This document shows, piece by piece, positions 1-64,000 of a stretch of 64,000 nucleotides of DNA (the first letter of the stretch is position 1; each line of letters opens with the position of its first letter). The notes beneath the pieces are model-generated. The model saw only the letters and a program-made list of their open reading frames with translations. It did not search any database and was not told where the DNA came from. This DNA is from Bacilli bacterium. Its GTDB lineage: Bacteria > Bacillota_I > Bacilli_A > RFN20 > CAG-826. The DNA lies in the NCBI GenBank assembly GCA_017635465.1, contig JAGBLL010000041.1, positions 81,685 to 145,684 on the forward strand, given 5' to 3'. The position numbers were made by a program, and so were the translations under genes.

Positions 1-1214
1 ACGATTATTTCATCATCTAATAGTTTTTCAACGGGTTTAGGGTAAACAGTTGTTTTAATATCTTCAATCCATTCAAATTCATTGATATGGCGCGCACTGA
101 AACCTGGGATAGAGCTACGGCGATTACCATTTTCGATTACTAGCTCATTAGTGTCCACGAAAAATTTTTCAAAATTACAGTAATATGTAACACCAATATC
201 TTCTATATATTCTGGGTAAGTTTCTTTAATATCTTTGACTTCATAATAGCTAGCGGCGTATTGCCCCATAACACTGCTGCTTTTATCTTTTAAGGAAACC
301 ACCATTGAATTATCATCAACTACTTCTTTATAGGCTTGTTTGATATTGTCACCAATTGTATTTGATAAAGCAAAAGCAAGGCCAACACCAATGAGGCCTA
401 AAGAAGTCATCATGTAGCAAATGCCTGTTCTGATTTTCTTTTGTTTCATCGTGTGGAATGTATGATTGATTAGGAAACTATCAGGTATTGAAGGTTTACT
501 TTTAGGAACACCATTTTTAAGTACTGGCAAATGGTAATCTTCTTCATCAGCATTTTGCCTCACAGTAGACGCTATTTCTCCATCATCCATTTTAACTATT
601 TCATCAGCATATTTTCTTGTTAATGTTTGATCATGAGAAACTATGATGACTAAAGCCTTTCTAGAAATCTTTTTTAATAGATTCATAATCTCGATACCGT
701 TTTGTTCATCAAGAGCGCCGGTTGGTTCATCCGCTAAAATATAACGAGGATCGTTTATTAATGCTCTAGCAATAGCGACTCTTTGTTTTTCACCACCACT
801 TAACTTATTAACAACTTGTTTTTCTTTATTTTCTAACCCCACTAGATTTAACAGGTCTTTGCATTTTCTTATCTTCTTTGTCTTAGATAATGAATATAAA
901 GTTTCTAATGGAAACAACAAATTAGTTAGAACTGTCTCATTATCAAATAACTTAAAATCTTGAAACACAAAGCCATACGAATTTAGTCTTAACTGACTTA
1001 AATCGTTATCGCTTAATACTTCTATATTCTGCTTATCAACTTGAATAGAACCTTCATATGGTATAAGTCCTGCAATGCAGTTCAATAATGTAGTTTTACC
1101 AGATCCAGAAGGCCCATATATCACGGAAATGCCATGATTAGGAAACTCGTGATTTATTCTCTTTAATACAGCCCGTGTGCCGTATTTTTTATTCAGATTC
1201 TCTATTTTAATCAT
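1..1214 (-). CDS. ABC transporter, ATPase fused to FtsX-like permease (3' end outside window)
   Basis: The reading frame is open from an ATG at 1214 to the window edge, so the C-terminus is missing (about 404 codons present). The first 220 residues are an ABC ATPase: Walker A GPSGSGKTT at residues 34-42, signature LSGGEKQR, Walker B ILADEPTGALD and switch His in IIVSHD. A membrane segment follows near residue 270 (GICYMMTSLGLIGVGLAF) and then an extracytoplasmic region, as in MacB/FtsX proteins. The start overlaps the stop of the upstream homologous transporter (ATGATTAA), so the pair is translationally coupled and probably forms a heterodimer. MacB-type systems handle peptides, antibiotics or lipoproteins; the substrate here is unknown. 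Confidence 0.85.
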   Translation of the reverse strand, partial: MIKIENLNKKYGTRAVLKRINHEFPNHGISVIYGPSGSGKTTLLNCIAGLIPYEGSIQVDKQNIEVLSDNDLSQLRLNSYGFVFQDFKLFDNETVLTNLLFPLETLYSLSKTKKIRKCKDLLNLVGLENKEKQVVNKLSGGEKQRVAIARALINDPRYILADEPTGALDEQNGIEIMNLLKKISRKALVIIVSHDQTLTRKYADEIVKMDDGEIASTVRQNADEEDYHLPVLKNGVPKSKPSIPDSFLINHTFHTMKQKKIRTGICYMMTSLGLIGVGLAFALSNTIGDNIKQAYKEVVDDNSMVVSLKDKSSSVMGQYAASYYEVKDIKETYPEYIEDIGVTYYCNFEKFFVDTNELVIENGNRRSSIPGFSARHINEFEWIEDIKTTVYPKPVEKLLDDEII

Positions 1215-3318
1215 TGGTATTAAGCACCTCCTTTAATGAAATCTTTTTAGAAAACATAATTGGTAGGTAAGTCGCTATTAAACAAATAAATAGCGCTGAA
1301 ACTATAATTATTAAAGGGAACAAGAATGGTTTACCCATAAATGATTTAAAAGGTATATCCACGATATCGATAAGCGTTGTGAAATGTTCAATTAATGAAT
1401 TAAGCGGCTTTTCTATAAAAGTAGTAATAATAAAAGATAAGACTAGAGAGATAATACCTAATAAAAAATTCTCGAATAGATATAAGGCTGCAACATCGTC
1501 CATTTTAGCGCCTAAACTTAATAAAACCGCTGATTCTTTAATATCTTCGTTATAAGAAGCAAAAGAAATAATACCGATAATCATCATCGTACCCACTAAG
1601 GAGATAACTAGGAATACTTCCATGCCTACACTAGCAGCGTCAACTAATTGAAATAATGTTTCTTCGATAGTTAAAGCGTTTGAATTAAGAGAATATTTAT
1701 CATTTAATTTCTCTTTCATCTCCTTTAACTTATAGACATCTCCACTATTTTTAAGAAAAACTTTATGAGAATAAGAAGTAATAAATTCGTTATCTTGAGC
1801 GAACATTATTCTTTCTTTCCAACTTATTTGCCCTTGATATTCAGATAAATTATTAAGAAATGTCTCATTTAGATATTTATCAAGAGCGACATATGGATAA
1901 TAGATTTTTGGAGTATTCAAAAATGTTAACTCTTTAACAACACCAACAATTTCCACTAATCTATCGTATGTAAAATAATCAGTAATATATGGTTTTTCTA
2001 AATCATCAGTGTAATAAGTAACGGTTTTGTTATCTTTTAAATGAAGATAAAGATGAAGAGGATCGCTCTTTGTTTCTTTTTTCAAATAGTCATAAGCAGT
2101 TTGATTTATAACTACTTGATTAAGAGTGTTAAATGAAGGTATCTTCCCTTTTACTAATAGTGATTTATCAATCGAAGAATCAATAAAAGAGTAGACAGGT
2201 GTATATGTTAAGCCTTGTATTTCATCTTCATTGATAAATGTTTCCAAAGCGGGAGAAACTAGATAATCATAAGATAAACAATAATGTAAAAAGTCGTATT
2301 CATATTTTAATTCTTGTATCTCTTCTTCGCTTGAACGTAATGTCTGAATCAAAGTAATTGGAGATTCATCACTTTTGATTTTGTTTTCTTTACTAATAGA
2401 AGCCACACCATAATCAAATTGCTTCTCTGTAGAAACACTTATTGAATGATGAGCACCATTAGAAAAACCAAAAATAATCATGCTCGCTACTATGCCAATC
2501 ATCAAAGCGAATAATGAAAATATATTTCTTTTAAATCTTTTAATGAAATTAGAAGCAATTATTTTGTTATACCAATTTGGATTGCCACTGAGATTTCTTT
2601 TAACTTTATTATCATTTCTTCCACTTATTAATCTTACTTTTTCATCATAGATAACCTTTCCATCCTTCATATGGATAATGCGGTCACTATATTGCCTCGC
2701 TAATTGTTCATTATGAGTAACCACGATTACTAAAGAATGCTCACTAGCCTTTCTTAATGATTCCATTACTAATAAAGCATTATCTTTATCTAACGCTCCT
2801 GTTGGTTCGTCCGCTAATAAGACTTGCGGTTCATTAATAAAGGCTCGCATAATAGCGATTCTTTCTTTTTCTCCACCAGATAATAAAGAACATCTTTTAT
2901 TTAGTATTACTTCATCTATTGAAAAATCATCAATTAAAGAAAGCACTTTTCTTTTTGCTAACGAAAAGCTATCTCCTTTTAACAAACAAGGAAGCATAAC
3001 GTTATACAAAGCTGTTTGATTTTCTAAAAGATGATAATGCTGAAAGATATAGCTAACAATGTTTTTTCTAAAAAGAGTTAGTTTCTTTTCTTTATATTTA
3101 GCAATATTGTCTCCATTAAAATAGACTACCCCATTACTTGGATCATCTAATTTTCCTATTAGATTTAATAAAGTGGATTTGCCACTTCCTGATTTACCTA
3201 AAATACTCACTAATCCTGTTTCAGGAAAAGATAAAGTAACATCTTTTAAAACGTATTTGTTTTCAGTTTTGTTAACTTTGTAGCATTTAGAAACACTGTT
3301 TAATTCAATTAAGGCCAT
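1207..3318 (-). CDS. ABC transporter, ATPase fused to FtsX-like permease
   Basis: This 703-residue protein has an N-terminal ATPase (Walker A GKSGSGKST near residue 40, signature LLSGGEKER, Walker B VLLADEPTGALD) fused to an FtsX-type permease. One membrane helix lies near residue 270, an extracytoplasmic domain of about 280 residues follows, and three helices close the protein. The layout matches MacB-like mechanotransmission exporters, often linked to bacteriocin or antimicrobial-peptide handling. It is the upstream member of a coupled pair with the gene ending at the window edge. Its leader holds a hairpin whose 3' arm carries the ribosome-binding sequence, and the promoter-like GGACAAAATT-N11-CCTAC element shared with recA and a small gene at 43 kb. 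Substrate unknown. Confidence 0.9.
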   Translation of the reverse strand: MALIELNSVSKCYKVNKTENKYVLKDVTLSFPETGLVSILGKSGSGKSTLLNLIGKLDDPSNGVVYFNGDNIAKYKEKKLTLFRKNIVSYIFQHYHLLENQTALYNVMLPCLLKGDSFSLAKRKVLSLIDDFSIDEVILNKRCSLLSGGEKERIAIMRAFINEPQVLLADEPTGALDKDNALLVMESLRKASEHSLVIVVTHNEQLARQYSDRIIHMKDGKVIYDEKVRLISGRNDNKVKRNLSGNPNWYNKIIASNFIKRFKRNIFSLFALMIGIVASMIIFGFSNGAHHSISVSTEKQFDYGVASISKENKIKSDESPITLIQTLRSSEEEIQELKYEYDFLHYCLSYDYLVSPALETFINEDEIQGLTYTPVYSFIDSSIDKSLLVKGKIPSFNTLNQVVINQTAYDYLKKETKSDPLHLYLHLKDNKTVTYYTDDLEKPYITDYFTYDRLVEIVGVVKELTFLNTPKIYYPYVALDKYLNETFLNNLSEYQGQISWKERIMFAQDNEFITSYSHKVFLKNSGDVYKLKEMKEKLNDKYSLNSNALTIEETLFQLVDAASVGMEVFLVISLVGTMMIIGIISFASYNEDIKESAVLLSLGAKMDDVAALYLFENFLLGIISLVLSFIITTFIEKPLNSLIEHFTTLIDIVDIPFKSFMGKPFLFPLIIIVSALFICLIATYLPIMFSKKISLKEVLNTND

Positions 3319-3366
3319 AAAAAATCCCTCTATATGTTTAGTAGGGGGATTTTTCTAATTTTGTCC
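3316..3366 (-). promoter_or_regulatory. shared GGACAAAATT-N11-CCTAC element and RBS hairpin, copy A
   Basis: On the minus strand GGACAAAATT (3357-3366) is followed after exactly 11 bases by CCTAC (3341-3345). A hairpin follows (ATCCCCCTA pairing with TAGAGGGAT, one mismatch) whose 3' arm contains the GAGGGA ribosome-binding sequence of the ABC transporter. The same spacing recurs upstream of recA and of the 99-residue gene. Promoter or RNA-element function is inferred. Confidence 0.5.
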
Positions 3367-3375
3367 GAAAAAATT

Positions 3376-5004
3376 TTAATGATCTAATTTTTGATCATAT
3401 GGCACATCTTCCATTTTGACCGCTGCTGGGACTTTTGGAAGACCTGGCATTGTCATTATGGCACCAGTTAATGGAACGATGAAGTTAGCGCCTGCTGATA
3501 GTCTTACTTCACGAATAGTAACTGTGAATCCTTTTGGAGCGCCTAAGACTTTTGGATCATCAGTTAATGATTGCGGTGTTTTAGCAATACAAATTGGAGT
3601 CTTATCAAACCCTAATTCAGTGAAGTCTTTGATTTGTTGTTCCGCGACATCGGTATAAACAACTTCACCCGCACCATAGATTTCTTTACAAATTGTTTCA
3701 ATCTTGGCTTTGATTGGAAGATTAACATCATATAAAGGATGATAATGTGATTCTTTTGTTTCAAGAATATTCATGACCGCTTTAGCGAGTTCCGCACCAC
3801 CTTTGCCACCATCAGCGAAGGCTGAACAATATGCATGAGCATAGCCATTTTCTTCACACCACTTGCTTAAGAAAGCGGTTTCGGCTTCAGTATCAGAAGC
3901 GAAATGGTTAATGCAAACTACTGCAGGGACCCCGTATTTTTCAACATTCTCGATATGTTTCTTTAAATTGCAGACACCATTTTTAAGAGCTTCAACGTTT
4001 TCATTAGCGAGTTCTTCAAATGGTTGACCGCCATGCATCTTTAAAGCTCTAATAGTAGCAACAACGACCACTGCATCTGGTTTTAAACCTGCTACACGGC
4101 ATTTAATATCTAAGAATTTTTCTGCACCCAAGTCAGCACCGAAGCCAGCCTCTGTAACTACAACTGGAGCAAGTTTTAACGCCATCTTTGTAGCAATGAT
4201 TGAGTTACAACCATGAGCAATATTAGCAAATGGTCCACCATGGATAATTGCTGGGTTACCTTCTAATGTTTGAACGAGGTTTGGATTAAGTGCTGTAATC
4301 ATAAGTTTCATGATCGCGTGGCTGATTCTTAATTCTCTTAAATAAACTGGTTTGTTATCAAAATTATAAGCAACAATAATGTTATTAATTCTCACCATGA
4401 AGTCATCAACATCTTTGGCTAAGCAAAGAATGGCCATTAATTCACTAGCGACTGTAATAACGAATTCTTCTTGCCTTGGAGCAACTTTAGTTTCACCTTC
4501 TGAAACAGTTACTCTTCTAAGCGCTCTATCGTTCATATCAAGCGCTCTCTTCCAGAGAATTCTTTCTGGATTAATATTTAATGGGTTACCTTGGAAAATA
4601 GAGTTATCGATGCAAGCAGCAATTAAGTTTATAGAACTTGTAAGAGCGTGCATATCACCTGTGAAGTGTAAGTTGATGTCTTCACTTGGAACAACTAAGG
4701 CTTTGCCACCACCAGTAGCGCCACCTTTAATACCAAAGACAGGGCCTAATGATGGTTCTCTTAAACACACTAATGATGGAACGCCAATATAACGTAAGCC
4801 ATCATGCAAGCCAATTGAAGTAGTTGTTTTACCTTCACCAGCTTTAGTTGGTGTAATTGCGGTAACTAATACTAATTTACCGTTTGGACGATCTTTTAAT
4901 TCGTCCATAATTTTTAAGCTGATTTTAGCCTTATCATAACCGAAAGGTATGATGTACTTTTCATCAACATTAATCATTTTTGCTACATCGAAAATGTTTC
5001 CCAT
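3376..5004 (-). CDS. fhs: formate--tetrahydrofolate ligase
   Basis: This 542-residue protein is close to the family's usual 556. It condenses formate with tetrahydrofolate using ATP to give 10-formyl-THF for purine and fMet synthesis. The P-loop TPTKAGEGKTTT is at residues 51-62, followed by the conserved LREPSLGPVFGIKGGATGGG stretch. GAGGTG lies 5 bases before the ATG. The gene is 20 bases downstream of tcdA and probably in the same operon. In this fermentative setting it links formate to one-carbon metabolism. No acetyl-CoA pathway genes are visible here, so an acetogenic role is not supported. Confidence 0.97.
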   Translation of the reverse strand: MGNIFDVAKMINVDEKYIIPFGYDKAKISLKIMDELKDRPNGKLVLVTAITPTKAGEGKTTTSIGLHDGLRYIGVPSLVCLREPSLGPVFGIKGGATGGGKALVVPSEDINLHFTGDMHALTSSINLIAACIDNSIFQGNPLNINPERILWKRALDMNDRALRRVTVSEGETKVAPRQEEFVITVASELMAILCLAKDVDDFMVRINNIIVAYNFDNKPVYLRELRISHAIMKLMITALNPNLVQTLEGNPAIIHGGPFANIAHGCNSIIATKMALKLAPVVVTEAGFGADLGAEKFLDIKCRVAGLKPDAVVVVATIRALKMHGGQPFEELANENVEALKNGVCNLKKHIENVEKYGVPAVVCINHFASDTEAETAFLSKWCEENGYAHAYCSAFADGGKGGAELAKAVMNILETKESHYHPLYDVNLPIKAKIETICKEIYGAGEVVYTDVAEQQIKDFTELGFDKTPICIAKTPQSLTDDPKVLGAPKGFTVTIREVRLSAGANFIVPLTGAIMTMPGLPKVPAAVKMEDVPYDQKLDH

Positions 5005-5024
5005 ATTTGCACCTCTATTTGTTT

Positions 5025-5705
5025 TTATTTGATATCTATTATGCTATTCAAAATAAATTTTGCAATAGTTAATCCTGCTGAAGAAGGGACCATCATTGTG
5101 GAATATAACTTTTCTCCATTCTTTTGTGGTATTTCTTCAGAGATAACTGCGTTAATTAGACTTAAATCTAATCCCGCCTTCTTGGCTTCATATCTAATCT
5201 TTTTCGCTAATGGATCATTACGAGTTTGATTCAATTTACTAATGCGAACTTGTTCTGGATTAAAGCGATTAGCCATGCCTAAAGACATAATTGCAGGAAT
5301 GCATAATTGTTGTGCTTTTTTAGCAATGAATAATTTTCCATCAACATCATCAATAGCGTCCACGATAAAATCAAATGGTTGGTTTGAATCATAGTCTTGG
5401 GCCTTACCGAAAAATGTTTGTATTTCTGCTTCTGGATTAATAGCAAGAATTCTTTCTTTAGCAGCATCAACTTTGTTTCTTCCGATATCTTTACTGGTAT
5501 ATAAGATTTGTCTATTTAGATTGGAAGGATCAACTTTATCCATATCGATGATAACAAAGCGTTTAAAACCAGTTCTCGCTAAAGCTTCAAGAGCGGTACC
5601 ACCCACTCCACCTAAGCCATATACTGCAATGATTTTATTTTGGATTTTATTAAAAGTTTCTTCGCCCAATAAACCAATTGAACGGGCAAATATATCTTTA
5701 TTCAT
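5025..5705 (-). CDS. tcdA: tRNA threonylcarbamoyladenosine dehydratase (ThiF/E1-like)
   Basis: This is a 226-residue E1-like adenylating protein. It has a nucleotide-binding glycine motif (GLGGVGGTALEALAR, near residues 30-44), the following acidic strand FVIIDMDKVDPSNLNRQ, and a late RNDPLAKKIR segment typical of TcdA/YrvM. TcdA cyclises t6A37 to ct6A in ANN-decoding tRNAs using ATP. The family is usually 250-270 residues, so this copy is compact. Its start overlaps the end of miaA by 8 bases, placing two tRNA position-37 modification enzymes in one coupled unit. A sulfur-carrier adenylyltransferase is less likely, as there is no rhodanese domain and no thiS/moaD neighbour. Confidence 0.88.
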   Translation of the reverse strand: MNKDIFARSIGLLGEETFNKIQNKIIAVYGLGGVGGTALEALARTGFKRFVIIDMDKVDPSNLNRQILYTSKDIGRNKVDAAKERILAINPEAEIQTFFGKAQDYDSNQPFDFIVDAIDDVDGKLFIAKKAQQLCIPAIMSLGMANRFNPEQVRISKLNQTRNDPLAKKIRYEAKKAGLDLSLINAVISEEIPQKNGEKLYSTMMVPSSAGLTIAKFILNSIIDIK

Positions 5706-6579
5706 GTGTTGCCTCTTTCAAGAGTTCTTCTCTATTTAAAAATTCTTTGCATGGTAATTGATGCTTAAAGAATGTTACTTGCCTTTTAGCGTAGTTTCTT
5801 GTTCTCTTTTTAATGAGTTCTTTACATTCTTCTAAAGTGCATTTACCTTCTAAATAATCAATCACTTCTTTATAGCCAATTGCCGCTTTTGCGGTTAACG
5901 ATAACTCGTATTTATTTAATAATCGCTTAACTTCATCCACTAAGCCGTTATCAAACATTTGGTCGACACGGGCATTAATATTCTCATACAATTCTTCTCT
6001 ATTTGGATTGATAAAATAGAATCTAACGTCTTCATCTTTGAAGAATAAAGCATGTTCTTGCTTATCAATGCTTTCAGATTTATTTGTTTCGTGAGTTCTA
6101 GCGATTTGTAGGGCTCTTATGACTCTTTTACGGTTATTCATATGAATGGTTTCAGTTGCCTTGATATCGACTTGCTTTAACATTTCATAAAGTTCTTCGT
6201 TGGATAACTGTTCTAGATCAGAAATATCCGCTTCTTCTTCATCTTCAAAAACATAATCATATAAGGCGGCTCTAATGTATAAACCTGTGCCACCACAAAC
6301 GATGATTGTTGGATAATTGTTTTTTAGTTCTAAATAAGTCTTTCTAAAATCTTCTTGATATTCTTTAACGGAATAAGTTTGGTTTGGTTTAACAATATCT
6401 AAGAGATAGTGCTTCTTATATTCTTCACTATCCTTTTCCACTTTCGCAGTGCCAATATTCATTTCATCATATATTTGAAATGCATCAGCGTTAATAATTG
6501 GAGCGTGATAAAAATCCGCTAATTTAATAGCCAATGAAGTTTTACCACTACCAGTTGGTCCAACAATTACTATTAACAT
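5698..6579 (-). CDS. miaA: tRNA dimethylallyltransferase
   Basis: This 293-residue protein transfers dimethylallyl from DMAPP to A37 of UNN-reading tRNAs (i6A), the substrate of MiaB encoded just upstream. The P-loop GPTGSGKTS is at residues 7-15. Further marks are the INADAFQIYDEMNIGTAK and GGTGLYIRA motifs and the C-terminal RNYAKRQVTFFKHQ. The -10 hexamer TATAAT (6586-6591) lies only 6 bases before the ATG, with no ribosome-binding sequence, so the mRNA is probably leaderless. A terminator for the preceding gene sits directly upstream. Confidence 0.96.
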   Translation of the reverse strand: MLIVIVGPTGSGKTSLAIKLADFYHAPIINADAFQIYDEMNIGTAKVEKDSEEYKKHYLLDIVKPNQTYSVKEYQEDFRKTYLELKNNYPTIIVCGGTGLYIRAALYDYVFEDEEEADISDLEQLSNEELYEMLKQVDIKATETIHMNNRKRVIRALQIARTHETNKSESIDKQEHALFFKDEDVRFYFINPNREELYENINARVDQMFDNGLVDEVKRLLNKYELSLTAKAAIGYKEVIDYLEGKCTLEECKELIKKRTRNYAKRQVTFFKHQLPCKEFLNREELLKEATHE

Positions 6580-6585
6580 GCTGCT

Positions 6586-6591
6586 ATTATA
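6586..6591 (-). promoter_or_regulatory. -10 hexamer of miaA (leaderless-type)
   Basis: TATAAT on the minus strand ends 6 bases before the miaA ATG. Transcription starting about 7 bases downstream would begin at the start codon. No good -35 was seen. Confidence 0.5.
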
Positions 6592-6618
6592 ACAAAAAAT
6601 GCGATTTTATTCGCATTT
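6592..6618 (-). terminator. terminator of the ymdB-miaB-ylbF unit
   Basis: AAATGCGA pairs perfectly with TCGCATTT across a 6-base loop, followed on the minus strand by a T run. The left arm overlaps the stop codon of the YlbF-family gene. Confidence 0.7.
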
Positions 6619-6898
6619 ATTTAATTATAGTTTCGATTGTTTTTAATAATTCATACAAAGCTTCTTTGCTCGCTTGGTAATTAACTACGATTGGATGATT
6701 ATCATAAAGAGCTTGTAAATTATTAGCTTCTTCATATTTTCCTTTAGCCTTGAGGTTAGCGACGTTGTGTTTTAATTCAATCACGTCTTCGCTATTTTCC
6801 AGTAAGGACTTATATTTGAGATATTCCTGCATCTCAAGGGTTTCATCAATGCTAGCCTTTAATTCTTTAGCTTTTTCTAAGACTTTATCCATTAACAA
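6617..6898 (-). CDS. YlbF/YmcA-family small helical protein
   Basis: This 93-residue, mostly helical and charged protein carries the spaced pattern of the Com_YlbF family (E-x-Y-x2-Y-x4-L in EYLKYKSLLEN, later NNLQALYDNHPIVVNYQ). In Bacillus, ymcA (ricA) follows miaB directly, as here, and RicA with RicF and RicT modulates RNase Y maturation of mRNAs; rny is only 2 kb upstream. RicA homologues are usually about 140 residues, so this one is shortened, and no partner genes are in the window. The start overlaps the end of miaB by 14 bases. Assignment rests on synteny plus a weak pattern. Confidence 0.7.
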   Translation of the reverse strand: MLMDKVLEKAKELKASIDETLEMQEYLKYKSLLENSEDVIELKHNVANLKAKGKYEEANNLQALYDNHPIVVNYQASKEALYELLKTIETIIK

Positions 6899-8324
6899 TT
6901 TCTCCCATTAATGAATACGTATGAGATTCGTTAATTTTTACTTTAACAATCTTGCCCACCATTGATTCATCACCTTTGAAGTGGACTAACTTGTTTTCTT
7001 CTGTATAACCAGAATACATGTCTTTATCGGTTTTACTAACGCCATCAACAAGAACATCGAATGTTTGGCCCACTAAAGACTGACTATGCTTTTCAATATG
7101 GACTTCTAGATGTTTCACTAATTCCATAAATCTAGCGGATTTTGTTTCTTTAGAAACGTTATCTTTAATTTTCGCAGCGGGTGTACCTTTTCTTGGCGAA
7201 TAGATAAATGTAAAAGCGGCTTCATATTTCACTATATCAACGATTGATAAAGTGTCTTTAAATTCTTCATCTGTTTCATTTGGGAAACCCACGATGATAT
7301 CTGTGGACAACGCTAATCCAGGAATCTTTTCACGCATTTCTTTAACTAAAGCAAGATAAGTTTCTCTTGTATATCTTCTACCCATCGCTTTTAAAACACG
7401 GTCATTACCGGATTGAACAGGTAAATGAATGAACTTCATGATATTTGGATATTTAGCAATGACATCAATCATTTTTGAGGAGAAATCCCAAGGATGTGAT
7501 GTGGTAAATCTAAGTCTAGGAATACCTAATTTCGCTACCGCTTCCATTAAATCCGCGAAGTCTTTGCCTTCATCAAGATCTTTACCATAAGCATTAACGT
7601 TTTGCCCTAATAATGTAATTTCTTGATAACCATTATCGATTAATTGTTGGCATTCATTGATGACATCTTCAAAGTGTCTACTTCTTTCTTTGCCTCTTGT
7701 ATAAGGAACAATGCAATAAGTGCAGAACTTATCACAGCCATACATGACATTAACATAGGCTTTATATGTGTTATTGCGGCAAGCAGGTGTAATTTCAATA
7801 ACTTCACCTGGTTTACTTTCGATAGCGACCACTCTTTCTTGGTTCACTCTTGCTTCATAAACTAGAGAATATAATTGAGCGATTTCATGTGTACCAAAAT
7901 ATAAATTAACTTCTTTAAATGTTTCCATTAATTTATTTAAGATTTCTGGCTGTTCAACCATACAACCACATATCGCTAAAACTAATTGTTTATTCTTTTG
8001 TCTTAAGTGTTTAAGATTACCAATTTCACCATACACTTTATCTTCAGCATTTTCTCTAACAGCGCATGTGTTAATGATGATTAAAGATGCTTCTTCTGGT
8101 TTATCTGTGTAGATGTAGCCAACATCTTCTAATAAGCCACGCATTGTTTCTTCATCTCTCACATTAGCTTGGCAGCCATATGTATGGATGTAGTACTTTT
8201 CGCCTTTAACGATGGCTTCTAATTGTTCTTTTTTATCAAATGTAGCGGGCATGAAAACAGTGGCAGCTTTTTTACGAGATGCCGCTTTCAACATATCAGG
8301 AGTGTTAATAATTTTTGTTTTCAT
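6885..8324 (-). CDS. miaB: tRNA-2-methylthio-N6-dimethylallyladenosine synthase
   Basis: This 479-residue radical-SAM methylthiotransferase adds the methylthio group to i6A37. The N-terminal UPF0004 domain has the cluster cysteines in YGCQANVRD (C51), NTCAVRENA and ICGCMVE. The radical-SAM motif is CDKFCTYC (C-x3-C-x2-C) in YGCDKFCTYCIVPYTRG, and a TRAM domain forms the last 65 residues. It depends on Fe-S clusters, for which a SUF operon lies 16 kb away. It sits between ymdB (1-base gap) and the YlbF-family gene (14-base overlap) in one operon. Confidence 0.97.
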   Translation of the reverse strand: MKTKIINTPDMLKAASRKKAATVFMPATFDKKEQLEAIVKGEKYYIHTYGCQANVRDEETMRGLLEDVGYIYTDKPEEASLIIINTCAVRENAEDKVYGEIGNLKHLRQKNKQLVLAICGCMVEQPEILNKLMETFKEVNLYFGTHEIAQLYSLVYEARVNQERVVAIESKPGEVIEITPACRNNTYKAYVNVMYGCDKFCTYCIVPYTRGKERSRHFEDVINECQQLIDNGYQEITLLGQNVNAYGKDLDEGKDFADLMEAVAKLGIPRLRFTTSHPWDFSSKMIDVIAKYPNIMKFIHLPVQSGNDRVLKAMGRRYTRETYLALVKEMREKIPGLALSTDIIVGFPNETDEEFKDTLSIVDIVKYEAAFTFIYSPRKGTPAAKIKDNVSKETKSARFMELVKHLEVHIEKHSQSLVGQTFDVLVDGVSKTDKDMYSGYTEENKLVHFKGDESMVGKIVKVKINESHTYSLMGEIVNG

Positions 8325-8325
8325 A

Positions 8326-9111
8326 CTAATTACTTTCTACATAATAAATTGGGAATATTTGCTTTGCAAGTCCACTGATATCATCGACATCAAGAACAAC
8401 TGCAGAGAAGACTCCCCTGCCTTCATCTGGAGTTTGAAATTTACTTTGTTTGCCGTAGATAATCTTTTCTACGACAGTTTCTTTAGTGCAGCCTAAGACA
8501 CCATCCACAAATCCAGTCATGCCAACATCACTAATGAAAGCAGTGCCATTTGGTAAGATATGAGCGTCGTTAGTTTGCACATGTGTATGTGTACAAAGAA
8601 CAGCGCTGACTTTACCATCTAAGGCAAAGGCTAATGATTGTTTTTCACCAGTGGCTTCAGCATGGAAATCAATAATGTGAATAGTTGCAGGTTCTTCTTC
8701 GCTTAATAAATTAATAATTGAATAATAAGGAGCGTTTACTTCCTCATTCATGAATGCACTACCGAGGATGTTTGTTACTCTAATAGAAACACCATTAACT
8801 TCAAATACCACACTACCTTCGCCTGGGAATGGTCTTAATAAATTGTATGGTCTTACTAAACGATCAACTTGATCAATATAGCGAAGAATTTCGCTTTTAG
8901 ACATGTAGTGATTGCCTAATGTGATAGCGTCAACACCTGCATCGAGTAATTCGAAATATTGATTTCTTGTTAAACCTTTACCATGTGAAGCATTCTCACC
9001 ATTAGCAATAACAAAATCAATATCGTATTTTTCTACGTAATAAGGAATTTTTTCCTTAAGCATGCGTCTGCCAACGCGACCGACAACATCACCGATAAAT
9101 AAAATTTTCAA
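8326..9111 (-). CDS. ymdB: YmdB-family metallophosphoesterase
   Basis: This 261-residue protein has the metal-binding motifs of the YmdB family: GDVVGRVGRR at the N-terminus, ANGENASHGKG, TLGNHYMSK, IDFHAEATGEK and THTHVQTND. Bacillus YmdB hydrolyses cyclic nucleotides such as cAMP and influences biofilm and motility decisions. It lies 30 bases downstream of rny, the same neighbour as in Bacillus, and 1 base before miaB, implying co-transcription. Confidence 0.93.
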   Translation of the reverse strand: MKILFIGDVVGRVGRRMLKEKIPYYVEKYDIDFVIANGENASHGKGLTRNQYFELLDAGVDAITLGNHYMSKSEILRYIDQVDRLVRPYNLLRPFPGEGSVVFEVNGVSIRVTNILGSAFMNEEVNAPYYSIINLLSEEEPATIHIIDFHAEATGEKQSLAFALDGKVSAVLCTHTHVQTNDAHILPNGTAFISDVGMTGFVDGVLGCTKETVVEKIIYGKQSKFQTPDEGRGVFSAVVLDVDDISGLAKQIFPIYYVESN

Positions 9112-9141
9112 ATTGTAATCTTTCTATGAAATAGGGTTCAA

Positions 9142-10692
9142 CTATTTCGCGGTTTCGATAGCGCGATATTCGCGGATGACTGAAACTTTGATTTGACCTG
9201 GATAAGTCATTTCATTTTCGATACGTTCTTTGATGTCTCTAGCTAATTTGAATGCACCAACATCATCGATCTTTTCTGGAATAACCATGACACGTAATTC
9301 ACGGCCAGATTGCATCGCATATGATTGATAAACACCATCGTATGACTTGCAGATTTCTTCAAGTTGTTCGATACGTTTGATGTAGTTTTCTAAGATTTCA
9401 CTTCTAGCACCTGGTCTAGCAGCGCTTAATGTATCAGCGGCTTGGACTAAGTTAGCGATGATGTATTTAGCAGGAACATCGCCATGGTGAGACTCAATAG
9501 AGTTAATAACGACATCACCTTCACCATATTTCTTGGCTAATCTAGCGCCGATTTCAACGTGGCTACCATCCATTTCGAAGTCAGCGGCTTTACCGACATC
9601 GTGTAATAAACCAGCGCGTTTAGCTAAGTTTTGATCTAAACCAAGTTCCGCGGCCATGATGCCACATAAATAAGCGACTTCAACAGAGTGGTCTAAAGCG
9701 TTTTGACCATATGAGGTACGATATTTTAATCTACCAACATAGTCTAATAAGTCTTTGTTGATTCTTGGTAAACCAAGTTTGAAGGCCACTTCTTGACCAG
9801 CTTTATGAATGCTTTCGTCGACTTCTTTCTTTGTCTTTTCAACGATTTCTTCAATTCTTCCTGGTTGAATACGACCATCTTTAATTAATGCTTCAAGTGA
9901 TAATCTAGCGATTTCTCTTCTAATTGGGTTGAAGCATGAAACTGTAATAACTTCTGGAGTGTCATCGATAATTAAATCGACACCTAATAATTGTTCTAAG
10001 GAACGAATGTTGCGGCCTTCACGACCGATGATTCTACCTTTCATTTCATCGCTTGGAAGAGCGACAACTGAAACAGTTCTTTCACTGGTCACTTCTTGAG
10101 CGTAACGAGTGAGGGCTAAACCTAATAATTCTTTAGCTTTAGTATCACATTCTTCTTTAGCTTCCTCTTCTTTTTGCTTAATGAACGCAGCGATTTCTTT
10201 ACTGACTTTAGATTCCACACGATTGAATAATTCATCACGGGCTTCTTGAGTGGACATTTGGGCAACCTTTTCAAGTTCGACGATAATACTATCAATCTTT
10301 TCTTGTAATTGGGCTTCTTTACGGTCCATGTCTTTTAAGCGTCTAGATAATGTTTCGTTCTTTTCATCTAAAGCGTTTTCTTTAGAAAGAAGAGCGGCAT
10401 CACGACGATCGATGCTTTGCTCTCTTTGTTGAAGAGATCTTTCTTGTTGTTGCAATTCTTGTTTTCTTTCGTGGATTTCACGATTTGCTTCTTGTTTTAA
10501 TTCATTGACAGCTTGCTTACCATCAATTTGTGCGTTCTTGGTAATATGTTCGGCTTTAATTTCAGCATCACGAATAATTTTCTTAGCGTTATTCTTAACA
10601 ATATTGTTGCGAATAAAAGGCACTAAGAACATTAATGAGGCACCGGCTAAAAGACAAACCACACCAATAACAATTCCTAACCATACTGGCAT
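9142..10692 (-). CDS. rny: ribonuclease Y
   Basis: This 516-residue membrane-anchored endoribonuclease initiates mRNA decay. Residues 3-27 form a membrane helix, about 30-190 are a charged coiled coil, a KH domain follows with [16 protein letters not shown], and the HD domain carries [10 protein letters not shown]...[10 protein letters not shown]. Length is normal for the family. It is preceded by a ribosome-binding site (AGAAAGGAAG) and a structured leader of about 165 bases with its own promoter, which suggests regulated expression. It heads the rny-ymdB-miaB unit. Confidence 0.97.
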
Positions 10693-10860
10693 AATGGATC
10701 TTCCTTTCTAATTAAAAATGAGTGAGTCTACAAAGTAGACTTTTACCTAAAATGCTCCCTACTATAGGTAAACTATAAGCATTTTTTTATAAACAACAGG
10801 CAAAGCCTGATAGCAAAGTTCTCGAGTGAGAATATATAGGTAAGTATCTTTCGAGGATAC
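10693..10860 (-). ncRNA. structured leader of rny mRNA (candidate cis-regulatory RNA)
   Basis: Between the promoter and rny the minus-strand RNA can form five hairpins in series: GTATC/GATAC, TTCTC/GAGAA, CAGGC/GCCTG, AAATGCT/AGCATTT and GTCTAC/GTAGAC. The unit TTACCTATA occurs twice and either copy could pair with a later TAGGTAA, which would disrupt the AAATGCT hairpin. It matches no riboswitch consensus I recognise. Autoregulation by RNase Y is one possibility. Confidence 0.45.
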
Positions 10861-10866
10861 AAAGTA

Positions 10867-10895
10867 ATTATAGCCCCAGGAAGAAATAATGTCAT
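10867..10895 (-). promoter_or_regulatory. promoter of rny
   Basis: Minus strand: -35 ATGACA (10890-10895), 17-base spacer, -10 TATAAT (10867-10872). The start would fall near 10860. Confidence 0.7.
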
Positions 10896-10903
10896 TATTT
10901 TTA

Positions 10904-10931
10904 TGGTCAGAAATGAAATAGATGATATAAT
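10904..10931 (+). promoter_or_regulatory. promoter of antisense RNA A
   Basis: Plus strand: -10 TATAAT at 10926-10931 with TGGTCA as a 16-base-spaced -35 (10904-10909). The equivalent hexamer is conserved in the second locus. Confidence 0.55.
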
Positions 10932-10937
10932 AAGACC

Positions 10938-10993
10938 ATAAGAACGAATCCTCTAAACACTTTTTGGTAGAAGTTTAAAGGGATTCTTTTTTT
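10938..10993 (+). ncRNA. antisense RNA A (candidate type I antitoxin)
   Basis: A short plus-strand RNA is predicted from about 10938 to a terminator: GAATCC (10946-10951) pairs with GGATTC (10981-10986), an inner TAAAC/GTTTA stem encloses a loop with TTGG, and seven T follow. It converges on toxin ORF A and overlaps its stop codon and mRNA 3' end. It aligns base for base with antisense RNA B, including the 5' CCATAAGAA and the loop. TTGG fits a YUNR U-turn, common in antisense-RNA loops. Confidence 0.65.
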
Positions 10994-11075
10994 AAACCAA
11001 CTTGATTAGTAGGAATAAAAAGAGGCATATCACAAAAAGAATCAAAAGCATTTTGAATTCATTTAATAGTTTCAA
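10992..11075 (-). CDS. 27-residue hydrophobic peptide, candidate type I toxin A
   Basis: A TTG-initiated ORF encodes 27 residues: polar start MKLLNEFK, a hydrophobic block of about 16 residues (MLLILFVICLFLFLLI), and end KLV. The near-perfect ribosome-binding site AAAGGAGGTG is 7 bases before the start. Upstream, ACCTC (minus strand) can pair with GAGGT of that site, stacked on TTCAC-ATTA-GTGAA, which would hide it in the full-length mRNA. The layout (single-helix peptide, sequestered site, convergent antisense RNA at the 3' end) is that of type I toxin loci such as txpA/ratA or bsrG/SR4. The sequence does not look like Fst, TxpA, BsrG or TisB. Toxicity is inferred. Confidence 0.7.
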   Translation of the reverse strand: MKLLNEFKMLLILFVICLFLFLLIKLV

Positions 11076-11120
11076 TGCTTATCACCTCCTTTCACTAATG
11101 TGAATAGAGGTATTCGTTTA

Positions 11121-11145
11121 GAGTTTTAACGTCTTGTCTTTGACG
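11121..11145 (-). repeat. 25-bp direct repeat, copy 1 (leader of toxin A)
   Basis: The 25 bases are identical to 11363-11387. On the minus strand each lies near the predicted 5' end of a toxin mRNA and can form a small hairpin (CGTC/GACG). Copy 1 also contains the -35 of antisense RNA B on the opposite strand. Confidence 0.85.
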
Positions 11146-11161
11146 AGCATAATGTTATAAT
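11134..11161 (+). promoter_or_regulatory. promoter of antisense RNA B
   Basis: Plus strand: -35 TTGTCT (11134-11139), 16-base spacer, -10 TATAAT (11156-11161). It overlaps, in the opposite direction, the likely weak promoter of toxin A (CATTAT at 11149-11154). Confidence 0.65.
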
Positions 11162-11167
11162 GAAGCC

Positions 11168-11227
11168 ATAAGAAGGAAGTCCTCACAACACTTATTGGTT
11201 AGAAGTTATAGGGAGACTTCTTTTTTT
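11168..11227 (+). ncRNA. antisense RNA B (candidate type I antitoxin)
   Basis: A plus-strand RNA of about 60 bases ends at GAAGTC (11176-11181) pairing with GACTTC (11215-11220) followed by seven T. It is clearly homologous to antisense RNA A (shared CCATAAGAA, AACACTT, TTGG and AGAAGTT blocks). It overlaps the stop codon and 3' end of toxin ORF B in convergent orientation. Confidence 0.65.
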
Positions 11228-11315
11228 ACTTTAATAAGATTTTTATTAAGCAAAGAAGAAGGCATACCAAAGCGATTTTGATGATTATTAAGTAATCTCT
11301 ATGTTCACTCTTCAA
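11226..11315 (-). CDS. 29-residue hydrophobic peptide, candidate type I toxin B
   Basis: A TTG-initiated ORF encodes 29 residues: polar start MKSEHRDY, hydrophobic middle LIIIKIALVCLLLCLI, end KILLK. GAGGTG lies 7 bases upstream, in the same context (GGTGAT-NNG-CATTG) as toxin A. Minus-strand ACCTCA in the leader pairs with TGAGGT over the ribosome-binding site, replacing the A-copy stem with a different sequence, so the fold is conserved by compensatory change. Peptide sequence is less conserved than gene layout. Likely inserts in the inner membrane; function inferred from architecture only. Confidence 0.7.
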   Translation of the reverse strand: MKSEHRDYLIIIKIALVCLLLCLIKILLK

Positions 11316-11362
11316 TGCAAATCACCTCACTCTCTAGTGTTAGATTATGAGGTCTTCCTTCC

Positions 11363-11387
11363 GAGTTTTAACGTCTTGTCTTTGACG
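11363..11387 (-). repeat. 25-bp direct repeat, copy 2 (leader of toxin B)
   Basis: Identical to 11121-11145. It begins one base after the -10 of the toxin B promoter, so it is close to the 5' end of that mRNA. Confidence 0.85.
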
Positions 11388-11388
11388 T

Positions 11389-11418
11389 ATTATAAGCACA
11401 CTTAAAACAGCTGTTTAG
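11389..11418 (-). promoter_or_regulatory. promoter of toxin B mRNA
   Basis: Minus strand: -10 TATAAT at 11389-11394 with TAAACA about 17 bases upstream as a weak -35. It lies between recA and the toxin B leader. Confidence 0.5.
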
Positions 11419-11449
11419 TATTAATAAATTCGATAAAAACAATCAAAGA

Positions 11450-12445
11450 TTATTCAACAATGCCGTTTTTGATTTTTTCTAATAAATCTTTAGCGACATC
11501 TTCATTGTCTTTTAAATATGCCTTAGCAGCGTCACGGCCTTGAGCAATTTTGCTGCCATTATATTCGAACCAGGAACCACTCTTCTTGATGAGGCCTAAT
11601 TCGACTGAACGATCAAGGATTTCACCTTCTTTGGAAATGCCTTGGCCATAGATAATATCGATTTCACATTGTTTGAAAGGTGCGGAAACTTTGTTTTTAA
11701 CAATCTTAACGCGGCAAGTATTACCAACGATTTCGTTTCCGGCTTTAATTGCTTCAGTACGACGAATATCAATACGAACAGAAGCATAGAACTTTAAAGC
11801 GCGACCACCTGAGGTTGTTTCTGGGTTACCATACATTACACCAACTTTTTCACGTAATTGGTTAATGAAGATAACCGCACATTCTTTCTTGTTTAAAACA
11901 CCAGCAATTTTACGCATTGCTTTAGACATTAATCTTGCTTGTAAGCCAACAGAGCTATCGCCCATTTCCCCGTCTAATTCCGCTTGTGGAACTAAGGCTG
12001 CAACTGAGTCAACAACGATTAAGTTAATGCTACCTGAACCCGCTAACATTTCAACGATTTCAAGAGCTTGTTCACCATTATCTGGTTGGGAAAGGATTAA
12101 TTCATTAATATCAACGCCTAAGTTTTTAGCATAGACTGGATCGATGGCGTGTTCAGCATCAATGAATGCTGCTCTACCACCATTCTTTTGACATTCTGCA
12201 ATAGCGTGTAAAGCTAATGTTGTTTTACCACTACTTTCAGGTCCAAAGATTTCAATGATTCTACCTTTTGGATAGCCACCTACACCAATAGCTTCATCAA
12301 TTAATAATGAGCCAGATGGAATTGCGTCCACATCAACATTGTCTCTATCGCCTAAGCGCATGATTGCACCTTTGCCATAGAGCTTTTCAATTTGCTTCAA
12401 TGTTTCTTCTAATGTGTTTTTTAAGTTTTCTTTTTCTTTTGCCAT
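11450..12445 (-). CDS. recA: recombinase RecA
   Basis: This 331-residue protein drives ATP-dependent strand exchange. Walker A GPESSGKT is at residues 68-75, with the [22 protein letters not shown] segment, the L2 region and [22 protein letters not shown]. It is slightly short, with a reduced acidic tail. AGAAGGAG precedes the ATG at a good distance. No Firmicutes LexA box (CGAAC-N4-GTTCG type) was seen upstream. Instead a GGACAAAATT-N11-CCTAC element lies across the end of cinA. It is the last gene of gpsB-rnpB-pgsA-cinA-recA. Confidence 0.98.
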
Positions 12446-12496
12446 AATAGAACTCCTTCTAATTATTTATGTAGGCGACTAATTTCAATTTTGTCC
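12446..12496 (-). promoter_or_regulatory. shared GGACAAAATT-N11-CCTAC element, copy C (recA)
   Basis: Minus strand: GGACAAAATT at 12487-12496, 11 bases, CCTAC at 12471-12475, then the recA ribosome-binding site. The left box encodes the last residues of CinA, so it doubles as coding sequence. Unlike copies A and B there is no hairpin downstream, which favours a promoter over an RNA fold. Confidence 0.5.
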
Positions 12497-12961
12497 GAAA
12501 TTTTTTATCGACTTTTCTAGTAGCGTAAACGCTAAAAAAATTGCATCTTCTTGAATTTTACTTCTATTTCCTTCTAATTGGTAACCAAGTGCTTCAGTTT
12601 TGTTCTTATTTGAAATGCCAATGTAAATCTCTCCAACTGGTTTATTTTCCATTGCACTTGGTCCAGCGTTGCCAGTAAAAGAAACACAGTAATCTACATT
12701 AAGTTTTTTTCTGCCTAATTCCGCCATTTGAAGAGCAATCTCTTTAGAAACGACTCCAAATTGATCAACGTCTTTTTGAGAGATACCAAGTAAGGCAACT
12801 TTTTCTTCGGTAGCGTAAGTCACTAAACCACCTTTATAAAATTTAGAAGCGCCTGGAACAGAGGTAATCTCTCTAGCAAATAATCCGCCTGTAAAAGATT
12901 CAACAGAACCTAATGTCAAGCCGACTTCTTTAAATAGAGCGCTGATTTCTTCTTTATTCAT
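12485..12961 (-). CDS. cinA: CinA C-terminal-domain protein (nicotinamide-nucleotide amidase type)
   Basis: The ATG at 12961 follows the pgsA stop by one base (TAA-G-ATG), giving 158 residues; an upstream in-frame start would overlap pgsA by 41 bases and is less likely. The protein is the stand-alone CinA C-terminal domain (VESFTGGLFAREITSVPGAS, GVVSKEIALQMA, SFTGNAGPS, GEIYIGIS), which deamidates NMN in PncC enzymes. The long Bacillus CinA has an extra N-terminal domain, absent here. The location between pgsA and recA is the classical competence-associated position. Confidence 0.9.
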   Translation of the reverse strand: MNKEEISALFKEVGLTLGSVESFTGGLFAREITSVPGASKFYKGGLVTYATEEKVALLGISQKDVDQFGVVSKEIALQMAELGRKKLNVDYCVSFTGNAGPSAMENKPVGEIYIGISNKNKTEALGYQLEGNRSKIQEDAIFLAFTLLEKSIKNFGQN

Positions 12962-12962
12962 C

Positions 12963-13616
12963 TTATTTATCTTCCTTGAAGACGTGACGATTTTGAACGA
13001 CATAGATGATGCCAGAAATTAATGAGGCCGCTGTTGCTAGATAAACAAAGATATCTGCAATGTGTAAACCAATAGGCCAAGAAGCATCAAAATATCTAAA
13101 TGGGAAGCCGTTAAGTAAGACAATACCAATGGCCACCATTTCTAAAACTGTTTTTAATTTGCCAAAAATATTCGCGGCAATAACTTTTCCTTTACTTGCG
13201 CCAATAAAGCGTAAGGCATCAACAACGATGTCACGAGCAACAAGAATGATGACACACCAAACGCTAAAGCCAACTTGGTTTAATTCTCCTGGAATATAAG
13301 GAGCGAACACACTTGGTGCGGCTAAAAAGATAACGAGTGAATTAATTAATAATTTATCTGCTACTGGATCGAGGAATTTGCCTAAATCAGTGACTTGGTT
13401 ATTCTTTCTTGCAAGATAGCCATCAAGATGGTCTGTATAGCTAGCAATAACAAAGAATATAAATAGAATTAAGAAGACTAAATTAATACCCGTGTTGCCT
13501 AATTCGAATGTTTGCCAATGATTGAAGCCATTGATAACACTTAATACAAAAAGGGTAATAATCATGAGGATAATCATGATAATTCTAGTGAATGTAATCT
13601 TTGTTGGTAAATTCAT
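12963..13616 (-). CDS. pgsA: CDP-diacylglycerol--glycerol-3-phosphate 3-phosphatidyltransferase
   Basis: This 217-residue integral membrane enzyme makes phosphatidylglycerol phosphate. The CDP-alcohol phosphotransferase signature D-x2-D-G-x2-A-R-x8-G-x3-D-x3-D is complete, from DHLDGYLAR to DPVAD, on the cytoplasmic face. Several hydrophobic helices are visible. GGAG precedes the ATG by 5 bases. The start lies about 15 bases after the 3' end of rnpB with no terminator between. Confidence 0.96.
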   Translation of the reverse strand: MNLPTKITFTRIIMIILMIITLFVLSVINGFNHWQTFELGNTGINLVFLILFIFFVIASYTDHLDGYLARKNNQVTDLGKFLDPVADKLLINSLVIFLAAPSVFAPYIPGELNQVGFSVWCVIILVARDIVVDALRFIGASKGKVIAANIFGKLKTVLEMVAIGIVLLNGFPFRYFDASWPIGLHIADIFVYLATAASLISGIIYVVQNRHVFKEDK

Positions 13617-13630
13617 TTTGTCTCCTTAAG

Positions 13631-13968
13631 TGAGTATCCGGTCCTATAAGCCATGTTCTGTTTTGACAACCATTTATCTAAGCTAAGCTTACAAGGATCA
13701 ATTCAGTTCTCTACCTTATCTCCCCTACCAAATTTGGGTTTCTCGCTTGTGGGGTTTACCGCGTTCCACTTTATTATTTCTAATAAACTACGTCACTGTG
13801 GCACTTTCAGGGATTCGACCATGGTTTCCTTTAGGCATCCTCCCGCCGTTACGTACTCCTACGTACCTAGCGTTATTTTTTCCGCTAGCGCAATCACTAC
13901 GAGCGTCGCAGCTCGTGCGAGCATGGACTTTCCTCTACAAATGCAGCGGTTGTCCAGACCGGAATTTC
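13631..13968 (-). ncRNA. rnpB: RNase P RNA, Bacillus type (class B)
   Basis: Minus strand: the universal block GAGGAAAGTCCATGCTCGC is present near the 5' end and ACAGAACATGGCTTAT near the 3' end. Terminal helix P1 closes by CCGGTC with GACCGG. It processes pre-tRNA 5' ends. It sits directly after gpsB, as in Bacillus, and directly before pgsA without a terminator, so it is probably cut from a longer transcript. Ends are approximate. Confidence 0.95.
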
Positions 13969-13970
13969 AA

Positions 13971-14336
13971 CTATTTAATGGTGTCAGGATTGAAACCATG
14001 TGACCATAGAAATTTTTCTAAGGCATTGATCTTCCTAACTAATTCGATATTGTCTGTGGTGACATTATCGCTGGATTTAATATTGGTGAAACGAGCTTTA
14101 TATTTTTCTAATTCCACTTCGATTTTTCTTTTATCACTTTCGAGAAGCTTATTCTTTTCCTTTAATGACTCATATTCACTAGTGGAAATGATGACATTAG
14201 ATTCTACGACTTTATAATCTTGTAAAATCATGTCTAAGAACTTATCTACTTCCTCAGCATCATAAGCATTTTTATGGGTGAGAGGAAACTCGTGATTTAA
14301 GATTGTTTGAGAGTTAAGAAAAAGCTTTACTGCCAT
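13971..14336 (-). CDS. gpsB: DivIVA-domain cell division protein GpsB
   Basis: This 121-residue protein has the DivIVA/GpsB N-terminal lipid-binding fold (ILNHEFPLTHKNAYDAEEVDKFLD, residues 12-35), a long coiled coil, and a short C-terminal helix ending ALEKFLWSHGFNPDTIK. GpsB coordinates peptidoglycan synthases between septum and side wall. Adjacency to rnpB supports GpsB over DivIVA. GGAG precedes the ATG; TATTAT-like hexamers lie about 15-20 bases further upstream. Divergently transcribed from the exonuclease-recU pair. Confidence 0.88.
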   Translation of the reverse strand: MAVKLFLNSQTILNHEFPLTHKNAYDAEEVDKFLDMILQDYKVVESNVIISTSEYESLKEKNKLLESDKRKIEVELEKYKARFTNIKSSDNVTTDNIELVRKINALEKFLWSHGFNPDTIK

Positions 14337-14394
14337 ATTTGCTCCATTTCTTATATAATATAAAAGAAATATACATAATTCAATCTTTTTTCTT

Positions 14395-14422
14395 TTGAAA
14401 AAAGAGAAATTAGTGGTATACT
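14395..14422 (+). promoter_or_regulatory. promoter of the exonuclease-recU pair
   Basis: Plus strand: -35 TTGAAA (14395-14400), 16 bases, -10 TATACT (14417-14422). The start would be near 14429, so the first ATG (14434) is nearly leaderless. The TTG at 14395 is therefore more likely promoter than start codon. Confidence 0.55.
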
Positions 14423-14433
14423 ATTCAAGATTT

Positions 14434-15159
14434 ATGAAGAAATTTGAAAAGTTATTGAAAGGTCACAAATCACTAGTCTTCTTAGACTTCGAAGGCACTC
14501 AATTCTCTCATGAGATGATTGCTATCGGCGCTATGCATGTGGTAATTGACCGTCATGGTTATATTAAGAAAAGTAAGAAACCATTTAGAATTTATGTTAA
14601 AGCTCACAACAGAGTGGGCAAAATCGTTACTGATTTAACTGGTATCACAGAAGATATGCTTAAGCAAAAAGGCGTTAGCTTTTACACTGCAATGAGTGAG
14701 CTTAAGAAATACTGTGGTATCGGCTTTAAGAAATCATCTTTTATCACATTTGGTAATCATGATATGAAGATTCTATCTTCTTCTATCTCTTATAGTTTTG
14801 ATTTCCCAAAAGAAATCGTTCAATGTATTCAACAAAACTACATCGATTTCAGCGCTTTCATCTCTGAATTCATGAGAGATGATAAAGGCAATCCGTTATC
14901 TCTTATTAAATATTGTGATGCTTTTGGTGTGAAACAAGCTGGTCCTGCTCATGACCCAGCAGTTGATGCTGAAAACTTAGCGTGGTTATATGATGCCACA
15001 ATGAGAAAGAGTTCTCTTTTAGTTGAAGAATATAAGAAAGTTTTAAAAACATTCAATCATTTCCCAGTTCCAGTTGCTAATACATTAAAGAAATTAGCGA
15101 ATAACGAGAACGTCACATATCAAGAATTCGAAGAAGAAATTAAAAAATATATCGAATAA
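14434..15159 (+). CDS. DEDDh-family 3'-5' exonuclease
   Basis: From the ATG at 14434 the protein has 241 residues. Catalytic motifs of the DnaQ/RNase T/KapD superfamily are visible: D18 and E20 in LVFLDFEGTQ, a central Asp in FGNHDMKIL, and the late HDPAVDAENLAWLY giving His and Asp. It should remove 3' nucleotides from RNA or single-stranded DNA using two metal ions; the true substrate is not evident. An in-frame TTG lies 13 codons upstream but coincides with the -35. The stop overlaps the recU start by one base (TAATG), implying coupling to recombination. Confidence 0.85.
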   Translation: MKKFEKLLKGHKSLVFLDFEGTQFSHEMIAIGAMHVVIDRHGYIKKSKKPFRIYVKAHNRVGKIVTDLTGITEDMLKQKGVSFYTAMSELKKYCGIGFKKSSFITFGNHDMKILSSSISYSFDFPKEIVQCIQQNYIDFSAFISEFMRDDKGNPLSLIKYCDAFGVKQAGPAHDPAVDAENLAWLYDATMRKSSLLVEEYKKVLKTFNHFPVPVANTLKKLANNENVTYQEFEEEIKKYIE

Positions 15160-15749
15160 TGAAATATCCAAACGGCAAGCCATATAAAAAGAGTGAAGAA
15201 GTTAATAAGGCTGAAAAAGGCCATCGTTCCCTTTTGAGTGCGGCTAACCGTGGTATGTCATTAGAAGAAGATATCAATCTTTCGAATGATTTTTATCGTG
15301 AAACTGGTCGCGCTTTAATTAATAAAAGACCAACTCCTATCAATATTGTTAAAGTTGATTATTCTCATGGTGCGAGAATTACTGATGCTTATTTTGAAAA
15401 GCAATCCACTACTGACTATAACGGTGTTTACAAAGGTAGATATATCGATTTTGAAGCAAAGAACACAAAATCCACTACTTCATTTCCATTAAGCAATATC
15501 AGCGAGCATCAAATTGTGCATTTGAAAAATGTTATCAAACACGGCGGCATCGCTTTCTTTGTCATCTCTTTTCAAATTCAAAATGAAGTCTATTTATTAG
15601 ATGCTAAATTTGTTATCGAGTTTTATGAACACGGAAAAAGAAAATCAATTCCTTATGAAGTGTTTAAAGAAAGTGGCTTATTAATTAAGCAAGATTATTC
15701 ACCAAGACTACATTATTTAGATGCAGTTGATCAATTATATTTCAAATAA
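15159..15749 (+). CDS. recU: Holliday junction resolvase RecU
   Basis: This 196-residue nuclease cleaves four-way junctions in Firmicutes recombination and segregation. Signature stretches are KADYSHG-like KVDYSHGARITDAYF, the catalytic GRYIDFEAKNTKS (D-E-K of the PD-(D/E)xK fold), and GGIAFFVISF. Length is near the Bacillus enzyme. It overlaps the exonuclease stop by one base. The usual neighbour ponA is absent here. Confidence 0.95.
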   Translation: MKYPNGKPYKKSEEVNKAEKGHRSLLSAANRGMSLEEDINLSNDFYRETGRALINKRPTPINIVKVDYSHGARITDAYFEKQSTTDYNGVYKGRYIDFEAKNTKSTTSFPLSNISEHQIVHLKNVIKHGGIAFFVISFQIQNEVYLLDAKFVIEFYEHGKRKSIPYEVFKESGLLIKQDYSPRLHYLDAVDQLYFK

Positions 15750-16385
15750 TTATTTTCTTTTATTGCTACACATGTCGCTTATTTTGCACTTTTCGCAAGA
15801 TGGATTTCTTGCAGTGCAGAAATAACGGCCAAAATGAATTAATTGATGATGTGACTTAATCCATCTATCTTCTGGAATAAGTTTTTTCAGTTTCATTTCA
15901 ACATCAATCGGTTCATCATCTTTCTTAGCTAGATTAAGTCTTTTACTAATCCTTAATATATGTGTATCTACTGGTAAATCTGGAATTTGGAATATTTCAG
16001 CGCGAATCACACCAGCAGTTTTATTTCCCACTCCTGGTAATTTTTGTAATTCGTCTTTATCAGAAGGAACTTGATAATTAAAATCTTCAATTAAACTTTT
16101 AACAATTCCTTTAAGATTTTTTGCTTTGTTTTTGTATAAACCAATTGGCTTTAAAATTTCTTCAATATCTTCTAATGGAGCATTATTAAGTGCATCAAGA
16201 GAAGGATATTTTTTGAATAATACTGGTGTTACAGCATTAACTGATTTATCAGTTGTCTGTGCGGATAGCATGACAGCGATAACTAGCTCATAATCTTTAG
16301 AATAAAAAAGTTCACATCTTGCGGATGGGAACAGTTCATCTAAATAATCTAATAAAAGCTGAACATTAGTCTTCATCGTCTTCAT
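15750..16385 (-). CDS. nth: endonuclease III
   Basis: This 211-residue DNA glycosylase/AP lyase removes oxidised pyrimidines. The helix-hairpin-helix LPGVGNKTAGVIRAE contains the catalytic Lys, the catalytic Asp follows in PVDTHILR, and the [4Fe-4S] pattern C-x6-C-x2-C-x5-C ends the protein (CTARNPSCEKCKISDMC). It overlaps dnaD by 20 bases, the order found in Bacillus. It converges tail to tail with recU. Confidence 0.96.
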   Translation of the reverse strand: MKTMKTNVQLLLDYLDELFPSARCELFYSKDYELVIAVMLSAQTTDKSVNAVTPVLFKKYPSLDALNNAPLEDIEEILKPIGLYKNKAKNLKGIVKSLIEDFNYQVPSDKDELQKLPGVGNKTAGVIRAEIFQIPDLPVDTHILRISKRLNLAKKDDEPIDVEMKLKKLIPEDRWIKSHHQLIHFGRYFCTARNPSCEKCKISDMCSNKRK

Positions 16386-17019
16386 CTAACCATGGGGTTT
16401 TAGCAATACGGATAGTTTCTTCTAAATTCTTAGTCCATTCATCATCAATGGATGTTTTACCTTCCGCTTCAATTTCAGCGCGTTTAGCCCATGATAATAA
16501 AATCTTATCAACGGATTTTAATGATTTCTTGCCTTGATTGATGGCTTCTTTCAAAGCATCAATAATATTTTCATCAGTGTATCCCATTGACACCCATTCT
16601 CTAATTGTGGATATTTCCATTGGGGATAAAGAACGTCCTAATTCTCTTTGGAAATTTTCAAAGATGTTACTTAATTGTTCTTTAATTGTTTTGTTACTTT
16701 TTGCTTCGTTTTCTTTTGATAACGCTAATTGGAATTCTCTAAATAATTTTTCTTTTAACGGATCTAAAGATGTTGTGGTTTTACCGTCCACCGTCTTATA
16801 TTCCATCAAGCCACGTGTTAATAAATCAGCGATTAATTTATCAATTTCTTTAATATCAAGAGACATCTTTAAAGATAATAAGTCAGCGGTAATAAGGGGA
16901 TTACCTTGATTAACTAAGCGGTCCACCATTAAAACAAGAACGACTTGGCTCTCGCTCATTTTGAGTTTTTTGTAGTTATCTAAAAGAAGGACTTGAAAGT
17001 CAATTGCTTCACTAATCAT
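16366..17019 (-). CDS. dnaD: DnaD-domain replication protein
   Basis: This 217-residue protein has a winged-helix N-terminal part (residues 1-90) and a C-terminal DnaD domain with the characteristic FENFQRELGRSLSPMEISTI and WVSMGYTDENIIDALKEAI. DnaD helps DnaA and DnaB load the replicative helicase in Firmicutes. Position directly before nth matches Bacillus. The acidic tail ends in DEDDED. Lies 4 bases after the cca stop. Confidence 0.9.
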   Translation of the reverse strand: MISEAIDFQVLLLDNYKKLKMSESQVVLVLMVDRLVNQGNPLITADLLSLKMSLDIKEIDKLIADLLTRGLMEYKTVDGKTTTSLDPLKEKLFREFQLALSKENEAKSNKTIKEQLSNIFENFQRELGRSLSPMEISTIREWVSMGYTDENIIDALKEAINQGKKSLKSVDKILLSWAKRAEIEAEGKTSIDDEWTKNLEETIRIAKTPWLDEDDED

Positions 17020-17023
17020 GCTA

Positions 17024-17716
17024 TTACTTTATCACACCCACTAGGTTTGCTATATCAAATTGTTGAAAAATTTCGTTTTTTTCTTTTTGATCAACGATAT
17101 TGTCATCAATTTTATTTAATTCACTTCTTATTTTCGCATCTGTAATATTTTTTAATAAATTAAAATTACTATGCATTGCTTTTAATAATGCTTCATCAAT
17201 ATCTAAATGATGCATTAAATGGAATCTGATTGCTCTTAGTATTCTTAATGGATCTTCTTTGATTCTTATATCAGGATCACCAATCATTTTTAAGATGTGA
17301 TTTTTTAGATCAATTTGACCATTACAATAATCAATGACTTTTAAATCTTTATCCATATATAAAGCGTTAAGAGTAAAATCTCTTCTTTGATAATCGATGC
17401 TTAAATCTTTAACAAATTCGATTTTGCTTGGATGTCTACTATCTAGATAAGAAGATTCTTTTCTTAATGTTGTGATATCAAACTTCACACCACTTTCATC
17501 TTTATATTTTAAAGAACCGAATCTCATGAATGATTTATCAATTGGTGATAAAAAGTCGATGATTTGTTCAGGAGTAGCGTCACTAACAGCGTCCATATCC
17601 GTTAAGTGCTCCCCTAATAAATAATCTCTAACCGTGCCACCCACTAAAAAGAGCTTATAGCCATGCTCTTCAAATTGTTCAGCGAGTTTTTGATAATTAA
17701 TAATTTTTGGATCCAT
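17024..17716 (-). CDS. cca: short class II tRNA nucleotidyltransferase (CCA enzyme) lacking the tail
   Basis: This 230-residue protein carries the catalytic head motifs of CCA-adding and poly(A) polymerase enzymes: LFLVGGTVRDYLLG, the D-x-D in LTDMDAVSDA, RRDFTLNALYMD and RIKEDPLRILRAIRF. Typical CCA enzymes have about 400 residues; this ends just after the KIRSELNKI motif, so most of the body and the tail are absent. It may add A, CC or CCA, or need a partner. All tRNAs in this window encode CCA. A -10 TATAAT lies 12 bases before the ATG with no ribosome-binding site. Confidence 0.82.
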   Translation of the reverse strand: MDPKIINYQKLAEQFEEHGYKLFLVGGTVRDYLLGEHLTDMDAVSDATPEQIIDFLSPIDKSFMRFGSLKYKDESGVKFDITTLRKESSYLDSRHPSKIEFVKDLSIDYQRRDFTLNALYMDKDLKVIDYCNGQIDLKNHILKMIGDPDIRIKEDPLRILRAIRFHLMHHLDIDEALLKAMHSNFNLLKNITDAKIRSELNKIDDNIVDQKEKNEIFQQFDIANLVGVIK

Positions 17717-17728
17717 AATTCAATAATA

Positions 17729-17734
17729 ATTATA
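17729..17734 (-). promoter_or_regulatory. -10 hexamer of cca (leaderless-type)
   Basis: TATAAT on the minus strand, 12 bases before the cca ATG. A start 7 bases downstream leaves a leader of about 5 bases. Confidence 0.45.
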
Positions 17735-17741
17735 GAGCAAA

Positions 17742-17768
17742 GAAAAAACCAGCGTTACCGCTGATTTT
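17742..17768 (-). terminator. terminator of the HU gene
   Basis: CAGCG pairs with CGCTG across a 4-base loop, with a T run on the minus-strand 3' side. Confidence 0.7.
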
Positions 17769-17791
17769 AATTCTTGAGTTTTAAGCTCGAA

Positions 17792-18076
17792 CTATTTGTT
17801 GAGTTCAGCTTTGAGAGCTTTGGAAAGTCTGAAGCTGACAGAACGTGATTCGGCAATTGTGATACGTGTATGTTTCTTTGGATGTGTGCCGTCACGTGAT
17901 TGACGTTTCTTTGGTGTGAAGACGCCGAAGTTTGTAATGTTAACTTCTTGACCTTCTAACAAAGCTTTTTCGATTAAATCGAAGCAAAGATCGATAGCTA
18001 ATCTAGCATCTCTCTTTGAAAAATGGCCTTGGTCCGCAACAATTTGGACTAAGTCTCTCTTGTTGAATTTTTTCAT
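17792..18076 (-). CDS. hup: HU-family DNA-binding protein
   Basis: This 94-residue histone-like protein has the HU pattern: N-terminal dimer helices, NITNFGVFTPKKRQSRDG and the DNA-binding arm HPKKHTRITIAESRSVSFRLSKALK. It bends and compacts DNA as a homodimer. GGGAG precedes the ATG. A TATAAT lies about 50 bases upstream, and the leader contains two TTTGCAAA palindromes 8 bases apart. It follows der, as in Bacillus-type chromosomes. Confidence 0.94.
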   Translation of the reverse strand: MKKFNKRDLVQIVADQGHFSKRDARLAIDLCFDLIEKALLEGQEVNITNFGVFTPKKRQSRDGTHPKKHTRITIAESRSVSFRLSKALKAELNK

Positions 18077-18095
18077 GACTAAAATCTCCCTTTAA

Positions 18096-18119
18096 TTTGC
18101 AAATGTCAATCTTTGCAAA
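18096..18119. repeat. paired TTTGCAAA palindromes upstream of HU
   Basis: Two perfect 8-bp palindromes separated by 8 bases, between the HU -10 and the ribosome-binding site. They could be an operator or a leader hairpin. Confidence 0.5.
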
Positions 18120-18177
18120 ACTCATTATAACACGGCAAAAACAAAAAACTAGTATTTTTTTTCGTATTTGTCGAGAT

Positions 18178-19500
18178 TTATTCTTTTTGAGAGCCTGAGC
18201 GTTTCTTTAAAACAATTCTAATAGGCGTTCCATCAAAATTGAATGTATCTCTCAATCTATTTTCGATATAACGCTCATATGAGAAGTGCATGTAATTAGG
18301 ATCGTTCACAAATAGGACAATTGTTGGGGGTGCACTGCTCACTTGAGAAGCATATAAAATCTTCAATCTTCCACCATTGAAATTAGGTGCTTGATTCATG
18401 ACTTGAGCATCTTGCATAACTTCATTTAATAAGCTTGTCTTGATACGTGTGTAATATGCTTCATGCACGCTATCAAGCGTTTCAAACAATGTATCTAATC
18501 TTTGTTTCTTCAAAGCGGAAACGAAGACAACTGGAGCGTAATCTAAAAACTTGTATTCTTCTCTAATTATCTTCACATAATCGGACATGGTATTGGTTTG
18601 CTTATCAACTAAGTCCCATTTATTAACGACAATGATGATTGCTTTATGTAAATCAGTAGCGTATTGAATAACGTGTTTATCTTGTTCTGTGATACCTTCT
18701 TTGCCATCAAGCACTAATAAAACAATTTCACTTCTTTCAATTGCCTTAAGAGCGCGGATCGCGGAGTATTTATCAATTGATTCGTAGATTTTTCCACGTT
18801 TCTTTAAACCAGCCGTATCAATAACTAAATAGTTTTTACCGTTCCTATTGAATGGAGTATCAATTGAGTCTCTTGTTGTACCAGAAATATTGCTAACAAT
18901 GACTCTATCTTGATTAAGAATAGCGTTTGTTAAAGATGATTTACCAACATTAGGTCTACCAACAACGCAGAATGTGACTTTATCTTCTTCTAATTCTTCA
19001 TTGTTTTCAGGTAGATATTTTACGATTTCATTGAGGATGTCACCGATTCCGATGCCATGTGCACCAGAAACGACATGAGGTTCTCCTAATCCAAGACCAT
19101 AGAATTCTTGAGCATCCGCCATATGGGAGCCTTCATCTATTTTATTAACTGCTAAAATAATTGGTTTTTTAACTTTTCTGAGAATGGTTGTCACCACTCT
19201 ATCATCAGTGGTAATACCGAGCTTGCCGTCAGTCACAAACACTATCACGTCTGCCTCATTTATGGCAATTTCAGCTTGCATACGGATTTGTTCTTGGAAT
19301 GGCCTATTAACAATTTCAATACCGCCAGTATCGATTAATGAAAATTTATGGCCTAACCATTCGCATTGTCCATACAATCTATCACGTGTAATACCCATTT
19401 CATCATCAACAATCGCATGTCTTTCACCAATCATACGATTAAAGATTGTCGATTTACCGACGTTAGGTGAGCCAACGATTGCAACGATTCCTTGAGCCAT
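18178..19500 (-). CDS. der: ribosome biogenesis GTPase Der (EngA)
   Basis: This 440-residue protein has two GTPase domains: G1 motifs GSPNVGKST (residues 10-18) and GRPNVGKSS (near 182), matching DTGGIE and DTAGLK, and NKID and NKWD. A C-terminal KH-like domain ends in RNRLRDTFNF...RIVLKKR. It acts in 50S assembly. It directly abuts cmk (stop and start adjacent), the gene order seen in many Firmicutes. Confidence 0.97.
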   Translation of the reverse strand: MAQGIVAIVGSPNVGKSTIFNRMIGERHAIVDDEMGITRDRLYGQCEWLGHKFSLIDTGGIEIVNRPFQEQIRMQAEIAINEADVIVFVTDGKLGITTDDRVVTTILRKVKKPIILAVNKIDEGSHMADAQEFYGLGLGEPHVVSGAHGIGIGDILNEIVKYLPENNEELEEDKVTFCVVGRPNVGKSSLTNAILNQDRVIVSNISGTTRDSIDTPFNRNGKNYLVIDTAGLKKRGKIYESIDKYSAIRALKAIERSEIVLLVLDGKEGITEQDKHVIQYATDLHKAIIIVVNKWDLVDKQTNTMSDYVKIIREEYKFLDYAPVVFVSALKKQRLDTLFETLDSVHEAYYTRIKTSLLNEVMQDAQVMNQAPNFNGGRLKILYASQVSSAPPTIVLFVNDPNYMHFSYERYIENRLRDTFNFDGTPIRIVLKKRSGSQKE

Positions 19501-20168
19501 TATTTTTTCTCCGCGAGTTTTTGATCGATGATTTTGTTTACTTCTTCAACAACTTCATCAATGGATAAATCAGATGTATCTAAATGAATAGCATCTGGTG
19601 CAGGTTTAAGTGGAGCAAAGGCACGATGTGAATCAATGTAGTCTCTTTTTTCAACATCGGCAACGATATCTTCATATGTGCATGGAATGCCTTTTTCTTG
19701 GTTTTCTAAATAGCGGCGTTCCGCTCTTTTTTCAACTGATGCAACTTGGAAGATTTTGACTTCAGCGTTTGGTAAAACATATGTACCAATATCTCTTCCA
19801 TCCATAATGACAGAATCCTTTTCCGCCATCTTTCTTTGGAGTTCAACTAAAGCAAGACGAATATCTTTATATGAAGCAATATAAGAAACATTGCCGGAAA
19901 CATCTGTGCCTCTAATTGGTTTAGAAACATCGACACCATTACATAAAACAACGTAGCCTGGTTTTAATTCAATATTTACTTCTGGAATTAAAGCGACACA
20001 AGCGGCTTCATCTTGGCAGTTAACACCTTTTTGTAAACAATACCAAGTGAAAGCACGATACATCGCGCCTGTATCAATGTATGTAAAGCCTCTCATAAGA
20101 GCGACTTTCTTAGCGATGGTTGATTTTCCAGCAGCGGCAGGACCGTCAATAGCAACAGCGACTTTCAT
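19500..20168 (-). CDS. cmk: cytidylate kinase
   Basis: The start at 20168 is chosen because GGAGG lies 8 bases before it and it follows the upstream stop by one base (TAA-T-ATG); a longer frame from 20198 is unsupported. The 222-residue protein phosphorylates CMP and dCMP. The P-loop AIDGPAAAGKST is at the N-terminus, with YIDTGAMYRAFTWY, MDGRDIGTYVLPNAEVK and the lid RRYLENQ. In an operon with der. Confidence 0.96.
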   Translation of the reverse strand: MKVAVAIDGPAAAGKSTIAKKVALMRGFTYIDTGAMYRAFTWYCLQKGVNCQDEAACVALIPEVNIELKPGYVVLCNGVDVSKPIRGTDVSGNVSYIASYKDIRLALVELQRKMAEKDSVIMDGRDIGTYVLPNAEVKIFQVASVEKRAERRYLENQEKGIPCTYEDIVADVEKRDYIDSHRAFAPLKPAPDAIHLDTSDLSIDEVVEEVNKIIDQKLAEKK

Positions 20169-20169
20169 A

Positions 20170-20472
20170 TTATTTTCCTCCGAAAGCAAATATAGCAAAA
20201 ATGGTAATACCAGCGATTAAAGCGACACCAATAAGAGACAAACAAATAATCATTACTAGCTTTCTAGTAATAACACGCTTTGGTTGTTTCTCTTGTTGCT
20301 CATCGACTTTACCTAAAACTTCATCCAAAGGAAGAGTGGATGATGTGTTCATCTTATCGTTAACAACGCTTTTTTCTCTATATTGAACAGATTCAGGTTC
20401 GTTGCTAATCGACTTGAATTCGTTAATTGATTGACGATATTTTTTATATTTTTCTAATCTTGTTTCGCTCAT
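20170..20472 (-). CDS. small single-pass membrane protein, unknown
   Basis: I do not recognise this 100-residue protein. Residues 1-70 are hydrophilic and charged, with no known motif. Residues 71-96 form one membrane helix (VMIICLSLIGVALIAGITIF) and the C-terminus is very short, so a cytoplasmic domain tethered by a C-terminal anchor is likely. It heads the operon with cmk and der and has no clear ribosome-binding site. A 19-bp palindrome lies 20 bases upstream. Confidence 0.7.
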   Translation of the reverse strand: MSETRLEKYKKYRQSINEFKSISNEPESVQYREKSVVNDKMNTSSTLPLDEVLGKVDEQQEKQPKRVITRKLVMIICLSLIGVALIAGITIFAIFAFGGK

Positions 20473-20491
20473 AAATAGTCCGATCTTATAT

Positions 20492-20510
20492 ATTCTAATT
20501 TAATTAGAAT
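20492..20510. repeat. 19-bp palindrome in the divergent intergenic region
   Basis: ATTCTAATT and AATTAGAAT flank a single base between the membrane-protein gene and the ferredoxin gene. Candidate operator; no regulator is nearby. Confidence 0.45.
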
Positions 20511-20557
20511 TCTTTTTGAATAAAAAATGACTATTTTTGCAAAATAATGCCTTCCTA

Positions 20558-20585
20558 TTGAAAATAGTTGCCTTTAAGGTATAAT
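20558..20585 (+). promoter_or_regulatory. promoter of the ferredoxin gene
   Basis: -35 TTGAAA (20558-20563), 16 bases, -10 TATAAT (20580-20585). AAGGAGG precedes the start. Confidence 0.65.
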
Positions 20586-20615
20586 TTTCTTATATAACCC
20601 AAGGAGGCATTACTC

Positions 20616-20795
20616 ATGGCTAAGAAAAGAGTAAAAATTGATGCTGCTTCATGCATTATGTGCGGCGCTTGTGTCGGCTCCTACCCAGATGATTTCAAAT
20701 TCTCTGATGAAGGTCCAGCCACTCCAATTACAGGCGAAGCTGATGAAGACGCAGTTGGCGTATGCCCAGTTGGTGCAATCTCTGTTGAAGAGTAA
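20616..20795 (+). CDS. ferredoxin, single [4Fe-4S] cluster
   Basis: This 59-residue acidic protein has Cys13, Cys16, Cys19 (C-x2-C-x2-C) and Cys50 followed by Pro, the pattern of one-cluster ferredoxins of Bacillus/Thermotoga type. It carries low-potential electrons, plausibly to the bifurcating hydrogenase encoded at 52-57 kb. AAGGAGG lies 9 bases before the ATG. It is monocistronic, with its own promoter and a strong terminator. An overlapping ORF in another frame is a shadow. Confidence 0.93.
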   Translation: MAKKRVKIDAASCIMCGACVGSYPDDFKFSDEGPATPITGEADEDAVGVCPVGAISVEE

Positions 20796-20803
20796 GATAC
20801 AAC

Positions 20804-20836
20804 AAAAAACTAGGCCTTGATTGACCTAGTTTTTTT
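20804..20836 (+). terminator. terminator of the ferredoxin gene (bidirectional)
   Basis: A-rich then CTAGG pairing with CCTAG, followed by seven T. The A run lets it also serve the riboflavin transporter gene on the other strand. Confidence 0.8.
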
Positions 20837-20845
20837 GTGCTCTTT

Positions 20846-21604
20846 TTATTGCTTTTCTTCCGCTGCTGGTTGTTCTTGTTTGGTTTCTTCTTTTTTAGTG
20901 AAGATATTTCCCACAAACCATTTTTGGAAAAATTCTGATCTTCTCATAAAGATAAAGATCAATCTATTGAATAATATTTCATAAATAGCAAAGCAGATTG
21001 CAACCTTTAATAAATTAAATGGAAAATAGATTAGGCTAACAACACCAATATATGGCCACGCTCCTTCCACTCCTGTTTTAAGACCCACTAGTTTTGCTAA
21101 ATAGTCATAAACTTTTAAAGCCATTCCATCTTCAAAGCAAGTTGATAAACGTGGAGGGTTTGCGTATATCGTCATATATGATGGAGTAATGAAGATAGCG
21201 TTTAATAACGTCATCGTGACCGCTACTAAAATGCTGATAACAAAGTAAGCAATAATACGGAAACCAATACCTTTTTTAAACCATTTCAAGCGACTGGTTA
21301 TAAACATACCAACAATAAACATGAGTGATGCGATAATCGCAGTCAATTCACCTAAGAAATTGCTTGATGTTCCAACAAATAATAGCTTTAGCCCTGTTTT
21401 AATAGCGGCAACAAGTGCACCACCTGGTAAACCATATAAAGCATAGCCAATGATTGTGACAATTTCGCTAATCTCAATTTCTAACCATGGAGCAAATGGG
21501 TCAGGAATCTTAACGAACGCCATTAATACTGCACCTAATGCTGACAAGACAGCAAGAGTGGCAATTCTAGTGATTATTTCACTAGGTTTTCTTATCTTGT
21601 TCAT
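20846..21604 (-). CDS. ribU: riboflavin ECF transporter S component
   Basis: This 252-residue membrane protein has about six hydrophobic segments and RibU features (WLEIEISEIVTIIGYALYGLP followed by GELTAIIASLMFIVG). It binds riboflavin and works with the shared ECF energy module, encoded at 45-47.5 kb. An FMN riboswitch controls it, confirming the substrate. The C-terminal 30 residues are charged. The transcription terminator of the riboswitch sits immediately before the ATG and includes the only ribosome-binding-like sequence. Confidence 0.93.
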   Translation of the reverse strand: MNKIRKPSEIITRIATLAVLSALGAVLMAFVKIPDPFAPWLEIEISEIVTIIGYALYGLPGGALVAAIKTGLKLLFVGTSSNFLGELTAIIASLMFIVGMFITSRLKWFKKGIGFRIIAYFVISILVAVTMTLLNAIFITPSYMTIYANPPRLSTCFEDGMALKVYDYLAKLVGLKTGVEGAWPYIGVVSLIYFPFNLLKVAICFAIYEILFNRLIFIFMRRSEFFQKWFVGNIFTKKEETKQEQPAAEEKQ

Positions 21605-21630
21605 AAAAAATAGACCTTTCCCAAGGCCTT
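21605..21630 (-). terminator. riboswitch expression-platform terminator
   Basis: Minus strand: AGGCCTT pairs with AAGGTCT (one G-U) across GGGA, then A and six T up to the ribU ATG. AAGG in the 3' arm is the only ribosome-binding-like sequence. Confidence 0.75.
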
Positions 21631-21640
21631 AAAAAACTAC

Positions 21641-21742
21641 TTCTTTCATCCAGACTTTACTGTCGCCACTTGAATTTCACAAGTTCCTGCCCTATTAGGC
21701 TCGCGGGGTTTACCGCCGGTCGCTTTTCGCTGCCCTGAAGTG
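21641..21742 (-). promoter_or_regulatory. FMN riboswitch (RFN element)
   Basis: Minus strand: conserved blocks AGGGCAG, GCGGTAAACCCCGCGAGCC, AGTCTGGATGAAAGAAG in canonical order. FMN binding would favour the terminator before ribU and shut off riboflavin import. A TATAAT (21749-21754) just upstream is the promoter -10. Confidence 0.97.
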
Positions 21743-21778
21743 ATTACTATTATATACTCTTATTTAATAAATAAAATA

Positions 21779-22480
21779 CTATAACGCTTTATTTTTTATT
21801 TCCCCATATAGACGTGGGTATTTTGTGGGTGTTTCCCCTACCTTTTTAATATATATAAAGGAACGATTTTCTTTTGATTCAGGTAATTGATCTTCATAAA
21901 TATAATCAATCTTACCTTTTAATTTCTTTAATGCGCCTTTAGATTCTTCGATTTCTTGTTCGAAGCCTGGACCTTTCATTGCAATAAAGATGCCACCCAC
22001 TTTAAGCATTGGTAAAGCGAGTTCAATTAAGATACGTAAATGGGCCACCGCTCTTGCAGTTACAACCATATATTTATCACGATTATTTTTGGCAAAATCT
22101 TCGGCACGGGTACTAATTCCGGTGATGTTTAAGCCGTTTTCTTTGGCGTATTTATTAATGAAATCTATTTTCTTAGAAGTGCTATCTAAAGCAATGATAT
22201 GTGTCTTTGGAGAAAGTATCGAAAGAACTACGCTTGGGAAGCCTGCACCCGCTCCAATATCGACGATATCGAGATCTTCAAACTTTTGATTATTAAGTAA
22301 TAAGGCACAATCGAAAATCATTTTCTCGACAAATGAATCTTCATCTTTAATCGCAGTGAGATTGAATTCTTCATTTGTTTTTAAAACATGATGCATAAAG
22401 TCAAATAGTTTATCGGCTTGTTTATCATCACATTGGATGCCACGTTTATTTAATTCTTCTAAAAATAATAACTTATCCAT
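21779..22480 (-). CDS. rsmG: 16S rRNA (guanine527-N7)-methyltransferase
   Basis: This 233-residue SAM-dependent enzyme (GidB) has the motif DIVDIGAGAGFPSVVLSI, the acidic IIALDSTSKK strand and VTARAVAHL. It methylates G527 of 16S rRNA. It overlaps mnmG by 8 bases, the classical mnmG-rsmG pairing, here attached to the end of the suf operon rather than to the replication origin cluster. Confidence 0.96.
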   Translation of the reverse strand: MDKLLFLEELNKRGIQCDDKQADKLFDFMHHVLKTNEEFNLTAIKDEDSFVEKMIFDCALLLNNQKFEDLDIVDIGAGAGFPSVVLSILSPKTHIIALDSTSKKIDFINKYAKENGLNITGISTRAEDFAKNNRDKYMVVTARAVAHLRILIELALPMLKVGGIFIAMKGPGFEQEIEESKGALKKLKGKIDYIYEDQLPESKENRSFIYIKKVGETPTKYPRLYGEIKNKAL

Positions 22481-24350
22481 TATGAGTCACCTTCCTCACG
22501 TTAAAAATCAAAACACTAACATCGCTAGGATTTACACCAGAGATACGTGATGCTTGTCCAACTGTTAAAGGTTTAACTTTATTTAGTTTTTCTCTCGCCT
22601 CTAACGCTAAACCATCCATATTTAAGAAATCCATATCACTTGGGATTTTCATTTCTTCTAACTTAGCCATATTCTTAGCTTCTCTAATTTGCTTAATAAT
22701 ATAGCCTTCATATTTAGCGATGATTTCAACTTCTTCAATAGCGAATTCATCTAAAGTAATATCTTTTAGTTCTGGAATAAATTGAATTAAATCAACATAA
22801 GAGACTTCTGGTCTTTTTAATAATTCAAAAGCTTGAATACCACCAGTTAATAAATTGGAATTAACACTCGCTAAATAATCGTTAACATCTTTTCTACTAC
22901 CAAGATAAACACTCTTGAGTATTTCGATGGCTTTATTAATGTTATTAACTTTATTTGTAAATCTTTGATATCTATCTTCTTTAATTAAACCAATATCATG
23001 ACCGATTTCAGTTAATCTCATATCAGCATTATCATGTCTTAAGATTAAACGGAACTCCGCGCGAGAAGACATGAGTCGATATGGTTCTTCAGTTCCTTTA
23101 GTAACAAGGTCATCGATCATGACACCAATGTAAGCTTGATCTCTTCTTAAAATTAATGGTTCTAAATTATCAATTTTACGAGAAGCGTTAATACCCGCCA
23201 TTAAGCCAAGAGCGGCAGCTTCTTCATAACCGGATGTGCCACAAATTTGACCACCGATAAATAATCCTGGCCATTTTTTGATTTCTAGATTTGGACCATA
23301 TTCTTCTGTTCTAATAGCGTCATATTCAATCGCATAAGCATATTTCAAAAACACAGCGTTTTCAAAACCTGGCAATGAACGAACCATTTCTTCTTGTACA
23401 TCAGTTGGCATGGAAGTTGAAAAGCCTTGTAAATAGATGGAGTCAGTATAACGAGACTCTGGTTCTAAGAATAATTGATGTCTTTCCTTATCAGCAAAAG
23501 TCACAATTTTAGATTCAATTGATGGGCAATATCTTGGGCCTACACCAGTCACCGCACCACCAAACAAAGCGGAGTCTTTTAGGTGCGCTCTAATGATTTC
23601 ATGTGTCTTTGGTGTAGTGTAAACCAAATAACATGGTTCTTGCTCTTCAATAGGAATGAATTCAGTTGTGTCATAGGAGAAAGCAAGACGTCTATTTGTG
23701 CCTGGTTGAATAGAGGCTTTACTAAAGTCAATTGAGTCTCTTTTGATTCTTGGAGGAGTACCTGTTTTAAGACGGAATATATTCACTCCAATGCTCTTTA
23801 AAAACGGAGATAAACCGATGGAAGGTTTTTCACCATCTGGGCCTTCATCTTTGATTTCATGGCCACGGAAAATCTGGCTCTGCATATATGTACCAGTTGT
23901 TAAAATTACACATTTTGAATGGAGTTTTGCGCCGTTTTCCAAAATTACCCCTTGAATTGCAGCGTTTTCTACGATTAACGCAGTAACCATTCCTTCCTCA
24001 ACAGTAAGGTTTTCATTTTGGGCAGTTAATTCTGACCAATATTTTGGATATTCTAATTTATCTTGTTGCGCTCTTAAGCATTGGACACCAGGTCCTTTAC
24101 CAGTATTGAGCATCTTCATTTGTAAATAATGATGATCAGCAGCTTTGCCCATCATGCCACCCAAGGCATCGATTTCTCTAACGACAATTCCTTTCGCGGA
24201 ACCACCGATAGAAGGATTGCATGGCATGTTACCAAGCATTTTCTTATTTAAGGTTAAAAGTAATGTCTTCTTATTTAAGTGAGCACAAGCAAAAGCGGCC
24301 TCTAAGCCTGCATGTCCACCACCAACAACAATTACATCGTAATCAAACAT
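22473..24350 (-). CDS. mnmG: tRNA U34 carboxymethylaminomethyl-modifying enzyme MnmG
   Basis: This 625-residue FAD protein has the dinucleotide motif VVGGGHAGLEAA at the N-terminus, CNPSIGGSAKG, and TGTYMQSQIFRG. With MnmE it modifies U34 of several tRNAs. Its start overlaps the sufB stop by one base (TAATG), so its translation is coupled to Fe-S assembly. Length is standard. Confidence 0.97.
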   Translation of the reverse strand: MFDYDVIVVGGGHAGLEAAFACAHLNKKTLLLTLNKKMLGNMPCNPSIGGSAKGIVVREIDALGGMMGKAADHHYLQMKMLNTGKGPGVQCLRAQQDKLEYPKYWSELTAQNENLTVEEGMVTALIVENAAIQGVILENGAKLHSKCVILTTGTYMQSQIFRGHEIKDEGPDGEKPSIGLSPFLKSIGVNIFRLKTGTPPRIKRDSIDFSKASIQPGTNRRLAFSYDTTEFIPIEEQEPCYLVYTTPKTHEIIRAHLKDSALFGGAVTGVGPRYCPSIESKIVTFADKERHQLFLEPESRYTDSIYLQGFSTSMPTDVQEEMVRSLPGFENAVFLKYAYAIEYDAIRTEEYGPNLEIKKWPGLFIGGQICGTSGYEEAAALGLMAGINASRKIDNLEPLILRRDQAYIGVMIDDLVTKGTEEPYRLMSSRAEFRLILRHDNADMRLTEIGHDIGLIKEDRYQRFTNKVNNINKAIEILKSVYLGSRKDVNDYLASVNSNLLTGGIQAFELLKRPEVSYVDLIQFIPELKDITLDEFAIEEVEIIAKYEGYIIKQIREAKNMAKLEEMKIPSDMDFLNMDGLALEAREKLNKVKPLTVGQASRISGVNPSDVSVLIFNVRKVTHNG

Positions 24351-25750
24351 TAACCGACACTACCTTCCATATCCATTTTAATAAGTTGATTGAGTTCAAC
24401 CGCATATTCCATTGGGAGTTCTTTACTGAATGGTTCAATGAATCCCATGATAATCATTTGAGTGGCATCTTTTTCGGAAATACCACGTGACATCAAATAG
24501 AATAATTGGTCTTCAGATATTTTACTCACAGTCGCTTCATGTTCAATATATGAAGTGTTATTCTTAACTTCATTATTTGGTATGGTATCACTATAAGATT
24601 TCTCATCTAAAATCAAAGTATCACATTCAACATGGCTACGGCAGTTAGTAGCGTTCTTCATCATTCTGACAGTGCCACGATAGTTAGCGGTGCCACCACC
24701 TTTGACAATTGATTTAGAAATAATTGTAGAAGATGTATTTGGCGCTAAATGGATCATTCTTGAACCAGCATCTTGATATTGATCTTTACCAGCAACGGCA
24801 ATAGAAATACATGTGCCTTTAGCACCTTCACCCGCTAAAATGACGGCTGGATATTTCATATTTCTACCTGAACCAACATTGCCATCAATCCAGTCCATAG
24901 AAGCACCTTCGTAGCAGATAGCTCTTTGAGTAACTAGATTAACGATATTTGTGCTCCAGTTTTGAACAGTTGAATAACGGCATTTAGCGTTCTTTAAAAC
25001 CACTATTTCCACAACACCAGAGTGTAATGATTCTTTTGAATATGTAGGAGCGGTACAACCTTCGACATAATGGACATCCGCACCTTCGTCAACGATGATT
25101 AAAGTTCTTTCAAATTGACCTGACTTTTCATTATTGATTCTAAAATATGATTGTAATGGTTTTTCTAAATGGACACCTTTTGGCACATAAACGAAAGAAC
25201 CGCCTGACCAACAAGCACCGTTTAAAGCGGAAAATTTATTATCCGTAATCGGCACGACTGTACCAAAATATTTTTTAAATAATTCTGGATATAGTTGCAA
25301 GCCCATATCAGTAGAAAGGAAAATAACACCTTTTTCTTCTACTTCTTTAAGCATGTTATGGTAAACAACTTCAGATTCGTATTGAGTGGATACACCAGCA
25401 AGATATTTTTGTTCGGCTTCTGGAATACCTAATTTTTGGAAAGTATTTTTAACAGTTTCAGGAACTTCTTCCCATGATTTTGTTTCTTTATTTGCCATAC
25501 GAGTAAAGTATGTATAAGAATCAAAATCTAATAATGATAAATCTGGACCATAAGAAGGCATTGGCATTTTTTCAAACGCTCTTAAAGCTTTAAGACGGAA
25601 TTCAAGCATCCATTCTGGTTCGTTTTTTAATTTAGATATTTGTCTAACAACATCTTCACTAAGACCGATTCCAGTTTTAACTATGGAAGTATCTTCATCT
25701 TTAAAACCGTATTTATAATCTTCTTGGAATTTAACTTCGTCTTTTGACAT
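24350..25750 (-). CDS. sufB: Fe-S cluster scaffold subunit SufB
   Basis: This 466-residue protein is a Suf[29 protein letters not shown], the conserved [14 protein letters not shown], and the C-terminal [17 protein letters not shown]. With SufC and SufD it builds Fe-S clusters. One base separates it from the sufU stop (TAA-T-ATG). Confidence 0.97.
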
Positions 25751-25751
25751 A

Positions 25752-26180
25752 TTATTTATCCTTTAGAATCTCTTCTGCAGCGTTCCAACCAATGGTCGCG
25801 CATCTAATTCTGGCAGCTTGTTTACTAGTGTTAATAAAAACAATTGCCTCATCTAATAAAGATTCATCAAATTCTTCTTCACGCATCATATGATGGAAAG
25901 CATCAATAATCTTTCTTCCTTCAGATATTTCTTTTCCTCTTAATAAATCACACATGATATCTGTGCTTGAAGTAGAGATTGTACAAGCTGTACCATCAAA
26001 GCAAGCATCATCAATAATGTTATCTTTGACTAATAAGAAAATATCTAAATCATCAATGCAGTTATCAGAATGCATATGAACTTTTTCATAGCCATCATGA
26101 GGTGGTTGATGTTTATTTTGTGGATCAGAATAATGGTCCATGATGATTGATCTCATCATATCGTTAGTTAAAGTAGGCAT
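25752..26180 (-). CDS. sufU: Fe-S assembly sulfur acceptor SufU
   Basis: This 142-residue protein has the zinc and sulfur-relay cysteines of Firmicutes Suf[23 protein letters not shown] and [10 protein letters not shown]. It accepts persulfide sulfur from SufS. It overlaps sufS by 17 bases. Confidence 0.94.
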
Positions 26181-27393
26181 CTAAAATGTCACCTCCATTA
26201 ATAATTGCATCGACGAAAGTATCGATGTCTTTTTTATCTGTATATAAGTAAGTCGACATTCTGCATGTCGCTTTTGTATCTAAGTAATTATCCAACAATT
26301 TAGCGCAGTGTTCACCAGAACGAATAGCAATGCCTTTATAGTTAAGTAAAGTTGATTCATCTTGTGGGAAAACACCTTTGATATTGAATGTTAAAATGCC
26401 GTTTCTAGCATCTTTATTGTAGATAATGATATTATCGTAATCTTTGAGCTTTTCAATAGCGTAATCGATTAATTCTTGGTCATGTTGATGAATGTTATCA
26501 ATGCCAATTTCTTTAATGAATTTAACTGCTTCACCAAAGCCTAAAATACCAGCGATATTAAGTGTTCCCGCTTCGAATTTATAAGGTGGTAAACGATAAT
26601 CGACACTACCATCTTTTTTGAAAATAGAATTCATGCCACCACCGGTGACAAATGGATCCATATCTTTTAATAGTTCATATTTACCAACTAATGCTCCAAC
26701 ACCTGTTGGGCCACACATTTTATGAGCGGAAAAACCAAGAAAATCAATACCAAGGTCCTTAAAATCAGTTTTTAAGTGTGGTACAGACTGGGCTCCATCA
26801 ACGACCATAATCGCACCATTTTCATGAGCAATCTTGGCAAATTCTTTAACATCAGCAACATAACCTAAGACATTACCAACATGGGCTAAAGAAACGATTT
26901 TTGTATTCTTGGTTATGACCTTTTTTAAGTTCTTTGCTAATAACTTACCGTCTTCGATATCCATATATTTAATGACCGCGCCAGTAAGATCAGCAATTCT
27001 AAACCAAGGGAGAACATTTGAAGCATGTTCCGCGACAGAAAGAATAATTTCATCGCCCTTTTTGAGATATTTTAAACCATAGCCATACGCTACTAGATTT
27101 AAAGCGCCTGTTGCTCCATCAGTAAAGACCACTTCATTAGTGTCAGCATTAACTAAAGAAGCAACTTCTTTTCTAGCTTCTTCAATCATGACATCAACTT
27201 GGTAAGATAAGTCATAGTCACCACGGTGTGAATTACTATTAAATCTATAATAGTAATTATTCATCGCATCTATAACGCGTTGTGGTTTGAATGTAGTCGA
27301 ACAGTTATCAAGGAAAACAAGAGGCTTATTTTGCATCTTGATATCGTTATTTAACATTGGAAATTGTTTTCTAATTTCTTTAACGTCGTACAT
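26164..27393 (-). CDS. sufS: cysteine desulfurase SufS
   Basis: The ATG at 27393 is preferred: GGAG is 8 bases upstream and it follows the sufD stop by one base (TAA-G-ATG). The 409-residue PLP enzyme has the cofactor lysine in GFSAHKMCGPTGVG and the catalytic cysteine in IRSGEHCAKL. It supplies sulfur to SufU. Confidence 0.96.
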   Translation of the reverse strand: MYDVKEIRKQFPMLNNDIKMQNKPLVFLDNCSTTFKPQRVIDAMNNYYYRFNSNSHRGDYDLSYQVDVMIEEARKEVASLVNADTNEVVFTDGATGALNLVAYGYGLKYLKKGDEIILSVAEHASNVLPWFRIADLTGAVIKYMDIEDGKLLAKNLKKVITKNTKIVSLAHVGNVLGYVADVKEFAKIAHENGAIMVVDGAQSVPHLKTDFKDLGIDFLGFSAHKMCGPTGVGALVGKYELLKDMDPFVTGGGMNSIFKKDGSVDYRLPPYKFEAGTLNIAGILGFGEAVKFIKEIGIDNIHQHDQELIDYAIEKLKDYDNIIIYNKDARNGILTFNIKGVFPQDESTLLNYKGIAIRSGEHCAKLLDNYLDTKATCRMSTYLYTDKKDIDTFVDAIINGGDILDAYFN

Positions 27394-27394
27394 C

Positions 27395-28192
27395 TTACAT
27401 TCTCCTTTCAATGAGAGAAGAGATGTGATTCTTAACGTCTTCTTCTTTGAAACCTTCAAGAATTGGTTTTAAATAACCCCAAGTGATAAGTTCTTTAGCA
27501 ACTTCTTCGCTTAAGCCACGAGATTCTAAATAGAATAAATGCTCATCATTGATTTTACCAACGACCGCACCATGGCTAGCTTCTAAGTCATTTTCATCAA
27601 TTTTTAAAATTGGTTTAGCAGTAGCGTCACTTTCTTCATCAAAGACCATAATCTTGCAGTTTTGTTGCGTTTTACTTTTAATAGAACCTTTGAAAATATG
27701 TGAAACACCAGAAACGGTAATTTTGCCTTTATCTTTGCAAATTCCAAAGCAATCAAATTTACCATACGTTTTTGGTGATAGATGATCGATTGAAACATCC
27801 ACCATTTTACGATCTTCACCCGCTACTAAAGAAGCAATCTTATAACGGCATGTAGCGCCTTCTTCCACTAAATTGACTTTGCAGTGCAAATTAAGTGTTT
27901 TAGTGGAGAAATCTGCAAAGTAGCCATCAAGTGTCGCATTATTCTTGACGATAATATTGATATTTGATGACTCCATTTCTTCTTCCGCGATGAAAGATAA
28001 ACGGACATTACTGTCTTGATTAATGACAATATTTAAGCCGGCGACATTTTTAATATTATTTAATAAGATATCGCACGTAGAATTAACCTCTATTTCGATA
28101 TCTACATTCTTCTCAGATAATAGTAAACCATCGATGATATATTCACCGTTTGAAAGACTATTTTTAATGTTGGAAATAAGTGTTCTTCCCAT
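27395..28192 (-). CDS. sufD: Fe-S assembly protein SufD (short form)
   Basis: The start at 28192 gives 265 residues and follows the sufC stop by one base; a GTG at 28219 is an alternative. The C-terminal half is typical (SHIFKGSIKSKTQQNCKIMV, DLEASHGAVVGKINDEHLFYLESRGLSEE). SufD is normally 420-440 residues, so the N-terminal region is missing or replaced. The retained beta-helix part contacts SufB and SufC. Confidence 0.88.
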   Translation of the reverse strand: MGRTLISNIKNSLSNGEYIIDGLLLSEKNVDIEIEVNSTCDILLNNIKNVAGLNIVINQDSNVRLSFIAEEEMESSNINIIVKNNATLDGYFADFSTKTLNLHCKVNLVEEGATCRYKIASLVAGEDRKMVDVSIDHLSPKTYGKFDCFGICKDKGKITVSGVSHIFKGSIKSKTQQNCKIMVFDEESDATAKPILKIDENDLEASHGAVVGKINDEHLFYLESRGLSEEVAKELITWGYLKPILEGFKEEDVKNHISSLIERRM

Positions 28193-28193
28193 A

Positions 28194-29012
28194 TTATTTA
28201 ACGCTTTCTTTAACAGCACATGTACCGATGGAAACTTTATTCATTTCGACATCTTCTTTTTCGATGTTTACACCATATTCAGTCTTGATGAATTCATAAC
28301 CTGTTTGATCAATGCGTTTGAAGATTTCTGGACCACCATCTAAAACGATGCGACCGTTAATCATAACGACCGCTCTTGTTGGTTTAATGAGGTCATATAA
28401 ACGAGCATAGTGAGAAATGACTAAGAAGCCACGACCTTCAGCTTGTTCTTTTTTAATAACATCAGCAACAACTTGAAGAGCGTCGACGTCTAAACCAGAA
28501 TCGATTTCATCAAGCATAGCAAGTCTTGGTTTAAGTAATTCTAATTGAAGAATTTCATTTCTTTTCTTTTCACCACCAGAGAAACCTTCATTTAAAGATC
28601 TAGTCGCTAAATCAAAAGGCATTTTTAATTCTTTTGTGGCTTGATCTAATATTTTATAAAAATTGTATGTAGAAATAGGTTTTTCTCTTCTAGCGTTAAC
28701 CGCTGCTTTTAAGAAATCAGAATTAATAACACCAGGAATTTCGCTAGGTGATTGCATGCCTAAAAATAAACCAATTTTTGAGCGTTCATCTGGAGACATT
28801 TCTAAGACATTTTTATCGTCAAAATAAATGCTTCCCTCGGTGACTTGATAACGAGGGTGTCCCATGATAACCGCTAAAAGGGTTGATTTACCATGACCAT
28901 TAGGACCAAGTAAGGCAACTGTTTCGCCTTCAGATATTTCTAAGTTAACGCCTTTGAGGATTTCTTTTCCTTCGACGTTAGCGTGTAAGTTTGTAATTTT
29001 TAGAATAGACAT
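28194..29012 (-). CDS. sufC: Fe-S assembly ATPase SufC
   Basis: This 272-residue ABC ATPase has Walker A LLGPNGHGKSTLL, the SufC-type signature NEGFSGGEKKRNEILQL, Walker B LAMLDEIDSGLDVDAL and switch VISHY. A C-terminal extension of about 25 residues goes beyond common SufC. It is the first gene of sufC-D-S-U-B-mnmG-rsmG. Confidence 0.97.
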   Translation of the reverse strand: MSILKITNLHANVEGKEILKGVNLEISEGETVALLGPNGHGKSTLLAVIMGHPRYQVTEGSIYFDDKNVLEMSPDERSKIGLFLGMQSPSEIPGVINSDFLKAAVNARREKPISTYNFYKILDQATKELKMPFDLATRSLNEGFSGGEKKRNEILQLELLKPRLAMLDEIDSGLDVDALQVVADVIKKEQAEGRGFLVISHYARLYDLIKPTRAVVMINGRIVLDGGPEIFKRIDQTGYEFIKTEYGVNIEKEDVEMNKVSIGTCAVKESVK

Positions 29013-29038
29013 ATTGGATACCTCAAATTCCGTCAGTA

Positions 29039-29067
29039 ATTCTACATAAGGGGTATGAGTTATTCAA
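29039..29067 (-). promoter_or_regulatory. promoter of the suf operon
   Basis: Minus strand: -35 TTGAAT (29062-29067), 17 bases, -10 TAGAAT (29039-29044), 27 bases before sufC. Confidence 0.6.
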
Positions 29068-29137
29068 ATGATATGATAATATTTTCAACTTTTAGGGCAA
29101 AATGAATCGCTAAAATCGCTTTATGTGAATAAACTTG

Positions 29138-29170
29138 TTGCATAAAAATAATAGAATATTTATAATATTC
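29138..29170 (+). promoter_or_regulatory. promoter and overlapping palindrome of the PrsA-type lipoprotein pair
   Basis: -35 TTGCAT (29138-29143), 17 bases, -10 TATAAT (29161-29166). The -10 lies in a 17-bp palindrome, GAATATT-TAT-AATATTC (29154-29170), a natural repressor position. Confidence 0.65.
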
Positions 29171-29200
29171 GCGCTGTTATTTGAAAAAGGAGAGTTAAAA

Positions 29201-31033
29201 ATGAAGAAAAGTAAACTATCAATAACACTAGTTACTGGCTTCATTGCAGCTATGGCATTGTCTGCTTGTAGTAATGTCACATCATCAAAGAATGCAGTCG
29301 TTACATTTACTCCTTACGGTAGTAAAGAAAAGATTGATCTTCTTACCGATGATATGTACAACACTTACCGCAACACAACAAATGGCGTTTCCAAATTCTA
29401 TGACAAGATTTTAGAAGTTTTAATTCGCTATGAATTCAAAGAAAAGAATTTCTCTGAAGGTGAATTAAACTATTCCGAAATTGAAAAATGGTCTGAAAAC
29501 CAAGTCAAAGAACAAAAGGATAAAGCCAAAGACAACGCTAAGAGCAATGGTACCAGTTACGACAAAGAGTGGAAATCTATCCTCGAAAGCAATAACGTTG
29601 AAAACGCGGAAGGTTTAAAACAAAAATTCATTTACGAAAAAGAAAAAGAAGTAATGAAAAACTGGTACGCAGATAACGATAAGAATGCTGCAGACTTAAA
29701 GGATGAATTCTTAGGTATCAAAGCTGATGGCACCGCTGTCCAAAGCGATGTTAAAGCTGCTATGCCATATCACATTCGCCATATCTTAGTGAAAGTTGAT
29801 GAAGCTAGCGATGCCGGTGAAAAATTCTATAAAGGTACAGTTAGTGAAGCTCAAGCCAAATTATTAGCCAACACAGTGACAACTTTAGCCGGTGGTCAAT
29901 ACACCTTCTCACAAGTTGCCAGCATGTATAGTGAAGATGGTTCCGCCTCTAATGGTGGTGACGTCGGCATTATGACAAACGCTGCTACTTCTGGTGCATT
30001 AGGTATGGTCAATGAATTCCAATTAGGTTTATACGCCTATGACAATTTATATGATGCCACCAACGCTGCAAGCCCAGCTGCTGCCGCTATTAAAGAAGGT
30101 TTAGGTATCACTGACGAAGTTAAGAATGCTTTACCAGCCAATGTTGTCGAAGTTCCATATGAAGCTTTTGTTAATATGGGTAAATATGCTGAAGCAACAG
30201 GCGATAAACAAGGTAACAAATTAGCCGGTGGTTCTACTGCTTTATATCCACGTAACATCATTTGGAATAAATATTTCAACTTACACAACGTCTTCGTTAT
30301 TAAGAACGCTAAGAAAGCTGATTACTCAACATTAGCTAATCCAAAAGATGAATTCGCGACATTAGCAAGTGACACTGTTTATGATGCTTCTTTACCAAGA
30401 TTCAACGCTCAAGGTTATTTAACCGCTGACGACGCTGGTAAGAACATTATCATCGGTGTTCGTAGCCAATACGGCATTCACTTCATGGTGATTGAAGAAT
30501 CCATGTATGACTATCAAAACTTAGCCACATACTACGATACAAAATTACCAACTGATGCTGATTTCGATACAAACACTAGATCATATGTCAACTATATCGA
30601 AAGTGCTAACTTAGAAGACTATAAGAAACGTGCTGATGATGTTAAGAGCAAGATCACATCATTCGATGCTACATATGACTATCGTTTATACAATTACCTT
30701 AAAACACAAGTGACCATCAACTTCTCTGGTGCCGCTCAAGGTTTAGGTGAAAAGATTAACGCTTATATTGATTCTCAAAAAGAAAACAACGCTTATAAGC
30801 AAGAAGATGGTTTAAAGAAAGTCTGGAGAACTTATACAGAATTATTAGAAGTTCAAAAGGACAACCGTGAAACCGAATACACAACCACAAACGTTTATGG
30901 TGTTGAAAAGACATTAACACGTCTTGTTCCAGAAAAGATTGCTGATGATTTCTTCGCCTTATACGAAGGTTCAACAGATGCCGCTATCTACGGCAAATTC
31001 ACTGAAGAAGGAGACTACCACTATTATGCGTAA
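29201..31033 (+). CDS. PrsA-like peptidyl-prolyl isomerase lipoprotein
   Basis: The ATG at 29201 follows AAAGGAG; the longer frame from 29135 lacks one. The 610-residue lipoprotein has a signal peptide with lipobox LSAC (Cys22). A parvulin domain lies near residues 185-260 (YHIRHILVKVDEA, FSQVASMYSEDGSASNGGDVG). Flanking helical regions resemble the SurA/PrsA chaperone part. It should fold secreted proteins outside the membrane. At 610 residues it is about twice Bacillus PrsA. Codons are C-ending far more than in neighbours. It overlaps the next lipoprotein gene by 8 bases. Confidence 0.88.
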   Translation: MKKSKLSITLVTGFIAAMALSACSNVTSSKNAVVTFTPYGSKEKIDLLTDDMYNTYRNTTNGVSKFYDKILEVLIRYEFKEKNFSEGELNYSEIEKWSENQVKEQKDKAKDNAKSNGTSYDKEWKSILESNNVENAEGLKQKFIYEKEKEVMKNWYADNDKNAADLKDEFLGIKADGTAVQSDVKAAMPYHIRHILVKVDEASDAGEKFYKGTVSEAQAKLLANTVTTLAGGQYTFSQVASMYSEDGSASNGGDVGIMTNAATSGALGMVNEFQLGLYAYDNLYDATNAASPAAAAIKEGLGITDEVKNALPANVVEVPYEAFVNMGKYAEATGDKQGNKLAGGSTALYPRNIIWNKYFNLHNVFVIKNAKKADYSTLANPKDEFATLASDTVYDASLPRFNAQGYLTADDAGKNIIIGVRSQYGIHFMVIEESMYDYQNLATYYDTKLPTDADFDTNTRSYVNYIESANLEDYKKRADDVKSKITSFDATYDYRLYNYLKTQVTINFSGAAQGLGEKINAYIDSQKENNAYKQEDGLKKVWRTYTELLEVQKDNRETEYTTTNVYGVEKTLTRLVPEKIADDFFALYEGSTDAAIYGKFTEEGDYHYYA

Positions 31034-32903
31034 AAACATTTTAAAAATTTCTGCAATCGCATTATTAAGTGCCTTTGCCCTCACTTCTTGTAGTGATGAT
31101 GTTATTGCTAAACCAACCGGATATGAAGACGACAACTCTCCAGTCGTTAACATCGAAGGCTATGATGGCAAGATTTACAACAACACATTCACAGATATCT
31201 ATGATTCCATTCGTGATGGTTCTCTTGCTCAAGATGTCTTAGACGAATTACTCTATCAATATTCCGTGAGTGTCTTCGGTAATTACAACAAAGTTACCGC
31301 TAGTAAAATTACAAACAATCCTTATGGCGAAACAACATTAAAAGATGCTGTTAATTCCTATAAGAATGGCGACAAGAAAGCCGCCAACGAATTCATTAAG
31401 GCTCACAGCGCTTACTGGACCAAAAACAAAGCCGGTAACCGTGTCGATGACCAAAATAAAGAAGTCGATGAAAACGCTGATCCAAGTGAATCCGAATATG
31501 CTCGTTTAAGTCAAAAATGGGAAACCATTGAAAAACGTATCGCTGAAAAAATGTATGCTGCTGTTTCCGGCGGTTCATACAGTGACAGAAACGTCTTCTT
31601 TGAAGAAAAATACTTACGTTCATTAGCCGCTGATATCGAAAACAACGTTCGTTCATTAGCCGCTAACAATGACTTATTCGAAGGTATCTTAACTTCCGCT
31701 GTCGAAGACTACGATGTCTTCAATGTTGAAACAGCTGATATCGATGGCAATCCAGATTACATTCTTCACCGTAAGAATTATCAAAGCAATTTCGAACTTA
31801 ATGAAGCAGAAGCTGCTGATCAAGATGCCACATATATCGAAGATAAACTCATCCCAGATATCTATCGTCAACTCTTAGTTGAACAATATATCCTTGATGA
31901 ATCTTACGATACATTAGGCCGTACATCCGCGAGAAGCGTTGACGTCTTAGCAATCGCTAAGAACGCTAACTACGCTAAAGGTGCTGTCAACTTAATGAAC
32001 ACATTCGTTAACAAGACCATCTTCAATGATGCTCGTACAGATGACATTACTCTTGATTCATTCAAAGTTGTCTCTAACGCTTGGGTCGGTACATTCATGG
32101 ATGATCCAAACCCACAAACAAATTACGCTTCAGAATATGCTTTAATGAATGAAGCAGTCAGCGATTACTTAGCCGATAGCACCAATAGTGCTTCTGGCAA
32201 ATACTTCCAAGGCACAGCCTTTGGTGACATGGTTGAAGAAATGGATAAGATTTCCGCTAACCCAAAACTTTCTGAAAATGAAGGCACCTACACAAATAGC
32301 AATGCCTACACAGTCGAAGTCGGTAAGCAAATCAAGAAACGTGAACTTCAATTAAAAGACTACACATCCACAGGTTGGTATGTGAAATCAGTCGGTGTCT
32401 CTGGCTTACCAGAAATCATCAAGAATCAATTATTCGATATTAACGTTGCTAACGCCCTTAACGGCGATGCTTGCGTTGAATACTCATTCAAAGATGGCAA
32501 ATGGGGTACAAACGAAGAACCAGGTAAAACCAATCTCATTAATGTTGTTGGTAAAATCAAAGATCAATATTTCTTAAGAAATACCAGCAGAATTAAAGAT
32601 AACCCAGTTCAAAGTGATATCTTATTTGAAAGCGATGGCACATACTACATTGTCTTAGTCCAAGACGCTATCAGAAGTAAAAACTTAAATAAAGCTTCAT
32701 TAGCGGACTTAAGTGGCCAAGAATTAAAAGATGCTGCTGAACAACTTGAACGTTACGTTAACGAAATCGTTCAATTAGTCGCTGATAACGATACATATCA
32801 AACATTATCCAAGAAACATTGGATTAAGAAGATGGATATCAAGTATCATGACACCAAAGTCTACGACTACTTCAAATCCACATTCCCAGAATTGTTTGAC
32901 TAA
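31026..32903 (+). CDS. large lipoprotein, probable paralogue of the PrsA-like protein
   Basis: The start at 31026 gives 625 residues with a clean signal peptide and lipobox LTSC; AAGGAG lies 12 bases upstream. The N-terminal part (YNNTFTDIYDSIRDG, DVLDELLYQYS) resembles the equivalent part of the preceding protein, but no parvulin motif is visible, so it may be an isomerase-less chaperone partner. It shares the C-ending codon preference of the upstream gene. Exact function unknown. A strong terminator follows. Confidence 0.75.
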   Translation: MRKNILKISAIALLSAFALTSCSDDVIAKPTGYEDDNSPVVNIEGYDGKIYNNTFTDIYDSIRDGSLAQDVLDELLYQYSVSVFGNYNKVTASKITNNPYGETTLKDAVNSYKNGDKKAANEFIKAHSAYWTKNKAGNRVDDQNKEVDENADPSESEYARLSQKWETIEKRIAEKMYAAVSGGSYSDRNVFFEEKYLRSLAADIENNVRSLAANNDLFEGILTSAVEDYDVFNVETADIDGNPDYILHRKNYQSNFELNEAEAADQDATYIEDKLIPDIYRQLLVEQYILDESYDTLGRTSARSVDVLAIAKNANYAKGAVNLMNTFVNKTIFNDARTDDITLDSFKVVSNAWVGTFMDDPNPQTNYASEYALMNEAVSDYLADSTNSASGKYFQGTAFGDMVEEMDKISANPKLSENEGTYTNSNAYTVEVGKQIKKRELQLKDYTSTGWYVKSVGVSGLPEIIKNQLFDINVANALNGDACVEYSFKDGKWGTNEEPGKTNLINVVGKIKDQYFLRNTSRIKDNPVQSDILFESDGTYYIVLVQDAIRSKNLNKASLADLSGQELKDAAEQLERYVNEIVQLVADNDTYQTLSKKHWIKKMDIKYHDTKVYDYFKSTFPELFD

Positions 32904-32919
32904 TTAAAAAAACACAACT

Positions 32920-32945
32920 AAGGAGGCTCGTCCTCCTTTTTTTGT
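32920..32945 (+). terminator. terminator of the lipoprotein pair
   Basis: AAGGAGG pairs with CCTCCTT across CTCGT and is followed by a T run. Confidence 0.85.
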
Positions 32946-32979
32946 GATATTATTACCTTAAGAGGAAATAATTATAATT

Positions 32980-33390
32980 ATGGAAAAAGATGTTTTTTGT
33001 AAAATTGTCGCAGGTGAAATACCTTGCTACAAATTATTTGAAGATGAAGACGTATTAGCCTTCCTTGATATTTCTCAAGTTACTAAAGGTCATGCCTTAG
33101 TTATTCCTAAAGAACACTACGACACCTTCTTATCAACACCAGATAAAATTATGCATAAGGTGTTTGATGTCGCTCAAAGAATCGGTCAAATCGATATTCA
33201 ATTCTTAGGGGCTAAAGGTGTTAATATCTTAACTAACTGTTATGAAGCCGCTGGTCAAACCGTTAAACACTTCCATGTTCACGTTATTCCACGTTATGAA
33301 AGTCATGATGGTTTCGAACTTGAGATGAAATCCAATGTTGAAGGATTAAATCTTCCAGTCATCGCTGAAACTATTAAAAACAATCTATAA
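32980..33390 (+). CDS. HIT-family nucleotide hydrolase
   Basis: This 136-residue protein has the histidine triad HFHVHVIPRY near residues 97-106 and the N-terminal FCKIVAGEIPCYKLFEDE of Hint-type proteins. These hydrolyse purine nucleoside phosphoramidates and related adducts. AGAGGA precedes the ATG. Monocistronic. Confidence 0.94.
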   Translation: MEKDVFCKIVAGEIPCYKLFEDEDVLAFLDISQVTKGHALVIPKEHYDTFLSTPDKIMHKVFDVAQRIGQIDIQFLGAKGVNILTNCYEAAGQTVKHFHVHVIPRYESHDGFELEMKSNVEGLNLPVIAETIKNNL

Positions 33391-33402
33391 TTACTTTATA
33401 AG

Positions 33403-33444
33403 TAAGAAAAAAAGAATGGCGGTAATTCGCCATTCTTTTCTTAC
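33403..33444. terminator. bidirectional terminator between HIT and yhaM
   Basis: AAGAATGGCG pairs with CGCCATTCTT across GTAATT, with A and T runs on both sides. Confidence 0.85.
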
Positions 33445-33456
33445 ACATGAATAACA

Positions 33457-34386
33457 CTACTTTTTAGGCTTATAGAACGCTCTATTATCAAGTGGGAAGA
33501 CTTTATTCGTGAAATTACCTTCTTCGACGTCAGAGAGGGCTTTATTAACCACAACCATCTTACTATCTAAATTATCAATTAAAGATAACAATAAGGCTTC
33601 TTTTGTTATTGGCATGACTGGGGAGCCGAATTCAAGCTGTCCATGATGAGACAAAATCATGTGCTCTAATAATAATGGCGTTTCACCTGTGAGATTTAAT
33701 TCTTGAGCGGCTTTTCTTAATTCCGCGGCCATGATGCTGATATGACCTAATAATTTACCTTCTAAAGAATATTTATAAACAATTGGTCCTTCTAATTCGA
33801 TAATCTTGCCTAAATCATGTAATAAGCAACCTGTGACCATTAAATCATGGTCAGCGTCATATATTGGGCATAGATACGCCGCTAAATCTGCCATTGAGAC
33901 AGAATGCATTAATAAACCACTACTATATTCATGATGAATAGATACGGCAGCGGGATAAGAGAAAATCTTTTCACCAAATTTATCAATCATATATTTGATA
34001 AGTTTTTGGCAGTCTTCATTTTTAATAGAATCAATATGAGCGTTAAATCTTCTAATTAATTCTTCTTTAGCAACAGGTGGCGCTTTAACAAACTTTTCCA
34101 CGTCTATTTCGTCAAGTGGTACAAGTTCAGCGCTTAAAACCTTTAATTGAAGTTGTTCTTTATATTTATTTGTTTCACCAACAACACGAACGACATTACC
34201 AACGATAAATAATTGTTCATCTAGAGGAGTAGCGTCCCATTTCTTACCGATGATTTGACCACTGGCATCTCTTAATTCCACTGATAGATATGAACCACCA
34301 TTAGCGTTAACACCTTTAGAGACATTTCCTAATAAGAATTGTCCTTCAATGCGTTCATGGTCTTCAAATTCTGCGATCATTTTCAT
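33457..34386 (-). CDS. yhaM: 3'-5' exoribonuclease YhaM
   Basis: This 309-residue protein has an N-terminal OB-fold (GQFLLGNVSKGVNANGGSYLSVELRD) and an HD domain (HSVSMADLAAYL, GCLLHDLGKIIELEG, LSHHG). YhaM trims RNA and DNA 3' ends. Its start overlaps the recX stop (TAATG). GGAGG is 10 bases upstream. Confidence 0.93.
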   Translation of the reverse strand: MKMIAEFEDHERIEGQFLLGNVSKGVNANGGSYLSVELRDASGQIIGKKWDATPLDEQLFIVGNVVRVVGETNKYKEQLQLKVLSAELVPLDEIDVEKFVKAPPVAKEELIRRFNAHIDSIKNEDCQKLIKYMIDKFGEKIFSYPAAVSIHHEYSSGLLMHSVSMADLAAYLCPIYDADHDLMVTGCLLHDLGKIIELEGPIVYKYSLEGKLLGHISIMAAELRKAAQELNLTGETPLLLEHMILSHHGQLEFGSPVMPITKEALLLSLIDNLDSKMVVVNKALSDVEEGNFTNKVFPLDNRAFYKPKK

Positions 34387-35186
34387 TATTCAAAATCCTC
34401 CAATTCTAATACTTTCTTAATATCTTGATATTTGTATCCTCTATTTATTAAATAGGAATATAGCTTTTGCTGTAATTGATAGCCTTCATATTTTTTAGCG
34501 TATCTCATCTTAGCTTTTTGATAATCCTTATTTAATAAGGTTACTTCCTTTTTGCTATCTGCTTGTTTTATTTCATTAGATACTTCTTTAGCAACATCAA
34601 TGCTATATCCTTGAGCGATTAAAGCGTTATAGACGTGCTGTTTTTTAGAAGAATAATTATATTTTTCGTATTTCTTTTCTAATCTATCTAAGATGGCTTT
34701 TGCTTTTTTCTTTTCGTTAGAGGAAGAGAAACTAGCTTTATTAATTAATGATTCAGGAATGCCTTTATCTCTTAAATGCTTTTTAATTTTGTTTTGTCCA
34801 AAATGTCTTTCGTTATCCCAGGCAATTAAATCTTCCATAAAGGCTTTATCGTCTAATAGATCATTTTCTTTTAATTTATTAATGACTCCTTTAGCGGCAC
34901 TATAGTTATCTTCTTTTTTTAATAATTTAGTGAGTATTTCTTTTTCGCTGTAATGCTTCTTGCTAACTAGAGATAAACCATAGTTAAGCAATGTGGTCAT
35001 CGCAGTGATTTCCATTAATTTATTAATTTCTTTGTTACTGATTTCTTTACCAGCATATAAATAAGAAGAAACAAAAGCTTCTTTAGAGATCTTTAATGGT
35101 TCACCTTTAAAGAAAGATAAGGTCACATGGTCCTTATAAATCTTGATATTCTTAATTTTCTTATTACCAGAATTTGCGGATGGCAC
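34386..35186 (-). CDS. recX: RecA regulator RecX
   Basis: This 266-residue protein has repeated three-helix units typical of RecX (LLNYGLSLVSKKHYSEKEILTKL, DDKAFMEDLIAWDNERHFGQNKIKKHLRDKGI). RecX modulates RecA filaments. The GTG at 35186 overlaps the glycosyltransferase by 23 bases; no better start was found, so the N-terminus is uncertain. Confidence 0.87.
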   Translation of the reverse strand: MPSANSGNKKIKNIKIYKDHVTLSFFKGEPLKISKEAFVSSYLYAGKEISNKEINKLMEITAMTTLLNYGLSLVSKKHYSEKEILTKLLKKEDNYSAAKGVINKLKENDLLDDKAFMEDLIAWDNERHFGQNKIKKHLRDKGIPESLINKASFSSSNEKKKAKAILDRLEKKYEKYNYSSKKQHVYNALIAQGYSIDVAKEVSNEIKQADSKKEVTLLNKDYQKAKMRYAKKYEGYQLQQKLYSYLINRGYKYQDIKKVLELEDFE

Positions 35187-36339
35187 GTTTATAGACCCTC
35201 ACAATGTTGTTATAAAATTTATCGATGGAATAGATATCAACAATGCGATACGCTCCTTCGACTATTTCTTGTCTTTGTTTTTCATTCATTGCGAATATTT
35301 TTTCGACTTGTGTAATAAATGATGCGTTATCAGTAAAGAAGAAACCAGTCTTACCATTAATGATAGTGCCTGTTAAGTTACTATCAAAACGAGCGAGGAC
35401 AATCTTACCTGCCGCCATCGCTTCCATAAATGTTAAGCCTTGCGTTTCAGTAATCGAAGCGGATGTATAAATATCAGCAAGATGATAATAGAAAGGAACT
35501 TCTAGACCGCTGACACTGCCAAGGAATTCGACAAGATTATTAACGCCTAATTCTTCACAAAGCAATTCTAAATCTTCACGGAATGGACCATCACCAACGA
35601 TAAGCATTTTAATATCCACTTCTGGATGCTTTTGATGATATGAAGCAAAACCTCTTACCGAGACATCCATGCTCTTTTCTTTAGCGATACGACCTAAAAG
35701 AAGGAATACTTTAGTGGTTGGTTTAATATTATGTTCTTTTTTAAAAGCATTGATCTTTTCTTGGTCGATATTCTCTTTTTTAAACAAGGAAAAATCAATA
35801 CCAGTAGGAATGACATTTATATAAGTATCACTACCAATAGAACGCATATATTCTTTAGTTTTTTCACTAGGTGTGATAAATTCAGTCATACGACTCGCTA
35901 AATCACGTGAATAAGTTCTCACGAATCTTTTAGCAAATCTATCCATGATGCCATGCACTGCATAATATGTATAGTCTTCATAAGAAGTGTGATATGTATA
36001 GACAATTGGTACTTTAAGTTTTTTAGCGGCGCGTCTTGCCAACACACCAATAGTAAAATCAGTTTGATTATGAATGACATCTGGCTTAAATTTCTTCACT
36101 ATTTGCACTGGCTTATTAGCGAAAATATTAGTGAAACGATAACCGTACATCTTCTTTAAATAGATGCCTGGAACATATAAAACATCGCCGATTTGATATA
36201 GTTTGCCGTCCGTTGGTCTAGGAGCGACCACTAAAACATCATGGCCATGTGCCTTTAAACAATTAGCCAAGTTATATGTTGAAGTTGAAACACCATTGAT
36301 AAATGGAGGATAAGCATCAGTAAATATCGCAATACGCAT
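35164..36339 (-). CDS. GT4 glycosyltransferase, probable diacylglycerol glucosyltransferase
   Basis: The start at 36339 is chosen: GGAG precedes it and it follows the upstream stop by one base. The 391-residue protein has a glycogen-synthase-type N-terminal domain (IFTDAYPPFINGVSTSTYNL), the GLGR-like LLLGRIAKEKS and the catalytic E-x7-E in ETQGLTFMEAMA. It resembles the alpha-glucosyldiacylglycerol synthases of Acholeplasma and Bacilli. Pairing with an MprF-like flippase supports a membrane lipid role. The acceptor is inferred. Confidence 0.85.
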   Translation of the reverse strand: MRIAIFTDAYPPFINGVSTSTYNLANCLKAHGHDVLVVAPRPTDGKLYQIGDVLYVPGIYLKKMYGYRFTNIFANKPVQIVKKFKPDVIHNQTDFTIGVLARRAAKKLKVPIVYTYHTSYEDYTYYAVHGIMDRFAKRFVRTYSRDLASRMTEFITPSEKTKEYMRSIGSDTYINVIPTGIDFSLFKKENIDQEKINAFKKEHNIKPTTKVFLLLGRIAKEKSMDVSVRGFASYHQKHPEVDIKMLIVGDGPFREDLELLCEELGVNNLVEFLGSVSGLEVPFYYHLADIYTSASITETQGLTFMEAMAAGKIVLARFDSNLTGTIINGKTGFFFTDNASFITQVEKIFAMNEKQRQEIVEGAYRIVDIYSIDKFYNNIVRVYKRAIRKFW

Positions 36340-36340
36340 A

Positions 36341-37810
36341 TTAATCTCCATCTAAATCGTCTAATTCGACTTCATCATAATCATTTTGTGAAATATCCGC
36401 TGGGGCATTCTTACGACGTTTCTTCTGTGGCTTTTTCTTTCTCTTTGGTTTAAGTTTTTCTAAAACCGATTCACGAGAAAGCCTTGAAGTTTCCACAAGG
36501 GAATTAACTTCTTCATAACGCTGGATATAAGTTTCTTTTTGCAAAGCAACAAATGTTTGTCTGTTTGGAATATCTCCACCGATATGGGCTTCGTTTTTTG
36601 GAGCGGAACGATAGAATGCCGCGACAAAGCCACCAATAAGAATTGGTATAACGAAAGTTGAACTACGCCAAACAAGTAATGAGGCACGACATAAGTTTCG
36701 ACTTGTGTGAGCGTCGGCGATAACTTGATCACCAAATAAAGCGATTTCTTCTGGAGTTGCCGCCATATAGAAGAAACCTTCGATTGGTTGCTTTTCATTT
36801 AAGAACAAGTTATAGAAGACATATTCAGAAACACCCGCACTACCTGGAATAGGAACTAAACCAGTGATCATTTGGTGGTAATTACTTAAGAAAATACAAT
36901 CCCAGAAACTAGCGTTTGGACTTTGGTTACCTAAAGCTTTGCCTACCCAGAATGGAATACAGAACTTCAAAATCATATAGGCGGTAAATGAAACAATAAC
37001 CAAAATCAAGAAAGGAATATTAGTGCTTAAACGTCTAAATTCAATTTTGAAGTTTTCCACTTGAATACGAAGGTTTTCTCTAGTCTTATCTGGGTCTTTT
37101 ACTAATCTAATCTTATGGAACAGTGTTACAACAGGTCCCATAACGAAATTATGGAAACCATGCCAATAACCCATTAAGAAGACAATAGCGATAACACCTA
37201 AATTCAAAATAAAACCGATAATTGTTAAAGGCCAGATAGGTAAATTAAGTGGCACGTCTTGAATTTTGATACCAGTATTAAATTCACCCAAAGAATTAAT
37301 AAAGTCGTATTTGATAATAAATGAAATGACACCAAAAACAATTAACACCGCCTGATAAACAATGGAATACATTGCGAGGATAGAAACCGCACTTGAGACT
37401 TGCACACCTTGTTTCTTATATGTGTAAGCTTGCATGATTTGACCACCACTAGCACCAGGTGTAATCGCATTATAGAATTGACCGATTTGGTCAACAGCAA
37501 TCGCTTGATGGAAATGATATTTTTTAGTAAACAAATGAGCGAAACAGAAAAGAATAAAGCTTCTCACTAAAACACATCCCGCCATCATACCGATAATAAT
37601 CCATAAATAACGCCAATCAGCGCTCATTAATGATTTACCAATCGCAGAAGCATTGTCTTTAATAGAGAAGAAAATTGCTAAACCAGTAGCAATAAGAACT
37701 AAGGAAATATTTAAAATATATTTGATCGTGGATTTTTTACTTTTCTTTTCACCACTTTCAACTTGTTTTTCGTGTTCTAATACTTTATTTTCTAATTCTT
37801 TGTTTGGCAT
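36341..37810 (-). CDS. MprF/AglD-type membrane flippase-like protein
   Basis: This 489-residue protein has about eight hydrophobic segments of the lysylphosphatidylglycerol synthase membrane family (ITPGASGGQIMQAYTYKKQG, ITGLVPIPGSAGVSEYVF). The aminoacyl-transferase domain of MprF is absent. The C-terminus is a basic stretch (KRKKKPQKKRRKN) then an acidic tail. It probably translocates a lipid made by the following glycosyltransferase. A -10 TATAAT lies 10 bases before the ATG with no ribosome-binding site. Confidence 0.85.
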   Translation of the reverse strand: MPNKELENKVLEHEKQVESGEKKSKKSTIKYILNISLVLIATGLAIFFSIKDNASAIGKSLMSADWRYLWIIIGMMAGCVLVRSFILFCFAHLFTKKYHFHQAIAVDQIGQFYNAITPGASGGQIMQAYTYKKQGVQVSSAVSILAMYSIVYQAVLIVFGVISFIIKYDFINSLGEFNTGIKIQDVPLNLPIWPLTIIGFILNLGVIAIVFLMGYWHGFHNFVMGPVVTLFHKIRLVKDPDKTRENLRIQVENFKIEFRRLSTNIPFLILVIVSFTAYMILKFCIPFWVGKALGNQSPNASFWDCIFLSNYHQMITGLVPIPGSAGVSEYVFYNLFLNEKQPIEGFFYMAATPEEIALFGDQVIADAHTSRNLCRASLLVWRSSTFVIPILIGGFVAAFYRSAPKNEAHIGGDIPNRQTFVALQKETYIQRYEEVNSLVETSRLSRESVLEKLKPKRKKKPQKKRRKNAPADISQNDYDEVELDDLDGD

Positions 37811-37820
37811 AATTTATAAA

Positions 37821-37826
37821 ATTATA
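37821..37826 (-). promoter_or_regulatory. -10 hexamer of the flippase gene (leaderless-type)
   Basis: TATAAT on the minus strand, 10 bases before the start codon; the leader would be only 3-4 bases. Confidence 0.45.
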
Positions 37827-37892
37827 CCACATTAGAGAAGATATAACTCCCTTTTTGTTGTTTTTCCCATTTTTAAGTAATGGGAATGTAAC

Positions 37893-37913
37893 AAAAAACG
37901 CGACGAGCGCGTC
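37893..37913 (-). terminator. terminator of the serpin gene
   Basis: Minus strand: ACGCG pairs with CGCGT and is followed by six T. Confidence 0.7.
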
Positions 37914-37941
37914 TTTTGCATAGGAGAAAACTTACGGCTAT

Positions 37942-39201
37942 TTATAGATTATTAATGACACCCATGAACAATGGATAGCCATTAGAATTTGTAATTGAAT
38001 AGGCGAATGGATGATTAACGTTGAAATATTCAGTTTTATTTGGCACTGGCTGTGTTTTTGAAGTCACAACAATAGTAGTATAGGCGGCAGCTTTTACACC
38101 ATCGTTATTAATTTCCATACCTGCTTTATGAGTGGAAGAAGAAATATAGAGATTTGCTTCTTTTGTCATTGAACTTAAATCTGGCGTTTCAAATGTTGCA
38201 TTTGACAAACCCAAATTCGTTAAAACACTCGTTAAATCGTAATCTTGCTTAATCTTGAATATTGGTAAACTCCATTCAATATCTTTTTGTTCATATTCAT
38301 TAAGTTTTTCAAAGTTGAGTAATTCTTTAAGTGCGATCTCATTTCCTAAAACTTCACTATAATTTGCATCTTCATTAGGTAACAAGATGTTGAGTTTGAT
38401 ACCTTGTTTATAGTCCAAAGAGGCGATACGGTATGCATCTTTTTTGTAAAAATGGCTTTTTTCAACTTTGCCCTTCATGAAAGTCACATTGTTTTCATTC
38501 TTATCACCATAGAATTTAGAATCATAATTATTTTTCTTATCAAATAATCCCTCTTGAGCCCATTGAGATTTAAGATAAATGGTGTTTAATAAAACGAATT
38601 CAGTATTAATGTCGAAATTAAAATCTTTTGGAGAAACATCTAAGAACTTTTCTGTTTTGTAATTAATCCAATCAGAGATTAATTTGCCACCTTCACCAAC
38701 AAAATCCACACTATCGAATAATTCAGCGTAATAATATTCAGTCATCTTATTGATGTAGTCATCGTTGAAGGTGCTTACCTCTTTAGACCATAAGGATTGA
38801 GAGACATTTAAAAACGTTTTATCAGAAGGAACATCAATCGCACAGTTTAATAGCATGTTTTTGATTTCATCAAGATGATTAAAGCTATTATCATAATGTA
38901 ATAACTTGCCTAATTCTTCTTTTGTTTGCCCGTTAGCCCCATCATAGAGCATTGAATAACATGTCGTGATTGATAAAGGTGAGAAAACTTGATTTGCTTT
39001 TTTATCTAGTGCTTGATAAAAATCAATTGCGAAGCTTTGTAATGATTCAACATATTTTTCATCACCGCTTTTGATTTTCTTCGCGTTGAATGTTTTATTA
39101 GGATTATTAACTTGGTTTTTAGGTTTAACATATCCACCAGCGGAATTAGTGCAGCCGCTGAGAACTAATAAAGTGACTAAAAGGGAGACTGATTTTTTCA
39201 T
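37942..39201 (-). CDS. lipoprotein serpin (serine protease inhibitor)
   Basis: The ATG at 39201 gives 419 residues with a signal peptide and lipobox LSGC, so the inhibitor is anchored outside the cell. The serpin fold is clear: NQVFSPLSITTCYSMLYDGANGQTKEEL, FVLLNTIYLKSQW, VTFMKGKVEKSHF, and the C-terminal NVNHPFAYSITNSNGYPLFMG. The reactive loop hinge is G-V-K-A-A-A-Y; counting Gly as P15 puts Lys at P1 and Thr at P1', suggesting a trypsin-like target. Valine at P14 is unusual (Thr or Ser preferred). Bacterial serpins are rare and known from gut commensals. Confidence 0.93.
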   Translation of the reverse strand: MKKSVSLLVTLLVLSGCTNSAGGYVKPKNQVNNPNKTFNAKKIKSGDEKYVESLQSFAIDFYQALDKKANQVFSPLSITTCYSMLYDGANGQTKEELGKLLHYDNSFNHLDEIKNMLLNCAIDVPSDKTFLNVSQSLWSKEVSTFNDDYINKMTEYYYAELFDSVDFVGEGGKLISDWINYKTEKFLDVSPKDFNFDINTEFVLLNTIYLKSQWAQEGLFDKKNNYDSKFYGDKNENNVTFMKGKVEKSHFYKKDAYRIASLDYKQGIKLNILLPNEDANYSEVLGNEIALKELLNFEKLNEYEQKDIEWSLPIFKIKQDYDLTSVLTNLGLSNATFETPDLSSMTKEANLYISSSTHKAGMEINNDGVKAAAYTTIVVTSKTQPVPNKTEYFNVNHPFAYSITNSNGYPLFMGVINNL

Positions 39202-39262
39202 AAGCTTTTTACCTCTCACTAATTAAGACGAATAAGAAACAAAAAGTCGCTATAAAAAACAA

Positions 39263-39294
39263 AAGATTATTGACTGAGTTCAATCAATAATCTT
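39263..39294 (-). terminator. terminator of the ABC-2 transporter operon
   Basis: AAGATTATTGA pairs perfectly with TCAATAATCTT (11 bp), followed on the minus strand by TTTTG and a T run. Confidence 0.75.
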
Positions 39295-39369
39295 AAAAAG
39301 GGAGATTCACTACGTCGTCTAACATCTTCACTATTGAATCTATATAGCGAAGAAACGCTGTAGCCAGTT

Positions 39370-39425
39370 TGAGGAGGTTTTGCCATCTCACTATATAAGA
39401 CTACTTAGGAAGGCAAAACTGCTAA
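39370..39425. repeat. inverted repeat downstream of the ABC-2 permease
   Basis: GTTTTGCC and GGCAAAAC are perfect 8-bp arms about 27 bases apart. The rest of the 210-base stretch to the serpin start holds the terminator and a doubtful 39-codon ORF. Confidence 0.45.
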
Positions 39426-39431
39426 ACTTTT

Positions 39432-40334
39432 TTATTTTATGTCTCTCTTCTTGAAGATGGCAGCGCCACCGAAGAAGAAAGCTGCGGCATAGATAAGGTT
39501 ACTACCAATGCCAGCGAAGAATGTGTAGGTATCCATTGTGGAAACACCATCAACATTATCCGCCACCGATAATGAGTATAAAGGATTTAGAACCTTTAAA
39601 ACATTGCCAATTTTTCTAAAAGTTTCAAGACTATCTTTCGCTACTTGATAAGCCTCTTGATCGCCACTCATTTGTTGAGACAAAGCAGTAGCTTCTGCTA
39701 CTTGAATAACGGTGCCCATGATGACAGCGAGATAATATCCTCCCATAATCAGTAAAAATATGATTGGGATACATGGACCAATTGATCTAAATAATGTCGC
39801 GAAGAAGACAGTAACGGCCACTAAAGAGGTATAAACTAGTAAGCCTAATAAAATATATTTAAGAATATACTCTAAAGATAGTTTTGAACCTGATGTAATG
39901 CCAAATAAAGCCTCACCATTTACATCAAAACCACCGAATATTGTTCCTAATACAGTGCAAAGAGTTACATAAGAAAGTAATAACATCATGGCGAGAATTA
40001 AACCAGATAAATATAAAGATGTATAAATCTGGAATTTAGAATGTCCAGCGATGATTTTATTTCTGATCGTGCCATGCGAAAATTCTAGGCAAACAAAGAT
40101 AATAATGTAAAGCGGAATGGCAAGACCAAAGTTTTGAGCGGGTGAGAATGAAAGCATTAACATTGATTGACCTGAAACCAATTTAAATGCGTCTGTTTCT
40201 GTCGCTAATAATTGTTGAAGTCCAAAGAATATTAAAGTTTCAAAAAGAGCTAAACCACCACCAATAATGAGAATGATTCTAAATGCTAAATCTTTGGAAA
40301 GCTTATAGAAGAATGCTTTTAATAGACGTCCCAT
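39432..40334 (-). CDS. ABC-2 type transporter permease
   Basis: This 300-residue protein has about six membrane segments, beginning ILIIGGGLALFETLIFFGL and including LVYTSLVAVTVFFATLF, the ABC-2 layout. The EFSHGTIRNKIIAGHSK loop is typical of bacitracin/lantibiotic-type exporters. It follows its ATPase by one base (TAA-T-ATG). Substrate unknown. Confidence 0.87.
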   Translation of the reverse strand: MGRLLKAFFYKLSKDLAFRIILIIGGGLALFETLIFFGLQQLLATETDAFKLVSGQSMLMLSFSPAQNFGLAIPLYIIIFVCLEFSHGTIRNKIIAGHSKFQIYTSLYLSGLILAMMLLLSYVTLCTVLGTIFGGFDVNGEALFGITSGSKLSLEYILKYILLGLLVYTSLVAVTVFFATLFRSIGPCIPIIFLLIMGGYYLAVIMGTVIQVAEATALSQQMSGDQEAYQVAKDSLETFRKIGNVLKVLNPLYSLSVADNVDGVSTMDTYTFFAGIGSNLIYAAAFFFGGAAIFKKRDIK

Positions 40335-40335
40335 A

Positions 40336-41247
40336 TTATTTGCCCTCCTTGATTAAGTTTAAGTAATATTCTTCCACTGATTCTTCAGAGGAGTTAATTG
40401 ATAAGATGGTGATATTAGCAGCATTAAGTTCTGCAACTATATCGTTTACTTTAAGGTTTTCGAAAATCTTAATTTCACCATTAGATGAAACTTTATAATC
40501 AGTAACGTTGTGAGTCTTAAGGATTGCCTCAGTTTCCGCAATCTTATCAACTTTAATCATTAATGATTTGCGGCATCTTGATTGTAATTCACTAGCGGTA
40601 ATTTCTTCGATGATCTTGCCATGCGAAATAAAGCCATAGCAAGAAGCAATCTTTTCAAGCTCTGAAAGGATGTGAGAAGAAATTAAAACTGTAATACCGT
40701 CTTTTTGATTTAATTCAATTAATAAGTCTCTTAATTCGGCAATACCTTCTGGGTCTAAACCATTCATTGGTTCATCAAGGAACATGAGTTTTGGTTTGCT
40801 AACAAGGGCTAAAGCGATGCCTAATCTTTGACGCATACCTAAAGAGAAATTTCTAACTTTTTTATTTCCAACGTCTTCAAGATGAACTTTTCTTAACAAA
40901 GAATCTCTATCTTCTTCGCTAAGGGAAATACCTGTATAAAGTTCAAAATAACGAAGGTTTTCTTTAGCGGTCATTGAAGGCACTAAGGATGTTTTTTCCA
41001 CAATCGCTGAAACGTATTTTCTTTTTTCGTAGATTGCAGGATCAGTGTTTTTAACACCAAATAAAGTAAACGAACCACTAGTGGGTTCCGCTAAACCGGT
41101 GAGCAAACGCATAATGGTTGTTTTACCACTACCATTTTCACCAACGAAACCATAAATAGAGTGTTCTGGAATATGCATATTAACATGGTCAATAACGAGC
41201 TTATGACTGTATTGTTTACAAAGCTCATTTGTTGTGATTATATCCAT
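40336..41247 (-). CDS. ABC transporter ATP-binding protein (BcrA-like)
   Basis: The start at 41247 follows GGAGG by 7 bases; the frame from 41268 is less likely. The 303-residue ATPase has Walker A GFVGENGSGKTT, signature FSLGMRQRLGIA, Walker B LMFLDEPMNGLDPEG and ISSHILSE. The C-terminal 80 residues match the accessory domain of BcrA-type exporters. It partners the following permease. Palindromes near its promoter suggest a GntR-type repressor, though none is encoded here. Confidence 0.9.
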   Translation of the reverse strand: MDIITTNELCKQYSHKLVIDHVNMHIPEHSIYGFVGENGSGKTTIMRLLTGLAEPTSGSFTLFGVKNTDPAIYEKRKYVSAIVEKTSLVPSMTAKENLRYFELYTGISLSEEDRDSLLRKVHLEDVGNKKVRNFSLGMRQRLGIALALVSKPKLMFLDEPMNGLDPEGIAELRDLLIELNQKDGITVLISSHILSELEKIASCYGFISHGKIIEEITASELQSRCRKSLMIKVDKIAETEAILKTHNVTDYKVSSNGEIKIFENLKVNDIVAELNAANITILSINSSEESVEEYYLNLIKEGK

Positions 41248-41269
41248 GATTATTTCCTCCTTAAACACT

Positions 41270-41298
41270 AATATACATTTTTATACATAATAATTCAA
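41270..41298 (-). promoter_or_regulatory. promoter of the ABC-2 transporter operon
   Basis: Minus strand: -35 TTGAAT (41293-41298), 17 bases, -10 TATATT (41270-41275). Confidence 0.65.
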
Positions 41299-41318
41299 TA
41301 CAATTTGAATAAACTGCA

Positions 41319-41334
41319 ATACATTAAAATGTAT
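41319..41334. promoter_or_regulatory. operator-like palindrome upstream of the ABC-2 promoter
   Basis: ATACATT-AA-AATGTAT; a related ATACAT motif recurs in the spacer. Consistent with a repressor site. Confidence 0.4.
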
Positions 41335-41379
41335 AACAAAGTCTCATATATTATATATTAAATTAATAAATATGCGCAT

Positions 41380-41404
41380 AAAAAAAACTCGAACAAAATC
41401 GAGT
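41380..41404 (-). terminator. terminator of the tRNA Val-Thr-Leu unit
   Basis: Minus strand: ACTCGA pairs with TCGAGT and is followed by a T run. Confidence 0.75.
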
Positions 41405-41417
41405 CTATTTTACACGT

Positions 41418-41502
41418 TGGTGCGGCTAGCAGGAATCGAACCTGTACGGGTTGCCCCACTAGATCCTAAGTCTAGCGCGTCTGCCAGTTCCGCCATAGCC
41501 GC
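41418..41502 (-). tRNA. tRNA-Leu (UAG)
   Basis: The 85-base cloverleaf has acceptor GCGGCTA/TAGCCGC, a long variable arm, anticodon loop CTTAGGA giving UAG, and encoded CCA. Confidence 0.96.
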
Positions 41503-41512
41503 AAAAATTAAA

Positions 41513-41531
41513 GGAGGGGACGTGCCCCTCC
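41513..41531 (-). terminator. GC-rich hairpin between tRNA-Thr and tRNA-Leu
   Basis: GGAGGGG pairs with CCCCTCC; minus strand continues TTTAATTTTT. It may be a partial terminator or a processing structure. Confidence 0.45.
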
Positions 41532-41544
41532 GATAATACTTAGT

Positions 41545-41620
41545 TGGTGCCGTCTATCGGAATCGAACCAACAACCTACTGATTACAAATCAGTTGCTCT
41601 GCCAATTGAGCTAAGACGGC
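41545..41620 (-). tRNA. tRNA-Thr (UGU)
   Basis: The 76-base cloverleaf has acceptor GCCGTCT/AGACGGC, anticodon loop TTTGTAA giving UGU, and encoded CCA. Confidence 0.96.
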
Positions 41621-41625
41621 ATTTA

Positions 41626-41700
41626 TGGTGGACACTGTAGGGATCGAACCTACGACCTCTTCCGTGTGAAGGAAGCGTTCTCCCGCTGAACTAAGTCTCC
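41626..41700 (-). tRNA. tRNA-Val (CAC), with an acceptor-stem mismatch
   Basis: The 75-base cloverleaf has anticodon arm CTTCC-TTCACAC-GGAAG, anticodon CAC, and encoded CCA. The acceptor is GGAGACT against AGTGTCC, which leaves G4 opposite G69. Other stems pair. CAC reads only GUG. Confidence 0.9.
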
Positions 41701-41711
41701 AGCGCTCAATT

Positions 41712-41740
41712 ACTATAACAAACTAGTATTTATTAATCAA
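41712..41740 (-). promoter_or_regulatory. promoter of the tRNA Val-Thr-Leu unit
   Basis: Minus strand: -35 TTGATT (41735-41740), 17 bases, -10 TATAGT (41712-41717). Confidence 0.6.
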
Positions 41741-41765
41741 CAAAAAAATCACTTAAATAAGTGAC
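41737..41765 (-). terminator. terminator of tRNA-Ile
   Basis: Minus strand: TCACTT-ATTT-AAGTGA followed by seven T. Confidence 0.75.
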
Positions 41766-41778
41766 CTTGTATATTTAC

Positions 41779-41855
41779 TGGTGGGCCCAAGAAGACTTGA
41801 ACTTCCGACCTCGCCCTTATCAGGGGCGCGCTCTAACCAACTGAGCTATGGGCCC
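41779..41855 (-). tRNA. tRNA-Ile (GAU)
   Basis: The 77-base cloverleaf has acceptor GGGCCCA/TGGGCCC, anticodon loop CTGATAA giving GAU, and encoded CCA. TTGATT and TATATT with 17-base spacing lie just upstream. Confidence 0.96.
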
Positions 41856-41937
41856 ATCTGCCTTTTAGACAGCGGTAATAATATACAACAATGAAATATT
41901 AAAATCAATGTCTTTTTTAAAAGATATTACGCGCACG

Positions 41938-41970
41938 AAAAAAAGGAAGCGAATTTGCTTCCTCTTTTTC
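41938..41970. terminator. terminator of rplM-rpsI
   Basis: AGGAAGC pairs with GCTTCCT; T run on the minus strand. Confidence 0.85.
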
Positions 41971-41985
41971 TTCTGTAGTAAACGA

Positions 41986-42384
41986 TTAACGTTTGCTGAA
42001 TTGTGGTGCTTTACGAGCAGCTTTGAGACCGTATTTCTTACGTTCTTTCTTACGGGAGTCACGTGTGACCATACCGTTAGCTTTTAAGACTGCACGATCG
42101 CAACCGGCTTCTAATAAGGCTCTAGCGATACCTAAGCGGATAGCGCCAGCTTGGCCTGTGAAGCCACCACCTTTAACTTCAGCACGCACATCGTACTTGC
42201 CGTCTGTGCCTGTTAATGTTAATGGTTGTTTTAAATCGAGAATTAATGTCGCATAAGGCATATATTCTTCCACTGGATGGCCATTGACAACAACTTTGCC
42301 TGTACCAGCAGTGATGTAAACACGGGCGATAGAAGATTTTCTTTTGCCTGTGCCGTAATATTGAAGATCAGCTTTCTTTGCCAT
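41986..42384 (-). CDS. rpsI: 30S ribosomal protein S9
   Basis: This 132-residue protein has the S9 pattern: [16 protein letters not shown] at the start, [19 protein letters not shown] in the middle, and the conserved basic end [17 protein letters not shown] reaching the P-site tRNA. AGGAGG precedes the ATG. Co-transcribed with rplM. Confidence 0.98.
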
Positions 42385-42397
42385 TGTTTAGGACCTC

Positions 42398-42838
42398 CTA
42401 GTATTTGAGCTCAAGAACTTCTGGTTTTTGAGCTTCTTGTTTGTGTTCTGGTCCAGCATAGACGAAGAGTTTCTTGATCATTTGACGACCTAAGCGACCC
42501 TTTGGAAGCATACCATGAAGGCATCTTTCAAGCATTTCTACTGGATACTTTTCTAACATTGTACCGGCTGTACGTGTTCTAAGACCGCCAGCGTAGCCAG
42601 ACACATTGTAGTATTTTTTGTTATTAACTTTATCGCCAGAAAGAGCAACCTTTTCAGCGTTGATGATAATAACATAGTCACCACAGTCAACATTTGGAGT
42701 CCAAATTGGTTTGTTTTTACCAGTTAAAACTTGGGCGACTTGTGATGCTAATCTTCCTAATGGTTTATTCGCGGCATCCACGACATACCATTTTCTTTGG
42801 ATTTCGTTATTTTTTGCAATAGTAGTTTGACGTTGCAT
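42398..42838 (-). CDS. rplM: 50S ribosomal protein L13
   Basis: This 146-residue protein has L13 features: [34 protein letters not shown] and [25 protein letters not shown] precedes the ATG. The promoter is near-consensus and the leader may fold as an L13-type autoregulatory element. Confidence 0.98.
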
Positions 42839-42910
42839 AACTTTAAATCCTCCTTTACCAAACTAACTTTGACCTTACCGGGGACTTCGCTAATTTAGCT
42901 TTTGTGCCGA
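42839..42910 (-). promoter_or_regulatory. rplM leader, candidate L13 autoregulatory element
   Basis: A leader of about 70 bases carries GCTAA-A-TTAGC and a GTCCCCGG segment upstream of the ribosome-binding site. Position fits the Firmicutes L13 leader; the fold was not verified. Confidence 0.4.
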
Positions 42911-42915
42911 TAAAA

Positions 42916-42944
42916 ATCATACGTGTTTACGCGCAAGATGTCAA
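42916..42944 (-). promoter_or_regulatory. promoter of rplM-rpsI
   Basis: Minus strand: -35 TTGACA (42939-42944), 17 bases, -10 TATGAT (42916-42921). Confidence 0.8.
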
Positions 42945-43009
42945 TTGAATATTTATGAAATAAGTTTCACATTGTCGTTGTAATAACAAAATATCTATGT
43001 TTTAATAGT

Positions 43010-43075
43010 TGTGTTAGTTGCTTGCGGCCTAGCCGATAAAGCCCAATTAAGTAGGCTTTGCACTAACTTTTTTTG
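43010..43075 (+). ncRNA. candidate small RNA with three-way junction and terminator
   Basis: On the plus strand GTTAGT-T-GC (43013-43021) pairs with GCACTAAC (43060-43067), enclosing hairpins CGGC-CTA-GCCG and AAAGCC/GGCTTT, and seven T follow at once. The T run exists only on this strand, yet no plus-strand gene lies upstream, so a free-standing RNA is implied. TTGTCG/TATGTT (18-base spacing) upstream could be its promoter. It overlaps the last codon and stop of the convergent 99-residue gene. Not a family I recognise. Confidence 0.5.
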
Positions 43076-43362
43076 TTATTTATTAGGAACTCTTCTATCT
43101 CTTTCAAGTCTTCTTCCGACAAATGATATTTAGCTAGTAATTGACCTCTAGTTTTTATTGAATCGTTTCGAACATATTTTCTTATAAATGCATCTTTTTT
43201 GTTACCACTTGGATTATGACGCAATTTTATGTATCTTCCAGAATGCGTTGGACTAGATGTTAATTCCATATTTTTCCATCTCTCCTTATTAGACTCGATT
43301 TCCAAACTAGGGTGATATTTCGTACGTTTATTTTTGTAAAACCAATAAGTTCTTTTTTTCAT
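43063..43362 (-). CDS. 99-residue basic protein, unknown
   Basis: The ATG at 43362 gives 99 residues; GGAGG lies 12 bases upstream. The protein is very basic. Regions of note are KYHPSLEI near the N-terminus, LTSSPTHSGRYIKLRHNPSG, and KDAFIRKYVRND followed by a helical end. This resembles short conserved hypothetical proteins of Firmicutes, but I know no function. It interrupts the usual truA-rplM neighbourhood with yebC. Its leader carries the GGACAAAATT-N11-CCTAC element and a perfect hairpin that includes the ribosome-binding site. A convergent candidate sRNA overlaps its 3' end. Confidence 0.75.
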   Translation of the reverse strand: MKKRTYWFYKNKRTKYHPSLEIESNKERWKNMELTSSPTHSGRYIKLRHNPSGNKKDAFIRKYVRNDSIKTRGQLLAKYHLSEEDLKEIEEFLINNKKS

Positions 43363-43416
43363 AGCAAATTTAAGCCTCCTATATGTTTTAGTAGGAGGCA
43401 AAAGTCAATTTTGTCC
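43362..43416 (-). promoter_or_regulatory. shared GGACAAAATT-N11-CCTAC element and RBS hairpin, copy B
   Basis: Minus strand: GGACAAAATT (43407-43416), 11 bases, CCTAC (43391-43395). GCCTCCTA pairs with TAGGAGGC (8 bp), which holds the ribosome-binding site. Loop bases match copy A while stem bases differ but still pair. Confidence 0.55.
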
Positions 43417-43424
43417 AAATAAAC

Positions 43425-43458
43425 AAAAAGAAAAAACGATAGCCATCAAACTATCGTT
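43425..43458 (-). terminator. terminator of yebC
   Basis: AACGATAG pairs with CTATCGTT, followed by a T run on the minus strand. Confidence 0.75.
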
Positions 43459-43487
43459 ATTCTATAAATGAAATTATAGGTTAATAA

Positions 43488-44192
43488 TTACTTGACGTTG
43501 TGATAAACGTTTTGAACGTCTTGTAAGTCGTCTAACATATCACATAATTCATCAAATTTGCGTCTTTCTTCTGGATCAGTGATCTCAATTGGATCATTGG
43601 CTAAGAAGGTTATTTCCGCAACATCGAATTCGGAGATACCCATACCACCTAAAACTTCTCTAGCTTGAGCGAAGGCTGCTGGTTCAACAAGGACTTCGAT
43701 CTTTCCATCTTCTGCTGTGACTTCACGAACATCGACATCAGAGAGAATTAAGTTTTCTTCAACTTCATCTCTATTGGTACCGTTGAAAACGAATAAACCT
43801 GTTTGTGTGAAATTGAAGATTGTTGAACCTAAGTGACCACCTTTTTTGGTGATAGCGGTTCTAACTTCGATAAACGCACGGTTTGTATTATCGGTTAATG
43901 TATCGATGATAAAGAGAGAATTACCTGGACCAAAGGCTTCATAACGACCTTCGGAATAGCTTTCGGCTTCGCCGCCTTTAGCTTTTTGAATGGCTCTATC
44001 GATAACATCTTTAGTAACGTTTTGGCCTCTCCATTTTTCAATTGCAGAACGGAGTGCTAGGTTCATTTCAGGGTCAGGAACACCATTCTTTGCCGCCATA
44101 TAAATTTCTTTACTAGCTCTCATAAAGAGGGCGCTTCTTTTTGCAGCGGTCGCGGCCATCGCTTTTGCTCTTACTTCATGTGCTCTACCCAT
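43488..44192 (-). CDS. yebC: YebC/PmpR-family regulatory protein
   Basis: This 234-residue protein is a full-length YebC: MGRAHEVRAKAMAATAAKRS, IYMAAKNGVPDPEMN, RAIQKAKGG and the GPGNSLFIIDTLTDNTNR segment. Family members act as DNA-binding regulators or translation factors relieving stalls at proline runs; the proline-rich lipoprotein at 61.6 kb would be a natural client for the latter. AAAGGAG precedes the ATG. Confidence 0.94.
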   Translation of the reverse strand: MGRAHEVRAKAMAATAAKRSALFMRASKEIYMAAKNGVPDPEMNLALRSAIEKWRGQNVTKDVIDRAIQKAKGGEAESYSEGRYEAFGPGNSLFIIDTLTDNTNRAFIEVRTAITKKGGHLGSTIFNFTQTGLFVFNGTNRDEVEENLILSDVDVREVTAEDGKIEVLVEPAAFAQAREVLGGMGISEFDVAEITFLANDPIEITDPEERRKFDELCDMLDDLQDVQNVYHNVK

Positions 44193-44263
44193 GATTTAAA
44201 ACTCCTTTTGCTTTTTCGCGGTTAAAATCTTATCACATGTTCATATGAAATTGAACATAAATA

Positions 44264-44998
44264 TTATCGATTATAAATAACATCCACTAAATAAAGGCCA
44301 GATGCTGGGGCTTTATAAGCAATTATTTCTCGATTTTTACTATCAAGATGTTGATTAATAAAACTGATATTTTCTTTGCCATTAGCGACATTGATACTAG
44401 CGCCAATCATGTTTCTAATTTGATAACGCATAAAACCGTTACCAGTAAAAATAATCCTTAATAAATCTTTTTCTTTTATGACTTCGATATCATATATTGT
44501 ACGGATGAAATTGCCTTCATCTTCTTCTTTAGATGTGAAATCTTGATAATTATGGGTGCCGATAAATTTATTAAGTGCATCTATAAATAAGTTAATATCC
44601 AATTCCATTGGATAGATAAACGCTAAATCGTATGAAAATGGATCTTTATTTGTTAAAAGAATACGATATTCATAAACCTTTTTAATGGCGTTATATCGAG
44701 CGTGGAAATCGTCATCAACTTTTTTAAATAAGATGATTTTAATATCATCTGGAAGCATTTTATTAATGGCGTAGGCTAATTGCTTTAAGTCTTTTTCTTT
44801 ATCGCTAACAAAATGGAAATATTGCTTTAATGCATGAACACCAGCGTCAGTGCGTCCACTACCCTGGATATTGATTGGTGAATCATAGACTTTAGAAAGA
44901 ACTTCTTCGATTTTTTCTTGTACACTAATAAAACCAACTTGCTTTTGCCATCCATAATAATTAGTGCCTCTATATGAACAAATACCTAAAATTTTCAT
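44264..44998 (-). CDS. truA: tRNA pseudouridine38-40 synthase
   Basis: This 244-residue enzyme has the catalytic Asp in GSGRTDAGVHALKQ near residue 51 and the late GNGFMRYQIRNMIGA motif. It modifies U38-U40 in the anticodon arm. One base separates it from ecfT (TAA-T-ATG), the order known from Bacillus. Confidence 0.96.
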   Translation of the reverse strand: MKILGICSYRGTNYYGWQKQVGFISVQEKIEEVLSKVYDSPINIQGSGRTDAGVHALKQYFHFVSDKEKDLKQLAYAINKMLPDDIKIILFKKVDDDFHARYNAIKKVYEYRILLTNKDPFSYDLAFIYPMELDINLFIDALNKFIGTHNYQDFTSKEEDEGNFIRTIYDIEVIKEKDLLRIIFTGNGFMRYQIRNMIGASINVANGKENISFINQHLDSKNREIIAYKAPASGLYLVDVIYNR

Positions 44999-44999
44999 A

Positions 45000-45884
45000 T
45001 TAGAAACCTTTACCGCCTATTTGACCAAAAATAAGATTAACAATATCAACTGGTTCTTTTCTATCAAAAACAAATAAAACAATAATGCCAGCGAATATTG
45101 CACCGATAAATAAGAAAGCAACAATATCTCTCCAGGAGAATCTTAATAAACGATATCTAGTGCGTTTAGCTTTTGGATCATATCCTCTAACAATCATCGC
45201 GTTAGCGAGTTCTTCGCTTCTTTCTAAAGCGGAAATGAATAATGGAATGATCAGGGAAATGATCGATCTAAAACGTTTAAATACACCACCATGGTTAAAA
45301 TCTACACCACGACTTGCTTGTGCTTTCATAATTCTTTCAGTTTCATCTAATAAAGTTGGAATAAATCTTAATGCAATCGATAAAGTCATAGCGATTTCAT
45401 GGACTGGGAATCTAATTGGCTTTAATGGTGTCATATACCATTCAAAAGCATAGGTCATATCCATTGGTTTAGTCGTACTTGTTAATATCATTGTTAATGA
45501 AATCATTAAGATTAAACGCATGATGATATAACCAGATTGACAAAAAGCATCCCATTTAACTTCTAAAGAACCAACTTTAAAAGCAGTTGGTAAATAATAA
45601 TTGTTATTAGGGATAAATATATAAATGGCCATCAAAAAGATAATTAATATCCATAAGCCACTTAATGATTTAAATAATGACCATAGACTAACTCTCGAAA
45701 TGAGCATGATAACAATTAATATCAATAAGTAGAGACCACTCATGATTAAAGCGGTTGACCACATTTCAAATTGGAAGAAGATGCCCACCATGAATAATAT
45801 CATGAGGAAAATCTTATTTCTCGCATCTAAATGATGGATGAATGTTTCTCTGAAGGAATAACGGCCAAAAGTCATGCTGCTCAT
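45000..45884 (-). CDS. ecfT: ECF transporter transmembrane component EcfT
   Basis: This 294-residue protein has about five hydrophobic segments and the two coupling A-R-G motifs: KAQASRGVDF and AMIVRGYDPKAKR. It joins the two ATPases to substrate-binding S components such as the RibU protein at 21 kb. It overlaps ecfA2 by 4 bases. Confidence 0.95.
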   Translation of the reverse strand: MSSMTFGRYSFRETFIHHLDARNKIFLMILFMVGIFFQFEMWSTALIMSGLYLLILIVIMLISRVSLWSLFKSLSGLWILIIFLMAIYIFIPNNNYYLPTAFKVGSLEVKWDAFCQSGYIIMRLILMISLTMILTSTTKPMDMTYAFEWYMTPLKPIRFPVHEIAMTLSIALRFIPTLLDETERIMKAQASRGVDFNHGGVFKRFRSIISLIIPLFISALERSEELANAMIVRGYDPKAKRTRYRLLRFSWRDIVAFLFIGAIFAGIIVLFVFDRKEPVDIVNLIFGQIGGKGF

Positions 45885-46735
45885 GCTTTATTCCTCCACT
45901 TTTTAATTGCCGCTACTAAATCGGCATTGTTATGAATCTTGGTAGGATCAATACCCATACCTTTTTCTTTTAATTTTTCTGCGACTTTAATGACCGATGG
46001 AATATCGAGTCTATCGTAGCCTTTAATAAAGCTAAATAAATCACTTGGCGCTCCTTGGAAAGCTAACTTACCTTGCTCCATCATAAAGACTTTTTTAGTG
46101 TACGTGTTCACTAAATCCATATCATGGGTAATGATAATAATAGTTTTTCCTTGCTTATGGAATTCACATATGAGTTCCATTAATTCTTTGCTACTTTGAG
46201 GATCAAACCCAGCGGTAGGTTCATCAAAGACTAAGATATCTGGATTAATTGCGAGAATACCCGCCATAGCGACTTTTCTTTTTTCACCACCAGATAAATC
46301 AAAAGGTGCTCTTTTATAATATGATTCATCTAAGCCGACTTGTTTAAGAGCTTCATGTGCTCTATTTAGTGCTTCTTCGCCTTTGACGCCAAAGTTTTTC
46401 ACGCCATAGGCAACATCCTTTTCCACTGTCTCTTCAAATAATTGATATTCAGGGAATTGGAATACTAAGCCAACATGTTTTCTAAGTCCTTTTAAAGAAC
46501 GACTTTTTCTATTTTTATACGAGATAACATAATTACCAGTTTGTACTTCACCTTCATCAGGGAATATTAAAGCGTTAAATGTTTGGGCTAAAGTTGATTT
46601 ACCACTACCGGTTTCACCAACGATAGAAATAAAATCATTATCTTCAATTTCAAAAGAGACATCGTTTAAAGCTAATGTCGCATTCGTGGCTTTCTTTTGA
46701 TATGTGTAGAAGACATGATTTATTTTGATGCCCAT
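45881..46735 (-). CDS. ecfA2: ECF transporter ATPase EcfA2
   Basis: This 284-residue ATPase has Walker A VGETGSGKST, signature FDLSGGEKRKVAMAG, Walker B DILVFDEPTAGFDP and ITHDMD. It overlaps ecfA1 by 16 bases. Shared energising subunit for vitamin and metal importers. Confidence 0.95.
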   Translation of the reverse strand: MGIKINHVFYTYQKKATNATLALNDVSFEIEDNDFISIVGETGSGKSTLAQTFNALIFPDEGEVQTGNYVISYKNRKSRSLKGLRKHVGLVFQFPEYQLFEETVEKDVAYGVKNFGVKGEEALNRAHEALKQVGLDESYYKRAPFDLSGGEKRKVAMAGILAINPDILVFDEPTAGFDPQSSKELMELICEFHKQGKTIIIITHDMDLVNTYTKKVFMMEQGKLAFQGAPSDLFSFIKGYDRLDIPSVIKVAEKLKEKGMGIDPTKIHNNADLVAAIKKWRNKA

Positions 46736-47538
46736 ATGTCCTCCACTAATTGGTCAATACTTTCCGCTTTAGAATCAATACCAATTTCTTTTAATTCTTT
46801 TTCGAGACGATAAACAAAAGGCATGTCTAATTTAATGCTAACAAGTGTTTCTTCATCTCTTAAGATGTCTTGTGGTTTACCTTCTTTAACTAATTTGCCT
46901 TTTGATAAAATCAAAACTTTATCACTTAACATCGCTTCGTCAATATCATGAGTGATGGAAATGATTGTTAATTCTTTGTTTTCTTTATGGATGCGGTCAA
47001 TAACTTTTCTCACTGTAGACTTGCCTTTAGGATCAAGCATTGATGTTGCTTCATCCAAAATAAGTATCTCTGGTTTTAAAATAAGAGCGCCCGCTAAAGC
47101 GACACGTTGTTTTTGACCACCCGAAAGATTAATAGGTTCTTTCTTTAAATAATCAAGCATGTTGACACTAGCGGCGTATTTCTCAATTTCTTCTTGCATC
47201 TTATCGCGAGGAAAACACCTATTTTCTAAACCAAAGGCAATGTCATCTTCAACTGTCGAACCAATGAATTGATTATCTGGATTTTGGAATATTAATGATG
47301 TCTTGGTTTGTAAGTCTCTAATTGTTTTCTTATCCACTAGGATGTCATTAAAATAAATTTCACCTTCGTTTTTGTCTAATAGTCCAACAATGAGTTTAGC
47401 TAAGGTGGATTTTCCTGAACCGTTGTGTCCTAAAATAGAGACAAAAGTTCCTTTCTCCACACTAAAAGATATATCGTCAATAACTTTGTTACTGCCGTCA
47501 TATGAGAAGCTTAAATGTTTGATTTCTAGTTTGCTCAT
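46720..47538 (-). CDS. ecfA1: ECF transporter ATPase EcfA1
   Basis: This 272-residue ATPase has Walker A LGHNGSGKST, Q-loop FQNPDNQF, signature INLSGGQKQRVALAGAL and Walker B ILILDEATSMLDP. It heads ecfA1-ecfA2-ecfT-truA. A -10 TATAAT lies 8 bases before the ATG and there is no ribosome-binding site. Confidence 0.95.
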   Translation of the reverse strand: MSKLEIKHLSFSYDGSNKVIDDISFSVEKGTFVSILGHNGSGKSTLAKLIVGLLDKNEGEIYFNDILVDKKTIRDLQTKTSLIFQNPDNQFIGSTVEDDIAFGLENRCFPRDKMQEEIEKYAASVNMLDYLKKEPINLSGGQKQRVALAGALILKPEILILDEATSMLDPKGKSTVRKVIDRIHKENKELTIISITHDIDEAMLSDKVLILSKGKLVKEGKPQDILRDEETLVSIKLDMPFVYRLEKELKEIGIDSKAESIDQLVEDIWASK

Positions 47539-47546
47539 GCTTGAAG

Positions 47547-47552
47547 ATTATA
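47547..47552 (-). promoter_or_regulatory. -10 hexamer of ecfA1 (leaderless-type)
   Basis: TATAAT on the minus strand, 8 bases before the ATG. TTATTC 18 bases upstream is a poor -35. Confidence 0.45.
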
Positions 47553-47607
47553 GCACGCATCAGGAAAAATGAATAACCAATAAGGTAAATTCATTTTGTT
47601 TGTCGCT

Positions 47608-48231
47608 CTAAATATCAAGAAATCCAAATAATGAAGCAACCTTAGTCTTTAGGCTATTGAAGGTTGCATACAATGTGGAACGACTCATTAAATCTAACGC
47701 CATAATTTCATTTAGATAGTACCCTCTTGCAAAGCATTTTATTAGTACCATCTCTTTGTTTGTGAATTGTTCACGATGTTGATTAGCGTAATTTAATAAT
47801 TCCTCACAGAGTTTATTAGCAATATCACTTCCATCATTTTCTCTAATGATTTCGAGGTTAATTTTCCTTTCATCCTCTTCATAGTCAAAAGACGCAATTC
47901 CATTAAATACTTTTGCTTTGGCTTTATACGAATTTTTAAGAATGTAATCAGAAATTGATTGCTTTGTCAGATTCAACCAAAAATCATAAAAAGCACTTTG
48001 TTGTTCATCGTACTTAATTAAGACATTCTTAAAACTAGACATACATACTGCGACAAGTTCGGCTGATGTGATGCCTGTACCTTGATTTTTATCAAGGGTT
48101 TCTTTACACAAAATCCAAGCGTATTTCTCGTAGCGTTTTTTAATCATTAAAAAAGCTTCGTGATTACCTTGTGCGACTAGAGCGTGTAAATGTAAATCTA
48201 ATAATCTGTTTCCGGTTTTGTTGAAGGCCAT
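47608..48231 (-). CDS. divergent sigma-70-type sigma factor in the SigH position
   Basis: This 207-residue protein has an N-terminal region 2-like part (HEAFLMIKKRYEKYAWILC, then FYDFWLNLTKQSISDYI) and a C-terminal region 4-like helix-turn-helix (FTNKEMVLIKCFARGYYLNEIMALDLMSRSTLYATFNSLKTKV). Location next to rlmB near cysS is that of sigH in Bacillus. SigH/ComX-type factors drive competence or early sporulation. No sporulation genes are seen here. GGAG precedes the ATG. Sequence divergence makes its class tentative. Confidence 0.72.
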   Translation of the reverse strand: MAFNKTGNRLLDLHLHALVAQGNHEAFLMIKKRYEKYAWILCKETLDKNQGTGITSAELVAVCMSSFKNVLIKYDEQQSAFYDFWLNLTKQSISDYILKNSYKAKAKVFNGIASFDYEEDERKINLEIIRENDGSDIANKLCEELLNYANQHREQFTNKEMVLIKCFARGYYLNEIMALDLMSRSTLYATFNSLKTKVASLFGFLDI

Positions 48232-48256
48232 AAACTATATCTCCTTTAATAGATAT

Positions 48257-48973
48257 TTATTTATGCACCTCCGCTAATAAAATGCCTGCGGCTACGGAGG
48301 CGTTTAATGAGTTAACATGCCCGAATTGGGGAATCTTAACAATGTAGTCTGAATTTTTTAATACTAAAGATGAGACGCCTTTGCCTTCACTACCGATTAC
48401 AACTACGACTGGAAAATCGTATTTGATTGAAGAATAAGAAATTGTGGCGCTGCCATCTGTAGCAACAATCCAATAGCCTTCGTCCTTTAATGTTTTAATA
48501 GCTTGATTGAGATTGTTAACTACGGCAACTGGCACATAATTAATGGCCCCTGCACTAGTTTTAGCAACAGTGGCATTTAATGATACTGAGTTGTGCTTTG
48601 GAAGGATGACACCGGATGCTTCAAAAACATCAGCGCTTCTTAATATCGCTCCCAAATTATGAGGATCACTAATATTATCAAGCATGACGATAATCTTTTT
48701 TTCTTTTTTTCTCGCTTTAAAGATGATTTCTTCTAAAGATACTGTTTGGTATGGTTTAAGTTCAGCGGCCACCCCCTGATGGACACCACCTTCACTCATC
48801 CTTTCCATTTCGCTATGAGAAACAGTCACGCAGTTAATCTTATTTTCCTTAATGAGATTAATAATCTTTTGGTCGTTAAAACTAGTAACCAAAAAAACCT
48901 TCAACACCTTTTTAGCGTTGATAGCTTCAATAACTGGATTCTTTCCGTAGACGAAATTGATATCTTTATTCAT
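48257..48973 (-). CDS. rlmB: 23S rRNA (guanosine2251-2'-O)-methyltransferase
   Basis: This 238-residue SpoU-family enzyme has an N-terminal substrate domain (FVYGKNPVIEAI) and the knotted SAM domain motifs LDNISDPHNLGAILRSAD, VVVIGSEGKGVS and LNASVAAGILLAE. Usually found with cysS, here with two transport genes between. Confidence 0.94.
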   Translation of the reverse strand: MNKDINFVYGKNPVIEAINAKKVLKVFLVTSFNDQKIINLIKENKINCVTVSHSEMERMSEGGVHQGVAAELKPYQTVSLEEIIFKARKKEKKIIVMLDNISDPHNLGAILRSADVFEASGVILPKHNSVSLNATVAKTSAGAINYVPVAVVNNLNQAIKTLKDEGYWIVATDGSATISYSSIKYDFPVVVVIGSEGKGVSSLVLKNSDYIVKIPQFGHVNSLNASVAAGILLAEVHK

Positions 48974-48975
48974 GC

Positions 48976-49707
48976 CTAATGAATTTCTTCAATACAATTA
49001 ATGTATTCCAAAGTGCTTAAAGCTTCAATAATTTCTGTGTGTGTCTTGTACTTTTTTAATTCTTGAGAGTTAATTGTTAAGGAAATTGAATAGACACCAA
49101 GACCGGTATTGTTATAGGCAGGATTAGCTTCAATATCATCAATTCTTAAGCCAAGTTTACGAACGACACCAGTGAAATTTACTAAGTCATTTCTATTTTT
49201 AAGTTCGAGATGAATTTCAAAGTGGTTGCTTCTGTTCTTTAAGAATAATTCGAAGCGTGGCATTAAGTTTAATGAAATGTAAACAACGATAAAGGCAATG
49301 ATACTAACGGTGTAGAAACCCGAACCAAAGCAAGCACCCATAATGGACATTAACCATAATGAGACAGCAGTTGTTAAACCTTTAATTTGACTCTTTGATG
49401 AATATAAGAGAGTGTTTCCTGAAATAATAGCGGCGCCTAAAATGACTGCGACTGTAACCGCTGGGAAAATCGCATTGAAATTGACAGCGAAATAGACATC
49501 TAATAAAGAAGCAATACATGAGAATAAGGAAACAATTGTAAATGTTCTTAAACCCGCAGTATGTCTTTTTCTACTTCTTTCTAAACCGAGAATAAAACCG
49601 ATTAATGTGGCAAGTAATACACGGATTAAAATTGTCCAAATATTAAATTCGCCTAACCAACCATTGCTTAATTTGTTTAATGGATCCATTGCTACAAAGT
49701 CTTGCAT
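48976..49707 (-). CDS. MgtC/SapB-family membrane protein
   Basis: This 243-residue protein has four or five membrane helices with the MgtC signature LLATLIGFILGLERSRKRHTAGLRTF, and a C-terminal ACT-like domain of about 80 residues. MgtC proteins modulate magnesium-related processes; the exact role is unknown. Lies 11 bases after the antiporter. Confidence 0.88.
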   Translation of the reverse strand: MQDFVAMDPLNKLSNGWLGEFNIWTILIRVLLATLIGFILGLERSRKRHTAGLRTFTIVSLFSCIASLLDVYFAVNFNAIFPAVTVAVILGAAIISGNTLLYSSKSQIKGLTTAVSLWLMSIMGACFGSGFYTVSIIAFIVVYISLNLMPRFELFLKNRSNHFEIHLELKNRNDLVNFTGVVRKLGLRIDDIEANPAYNNTGLGVYSISLTINSQELKKYKTHTEIIEALSTLEYINCIEEIH

Positions 49708-49718
49708 AAGAAAACCTC

Positions 49719-51218
49719 CTATTTGCGATTAATAAATCTTCTATTATGTGAAATTAATGTTTCTTCACTATATTCTTCAGCCGCTTCTGTAAAGGCTGCT
49801 TCGTTTGCTTCTTCAACTTCTAATGGTTTTATCTCTTTTGAGATGTGATTAATTTGCGCGGCTAATAAATCAATTTCTCTTGATGATTCATTAACCACTT
49901 GATCTTTAACTGTGCTTTCTGGAGCAACTTGATCAATTGTTTCTTTACCATATGAACCAGATAGATATAAGCCAAGTTTAGCACATCCTGGACCAATTAA
50001 TTCATAAAGGATGGATGACGCTAAGATGATTGTAGTTAAAGCGGTTGCTTCGGCTTCTAAGCCAAAAGAAGAGAAAGTTCTCGCACCCATTGCCGCTAAA
50101 CCAATAGCAACACCGGCTTGAGGAATAAGAGCAAGGCCTAAGAAATTTCTTGTTTTCGCAGGGGCTCTAGTAATCAAGCAGCCAAGATATGCCCCACCAT
50201 ATTTACCAGCAATACGAGCAAAGAAATAAACTATTGCTACGACGATAAGTGGCACAACCGCAATTGAACTTGTGCTCGTAAAAGCGCTAAATGAGAAATT
50301 CATGCCACTTCTTACAAAGAAAACAAGCATAATAGGTGGAATGAAATAATTAACTTGTGCAAATAATTTTTCTTCGTTTTTTGCCGTATTAGTGTAGACC
50401 ATACCAATAGCCATACAACCTAGTAATGGACTTTGGCCAAATAATGAACATATGCCACAGAATAATAATAAAACAGCTAAAACTATAATTAGTCGATTAT
50501 CTGTTGTTCTCTTCGAAGAAATTAGGAATCTTAAAATAAAGCCAAAAACAAAGCCAATTGCTAAGCAAATGATATTTTCAATAATTGGCCAGCCAACTTC
50601 CATAAAGCCCACCGAACCTTTAGAAATACCAATACAAATAGCAATAGCGACACTATAGAGCAACAATGTCACAACATCATCTAAAGCGACAACTTCTAAT
50701 AATGTATTAACATAATGGCCTTTTGCTTTAGTTTGTTTAATTGTCATCAATGTTGATGCTGGCGCGGTCGCACTACTGAGGGCGCCTAAAACTAATGAGA
50801 AGGCAACGCTTAAGCGGAAAACAAAGAAGCATAAGCAGAAGACAATAACAAAAGCGGCAAGGGCTTCAAGAACGGTGATAATCAATACCTTCCAGCCTGC
50901 TTTTTTAAGTTCGCTTATTTTGAAGAACTGTCCAGCGGTAAAAGCGATAAAGGCTAAAGCGATATCACTAACAAAGTCAGTTCTTGTTATAAATTCTTGA
51001 GGAATAAGGTTAATCACTGATGGACCAATTAAAACACCAGTAATGATATAAGCAGTAACATTAGGTAATTTAAGTAATTTAGTGAGCCTTGTCATTAAAA
51101 AACCACAAATTAAAATCACACCTAGCGCGATAATGACACTACTAGCGGTTTTCACACTGCCAGTAATATTTAAAGCATCTAGTAATTTTTCAATCAATGA
51201 TGGTTTTACTTCGTTCAA
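49719..51218 (-). CDS. CPA2-type cation:proton antiporter
   Basis: This 499-residue protein has about twelve membrane segments (GVLIGPSVINLIPQEF, ALSSATAPASTLMTIKQTKAKG, LLEVVALDDVVTLLLY with the paired Asp). It exchanges Na+ or K+ for H+. The TTG start follows the cysS stop directly with GGAG upstream. The C-terminus is a soluble acidic tail of about 80 residues with no TrkA-N domain. Confidence 0.88.
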   Translation of the reverse strand: MNEVKPSLIEKLLDALNITGSVKTASSVIIALGVILICGFLMTRLTKLLKLPNVTAYIITGVLIGPSVINLIPQEFITRTDFVSDIALAFIAFTAGQFFKISELKKAGWKVLIITVLEALAAFVIVFCLCFFVFRLSVAFSLVLGALSSATAPASTLMTIKQTKAKGHYVNTLLEVVALDDVVTLLLYSVAIAICIGISKGSVGFMEVGWPIIENIICLAIGFVFGFILRFLISSKRTTDNRLIIVLAVLLLFCGICSLFGQSPLLGCMAIGMVYTNTAKNEEKLFAQVNYFIPPIMLVFFVRSGMNFSFSAFTSTSSIAVVPLIVVAIVYFFARIAGKYGGAYLGCLITRAPAKTRNFLGLALIPQAGVAIGLAAMGARTFSSFGLEAEATALTTIILASSILYELIGPGCAKLGLYLSGSYGKETIDQVAPESTVKDQVVNESSREIDLLAAQINHISKEIKPLEVEEANEAAFTEAAEEYSEETLISHNRRFINRK

Positions 51219-52556
51219 TTACATGACTCCTTTTGTAGTTAAAAGTTTTCTGATTTCATCAGATTTAGCAAAGTCTTTATTTTCTTTGCTTTGTAAATAT
51301 TCCTCGTATAAACGCGAGATATTATCATCGAACTTTACGTAAGTAATGTCAAGACCTAAAACATAGAACATATCTGTTAATGTCTTAAATAAATCATTTA
51401 ATACTTTAAAATCAGTTTCTTTAGTTCTAATTTGTTGATTGATTTCTTTTAAAACATTATAGAGTTCTGCTAAGGCATTCGCGGTGTTTAAGTCATTAGC
51501 CAAAGCTTCAATGAATTTACCAATATATGTTGGTTTACCTTCTTCTATATTAATCTTATTACTTTGTAATTTCAAAGCGGCTTGTTTATAAGCCATTTGC
51601 ATCTTTTGGGCTTCTTGTTGAGCTTCTTTAACTGTTTCCTCAGTAAAGTTAACAGCTTGTCTATAATGGGCGTTTAAGATGACTAAACGCGTGACAAGTC
51701 CACTATATTGGGCAATCATGTCTTTTGCTAGGACGACATTTCCTAACGATTTAGACATCTTTTCATTGCCAAAATTAATGAAGGCATTATGCATCCAGAA
51801 ATGAGCAATTTTACTATGATGTGTGGCTTCTGCTTGGGCGATTTCGTTTTCATGATGTGGGAATTTTAAATCATAGCCACCACCATGGATATCAATGTGA
51901 TCACCTGGGAAAATTGTATCAATCATGACACAGCATTCAGTGTGCCATCCTGGTCTACCTTTGCCCCATGGAGAATTCCATTTAATACCTTCTTCAGTCT
52001 TTTTCCACAAAGCAAAATCTAGTGGGCTTTCTTTTTGTGAATTTTCTTCTACACGTGCGCCTACGCGTAAATCATCTACATTAATACCACTTAATTTGCC
52101 ATAGTCTTTAATATTCTCAACGCGGAAATAGACGTCTCCATCTTTTTCATAAGCTGCACCGATTTTCACAAGATTATCAATATAGGCAATAATCTTATCC
52201 ATATATTCGGTAACACGTGGGGTAATAGTTGGAATTTGAGAGCCAATACCTTTAACGGTCTTTTCAAATTCTTGAATGTAGAAATCAGTTAATTCCTTTT
52301 CTGATTTACCTTCTTGCTTTGCCGCTTTGATGATTTTGTCATCAACGTCAGTATAGTTACTAACATAAGTGACGTCATAGCCGACATAAGTTAAAAAGCG
52401 TCTTAAAGTATCAAAGACCACCACTGGACGCATATTACCAATATGGGGATAATTGTATACTGTTGGACCGCAGACATACATACTAACCTTTTTATCTTGG
52501 ATAGTTTGGAAATCTTCTAATGAATTAGAAAGGGAATTATAAAATTTGATATTCAT
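51219..52556 (-). CDS. cysS: cysteinyl-tRNA synthetase
   Basis: The ATG at 52556 (GAGG 8 bases upstream) gives 445 residues. Class I motifs are YVCGPTVYNYPHIGN (HIGH) and KMSKSLGN (KMSKS). Zinc ligands are C28 in YVCGPTV, WHTECC and HHENE. The anticodon-binding end is short. Confidence 0.97.
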   Translation of the reverse strand: MNIKFYNSLSNSLEDFQTIQDKKVSMYVCGPTVYNYPHIGNMRPVVVFDTLRRFLTYVGYDVTYVSNYTDVDDKIIKAAKQEGKSEKELTDFYIQEFEKTVKGIGSQIPTITPRVTEYMDKIIAYIDNLVKIGAAYEKDGDVYFRVENIKDYGKLSGINVDDLRVGARVEENSQKESPLDFALWKKTEEGIKWNSPWGKGRPGWHTECCVMIDTIFPGDHIDIHGGGYDLKFPHHENEIAQAEATHHSKIAHFWMHNAFINFGNEKMSKSLGNVVLAKDMIAQYSGLVTRLVILNAHYRQAVNFTEETVKEAQQEAQKMQMAYKQAALKLQSNKINIEEGKPTYIGKFIEALANDLNTANALAELYNVLKEINQQIRTKETDFKVLNDLFKTLTDMFYVLGLDITYVKFDDNISRLYEEYLQSKENKDFAKSDEIRKLLTTKGVM

Positions 52557-52583
52557 ATGCTTTACCTCTTTAAGAGACAATAA

Positions 52584-52609
52584 GGGGCGAGTATTTAAGT
52601 ACCCGCCCC
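52584..52609 (-). terminator. terminator of the hydrogenase operon
   Basis: GGGGCG pairs with CGCCCC, extended by an inner GTA/TAC stem; a T-rich stretch follows on the minus strand. Confidence 0.75.
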
Positions 52610-52620
52610 AAATAGTTTAA

Positions 52621-54387
52621 TTATTTCTTAACTGGAAATTTTTCTCTCTTAGCATCGTAGGATGTGTGGAGCAATTCTTCAGCGAGTTCGCTACCAGGTT
52701 CACCCAAATAATCTTTGTAGAGTTTTTGGATGTCCTTGTTGTTGTGTGATTGACGAATGACGAGTCTTTCATCTTCGCTATACAACACACTAGCACGTTT
52801 GGCGCGGTATGTTTCTAAAATGTCATCACCTTCGTTAGGTAAGAACATTGGCTTAACGAATGGTTGACCACCACCGTTAATACATCCACCTGGACAACAC
52901 ATGACTTCGATGAAAGTATATGGAGAAGTGCCATTTTTAATTTGGTCTAATAACTTTCTAGCATTAGCCATACCAGAGGTGACTGCCACTTTGATTTCAG
53001 TACCATTGATATTTAAAGCAGCTTCTTTAACGCCTTCTAAGCCACGGACAGCGGTGAAGTTGATTTCTTGATATTCTTTACCAGTTAGCCAGAAATAGGC
53101 TGTTCTTAAAGCGGCTTCCATAACACCACCGGTGACACCAAAGATGACACCAGCACCACTATATTCGCCGAGTAAGTCATTGTCGAATTCTTCATCTGGC
53201 AATTTGTTCCAAACGATACCAGCACGTTTAATCATCTTCGCTAATTCACGAGTTGTTAAAACGGCATCAACATCATCTGGCATTTCTTTTCTTTGTCTTT
53301 CATATTTCTTAGCGGTACATGGCATGACGGAGACCACAAAGATATCTTTTGGATCTAATTCATGTTGTTTAGCGAAATATGATTTGATGACTGCACCCAT
53401 CATCATATGTGGGGACTTACATGTAGAAACATTTGGGATGACTTCTGGATAGAAGTATTCCATGTAGTTAATCCAACCTGGGGAACAGGATGTGATTTGT
53501 GGAAGTGGCGCTGTCTTTTTGGTAATTCTATCAATTAATTCATGCGCTTCTTCCATAATTGTTAAGTCAGCAGCAAAGTTTGTATCAAAGACACGATAGA
53601 AACCTAATCTTCTTAAAGCGGCAACCATTTTGCCTGTACCGGTTGTACCAATTGGTTCACCGAATTCTTCAGCGATAGCGGCTCTAACTGCTGGAGCGGT
53701 TTGAACGATAACTTTCTTACCGGCTCTGAAGGCTTCGTCAACTTTAGCGATTTCTTCGTTTTCATATAAAGCACCTGTTGGACAGACGTTAACGCATTGA
53801 CCACATTGTAAGCATGGGCTTTCAGCGAAACTTCTGTTTTGAGCAGGACCAACGATAGCGTTGAATCCACGGTTTTCGAAACCGAGAATGGAAATACCAT
53901 GTGCTTCTTTACATCTTTCGATACAACGACCACATAAGATACATTTAGCGGTATTTCTCATTAAGCCTGGGGCTAATTGGTCGATAGTAGCTGGTGTTTG
54001 TTGACCCATATATTTTTGGTCACGAGCACCAACGATATTAGCAACTTCTAATAATTCACATTTGCCTTGTTTTGGGCATTGTAAGCAGTTCTTTTGGTGG
54101 TTGGAAAGGATTAATTCCACAGAAGCACGTCTTGCTTCGATGGCTTTTTGGGAATTGGTAATGATTTCCATACCTTCGTTAACTGGGTAAACACATGAAG
54201 CAACTAAGCCACGAGCACCCACGACTTCAACTAAGCAAACACGGCAGGAGGCCAATGAGCATTTGCCATGGTTGAAGGCACAAAGAGAAGGAACGACGTA
54301 ACCACATTTTCTTGCAGCTTCTAAAACTGTAAGACCGGATTCAACTTGGTAAGGTTGACCGTTAATTTTAATATTAACTAATGCCAT
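52621..54387 (-). CDS. hydA: [FeFe] hydrogenase catalytic subunit (HydA/HndD)
   Basis: This 588-residue protein has, in order, a [2Fe-2S] domain (CAFNHGKCSLASCRVCLVE), the His-Cys3 cluster (HQKNCLQCPKQGKCEL), two [4Fe-4S] clusters (CILCGRCIERC; CLQCGQCVNVCP) and the H-cluster motifs TSCSPGW, MPCTAKK and VMCCPGGCINGGGQ, then a small-subunit-like end. In VMCCPGGC the usual Ala is a Cys. With the two upstream genes it forms a trimeric, probably electron-bifurcating NAD(H)/ferredoxin hydrogenase. Confidence 0.96.
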   Translation of the reverse strand: MALVNIKINGQPYQVESGLTVLEAARKCGYVVPSLCAFNHGKCSLASCRVCLVEVVGARGLVASCVYPVNEGMEIITNSQKAIEARRASVELILSNHQKNCLQCPKQGKCELLEVANIVGARDQKYMGQQTPATIDQLAPGLMRNTAKCILCGRCIERCKEAHGISILGFENRGFNAIVGPAQNRSFAESPCLQCGQCVNVCPTGALYENEEIAKVDEAFRAGKKVIVQTAPAVRAAIAEEFGEPIGTTGTGKMVAALRRLGFYRVFDTNFAADLTIMEEAHELIDRITKKTAPLPQITSCSPGWINYMEYFYPEVIPNVSTCKSPHMMMGAVIKSYFAKQHELDPKDIFVVSVMPCTAKKYERQRKEMPDDVDAVLTTRELAKMIKRAGIVWNKLPDEEFDNDLLGEYSGAGVIFGVTGGVMEAALRTAYFWLTGKEYQEINFTAVRGLEGVKEAALNINGTEIKVAVTSGMANARKLLDQIKNGTSPYTFIEVMCCPGGCINGGGQPFVKPMFLPNEGDDILETYRAKRASVLYSEDERLVIRQSHNNKDIQKLYKDYLGEPGSELAEELLHTSYDAKREKFPVKK

Positions 54388-54399
54388 GGTTATTTCCTC

Positions 54400-56307
54400 C
54401 TACTTCTTGATGATTGCACCAATACGGCAACCACTTAAACATGAACCACACTTGACACACTTTTTAGGATCAATGACGTGGGCAAATTTACCTGGGTTAA
54501 CATTACCATTTGGTAAGTGAGCAGGTTCTGTACCAGGAGCGATAGCGCCAACTGGACAGTTTCTCATACAGAGACCACAACCGATACATTTGTTTGGTTG
54601 AATGAAGTATTCCATCATGTTCTTACAAACGTGAGCTGGACACTTGTGATCAACAACGTGAGCTTCGTATTCTTCTGGGAAAGCTTTCATTGTGGAGAGA
54701 ATTGGGTTTGTGGCGGTTTGACCTAACGCACATAAGGAGTTATTTCTAATAACATTAGCTAATTCCTTAAGGTCATCTAAGTCTTTAGGTTCACCTTTGC
54801 CATCACAAATCTTTGTTAAGATGTCTAAACATCTCTTTGTGCCAATACGGCATGGGGAACATTTACCACATGATTCATCGCAAATAAATGTCATATAGAA
54901 TTTAGCGACGTCAACCATACAGTTGTCTTCGTCCATGACGATTGCACCACCAGAACCCATCATACTGCCAGCAGCGACTAAGCTACCGAAGTCGATTGGT
55001 GTATCTAAGTCTTTTTCGGTTAAGCAACCACCGGAAGGACCACCAGTTTGAATGGCTTTGAATTTCTTTCCGCCTGGGATACCACCACCGATATCATAAA
55101 TTAATTGTCTCAATGTTGTGCCCATTGGAACTTCGACAAGACCAACGTTATTGACTTTACCACCGAGAGCAAAGACTTTTGTACCTTTGGTGTCAGCTGT
55201 ACCAATAGCAGCAAATTTTTCCCAACCTTCTCTTAAGATGTAAGGAACGCAAGCTAAGGTTTCGACGTTGTTAACGACTGATGGATGGTTCCATAAACCT
55301 TTAACTGCTGGGAATGGAGGACGAGGACGTGGCATACCACGTTTACCTTCGATAGAGTTAATTAAGGCTGTTTCTTCACCACAGACGAAGGCACCAGCGC
55401 CTAAACGGATGTGGCAGCGGAATGAGAAGTCTGTACCTAAGACGTGATCACCTAAGATACCAATTTCTTCTAATTCTTTGATAGCCTTAGCTAAACGTTT
55501 AACGGCGATTGGGTATTCCGCACGAACATAGAAGTAACCATTTTGAGCGCCGATAGCGTAACCAGCAATCATCATACCTTCGATAACTGCACATGGGTTA
55601 CCTTCGATGATGGAACGGTCCATGAATGCGCCTGGGTCACCTTCATCACCATTACAAATCATATATTTTGGTTCATCAGTTTTTGGAACGAAGGACCACT
55701 TTCTTCCGGTTGGGAAGCCAGCGCCACCTCTACCTCTTAAACCTGATTTTAAAACTTCATCAATAACTTCTTCACGGGTCATGTGTAAGGCTCTATTTAA
55801 ACCTTGGAATGCACCATTACCAATCGCTTCATTAATGTCTTCTGGGTTGATTTCACCATTGCCATGTAAAGCGATGTCTCTTCTTTGTAATTTGTAGAAG
55901 TTAATATCGTGTTGTTTTTGGACGTGTTGTTTTGTTTGTGGATCAACGAAGAGTAATCTTTCAACAACTTCATTGTTCTTAATGTCTTTTTCAAATAATT
56001 CTTCAACGTCACTAACTTTGACTTTAACGTATAAGGTTTCTTCTGGGAAAACTTTAACGAAAGGACCTTGGGAACAGAAGCCGAAGCAACCAACGATGTT
56101 AGCGGTTACTTTATCTTCTAAGCCGTTAGCTTTGATTAATTCTTTGAACTTGTCGATGATGACTTGTGAGTCTGCGGATAAGCAGCCTGTACCACCACAG
56201 ACGACGATGGCTTTATGGCCTGGTTCGCAGTGGAATTTCTTTTGTAAACAAGCACCACACTTTTCAAATCTCGCTTGGAGTTCTTTTTCACTTTTAATTT
56301 GTTCCAT
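54400..56307 (-). CDS. hydB: bifurcating hydrogenase flavoprotein subunit (HydB/HndC, NuoF-like)
   Basis: This 635-residue protein has a thioredoxin-like [2Fe-2S] domain (VCGGTGCLSAD; VGCFGFCSQGP), the FMN/NADH motifs GRGGAGFPTGRKW and GAGAFVCGEETALINSIEG, a [4Fe-4S] cluster (CGKCSPCRIGTKRC) and two C-terminal ferredoxin clusters (CIGCGLCMRNCP; CVKCGSCLSGC). It oxidises or reduces NADH and passes electrons to HydA. Only 2 bases separate it from hydC. Confidence 0.96.
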   Translation of the reverse strand: MEQIKSEKELQARFEKCGACLQKKFHCEPGHKAIVVCGGTGCLSADSQVIIDKFKELIKANGLEDKVTANIVGCFGFCSQGPFVKVFPEETLYVKVKVSDVEELFEKDIKNNEVVERLLFVDPQTKQHVQKQHDINFYKLQRRDIALHGNGEINPEDINEAIGNGAFQGLNRALHMTREEVIDEVLKSGLRGRGGAGFPTGRKWSFVPKTDEPKYMICNGDEGDPGAFMDRSIIEGNPCAVIEGMMIAGYAIGAQNGYFYVRAEYPIAVKRLAKAIKELEEIGILGDHVLGTDFSFRCHIRLGAGAFVCGEETALINSIEGKRGMPRPRPPFPAVKGLWNHPSVVNNVETLACVPYILREGWEKFAAIGTADTKGTKVFALGGKVNNVGLVEVPMGTTLRQLIYDIGGGIPGGKKFKAIQTGGPSGGCLTEKDLDTPIDFGSLVAAGSMMGSGGAIVMDEDNCMVDVAKFYMTFICDESCGKCSPCRIGTKRCLDILTKICDGKGEPKDLDDLKELANVIRNNSLCALGQTATNPILSTMKAFPEEYEAHVVDHKCPAHVCKNMMEYFIQPNKCIGCGLCMRNCPVGAIAPGTEPAHLPNGNVNPGKFAHVIDPKKCVKCGSCLSGCRIGAIIKK

Positions 56308-56309
56308 TA

Positions 56310-56795
56310 TTAGTTAGCCTCCCTTGCGCGATATTCTTCGATAATGTTTTTAACGTTATCAACTTTAACTTGTGGATAAACCTTACCGTTGATGCTCACA
56401 GCTGGAGCAACAGCGCATGCACCGATACAACGGAGCAAGTCTAATGTGAACAAACCATCTGGGGTTGTTTCACCTGGTTTAATTCCTAATAATTCGCCAA
56501 ATTTGTCGCATACCAATTGACTGCCTTTGACGTAGCAAGCAGTACCTAAACAGACACCAATGACATATTTGCCCTTTGGGACCATTGAGAAGAACGAATA
56601 GAAAGTCACAACACCATAAATGTCACTGACTGGGACACCAGTTAATTCAGAGACTAATTCTTGGACTTCGAGAGGAATATAACCGTATTCCTTTTGAATG
56701 TCTTCAAGAATCATCATGGTTGGAGTTGGTTCGTCTTTATAGCGTTCCACTATTTCGGTAATTTGTTTTACAGCTTGTGGTTGTAATTTTGCCAT
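56310..56795 (-). CDS. hydC: bifurcating hydrogenase subunit (HydC/HndA, NuoE-like)
   Basis: This 161-residue protein carries a [2Fe-2S] thioredoxin-like fold: GVCLGTACYVKGS and LRCIGACAVAPAVSING. An N-terminal helical segment reads MMILEDIQKEYGYIP. First gene of hydC-B-A. GGAGG precedes the ATG. Confidence 0.95.
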   Translation of the reverse strand: MAKLQPQAVKQITEIVERYKDEPTPTMMILEDIQKEYGYIPLEVQELVSELTGVPVSDIYGVVTFYSFFSMVPKGKYVIGVCLGTACYVKGSQLVCDKFGELLGIKPGETTPDGLFTLDLLRCIGACAVAPAVSINGKVYPQVKVDNVKNIIEEYRAREAN

Positions 56796-56836
56796 AATAG
56801 CCTCCTAATGATTACATAAAGTAATTCAGCGATATT

Positions 56837-56865
56837 ATTTTACGCATATGTGCGATAATAAACAA
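56837..56865 (-). promoter_or_regulatory. promoter of the hydrogenase operon
   Basis: Minus strand: -35 TTGTTT (56860-56865), 17 bases, -10 TAAAAT (56837-56842). The spacer contains the CGCA-CATA-TGCG inverted repeat (56843-56854), a possible operator. Confidence 0.55.
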
Positions 56866-56892
56866 CAAGAAAAATCGCATTTATTTTAAAAA

Positions 56893-56943
56893 TAAAAAGC
56901 TAGGCTTTACTAATGACCTATTTTTTTCATCAATTAGCCTAAC
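56893..56943 (-). terminator. terminator of rex-adhE
   Basis: TAGGCT pairs with AGCCTA around a longer T-rich loop; a T run follows on the minus strand. Confidence 0.6.
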
Positions 56944-56960
56944 TTTATTAAAGTTGAATA

Positions 56961-59579
56961 TTAGTTGCCTTTGTAAGCATCGACCAAGATTTTCTTCATA
57001 TCTTCGACGATTGGCATGCGTGGGTTGGCTGGTGAACATTGATCTTCATAAGCAAGTACTGCGACTTCATCAAGTTTAGCCATCCATTCTTTTTCATCAA
57101 TGCCACATGCTTGGAAGTTTGGATCTAAGCCACATTCTTTAATTAAAGCATTTACAGCATTCGCTAATGATTCAACACCTTCTTCTGGTGTTTTAGCTTT
57201 AAGACCTAACAAACCAGCAATTTCTTGATATTTCTTATCGGCGTTATAGTGGTTATATTTTGGCCAGACACTTAATTTAGTAGGCACTTGTCCATTATAA
57301 CGAATGACGTGTGGTAACAAGATAGCGCAAGCATAACCGTGGACGACATGGAATTCCGCGCCTACTTTGTGAGCGAGTGAGTGTGTCATGCCTAAGAAAG
57401 CGTTAGCAAATGCCATACCAGCGATAGTAGCGGCGTTATGCATTTTTTCTCTTGCTTCTAAATCATTTGGACCGTTTTTCACAGCACGTGGTAGATATTT
57501 AAACACTAGTTGAATAGCTTTTAAGCATAAACCATCAGTGAAATCATTTGCCATAACTGAAACATAAGCTTCAATAGCGTGAGTCAAAACATCAAGACCA
57601 GTCATCGCTGTCGCGGCTTTTGGTAAATGGGTTGTAAATTCAGGGTCAACGATAGCAATTGTTGGAGTTAATGAGTAGTCAGTTAAAGGATATTTCTTGT
57701 TATTTGCTTTATCAGAAATAACCGCAAATGGAGTAACTTCACTACCTGTACCTGATGTTGTTGGGATACAGATTAAACGTGATTTCTTACCTAATTCTGG
57801 ATATTTGAAGGCTCTCTTTCTAATATCCATGAACTTTTGTTTTAAATCATCGAAGTTAACTTCTGGGTGCTCGTAGAACAACCACATACCTTTAGCAGCG
57901 TCCATAACAGAACCACCACCTAAAGCAATAATGGTGTCTGGTTCGAACTGTTTCATCATCTCCGCGCCTTTTCTAACGCTAGAGATATCTGGATCTGGTT
58001 CGACACCGCTGCATAATTGCATGATTGGTTTTTCTCTTCTTTGATTGAGCATTTCTTCAATCTTACTTAAGAATCCTAATTCAATCATTGATTTATCAGT
58101 GACAATAAAGACCTTATGCATTTCTTTACAATCTCTTAAATATTGAATCGAATTGCGTTCGAAATATATTTTGGCAGGTACTTTAAACCATTGCATAGTG
58201 TTTCTCCTTTTACCAACTTGTTTGATATTTAATAAGTTAACCGCACTGATGTTACCACCAATGGAGTTATGGCCATATGAGCCACAACCAAGGGTTAAAG
58301 ATGGTAGGAATGAGTTATAAACATTACCGATACCACCGAAAGTGGAAGGAGAATTCCAAATAATACGAATGGCTTTAACTAATTCACCAAAATCATCCGC
58401 CATTTTCTGTTCTTTGCAGTGGATCGCAGCGCTATGACCTAAGCCGTTAAATTCCACCATTTCTTTGGCTTTTTGGAAACCTTCTTTTTCATCTTTTACA
58501 CAGAAATAAGCAAGGACGGGTGATAGTTTCTCTCTGCTAATTGGTTCTTTTGGACCAACTTGAGTACAAAATACACCGAGGATAGAAGTGTCTTCTGGAA
58601 CATCAAATCCGGCTTGTTTTGCAATCCAATGAGCGGATTGACCAACGATGTCAGGATTGAGTTTTCCTAGTTCAACATCTTTATCGCCTTCAGCGTAACC
58701 AAACATATATCTAGAGAGTTTGACTTTCTCTTCTTTATTAACAAAATAGACTTTGAAACGTTTGAACAATTCAATGGATTCATCCCAAATATCTTGGTCA
58801 ATAATCGCTGCTTGTTCTGAAGCACAAATCATACCGTTATCAAACGATTTAGATAAAACGATATCGTTTACTGCTTGTTCAACATCACATGACTTATTCA
58901 TATAAGCAGGAACGTTACCCGCACCAACACCCATAGCTGGTTTTCCACAGCTATAAGCCGCTTTAACCATGGCATTACCACCTGTGGCTAAGATTGTAGC
59001 GACATCTGGATGATTCATTAATGTATGAGTGGCATCCATGCTTGGATGTTCAATCCATTGAATGCAGTTCTTTGGTGCACCAGCGGCTTCCGCAACTTCT
59101 TTCATTAAGACCGCTGCTTGTTTACTGCTTTGTTGAGCGGATGGATGGAAAGCAAAGATAATTGGGTTTCTAGTCTTTAAACAAATGAGTGATTTAAAGA
59201 TAACAGTACTAGTTGGGTTAGTAACTGGGGTAATACCACAGATAACACCAACTGGTTCAGCGATTTCAGTAATACCAGTCACTGGATTATTGCTAACCAC
59301 CCCAACTGTTTTAAGCGAACGCATATTGTTTTGAACATATTCACAGGCGAATAAGTTTTTAGTGGCTTTGTCTTCAAAGACACCACGATGAGTTTCTTCA
59401 ATAGCCGCTTTCGCTAATGTGCCGTGATGGTCAAGACCGGCGACACAACATTTAGCAACGATGTAGTCGATTTGCTCTTGGTTAAGATGTTCAAATTGTT
59501 CTAGTGCTTTGACACCTTTGGCCACCAAATCATTAATTTCTTTAGTTACTTCTGGAGCAACTACTCTTTCTTCAGGCAT
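56961..59579 (-). CDS. adhE: bifunctional acetaldehyde/alcohol dehydrogenase AdhE
   Basis: This 872-residue fusion has an N-terminal CoA-acylating aldehyde dehydrogenase (catalytic Cys in GMICASEQAAI) and a C-terminal iron-dependent alcohol dehydrogenase (IALGGGSVMDAAKGMW; metal-binding MTHSLAHKVGAEFHVVHG). It turns acetyl-CoA into ethanol while regenerating two NAD+. GGGAGG lies inside the end of rex and 2 bases separate the genes, so the redox sensor and its likely main target are co-expressed. Confidence 0.97.
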   Translation of the reverse strand: MPEERVVAPEVTKEINDLVAKGVKALEQFEHLNQEQIDYIVAKCCVAGLDHHGTLAKAAIEETHRGVFEDKATKNLFACEYVQNNMRSLKTVGVVSNNPVTGITEIAEPVGVICGITPVTNPTSTVIFKSLICLKTRNPIIFAFHPSAQQSSKQAAVLMKEVAEAAGAPKNCIQWIEHPSMDATHTLMNHPDVATILATGGNAMVKAAYSCGKPAMGVGAGNVPAYMNKSCDVEQAVNDIVLSKSFDNGMICASEQAAIIDQDIWDESIELFKRFKVYFVNKEEKVKLSRYMFGYAEGDKDVELGKLNPDIVGQSAHWIAKQAGFDVPEDTSILGVFCTQVGPKEPISREKLSPVLAYFCVKDEKEGFQKAKEMVEFNGLGHSAAIHCKEQKMADDFGELVKAIRIIWNSPSTFGGIGNVYNSFLPSLTLGCGSYGHNSIGGNISAVNLLNIKQVGKRRNTMQWFKVPAKIYFERNSIQYLRDCKEMHKVFIVTDKSMIELGFLSKIEEMLNQRREKPIMQLCSGVEPDPDISSVRKGAEMMKQFEPDTIIALGGGSVMDAAKGMWLFYEHPEVNFDDLKQKFMDIRKRAFKYPELGKKSRLICIPTTSGTGSEVTPFAVISDKANNKKYPLTDYSLTPTIAIVDPEFTTHLPKAATAMTGLDVLTHAIEAYVSVMANDFTDGLCLKAIQLVFKYLPRAVKNGPNDLEAREKMHNAATIAGMAFANAFLGMTHSLAHKVGAEFHVVHGYACAILLPHVIRYNGQVPTKLSVWPKYNHYNADKKYQEIAGLLGLKAKTPEEGVESLANAVNALIKECGLDPNFQACGIDEKEWMAKLDEVAVLAYEDQCSPANPRMPIVEDMKKILVDAYKGN

Positions 59580-59581
59580 AA

Positions 59582-60217
59582 TTAAGCCTCCCTCTTGTTA
59601 TTTATACGATGGAAAAAGACCGCTAAAGAACGGGCTAAGTCCATATTTTCAACAATGATATTGTCTGGATGATCTAAGTGAATTGGAACAAAATTCCATA
59701 TCGCTTTAATACCACTATTAATTAGCTTATTTACAATTTCTTGAGTTACATCCTTTGGAGTGGTCACAATCGCAACTTCCACACCTAATTCCTTAATCTT
59801 ATTATCTAAATTAAAAATAGAATAAATTTGTTTACCTTCAATTGATTCACCAGTAATGGATGGATCAATATCAAAACCCGCAACTATATCTAAACCATAA
59901 TCATTAAAGCCCTTAAATGACAATAAAGCGCTACCTAAATGACCAGCACCAACTAAAATAGCTTTGTTGATTTGGTTATAGCCAAGATATTCTTTCAAAT
60001 GATTAATTAAAATATCAACATCTCTAGGGCAACCTGGTTTAGAACTATTAGGGGAAACAATTTGTAAATCTTTTCTTACTTGTTCTTCAGATACGCCTAA
60101 AGCATCAGATAAAACATGTGAATTAACTTTGTTAATACCACTATTTCTTAAGGATAATAGGACATTCAAGTAGACTGGATATCTTTCGATTTGTTTTAAT
60201 GAAACTTTTGGGCTCAT
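59582..60217 (-). CDS. rex: redox-sensing transcriptional repressor Rex
   Basis: The ATG at 60217 gives 211 residues; a TTG two codons earlier is less likely. The N-terminal winged helix reads VLLSLRNSGINKVNSHVLSDALGVSEEQVRKDL, and the Rossmann domain has ILVGAGHLGSALLS. Rex represses fermentation genes when NAD+ is high. The promoter spacer holds a CTATTTTAAATAG palindrome. No canonical TTGTGAA-type Rex box was seen. Confidence 0.95.
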   Translation of the reverse strand: MSPKVSLKQIERYPVYLNVLLSLRNSGINKVNSHVLSDALGVSEEQVRKDLQIVSPNSSKPGCPRDVDILINHLKEYLGYNQINKAILVGAGHLGSALLSFKGFNDYGLDIVAGFDIDPSITGESIEGKQIYSIFNLDNKIKELGVEVAIVTTPKDVTQEIVNKLINSGIKAIWNFVPIHLDHPDNIIVENMDLARSLAVFFHRINNKREA

Positions 60218-60247
60218 AAGCAAGTTCGGTATTTTTTTACCAATCTA

Positions 60248-60276
60248 TTTATATACTATTTTAAATAGAACTTCAA
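60248..60276 (-). promoter_or_regulatory. promoter of rex-adhE with spacer palindrome
   Basis: Minus strand: -35 TTGAAG (60271-60276), 17 bases, -10 TATAAA (60248-60253). The spacer contains the palindrome CTATTT-T-AAATAG (60256-60268). Confidence 0.6.
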
Positions 60277-60310
60277 TAATTTTATACCGAAGTAATAAGT
60301 GAGAGTAATA

Positions 60311-60328
60311 TTTGTTGCAAGCAACAAA
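60311..60328. repeat. 18-bp palindrome between gpsA and rex
   Basis: TTTGTTGC-AA-GCAACAAA, about 35 bases upstream of the rex -35. Possible operator. Confidence 0.45.
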
Positions 60329-60350
60329 AAAGCACTATTCTACGTAGTGC
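60324..60350 (-). terminator. terminator of gpsA
   Basis: GCACTA pairs with TAGTGC; six T follow on the minus strand. Confidence 0.75.
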
Positions 60351-60366
60351 ATTTGCGGTTTTATGA

Positions 60367-61371
60367 TTAGAGATAAGCGATTTCGTTTTGCTTCTTACGG
60401 GCAAATAGCTTATTAACTGCTTCTTTAACGTCGACTTTACCATCGATAATCGCTGCGACTGTATCGATGATTGGAAGCTGTAAATTATATTTCTTTTCTA
60501 ATTCAAGAGCAGCATCTAATGAATTAAGACCTTCCACTACCATGCCGACTTTTTCTAATGTTTCTCCTAAAGAATAACCTTGGCCTAATAAATAACCAGC
60601 TTTATGGTTTCTTGAATGCACTGATGTAGCGGTAACAACGATATCGCCAATACCAGTTAAGCCAGAGAATGTATTAACATTAGCGCCCATTGCTAAGCCA
60701 ATCTTAGTAATTTCTCTAAGACCTCTAGTAATTAAGGCTGCTTTAGCGTTATCACCATAGCCTAAGCCATCTGACATACCTGCGGCTAAGGCAATGATGT
60801 TTTTAAGCGCACCACATAATTCGACACCTAAGATATCTTGGTTTGTATAAACTCTTAAAGAAGAGGAATAGAAAATGTTTTGAATTTCTTCCGCTATTGA
60901 TAATCTTTCACAAGCAGAAACAATTAAAGTTGGTAAGCCAATTGCTACTTCTTCAGCGTGTGTTGGACCACTTAACGCCACGACAGGAAGATCTTTTTCT
61001 TTTAAAACATCGTGGATGATCTCACTAGTGGTCATTAATGTACCTTTTTCTACGCCCTTAGCGACAGTTACTATGATTTGTTTTGGTTCTAAATAAGGTT
61101 TTGCAAGTGCGGTCGTATCACGCACATAGATAGAAGGAACAGCTATAACCACTACATCTTTTCCTTCAACTGCTTCTTCAACACTACATGAATACAGAAT
61201 ATTCTTATTTATTTCGACACCTGGAAGATTCTTGTGTCTACGTGTTTTCATAATTGTGTTAACTTCTTCTGCGAATCTACTCCAGAGCATGACTTCATGT
61301 CCACTACTTGCTAATAGATTTGCTAATGCGGTACCCCATGTACCAGCGCCTAATATACCAATACGTTTCAT
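60367..61371 (-). CDS. gpsA: glycerol-3-phosphate dehydrogenase [NAD(P)+]
   Basis: The ATG at 61371 follows AAGG; the longer frame is unsupported. The 334-residue enzyme reduces DHAP to glycerol-3-phosphate for phospholipids. Motifs are GILGAGTWGTALANLLA, LSGPTHAEEVAIG and the catalytic-lysine region GVELCGALKNIIALAAG. Monocistronic with its own terminator. Confidence 0.97.
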   Translation of the reverse strand: MKRIGILGAGTWGTALANLLASSGHEVMLWSRFAEEVNTIMKTRRHKNLPGVEINKNILYSCSVEEAVEGKDVVVIAVPSIYVRDTTALAKPYLEPKQIIVTVAKGVEKGTLMTTSEIIHDVLKEKDLPVVALSGPTHAEEVAIGLPTLIVSACERLSIAEEIQNIFYSSSLRVYTNQDILGVELCGALKNIIALAAGMSDGLGYGDNAKAALITRGLREITKIGLAMGANVNTFSGLTGIGDIVVTATSVHSRNHKAGYLLGQGYSLGETLEKVGMVVEGLNSLDAALELEKKYNLQLPIIDTVAAIIDGKVDVKEAVNKLFARKKQNEIAYL

Positions 61372-61613
61372 ACTTTTTACCTTAAAACAACAATACAATA
61401 ACATAATGTGTTTTTTAAAACTACGTTTACTTAGAGATAATGCTATAGAAGTCTACATTTTCATTATTCAGAAAACTTTCATCTACTCAGTACAAATAGT
61501 TTTCTTATCAAGCGTTCTTTTACACTTGTTTTAAAAAAATAAGTGTTATATTATGGAAACAGATAAATTTTCATGAATGAAGTTATAATGAACATTCGAA
61601 AGGAGATTTCATA
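61372..61613. other. intergenic region between gpsA and the PAST-repeat lipoprotein
   Basis: This 240-base AT-rich gap holds two inverted repeats, AGAAAACT/AGTTTTCT (61470-61505, 20-base loop) and ACACTT/AAGTGT (near 61531-61554), and a TATAAT at 61584-61589 that is probably the -10 of the lipoprotein gene. No gene was found. Confidence 0.5.
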
Positions 61614-63713
61614 ATGAAAAAAACAAAACTTTTTGCTATGATGTCAACCATTTTAGCAATGGGTTTAGTTGCATGTAATGGTCCAAAATCCACACCTGCT
61701 TCTACACCAGCTAGCACACCAGCAAGCACTCCTGCTTCTACACCAGCTAGCACACCAGCAAGTACTCCAGCAAGTACTCCTGCATCTACACCAGCAAGCA
61801 CACCAGCAAGCACTCCTGCTTCTACACCAGCTAGCACACCTGCTTCCACACCAGCAGTAGAAACTGCAATGGCAGTCACTGGTCTTGATGTTATTAAAGA
61901 TGGTGAAAAAGTCTACCTCAAAATTACTGGTACAATTTCCGGTTACGCCAATGCCGATGCAATGAAAATGGCTTTCGGTCTTCTCGATGCAGCTCCAGCA
62001 GAAGGCACTACCGCTGAATGGCTAATCGGTTCTGAAACACCTGCCGCCGCTGACTTTAAATACGCTCCAACAGTGAACGCAACTGCCGGCACATTCGAAC
62101 TTAAAGTCGACGTTTCTATTATTACTAACATTAAAGCCGGTATGTACTCAATCTATGTTGGTCCAAGCGACGCATACGCAGTTGTTGGTACACAAGGTGT
62201 CACAATGGGTACTGGCAAACAAGTCCAAAGTGGCTATAGATGGTACATCCGTAATGATAAGGGCGCCCTCGCGATGGATGAACTTCCACCACTCGAATTA
62301 ACTGAATCATTCGTTAAGGTTGAAGGCGAAGGCGAAAACGCTGCTATTTATCATTACATCGGTGGCGCACTCAATACAGCAAAATTATCAGAAGCTGACT
62401 TCCTTGCTAAACACCCATATGTCATGTATGAACAATGCATTCAATGGAAAGAAAATAAGCTTGGTACCTCAGAAAAAACTGATTTAGTCTCAACTGTTGT
62501 TGAAAACGGAAAAGCTTACATCAAGACAAACATCACATCTTTACCAGATGAAACTTACAATATTAAGATTAATTTAGCTGAAGATAAGAATGCTGATGTT
62601 AAGATGGACGCTGTTATTGACAATAGAGATGAAAGCGATCAAGTAATCTTTAATGGTCACGCTTATGCTTGTTACGCCGATGCTAGCAAGACTGAAAAAG
62701 CTGATATTTATGGTAACTGTGGTCTTTACATCACCCATGCCCATACATGGACAAGAGGCGAACAAGTTGCTAATAGTGAACTCTACAATTTAACATGTGG
62801 TACAACCAATCACGTTGGTTATGAATTAGATTTGAACACAACAAATACACCAAACCTTGGTAATGATAAGAAAATGAACAGCAAGAAGGCTTCAACATTT
62901 AACATTACCGGTATCCAAGAAGGTGAATACGCTGTTTACTTAAAGGCTCATGTCTCTAATGGTAACCAAGGACCAGAAAAACAAGTTGGTTTAAGCTATG
63001 GCGAACAACTTACAGATGGTACCACCCCAGTTCCATCAAGATACTCAGTACAAGCCGGATCCGAAGATGTTGAATACGCCCTCACAGGTAATAAGAACTT
63101 CAATAAGATTGGTTTAGATGATCCTTCAACATTTAAATGGACAAACTGTGCAGTTGTCAAATCATTAATGATTAAAGGCGATGCAGGCACTTTAAAACTC
63201 GCACATACAGGCGCAGGTTATTCCTTATATATCGAATCTGTCCGTTTAGTTAGAGTTGGCAATTACATTAAACCAGCTTTCCCAATCGCATTAACAGATA
63301 ATAAGATGAAGATCGAAGCTGAAGAATATCATGTTCGCGCTAACGACAGATCAGGCACAATTACCGATGAAGCAACTGCTTCAGGTGGTAAATATGTTGC
63401 TGGCTTAACTTACAACGCTGGATGGTGGGGCAACCCAACAATTGGTCAACTCGACTACTACGTTAAAGCTTCCGAAGCTGCAAGTTTAAAAATTTCTGTC
63501 CACGCAAAATCCAACAAGACAGAAGCCGCTAACGCTGTAGAAGTTTGGGTCGATGGTGCTAAAGTTGCCGACTTAGCATATGCTGATGCTTATGCTGATG
63601 CCTCTTCCGATGCTGTTAATTTCACTGCCGGTAAACACATTATCTCATTAAAAGGTGTTAACGGTGCTTCTGCTGATATTGACTACATTGAATTAATCAA
63701 ACCAGCAGCCTAA
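61614..63713 (+). CDS. surface lipoprotein with STPA repeat stalk and carbohydrate-binding-like C-terminus
   Basis: This 699-residue lipoprotein has a signal peptide with lipobox LVAC (Cys21), then 14 tandem Ser-Thr-Pro-Ala units (residues 26-81) that probably form an extended, possibly glycosylated stalk. Two beta-rich regions follow; the last 135 residues (KIEAEEYHVRANDRSG, VEVWVDGAKVADL, KHIISLKGVNGASADIDYIE) resemble CBM6/CBM35 carbohydrate-binding modules. It may tether the cell to glycans; no catalytic domain was seen. AAAGGAG precedes the ATG. Codons are C-ending, like the lipoproteins at 29-33 kb. Confidence 0.82.
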   Translation: MKKTKLFAMMSTILAMGLVACNGPKSTPASTPASTPASTPASTPASTPASTPASTPASTPASTPASTPASTPASTPASTPAVETAMAVTGLDVIKDGEKVYLKITGTISGYANADAMKMAFGLLDAAPAEGTTAEWLIGSETPAAADFKYAPTVNATAGTFELKVDVSIITNIKAGMYSIYVGPSDAYAVVGTQGVTMGTGKQVQSGYRWYIRNDKGALAMDELPPLELTESFVKVEGEGENAAIYHYIGGALNTAKLSEADFLAKHPYVMYEQCIQWKENKLGTSEKTDLVSTVVENGKAYIKTNITSLPDETYNIKINLAEDKNADVKMDAVIDNRDESDQVIFNGHAYACYADASKTEKADIYGNCGLYITHAHTWTRGEQVANSELYNLTCGTTNHVGYELDLNTTNTPNLGNDKKMNSKKASTFNITGIQEGEYAVYLKAHVSNGNQGPEKQVGLSYGEQLTDGTTPVPSRYSVQAGSEDVEYALTGNKNFNKIGLDDPSTFKWTNCAVVKSLMIKGDAGTLKLAHTGAGYSLYIESVRLVRVGNYIKPAFPIALTDNKMKIEAEEYHVRANDRSGTITDEATASGGKYVAGLTYNAGWWGNPTIGQLDYYVKASEAASLKISVHAKSNKTEAANAVEVWVDGAKVADLAYADAYADASSDAVNFTAGKHIISLKGVNGASADIDYIELIKPAA
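61689..61856 (+). repeat. tandem 12-bp coding repeat (14 units, STPA)
   Basis: Fourteen in-frame 12-bp units differ at third positions and mix TCN/AGY serine codons. Parts are arranged in a 36-bp higher-order unit, suggesting repeat expansion by slippage. Confidence 0.9.
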
Positions 63714-63733
63714 TAGTTACAATCATCTATTAC

Positions 63734-63760
63734 AAAGGGGCGCGCAAGCGCTCCTTTTTT
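63734..63760 (+). terminator. terminator of the PAST-repeat lipoprotein
   Basis: GGGGCGC-GCAA-GCGCTCC with A and T runs. Confidence 0.85.
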
Positions 63761-63774
63761 GTTACCTTGATAAC

Positions 63775-63791
63775 TTGTAATTCTATTACAA
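63775..63791. repeat. 17-bp palindrome upstream of the last lipoprotein
   Basis: TTGTAAT-TCT-ATTACAA, 50 bases before the start codon. Candidate operator. Confidence 0.45.
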
Positions 63792-63841
63792 ATGTGTGAT
63801 TATTAATTCGAACATATAAAGTACCATAAAAGGAGATTCAT

Positions 63842-64000
63842 ATGAAAAAACGTATTATTTTTGGAGTGGCGGTTTTACTTATGACAATGAGTTTATCCGC
63901 TTGTAATTCTGGTTCCACTACTTCTAAGGAAGGTTCAAAAGGTCAAGAGTCTTCCGTTCCTACCACCAGTGTTAATTCAGAAACAGAAAAGAAAGTTGAA
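63842..64000 (+). CDS. lipoprotein, N-terminal part only (runs off the window)
   Basis: The first 53 residues show a lipoprotein signal peptide with lipobox LSAC, followed by a Ser/Thr/Lys/Glu-rich linker. AAAGGAG precedes the ATG. The rest is outside the window, so no function can be given. It is likely another surface protein like its neighbour. Confidence 0.8.
   Translation, partial: MKKRIIFGVAVLLMTMSLSACNSGSTTSKEGSKGQESSVPTTSVNSETEKKVE

Follow-up and report, generated by a model that had tools for sequence, protein, structure and literature searches.

Two tandem loci between rny and recA as probable members of an uncatalogued type I toxin-antitoxin-like family with a proposed SD/3'-end switch

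Two mini-genes on the − strand, loci A and B, are flanked by rny (9142-10692, −) and recA (11450-12445, −) in the window, the 64,000-nucleotide stretch of a Bacilli contig that was analysed here. They are probably two tandem units of an uncatalogued chromosomal family of type I toxin-antitoxin-like genes that carries an SD/3'-end switch. Covariation demonstrates the hairpin that sequesters the SD, a long-distance 5'-3' helix, the extension of that helix through the anti-SD (aSD), and a hairpin within a conserved 5' motif termed CORE. The CORE motif and the 3' end of the mRNA as a second, better-covarying partner of the aSD go beyond the preliminary description of this DNA.

The toxin-like ORFs of locus A (MKLLNEFKMLLILFVICLFLFLLIKLV; 27 aa; 10992..11075, −) and locus B (MKSEHRDYLIIIKIALVCLLLCLIKILLK; 29 aa; 11226..11315, −) both have a TTG start and fall within a family alignment of hydrophobic peptides of 25-29 aa, which share the conserved motif ICLLLxLL and in most cases end in a C-terminal Lys/Arg. 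The family ORFs, ORF A among them, gave a pN/pS of 0.32 over 176 non-independent pairs, consistent with purifying selection and supporting the earlier proposal that the ORFs are translated. One related unit (L022:1522, − strand) has a stop at codon 3 with every RNA element intact, as expected of a decayed toxin whose control RNA was kept. No peptide homology was found in Pfam, NCBIfam, PHROG or PDB. Searches of 39 members against NCBIfam and Pfam gave no match at E<=0.05 to the Fst/Ldr or TxpA/BsrG models, and the Fst/Ldr signature, P/D/S/TXXXG with a conserved Trp (PMC7472228), was absent as a general feature when scored by Pro (7 of 86 peptides) and Trp (4 of 86). Assignment to a known family was rejected, Pfam, NCBIfam, PHROGs, PDB and Rfam all being negative. 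Rfam matches elsewhere in the window, at 13642-13961 (−), 21634-21746 (−) and 41421-41855 (−), were ordinary: RNase P RNA class B, an FMN riboswitch and four tRNAs.

Homologues were first reached through CORE, which led to four more copies in the window's own genome and to relatives elsewhere. A covariance model built from 31 leaders was used to scan 224 genomes of the host's family and a 296-genome sample of the class. Matches were obtained in 62 of the 224 genomes, giving about 100 related loci, and strong matches in the class sample were confined to the host's family; inspection of 109 unique matches left about 104 plausible units. The named records containing relatives are MAGs of uncultured Bacilli from rumen, gut and faeces, assemblies of which may miss or collapse copies. 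The window's own genome holds six copies, namely A, B and four others in a tandem array that precede an ORF read from its sequence as fructose-bisphosphate-aldolase-like (fba). The slot between rny and recA is common to several genomes of the genus. Genomes of the L155, L156, L158 and L185 type (G179, G241, G178, G185) have five or six units arrayed in tandem, or as many as eight dispersed over one genome, and the divergence of the 5'-3' arms in such multi-unit genomes suggests diversification against cross-silencing between units. The open-access literature searched contained no description of the family.

That the ORFs encode small membrane regulators rather than toxins, with RNA control serving dosage or stress, appears unlikely. 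Toxicity of the peptide is a prediction, and the copies between rny and recA and before fba have no evident mobile element beside them, as a regulator would allow; however, tandem multiple copies encoding a 27-aa hydrophobic peptide under tight RNA control are typical of type I toxins, and L022 is a degraded copy that stops early.

Leaders A and B were folded both locally and in longer context. The SD-sequestering hairpin of locus A (11084..11111, −) consists of an outer helix in which the aSD, ACCUCU (11111->11106), forms six pairs with the SD, GGAGGU (11089->11084), the last being G.U, followed by a 1x1 internal loop and a helix of UUCAC (11104->11100) with GUGAA (11095->11091) closed by a 4-nt loop. 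In locus B (11324..11353, −), ACCUCAU (11353->11347) forms seven pairs with GUGAGGU (11330->11324), and an internal loop separates these from an inner UCUA/UAGA helix. Both hairpins are the MFE and the centroid structure, at −13.9 (A) and −13.2 kcal/mol (B), with z values of −4.7 and −4.1, and 1 of 200 shuffles was equally good. The pairing of ACCTC with GAGGT at the ribosome-binding site of locus A, and of ACCTCA with TGAGGT in locus B with different inner bases, both put forward in the preliminary description, were thus borne out by the folding that it had suggested as a check. The inner TTCAC/GTGAA helix of locus A also pairs as described, but "stacked" on the outer helix is slightly too strong a word given the intervening internal loop.

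The arms of the SD helix covary across the family. In a MAFFT alignment of 31 leaders, its seven outer pairs were 96% paired and three had changed on both sides; none of 500 shuffles and none of the slid controls reached the covariation score of the structure comprising the SD helix and the 5' CORE helix, and RNAalifold retrieved the SD helix unaided. Among 106 distinct rows, in an alignment that was fitted to the structure and hence leans towards it, five of the seven pairs showed double changes, one position running through U·G, C-G, G-C and A-U. Over the family as a whole, 94–96% of cells preserve the helix, and double changes are numerous; given that the copies are related, such cell counts differ from independent events. 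Of 102 leaders, 101 had a paired SD in their local MFE; in the remaining one (L206:484) the pairing is in a shifted register. Cognate aSD:SD duplexes were better than non-cognate ones among 39 representatives below 75% identity (z=−7.0, p<=0.00005). Pairing has therefore been kept despite sequence change, as had been argued from the two loci, and the compensatory changes whose absence from homologues would have spoken against selection on the fold are present. Chance complementarity to a G-rich SD is ruled out by the covariation and cognate tests.

The aSD has a further partner. The family 5'UTR, GGAACGGAG-ACCTC…, shows complementarity of 14–19 nt with the 3' end of the mRNA (…TGAGGCTCCGTTCTT), which contains a copy of the SD core followed by 7-9 nt complementary to the 5'UTR, the 3' arm being written CTCCGTTC. 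In locus A the 5' arm AACGAAU (11112..11118, −) runs on into the aSD, and the 3' arm (10943..10953, −) is GAGG-AUUCGUU, in which GAGG (10953->10950) is an SD look-alike and AUUCGUU occupies 10949->10943. In locus B the 5' arm is GAAGGAAG (11354..11361, −) and the 3' arm GUGAGG-A-CUUCCUUC (11172..11186, −), with the SD look-alike GUGAGG at 11186->11181 and CUUCCUUC at 11179->11172. These arms were identified by full-length folds and duplex predictions, and covariation additionally marks both arms of locus A and the 3' arm of locus B. Since the 3' end contains an SD look-alike, the aSD has two mutually exclusive partners, the SD and the 3' end.

Pairing of the 5' and 3' arms is kept through change, with GGAGCCAAAACCTCGCAA facing CTGCGAGGTTTGGCTCTT, GGAACAGAGACCTCGC facing GCGAGGCTCTGTTCTT and GGAATCGATTACCTC facing GAGGGGTCGATTCTT in different units. 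The 8-pair helix was 93% paired with five pairs changed on both sides, and the 14-pair helix extended through the aSD was 90% paired with 10 doubly changed pairs; the 5'-3' covariation score was matched by 0 of 500 shuffles and no slid control. Covariation of this helix is even stronger than that of the SD helix. In permutation tests on the 39 representatives, cognate duplexes of the 5' segment with the 3' end (z=−13.6) and of the aSD with the 3' end (z=−11.8) were favoured over non-cognate ones (p<=0.00005). The bases that follow ACCTC track the 3' end in their changes (p<=0.00005) and not the SD side (p=0.08).

Upstream of both leaders lies CORE, a conserved 24-nt block (GTCAAAGACAAGACGTTAAAACTC). 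That of locus A, GUCAAAGACAAGACGUUAAAACUC (11121..11144, −), is a hairpin GUC-AAAGACAA-GAC followed by UUAAAACUC at the mRNA 5' end; that of locus B is at 11363..11386 (−). The motif is found in about 100 loci, where its stem covaries, exchanging bases yet staying paired (GAC/GUC in 51, GUC/GAC in 38 and GGC/GCC in 10), while hardly any variation affects its loop AAAGNNAA or the tail AAAACUC. A variant with a 9-nt loop, AAAGNNAAA, like that of the phage version, occurs in a distant toxin subgroup (L160:299, L161, L162, L163; G185). An interpretation of CORE as a DNA promoter or operator is disfavoured; an RNA element fits better with the stem-swapping changes among GUC/GAC, GAC/GUC and GGC/GCC and with the position of the motif, which is at or after +1. 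The −35 (TTGTCT) of the antisense promoter next to it may nevertheless be provided by part of the motif.

CORE is not confined to toxin loci. In the leaders of Zobellviridae and similar phages it follows σ70-like promoters at 28-35 nt, and it further turns up close to phage tRNA genes and ahead of both a phage capsid-like gene and genes of Gracilibacteria. The 24-25-nt hairpin with AAAACUC was observed in toxin-unrelated phage and Gracilibacteria leaders at L069:1201, L071:1201, L073:908, L074:10565, L075:7741, L077:2370, L066:10296, L042:5252 and L044:4407, several of them shortly after a sigma70-like promoter. CORE or CORE-like sequences beside phage tRNA genes, which are untranslated transcription units (L070:1201, L072:1013, L064:6799, L065:4099, L068:579), would fit a role in antitermination. 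In a chance test on viral contigs, intact-stem patterns gave 4, 3 and 2 matches and the intact GGC/GCC pattern 0; the reversed pattern gave 0, a broken GAC/GAC stem 0, and a broken GTC/GTC stem 7, all from one phage sequence. Rfam 15 gave no match at CORE sites, and no description of the motif was found in the open-access literature searched. A NusA-type site (AACUC) was also considered, for which the open-access literature searched gave no confirmation. A nut/put-like or 5'-protective role is speculation. It is a tentative and on balance doubtful proposal that CORE (N-GUC/GAC/GGC-AAAGNNAA-complement + UUAAAACUC), in phage leaders and in these toxin mRNAs alike, acts as a hitherto undescribed leader-RNA element of bacteria and phages by recruiting a conserved host factor, for example as a nut/put-like antitermination or stability element, so that toxin synthesis may be tied to the phage or transcription state.

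The transcripts, their ends and the role of an antisense RNA as antitoxin are predicted from sequence. In 21 of 105 loci, compared with ∼1.7 expected, the end of a TATAAT-like box lies exactly 6 nt upstream of CORE, so the mRNA there probably starts with the G of that motif. Only some of the loci have a clear toxin promoter. For toxin B a promoter TAAACA-17-TATAAT (11389..11417, −) is predicted from its consensus match; its −10 box lies only 2 nt from CORE, and +1 would therefore fall inside the CORE stem. On the opposite strand, an antisense RNA overlapping the 3' end of mRNA A (10938..10993, +) is predicted from a promoter TGGTCA-16-TATAAT (10904-10931) and a T-run at ∼10987-10993, and one for locus B (11168..11227, +) from TTGTCT-16-TATAAT (11134-11161) and a T-run at 11221-11227. 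Throughout the family the antisense −10 keeps a fixed distance from the 3' arm (TGNTATAAT in 68 of 91 loci, with a gap of 8 in 58), and a terminator T-run is present in 90 of 91 loci. The predicted antisense RNA, ∼55-60 nt long and convergent with the toxin mRNA, accompanies the SD stem in nearly all loci.

The antisense 5' end prefers its cognate SD region to others (z=−4.8), a weak but cognate-specific trans pairing that would be expected if, as in Fst, the antisense RNA acted mainly through its own aSD on the mRNA SD in the manner of DRa/DRb, the 5'-3' complementarity serving only to shield the mRNA ends and so stabilise the transcript. RNA I of Fst is stabilised by an upstream helix, and a 5' stem-loop sequesters the SD (PMC7472228). 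This account is nonetheless very unlikely: at roughly 5-7 bp the trans pairing is short, it results automatically from the other two covariations, and covariation of the 5'-3' helix far exceeds what a stabiliser needs. Long direct repeats of the strict Fst type (DRa/DRb) were not found beyond a short SD-core repeat, GNGAGG.

In the SD/3'-end switch proposed here, the mRNA would start at or near CORE and encode the 25-29-aa hydrophobic peptide with its SD buried by the aSD. Pairing of the aSD with the SD would hold translation off, and its capture in a 14-19-nt 5'-3' helix with the 3' end would release the SD. The nascent mRNA would be silenced by the hairpin, which is the first to form; once complete and free of antisense, the mRNA could shift the aSD to the 3' end and so expose the SD; and the antisense RNA, by binding the 3' end, would give the aSD back to the SD and probably recruit RNase III. 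We infer both a switch in this direction and a membrane-toxic peptide.

Partition functions were calculated for 39 representatives as the nascent leader, the free full-length RNA and the RNA with its 3'UTR blocked as if antisense-bound. In the nascent leader the mean aSD:SD probability was 0.93 and the SD was unpaired at 0.05. In the free full-length RNA, aSD:3' end pairing reached 0.51 versus 0.36 for aSD:SD, with the 5'-3' helix at 0.90 and the SD unpaired at 0.18; blocking the 3'UTR restored values of 0.89 (aSD:SD) and 0.05 (SD unpaired). The aSD favoured the 3' end in 23 of 39 representatives. The SD was often captured elsewhere even once the aSD had moved, hence the low mean for unpaired SD, and the SD-open conformer cost 1.4-11.6 kcal/mol (28 loci). 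In loci A and B of the window the hairpin was closed in all three states (aSD:SD 0.95-0.99), so the switch is drawn from the family as a whole and is not seen in these two copies.

The full-length MFE structures of A and B, with z values of −3.7 and −5.1, contain the 5'-3' helix and the SD hairpin side by side. Such coexistence is what would be expected if, in the manner of Hok and AapA, the 5'-3' helix kept the finished mRNA locked and inert while the SD remained in its hairpin, 3' trimming activated this mRNA, and the SD hairpin were a co-transcriptional safety lock; AapA3 combines metastable nascent SD hairpins, a 5'-3' interaction and 3' processing (PMC6733600). This arrangement seems fairly unlikely here. 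The 3' end is an SD copy that takes the anti-SD, with a covarying extension, whereas that of hok and AapA is an anti-SD; the preference of the aSD for the 3' end in the majority of representatives also runs against it; and a 3'-trimmed mRNA would keep the closed local hairpin, judging from the 3'UTR-blocked and nascent folds.

By sequence criteria the family is uncatalogued and appears to work like Fst, BsrG and AapA while belonging to none, so that the earlier comparison "as in Fst or BsrG" stands as an analogy in SD sequestration and not as family membership. Like Fst/par of pAD1 (RNA I/RNA II), a Gram-positive system, the loci combine a predicted short convergent antisense over the mRNA 3' end, a small hydrophobic peptide and an SD-hiding 5' stem-loop; unlike it, the peptide is unrelated, with no general PXXXG or Trp signature, and there is a conserved CORE hairpin together with a 5'-3' helix that competes for the aSD. 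In txpA, bsrE and bsrG the SD is sequestered in 4-5 GC pairs, the antisense overlap is 100-140 bp, and in bsrG antisense binding to the 3' end strengthens SD sequestration (PMC6562991). As in bsrG/SR4 and txpA/RatA of B. subtilis, the predicted antisense lies at the mRNA 3' end and the SD in a short GC stem, but the overlap is ∼55-60 nt, there is no sequence relation and the 3' end carries an SD copy. With aapA/IsoA of H. pylori and hok/Sok the loci share a long-distance 5'-3' interaction, multiple chromosomal copies and a nascent SD-hiding hairpin; the 3' element of those systems is an anti-SD that hides the SD, whereas here it is an SD look-alike (GAGG) that would take the aSD.

These loci add a large, tandem-amplified type I toxin-antitoxin-like family of uncultured rumen and gut Bacilli that is invisible to protein searches and whose natural covariation is dense enough for three RNA helices to be read directly. 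If the competition between SD and 3' end is true, the antisense RNA would work by returning the anti-SD, and the 3' end would be opposite in sign to that of hok and AapA. A tug-of-war for the aSD, together with CORE as a host-factor element, would then give type I toxins a novel switch logic, and CORE, which ties the toxin mRNAs to phage leaders, offers a testable handle on their control.

What the first reader, a model, noticed from the sequence alone, without database searches (positions are those of the whole stretch)
43010..43075. Compact three-way-junction RNA with its own terminator, antisense to the end of a small gene
The plus strand has an outer stem, two internal hairpins and an immediate T run, yet no plus-strand gene precedes it. 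The T run is absent on the other strand. It overlaps the stop of the convergent 99-residue gene by about 13 bases, so it may be a trans-acting sRNA or an antisense regulator. The convergent layout echoes the loci at 11 kb.
Basis: partly seen in the sequence, partly recalled or inferred. Interest (0 to 1): 0.55.

Follow-up and report, generated by a model that had tools for sequence, protein, structure and literature searches.

The report
Head-on RNA partner of toxin-like gene
The spot is a real small-RNA gene that faces the end of a small toxin-like protein gene and travels with it through many gut bacteria, so it probably is one half of an undescribed RNA-and-protein 'poison and antidote' pair.

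Summary
Window 43013-43067(+) is a 55-nt three-way junction with its own sigma-A-type promoter (TTGTAA-17-TTTAAT, 6 nt before the stem) and a T7 tail touching the stop of the 99-aa gene; it is the only such stem+T-run+promoter in the window. The 99-aa protein belongs to no Pfam/NCBIfam/PHROGs/PADLOC family, yet has homologues in 83 of 279 genomes of its order. A strict stem+T-run on the antisense strand marks the 3' end of 62 of 117 homologues, against 2 of 309 other genes. RNA sequences differ between subfamilies but keep paired arms; wobbles show that the antisense strand folds. Gene and RNA come and go together at hot spots, and RNAs outlive broken genes. The model of a profile-level relative has a MazF-type toxin fold. 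Best reading: an RNA-antitoxin/protein-toxin module that works like type III but is laid out differently (convergent, separate promoters, unrepeated RNA). RNA gene and linkage are well supported; toxicity and binding are inferred. Seven full-text searches found no description.

The parts
43013..43067 (+). small RNA, three-way junction: P1 43013-43018/43062-43067 plus 43020-43021/43060-43061 (bulged U 43019); P2 43025-43028/43032-43035; P3 43038-43043/43054-43059
   Evidence: fold, covariation in 20-copy and 11-copy alignments, second genomic copy
43068..43074 (+). T7 tail, terminator; lies on the last codons of the 99-aa gene
   Evidence: sequence
42978..42983 (+). -35 box TTGTAA of the RNA gene
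   Evidence: position class tested
43001..43006 (+). -10 box TTTAAT, 17-nt spacer, 6 nt before the stem; start predicted at about the first stem base
43063..43362 (-). 99-aa basic protein gene (24 K+R, 12 D+E, pI 10.0, GRAVY -1.35), partner; putative toxin
43374..43399 (-). inverted repeat GCCTCCTA...TAGGAGGC in the gene's leader that would mask its ribosome-binding site; similar in L007 (same locus) and, by eye, in other free-standing copies
   Evidence: sequence; function inferred

Best explanation
A toxin-antitoxin module with an RNA antitoxin. The plus-strand gene makes a ~60-nt, fully folded RNA from its own promoter and stops at its own outer stem plus T7. The convergent minus-strand gene makes a small basic protein of a superfamily with a MazF/Kid-type fold, presumably an RNase. 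The RNA binds and neutralises its own protein, as ToxI does for ToxN; if the module is lost the RNA disappears first and the protein acts, so the module holds its place in the genome. Shown by sequence: RNA gene signals, conserved pairing, linkage, joint gain and loss, RNA outliving the gene. Supported by modelling of a relative only: MazF fold. Inferred: transcription, toxicity, RNA-protein binding, relative half-lives.
For: Linkage: 62/117 homologues against 2/309 control genes, 2/117 on the sense strand; looser stem rule 64/117 against 9/307. Promoter: >=8 of 12 consensus bases placed 4-10 nt before the stem in 47/62, against 296/1240 shuffles; >=10 in 14/62 against 7/1240. Covariation: (23 cells changed on both sides; 0 of 500 shuffles reach it). 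Strand: 28 G-U against 1 A-C cells. RNA without a working gene. Joint presence/absence at yebC-rplM. Tandem arrays. Fold: model of a relative (hhalign 95%, E 2e-8 to the family), pLDDT 86, Foldseek ranks 1-13 are MazF/PemK-type toxin entries (some by recall of the entry), prob 1.00, VIA Z 8.7, 3.3 A over 93 residues. Type III toxins share the MazF/Kid/CcdB fold (PMC5086642, passages).
Against: No transcript, toxicity or binding data. Foldseek E-values are only about 0.007, and Tudor-like barrels reach Z 8.2 on half the domain. The window protein's own model is poor (pLDDT 72) and matches MazF only at Z 2.4-3.5, below nsp9 at 4.9. Profile comparison with PF02452 members is not significant (E 0.024, prob 2%). 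About half of the homologues miss the strict test (55 of 117); many of those show an RNA by eye, but L154 (intact gene) shows none. The standard type III layout is not present.
Confidence: 0.6

Rival explanations
1. Type I toxin-antitoxin pair: the convergent RNA acts by pairing with the 3' end of the toxin mRNA, which is then cut by RNase III, as for txpA/RatA or the C. difficile convergent pairs.
For: Same convergent layout as type I pairs of C. difficile (PMC6563280, passages) and as the two small hydrophobic peptide/RNA pairs near 11 kb of this window. The RNA is fully complementary to any read-through of the gene's mRNA.
Against: Protein is soluble and basic, 99 aa, not a short hydrophobic peptide. 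The RNA stem overlaps the reading frame by only 5 nt here, and lies outside it in other members. No preferential pairing with the own leader (59 pairs, mean rank 0.46, p 0.32). Compensatory changes keep the RNA's own fold, which cis antisense pairing does not need. RNAs persist without the gene.
Confidence: 0.2
2. A non-toxic RNA-protein partnership: a small RNA-binding protein and its RNA regulate the host, for example DNA uptake, since 26 of 117 members sit near comFA, comFC, comEC, holA or rpsT.
For: Neighbourhood counts (Pfam of representatives).
Against: Most members (91 of 117) are elsewhere; several copies per genome (six matches in G000); presence/absence among genomes with near-identical YebC; tandem arrays; MazF-like fold of a relative.
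Confidence: 0.12
3. The hairpin works as DNA: a recognition site or end of a mobile unit, with the protein as recombinase (REP/RAYT-like or cassette-like).
For: Mobile behaviour; branched palindrome beside each gene.
Against: A promoter sits at a fixed distance; wobble pairs on one strand only, 28:1; model R1 finds just 2 copies in the whole own genome, both behind the gene, not dispersed repeats.
Confidence: 0.05
4. Only an oversized terminator or a by-product of coding conservation.
For: Fold energy of the + strand is unremarkable; the terminator is real.
Against: Orphan copies keep promoter and fold; control gene ends 2/309; no + strand gene upstream needs a terminator.
Confidence: 0.03

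Closest known systems
Type III toxin-antitoxin systems (ToxIN, CptIN, TenpIN)
   Same: An RNA paired with a small protein; MazF/Kid-type toxin fold (PMC5086642, passages)
   Different: There: one promoter, RNA upstream on the same strand, tandem repeats, terminator between RNA and toxin. Here: convergent, own promoter, single unrepeated branched RNA, no sequence match to known toxins
AbiF/RCd22 of Clostridioides difficile
   Same: RNA antitoxin with promoter and terminator that binds the protein (PMC12373285, passages)
   Different: RCd22 lies upstream and is co-transcribed with abiF; it carries two motifs of Rfam RF03085; this element matches no Rfam family
Convergent type I pairs (txpA/RatA, bsrG/SR4, C. 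difficile CD-RCd pairs)
   Same: Convergent genes, RNA ending at the toxin gene's 3' end (PMC6563280, passages; bsrG/SR4 layout recalled)
   Different: Type I toxins are short hydrophobic peptides and the RNA pairs with mRNA; here the protein is basic and soluble and the RNA keeps its own fold
MazF/PemK (PF02452) toxins
   Same: Predicted fold of a relative; HP and T residues fall on MazF's RP and T in a weak, non-significant alignment
   Different: No significant sequence match; an RNA instead of a protein antitoxin beside the gene

Membership tests
Type III toxin-antitoxin | Antitoxin is an RNA that binds the toxin protein | not testable with these tools
   needs a binding assay; indirect support only
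Type III toxin-antitoxin | RNA gene upstream on the same strand, one promoter, terminator between RNA and toxin | tested here: not met
   convergent with own promoter
Type III toxin-antitoxin | Antitoxin made of tandem repeats | tested here: not met
   single 55-nt element, read directly from the sequence; one element per gene in the cases printed
Type III toxin-antitoxin | Toxin with MazF/Kid-like fold | tested here: inconclusive
   relative: Foldseek prob 1.00, Z 8.7; window protein itself only Z 2.4-3.5
Type III toxin-antitoxin | Sequence homology to toxins of known structure | tested here: not met
   family profile against PDB sequences: no toxin at E <= 1
Type I toxin-antitoxin | Short hydrophobic toxin | tested here: not met
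   99 aa, GRAVY -1.35, pI 10.0
Type I toxin-antitoxin | Antitoxin complementary to the toxin mRNA | tested here: inconclusive
   5-nt overlap with the frame plus any 3' UTR; none preferential with the leader
PF02452 PemK_toxin | Match over the family's curated cut-off | tested here: not met
   not among the matches of 74 members at E <= 0.01; hhalign E 0.024
AbiF RNA (RF03085) | Rfam model match | tested here: not met
REP/RAYT elements | Dispersed multi-copy hairpins in the genome | tested here: not met
   R1 finds 2 copies in the own genome

The most novel reading that the evidence does not exclude
A large undescribed superfamily of RNA-protein toxin-antitoxin modules in Bacilli of the gut and rumen: one MazF-fold toxin lineage, each member held by its own small branched RNA transcribed head-on, with many different RNA folds evolved against one protein scaffold, RNA orphans that give immunity, and repeated settling in DNA-uptake operons.
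Probability: 0.45. Interest if true: 0.87.

Novelty: new variant of a known kind. Interest (0 to 1): 0.75.

Why it matters
RNA antitoxins that bind proteins are known from few families, and in those named here the RNA lies upstream of the toxin and is repeated. A family with one protein scaffold and many diverged small RNA partners, often several per genome, would let one measure how RNA-protein specificity evolves. It would also give small natural RNase inhibitors (about 45-105 nt), and explain a block of 'hypothetical' genes in rumen Bacilli.

Tried and rejected
Named families: Rfam at gathering and E-value thresholds; Pfam, PHROGs, NCBIfam, PADLOC for 74 members: only scattered single-member hits at E 0.0008-0.009. 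PDB sequences: nothing meaningful. Window-protein model: best VIA matches coronavirus nsp9 (Z 4.9) and MazF (Z <= 3.5), too weak to use alone. Phages, plasmids, viral contigs: the window protein and relatives gave no match (19, 71), except one relative in one viral contig (L194, not followed). Leader pairing as in type I: rejected as a general rule, although the window's own leader and L007's do contain CCUACU, complementary to AGUAGG in P3; the other ten listed relatives with a GTTAG stem lack it. Integron attC: considered from memory, end sequences are the wrong way round; not tested further. Literature: seven full-text searches found no description; two reviews and one study were read as passages only. 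(85 of 100) is a loose test without a position limit and includes chance stems; I rely. Rows dropped: identical genes were merged before counting (182 matches to 117); alignment A11 keeps two partly misaligned rows (L142, L148), which count against pairing. ComF, ComE and HolA names rest on Pfam of one representative per cluster and on recall. A10 was fitted to the model's structure, so its counts lean towards it.

Full report
Observation. The plus strand at 43013-43067 folds into an outer stem with two inner hairpins and runs into T7 at 43068-43074. The minus-strand 99-aa gene ends at 43063. A sigma-A-type promoter, TTGTAA-17-TTTAAT, ends 6 nt before the stem. A scan of the whole window, both strands, for outer stem plus T run plus promoter returns this place only. 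Folding energy alone is ordinary (z -1.35), so it was not used as the argument.

The element is tied to a gene family. In the window's own genome, a DNA search finds one further full-length copy, 81% identical, directly behind a paralogue of the 99-aa protein that is 59% identical. The protein family has members in 83 of 279 genomes of the order and in 31 of 392 genomes sampled across the phylum, all of the same class. Named records are rumen and gut 'Erysipelotrichaceae', Bacillales or Bacilli metagenome genomes. No curated family covers it.

The subfamilies have branched stems of different sequence on the antisense strand at the gene's end. A strict rule (outer stem of at least 7 uninterrupted pairs, span 36-115, T5 directly after, near the stop) is met by 62 of 117 distinct homologues on the antisense strand and 2 of 117 on the sense strand, by 2 of 309 other genes of the same loci, and by 15 of 585 shuffles. 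A rule that allows one interruption gives 64 of 117 against 9 of 307. The window's own element fails the strict rule because of its bulged U, so the rule undercounts. Members of a related protein cluster, whose genes sit beside them in the comFA region, also end in such RNAs. One intact gene, L154, shows none.

It is a transcription unit by its signals. In the 62 strict cases the 50 bases before the stem carry at least 8 of 12 promoter consensus bases at the right distance in 47, against 296 of 1240 shuffles; at least 10 of 12 in 14, against 7 of 1240. The start site is thus predicted at about the first stem base.

The folded strand is the antisense strand. In 18 distinct GTTAG-type copies and 10 CACCC-type copies, non-Watson-Crick cells are 28 G-U against 1 A-C, with 9 others; A-C would be the wobble of the opposite strand. 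The CACCC type changes its outer stem almost completely while keeping pairs: 94.9% of cells paired, 23 cells changed on both sides, no shuffle of 500 as high, and sliding the partner destroys it. In the GTTAG type, P2 changes on both arms, and in the wider set P1 and P3 covary.

The RNA outlives the gene. A covariance model of the GTTAG type finds 20 copies in 16 of 274 genomes. By position against and the scan, 13 lie behind an intact gene, 1 behind a decayed gene (G131), 3 are extra copies beside a gene-linked one (G194, G141, G134), 2 have no gene on the side where it should be (G021, G214), and 1 (G015) ends at a contig end. In other types, genes broken by frameshift, stop or truncation still have the RNA with its T run: L071, L079, L227, L230. 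One decayed gene, L226, has only a simple hairpin. These are metagenome assemblies, so single frameshifts may be errors.

The pair comes and goes as a unit. In same-genus genomes with 96-100% identical YebC, the distance from yebC to the rplM start is 649 bp with gene and RNA in the window genome and 645 bp in G005, but 211-212 bp without them in G006, G008, G011 and G004. G013 carries a different subfamily with a different RNA at the same spot, and G007 and G009 other sequence. Elsewhere units stand in tandem (L081, L089), alternate with repeated comFA 5' fragments (L073), or sit in one recurrent operon of unknown function. Of 117 members, 26 have comFA, comFC, comEC, holA or rpsT among three neighbours on each side. 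Relatedness inflates that number.

What the protein is. The model of the window protein is weak (pLDDT 72) and gives no usable match. The related cluster aligns with the family by profile comparison (95%, E 2e-8). Its member L058:5299-5619, folded with window and family sequences, gives pLDDT 86. Foldseek's first 13 rows are MazF/PemK-type toxins (some by recall of the entry), probability 1.00, E 0.007-0.025. VIA gives Z 8.7, 3.3 A over 93 residues of MazF-mt3, with CcdB at 7.8; Tudor domains reach 8.2 but cover about half. In the profile alignment the two most conserved positions, H17-P18 and T35, fall on the RP and TS motifs of PF02452 members, but that alignment is not significant (E 0.024). 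That RP and T are MazF catalytic positions is recalled.

Mechanism. A small, basic, MazF-fold protein and a small folded RNA that is kept next to it, kept without it, and does not need a fixed overlap with the frame, is what an RNA antitoxin predicts. Type III toxins share this fold (PMC5086642, passages), and in AbiF/RCd22 an RNA of about 100 nt neutralises the toxin by binding it (PMC12373285, passages). Antisense control is the main rival because convergent type I pairs look alike on the map (see also 10.9-11.35 kb here). Against it: the RNA shows no preference for its own leader among 59 (mean rank 0.46, p 0.32), and its own fold is what is conserved.

Membership. It is not a type III system as defined: orientation, promoter and repeats were tested and not met. 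It may work like one. Seven searches of open full texts found no description; subscription papers were not searched.

Noticed in passing
window 10900-11350: Two tandem pairs between rny and recA: minus-strand 27-29-aa hydrophobic peptides (TTG start) with convergent plus-strand RNAs of about 55 nt, TATAAT promoters and T7 ends; resemble fst/ldr-type type I toxin-antitoxin pairs (recalled).
   Followed up: partly
L073 4224-8708; L056, L057, L058, L059: comFA 5' fragments are repeated between units of this family upstream of comFA-comFC, as if each unit arrived with, or was inserted by recombination in, the start of comFA.
   Followed up: partly
L075, L080, L087, L090, L082: A recurrent operon of large membrane and secreted-looking proteins, three of which have no Pfam match, carries one or two members of the family about 6 kb apart; possibly a conjugative or integrative element.
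   Followed up: no
window 43374-43399 (-); L041, L053, L011: Free-standing copies have a leader inverted repeat CCTCC...GGAGG that would hide the ribosome-binding site.
   Followed up: no
L224 2600-2800: Two RNAs of different subfamilies stand side by side behind a decayed gene, next to a gene for a RhuM-like protein (name recalled).
   Followed up: no
L194 2694-2915: The only viral-contig relative found (46% identity).
   Followed up: no
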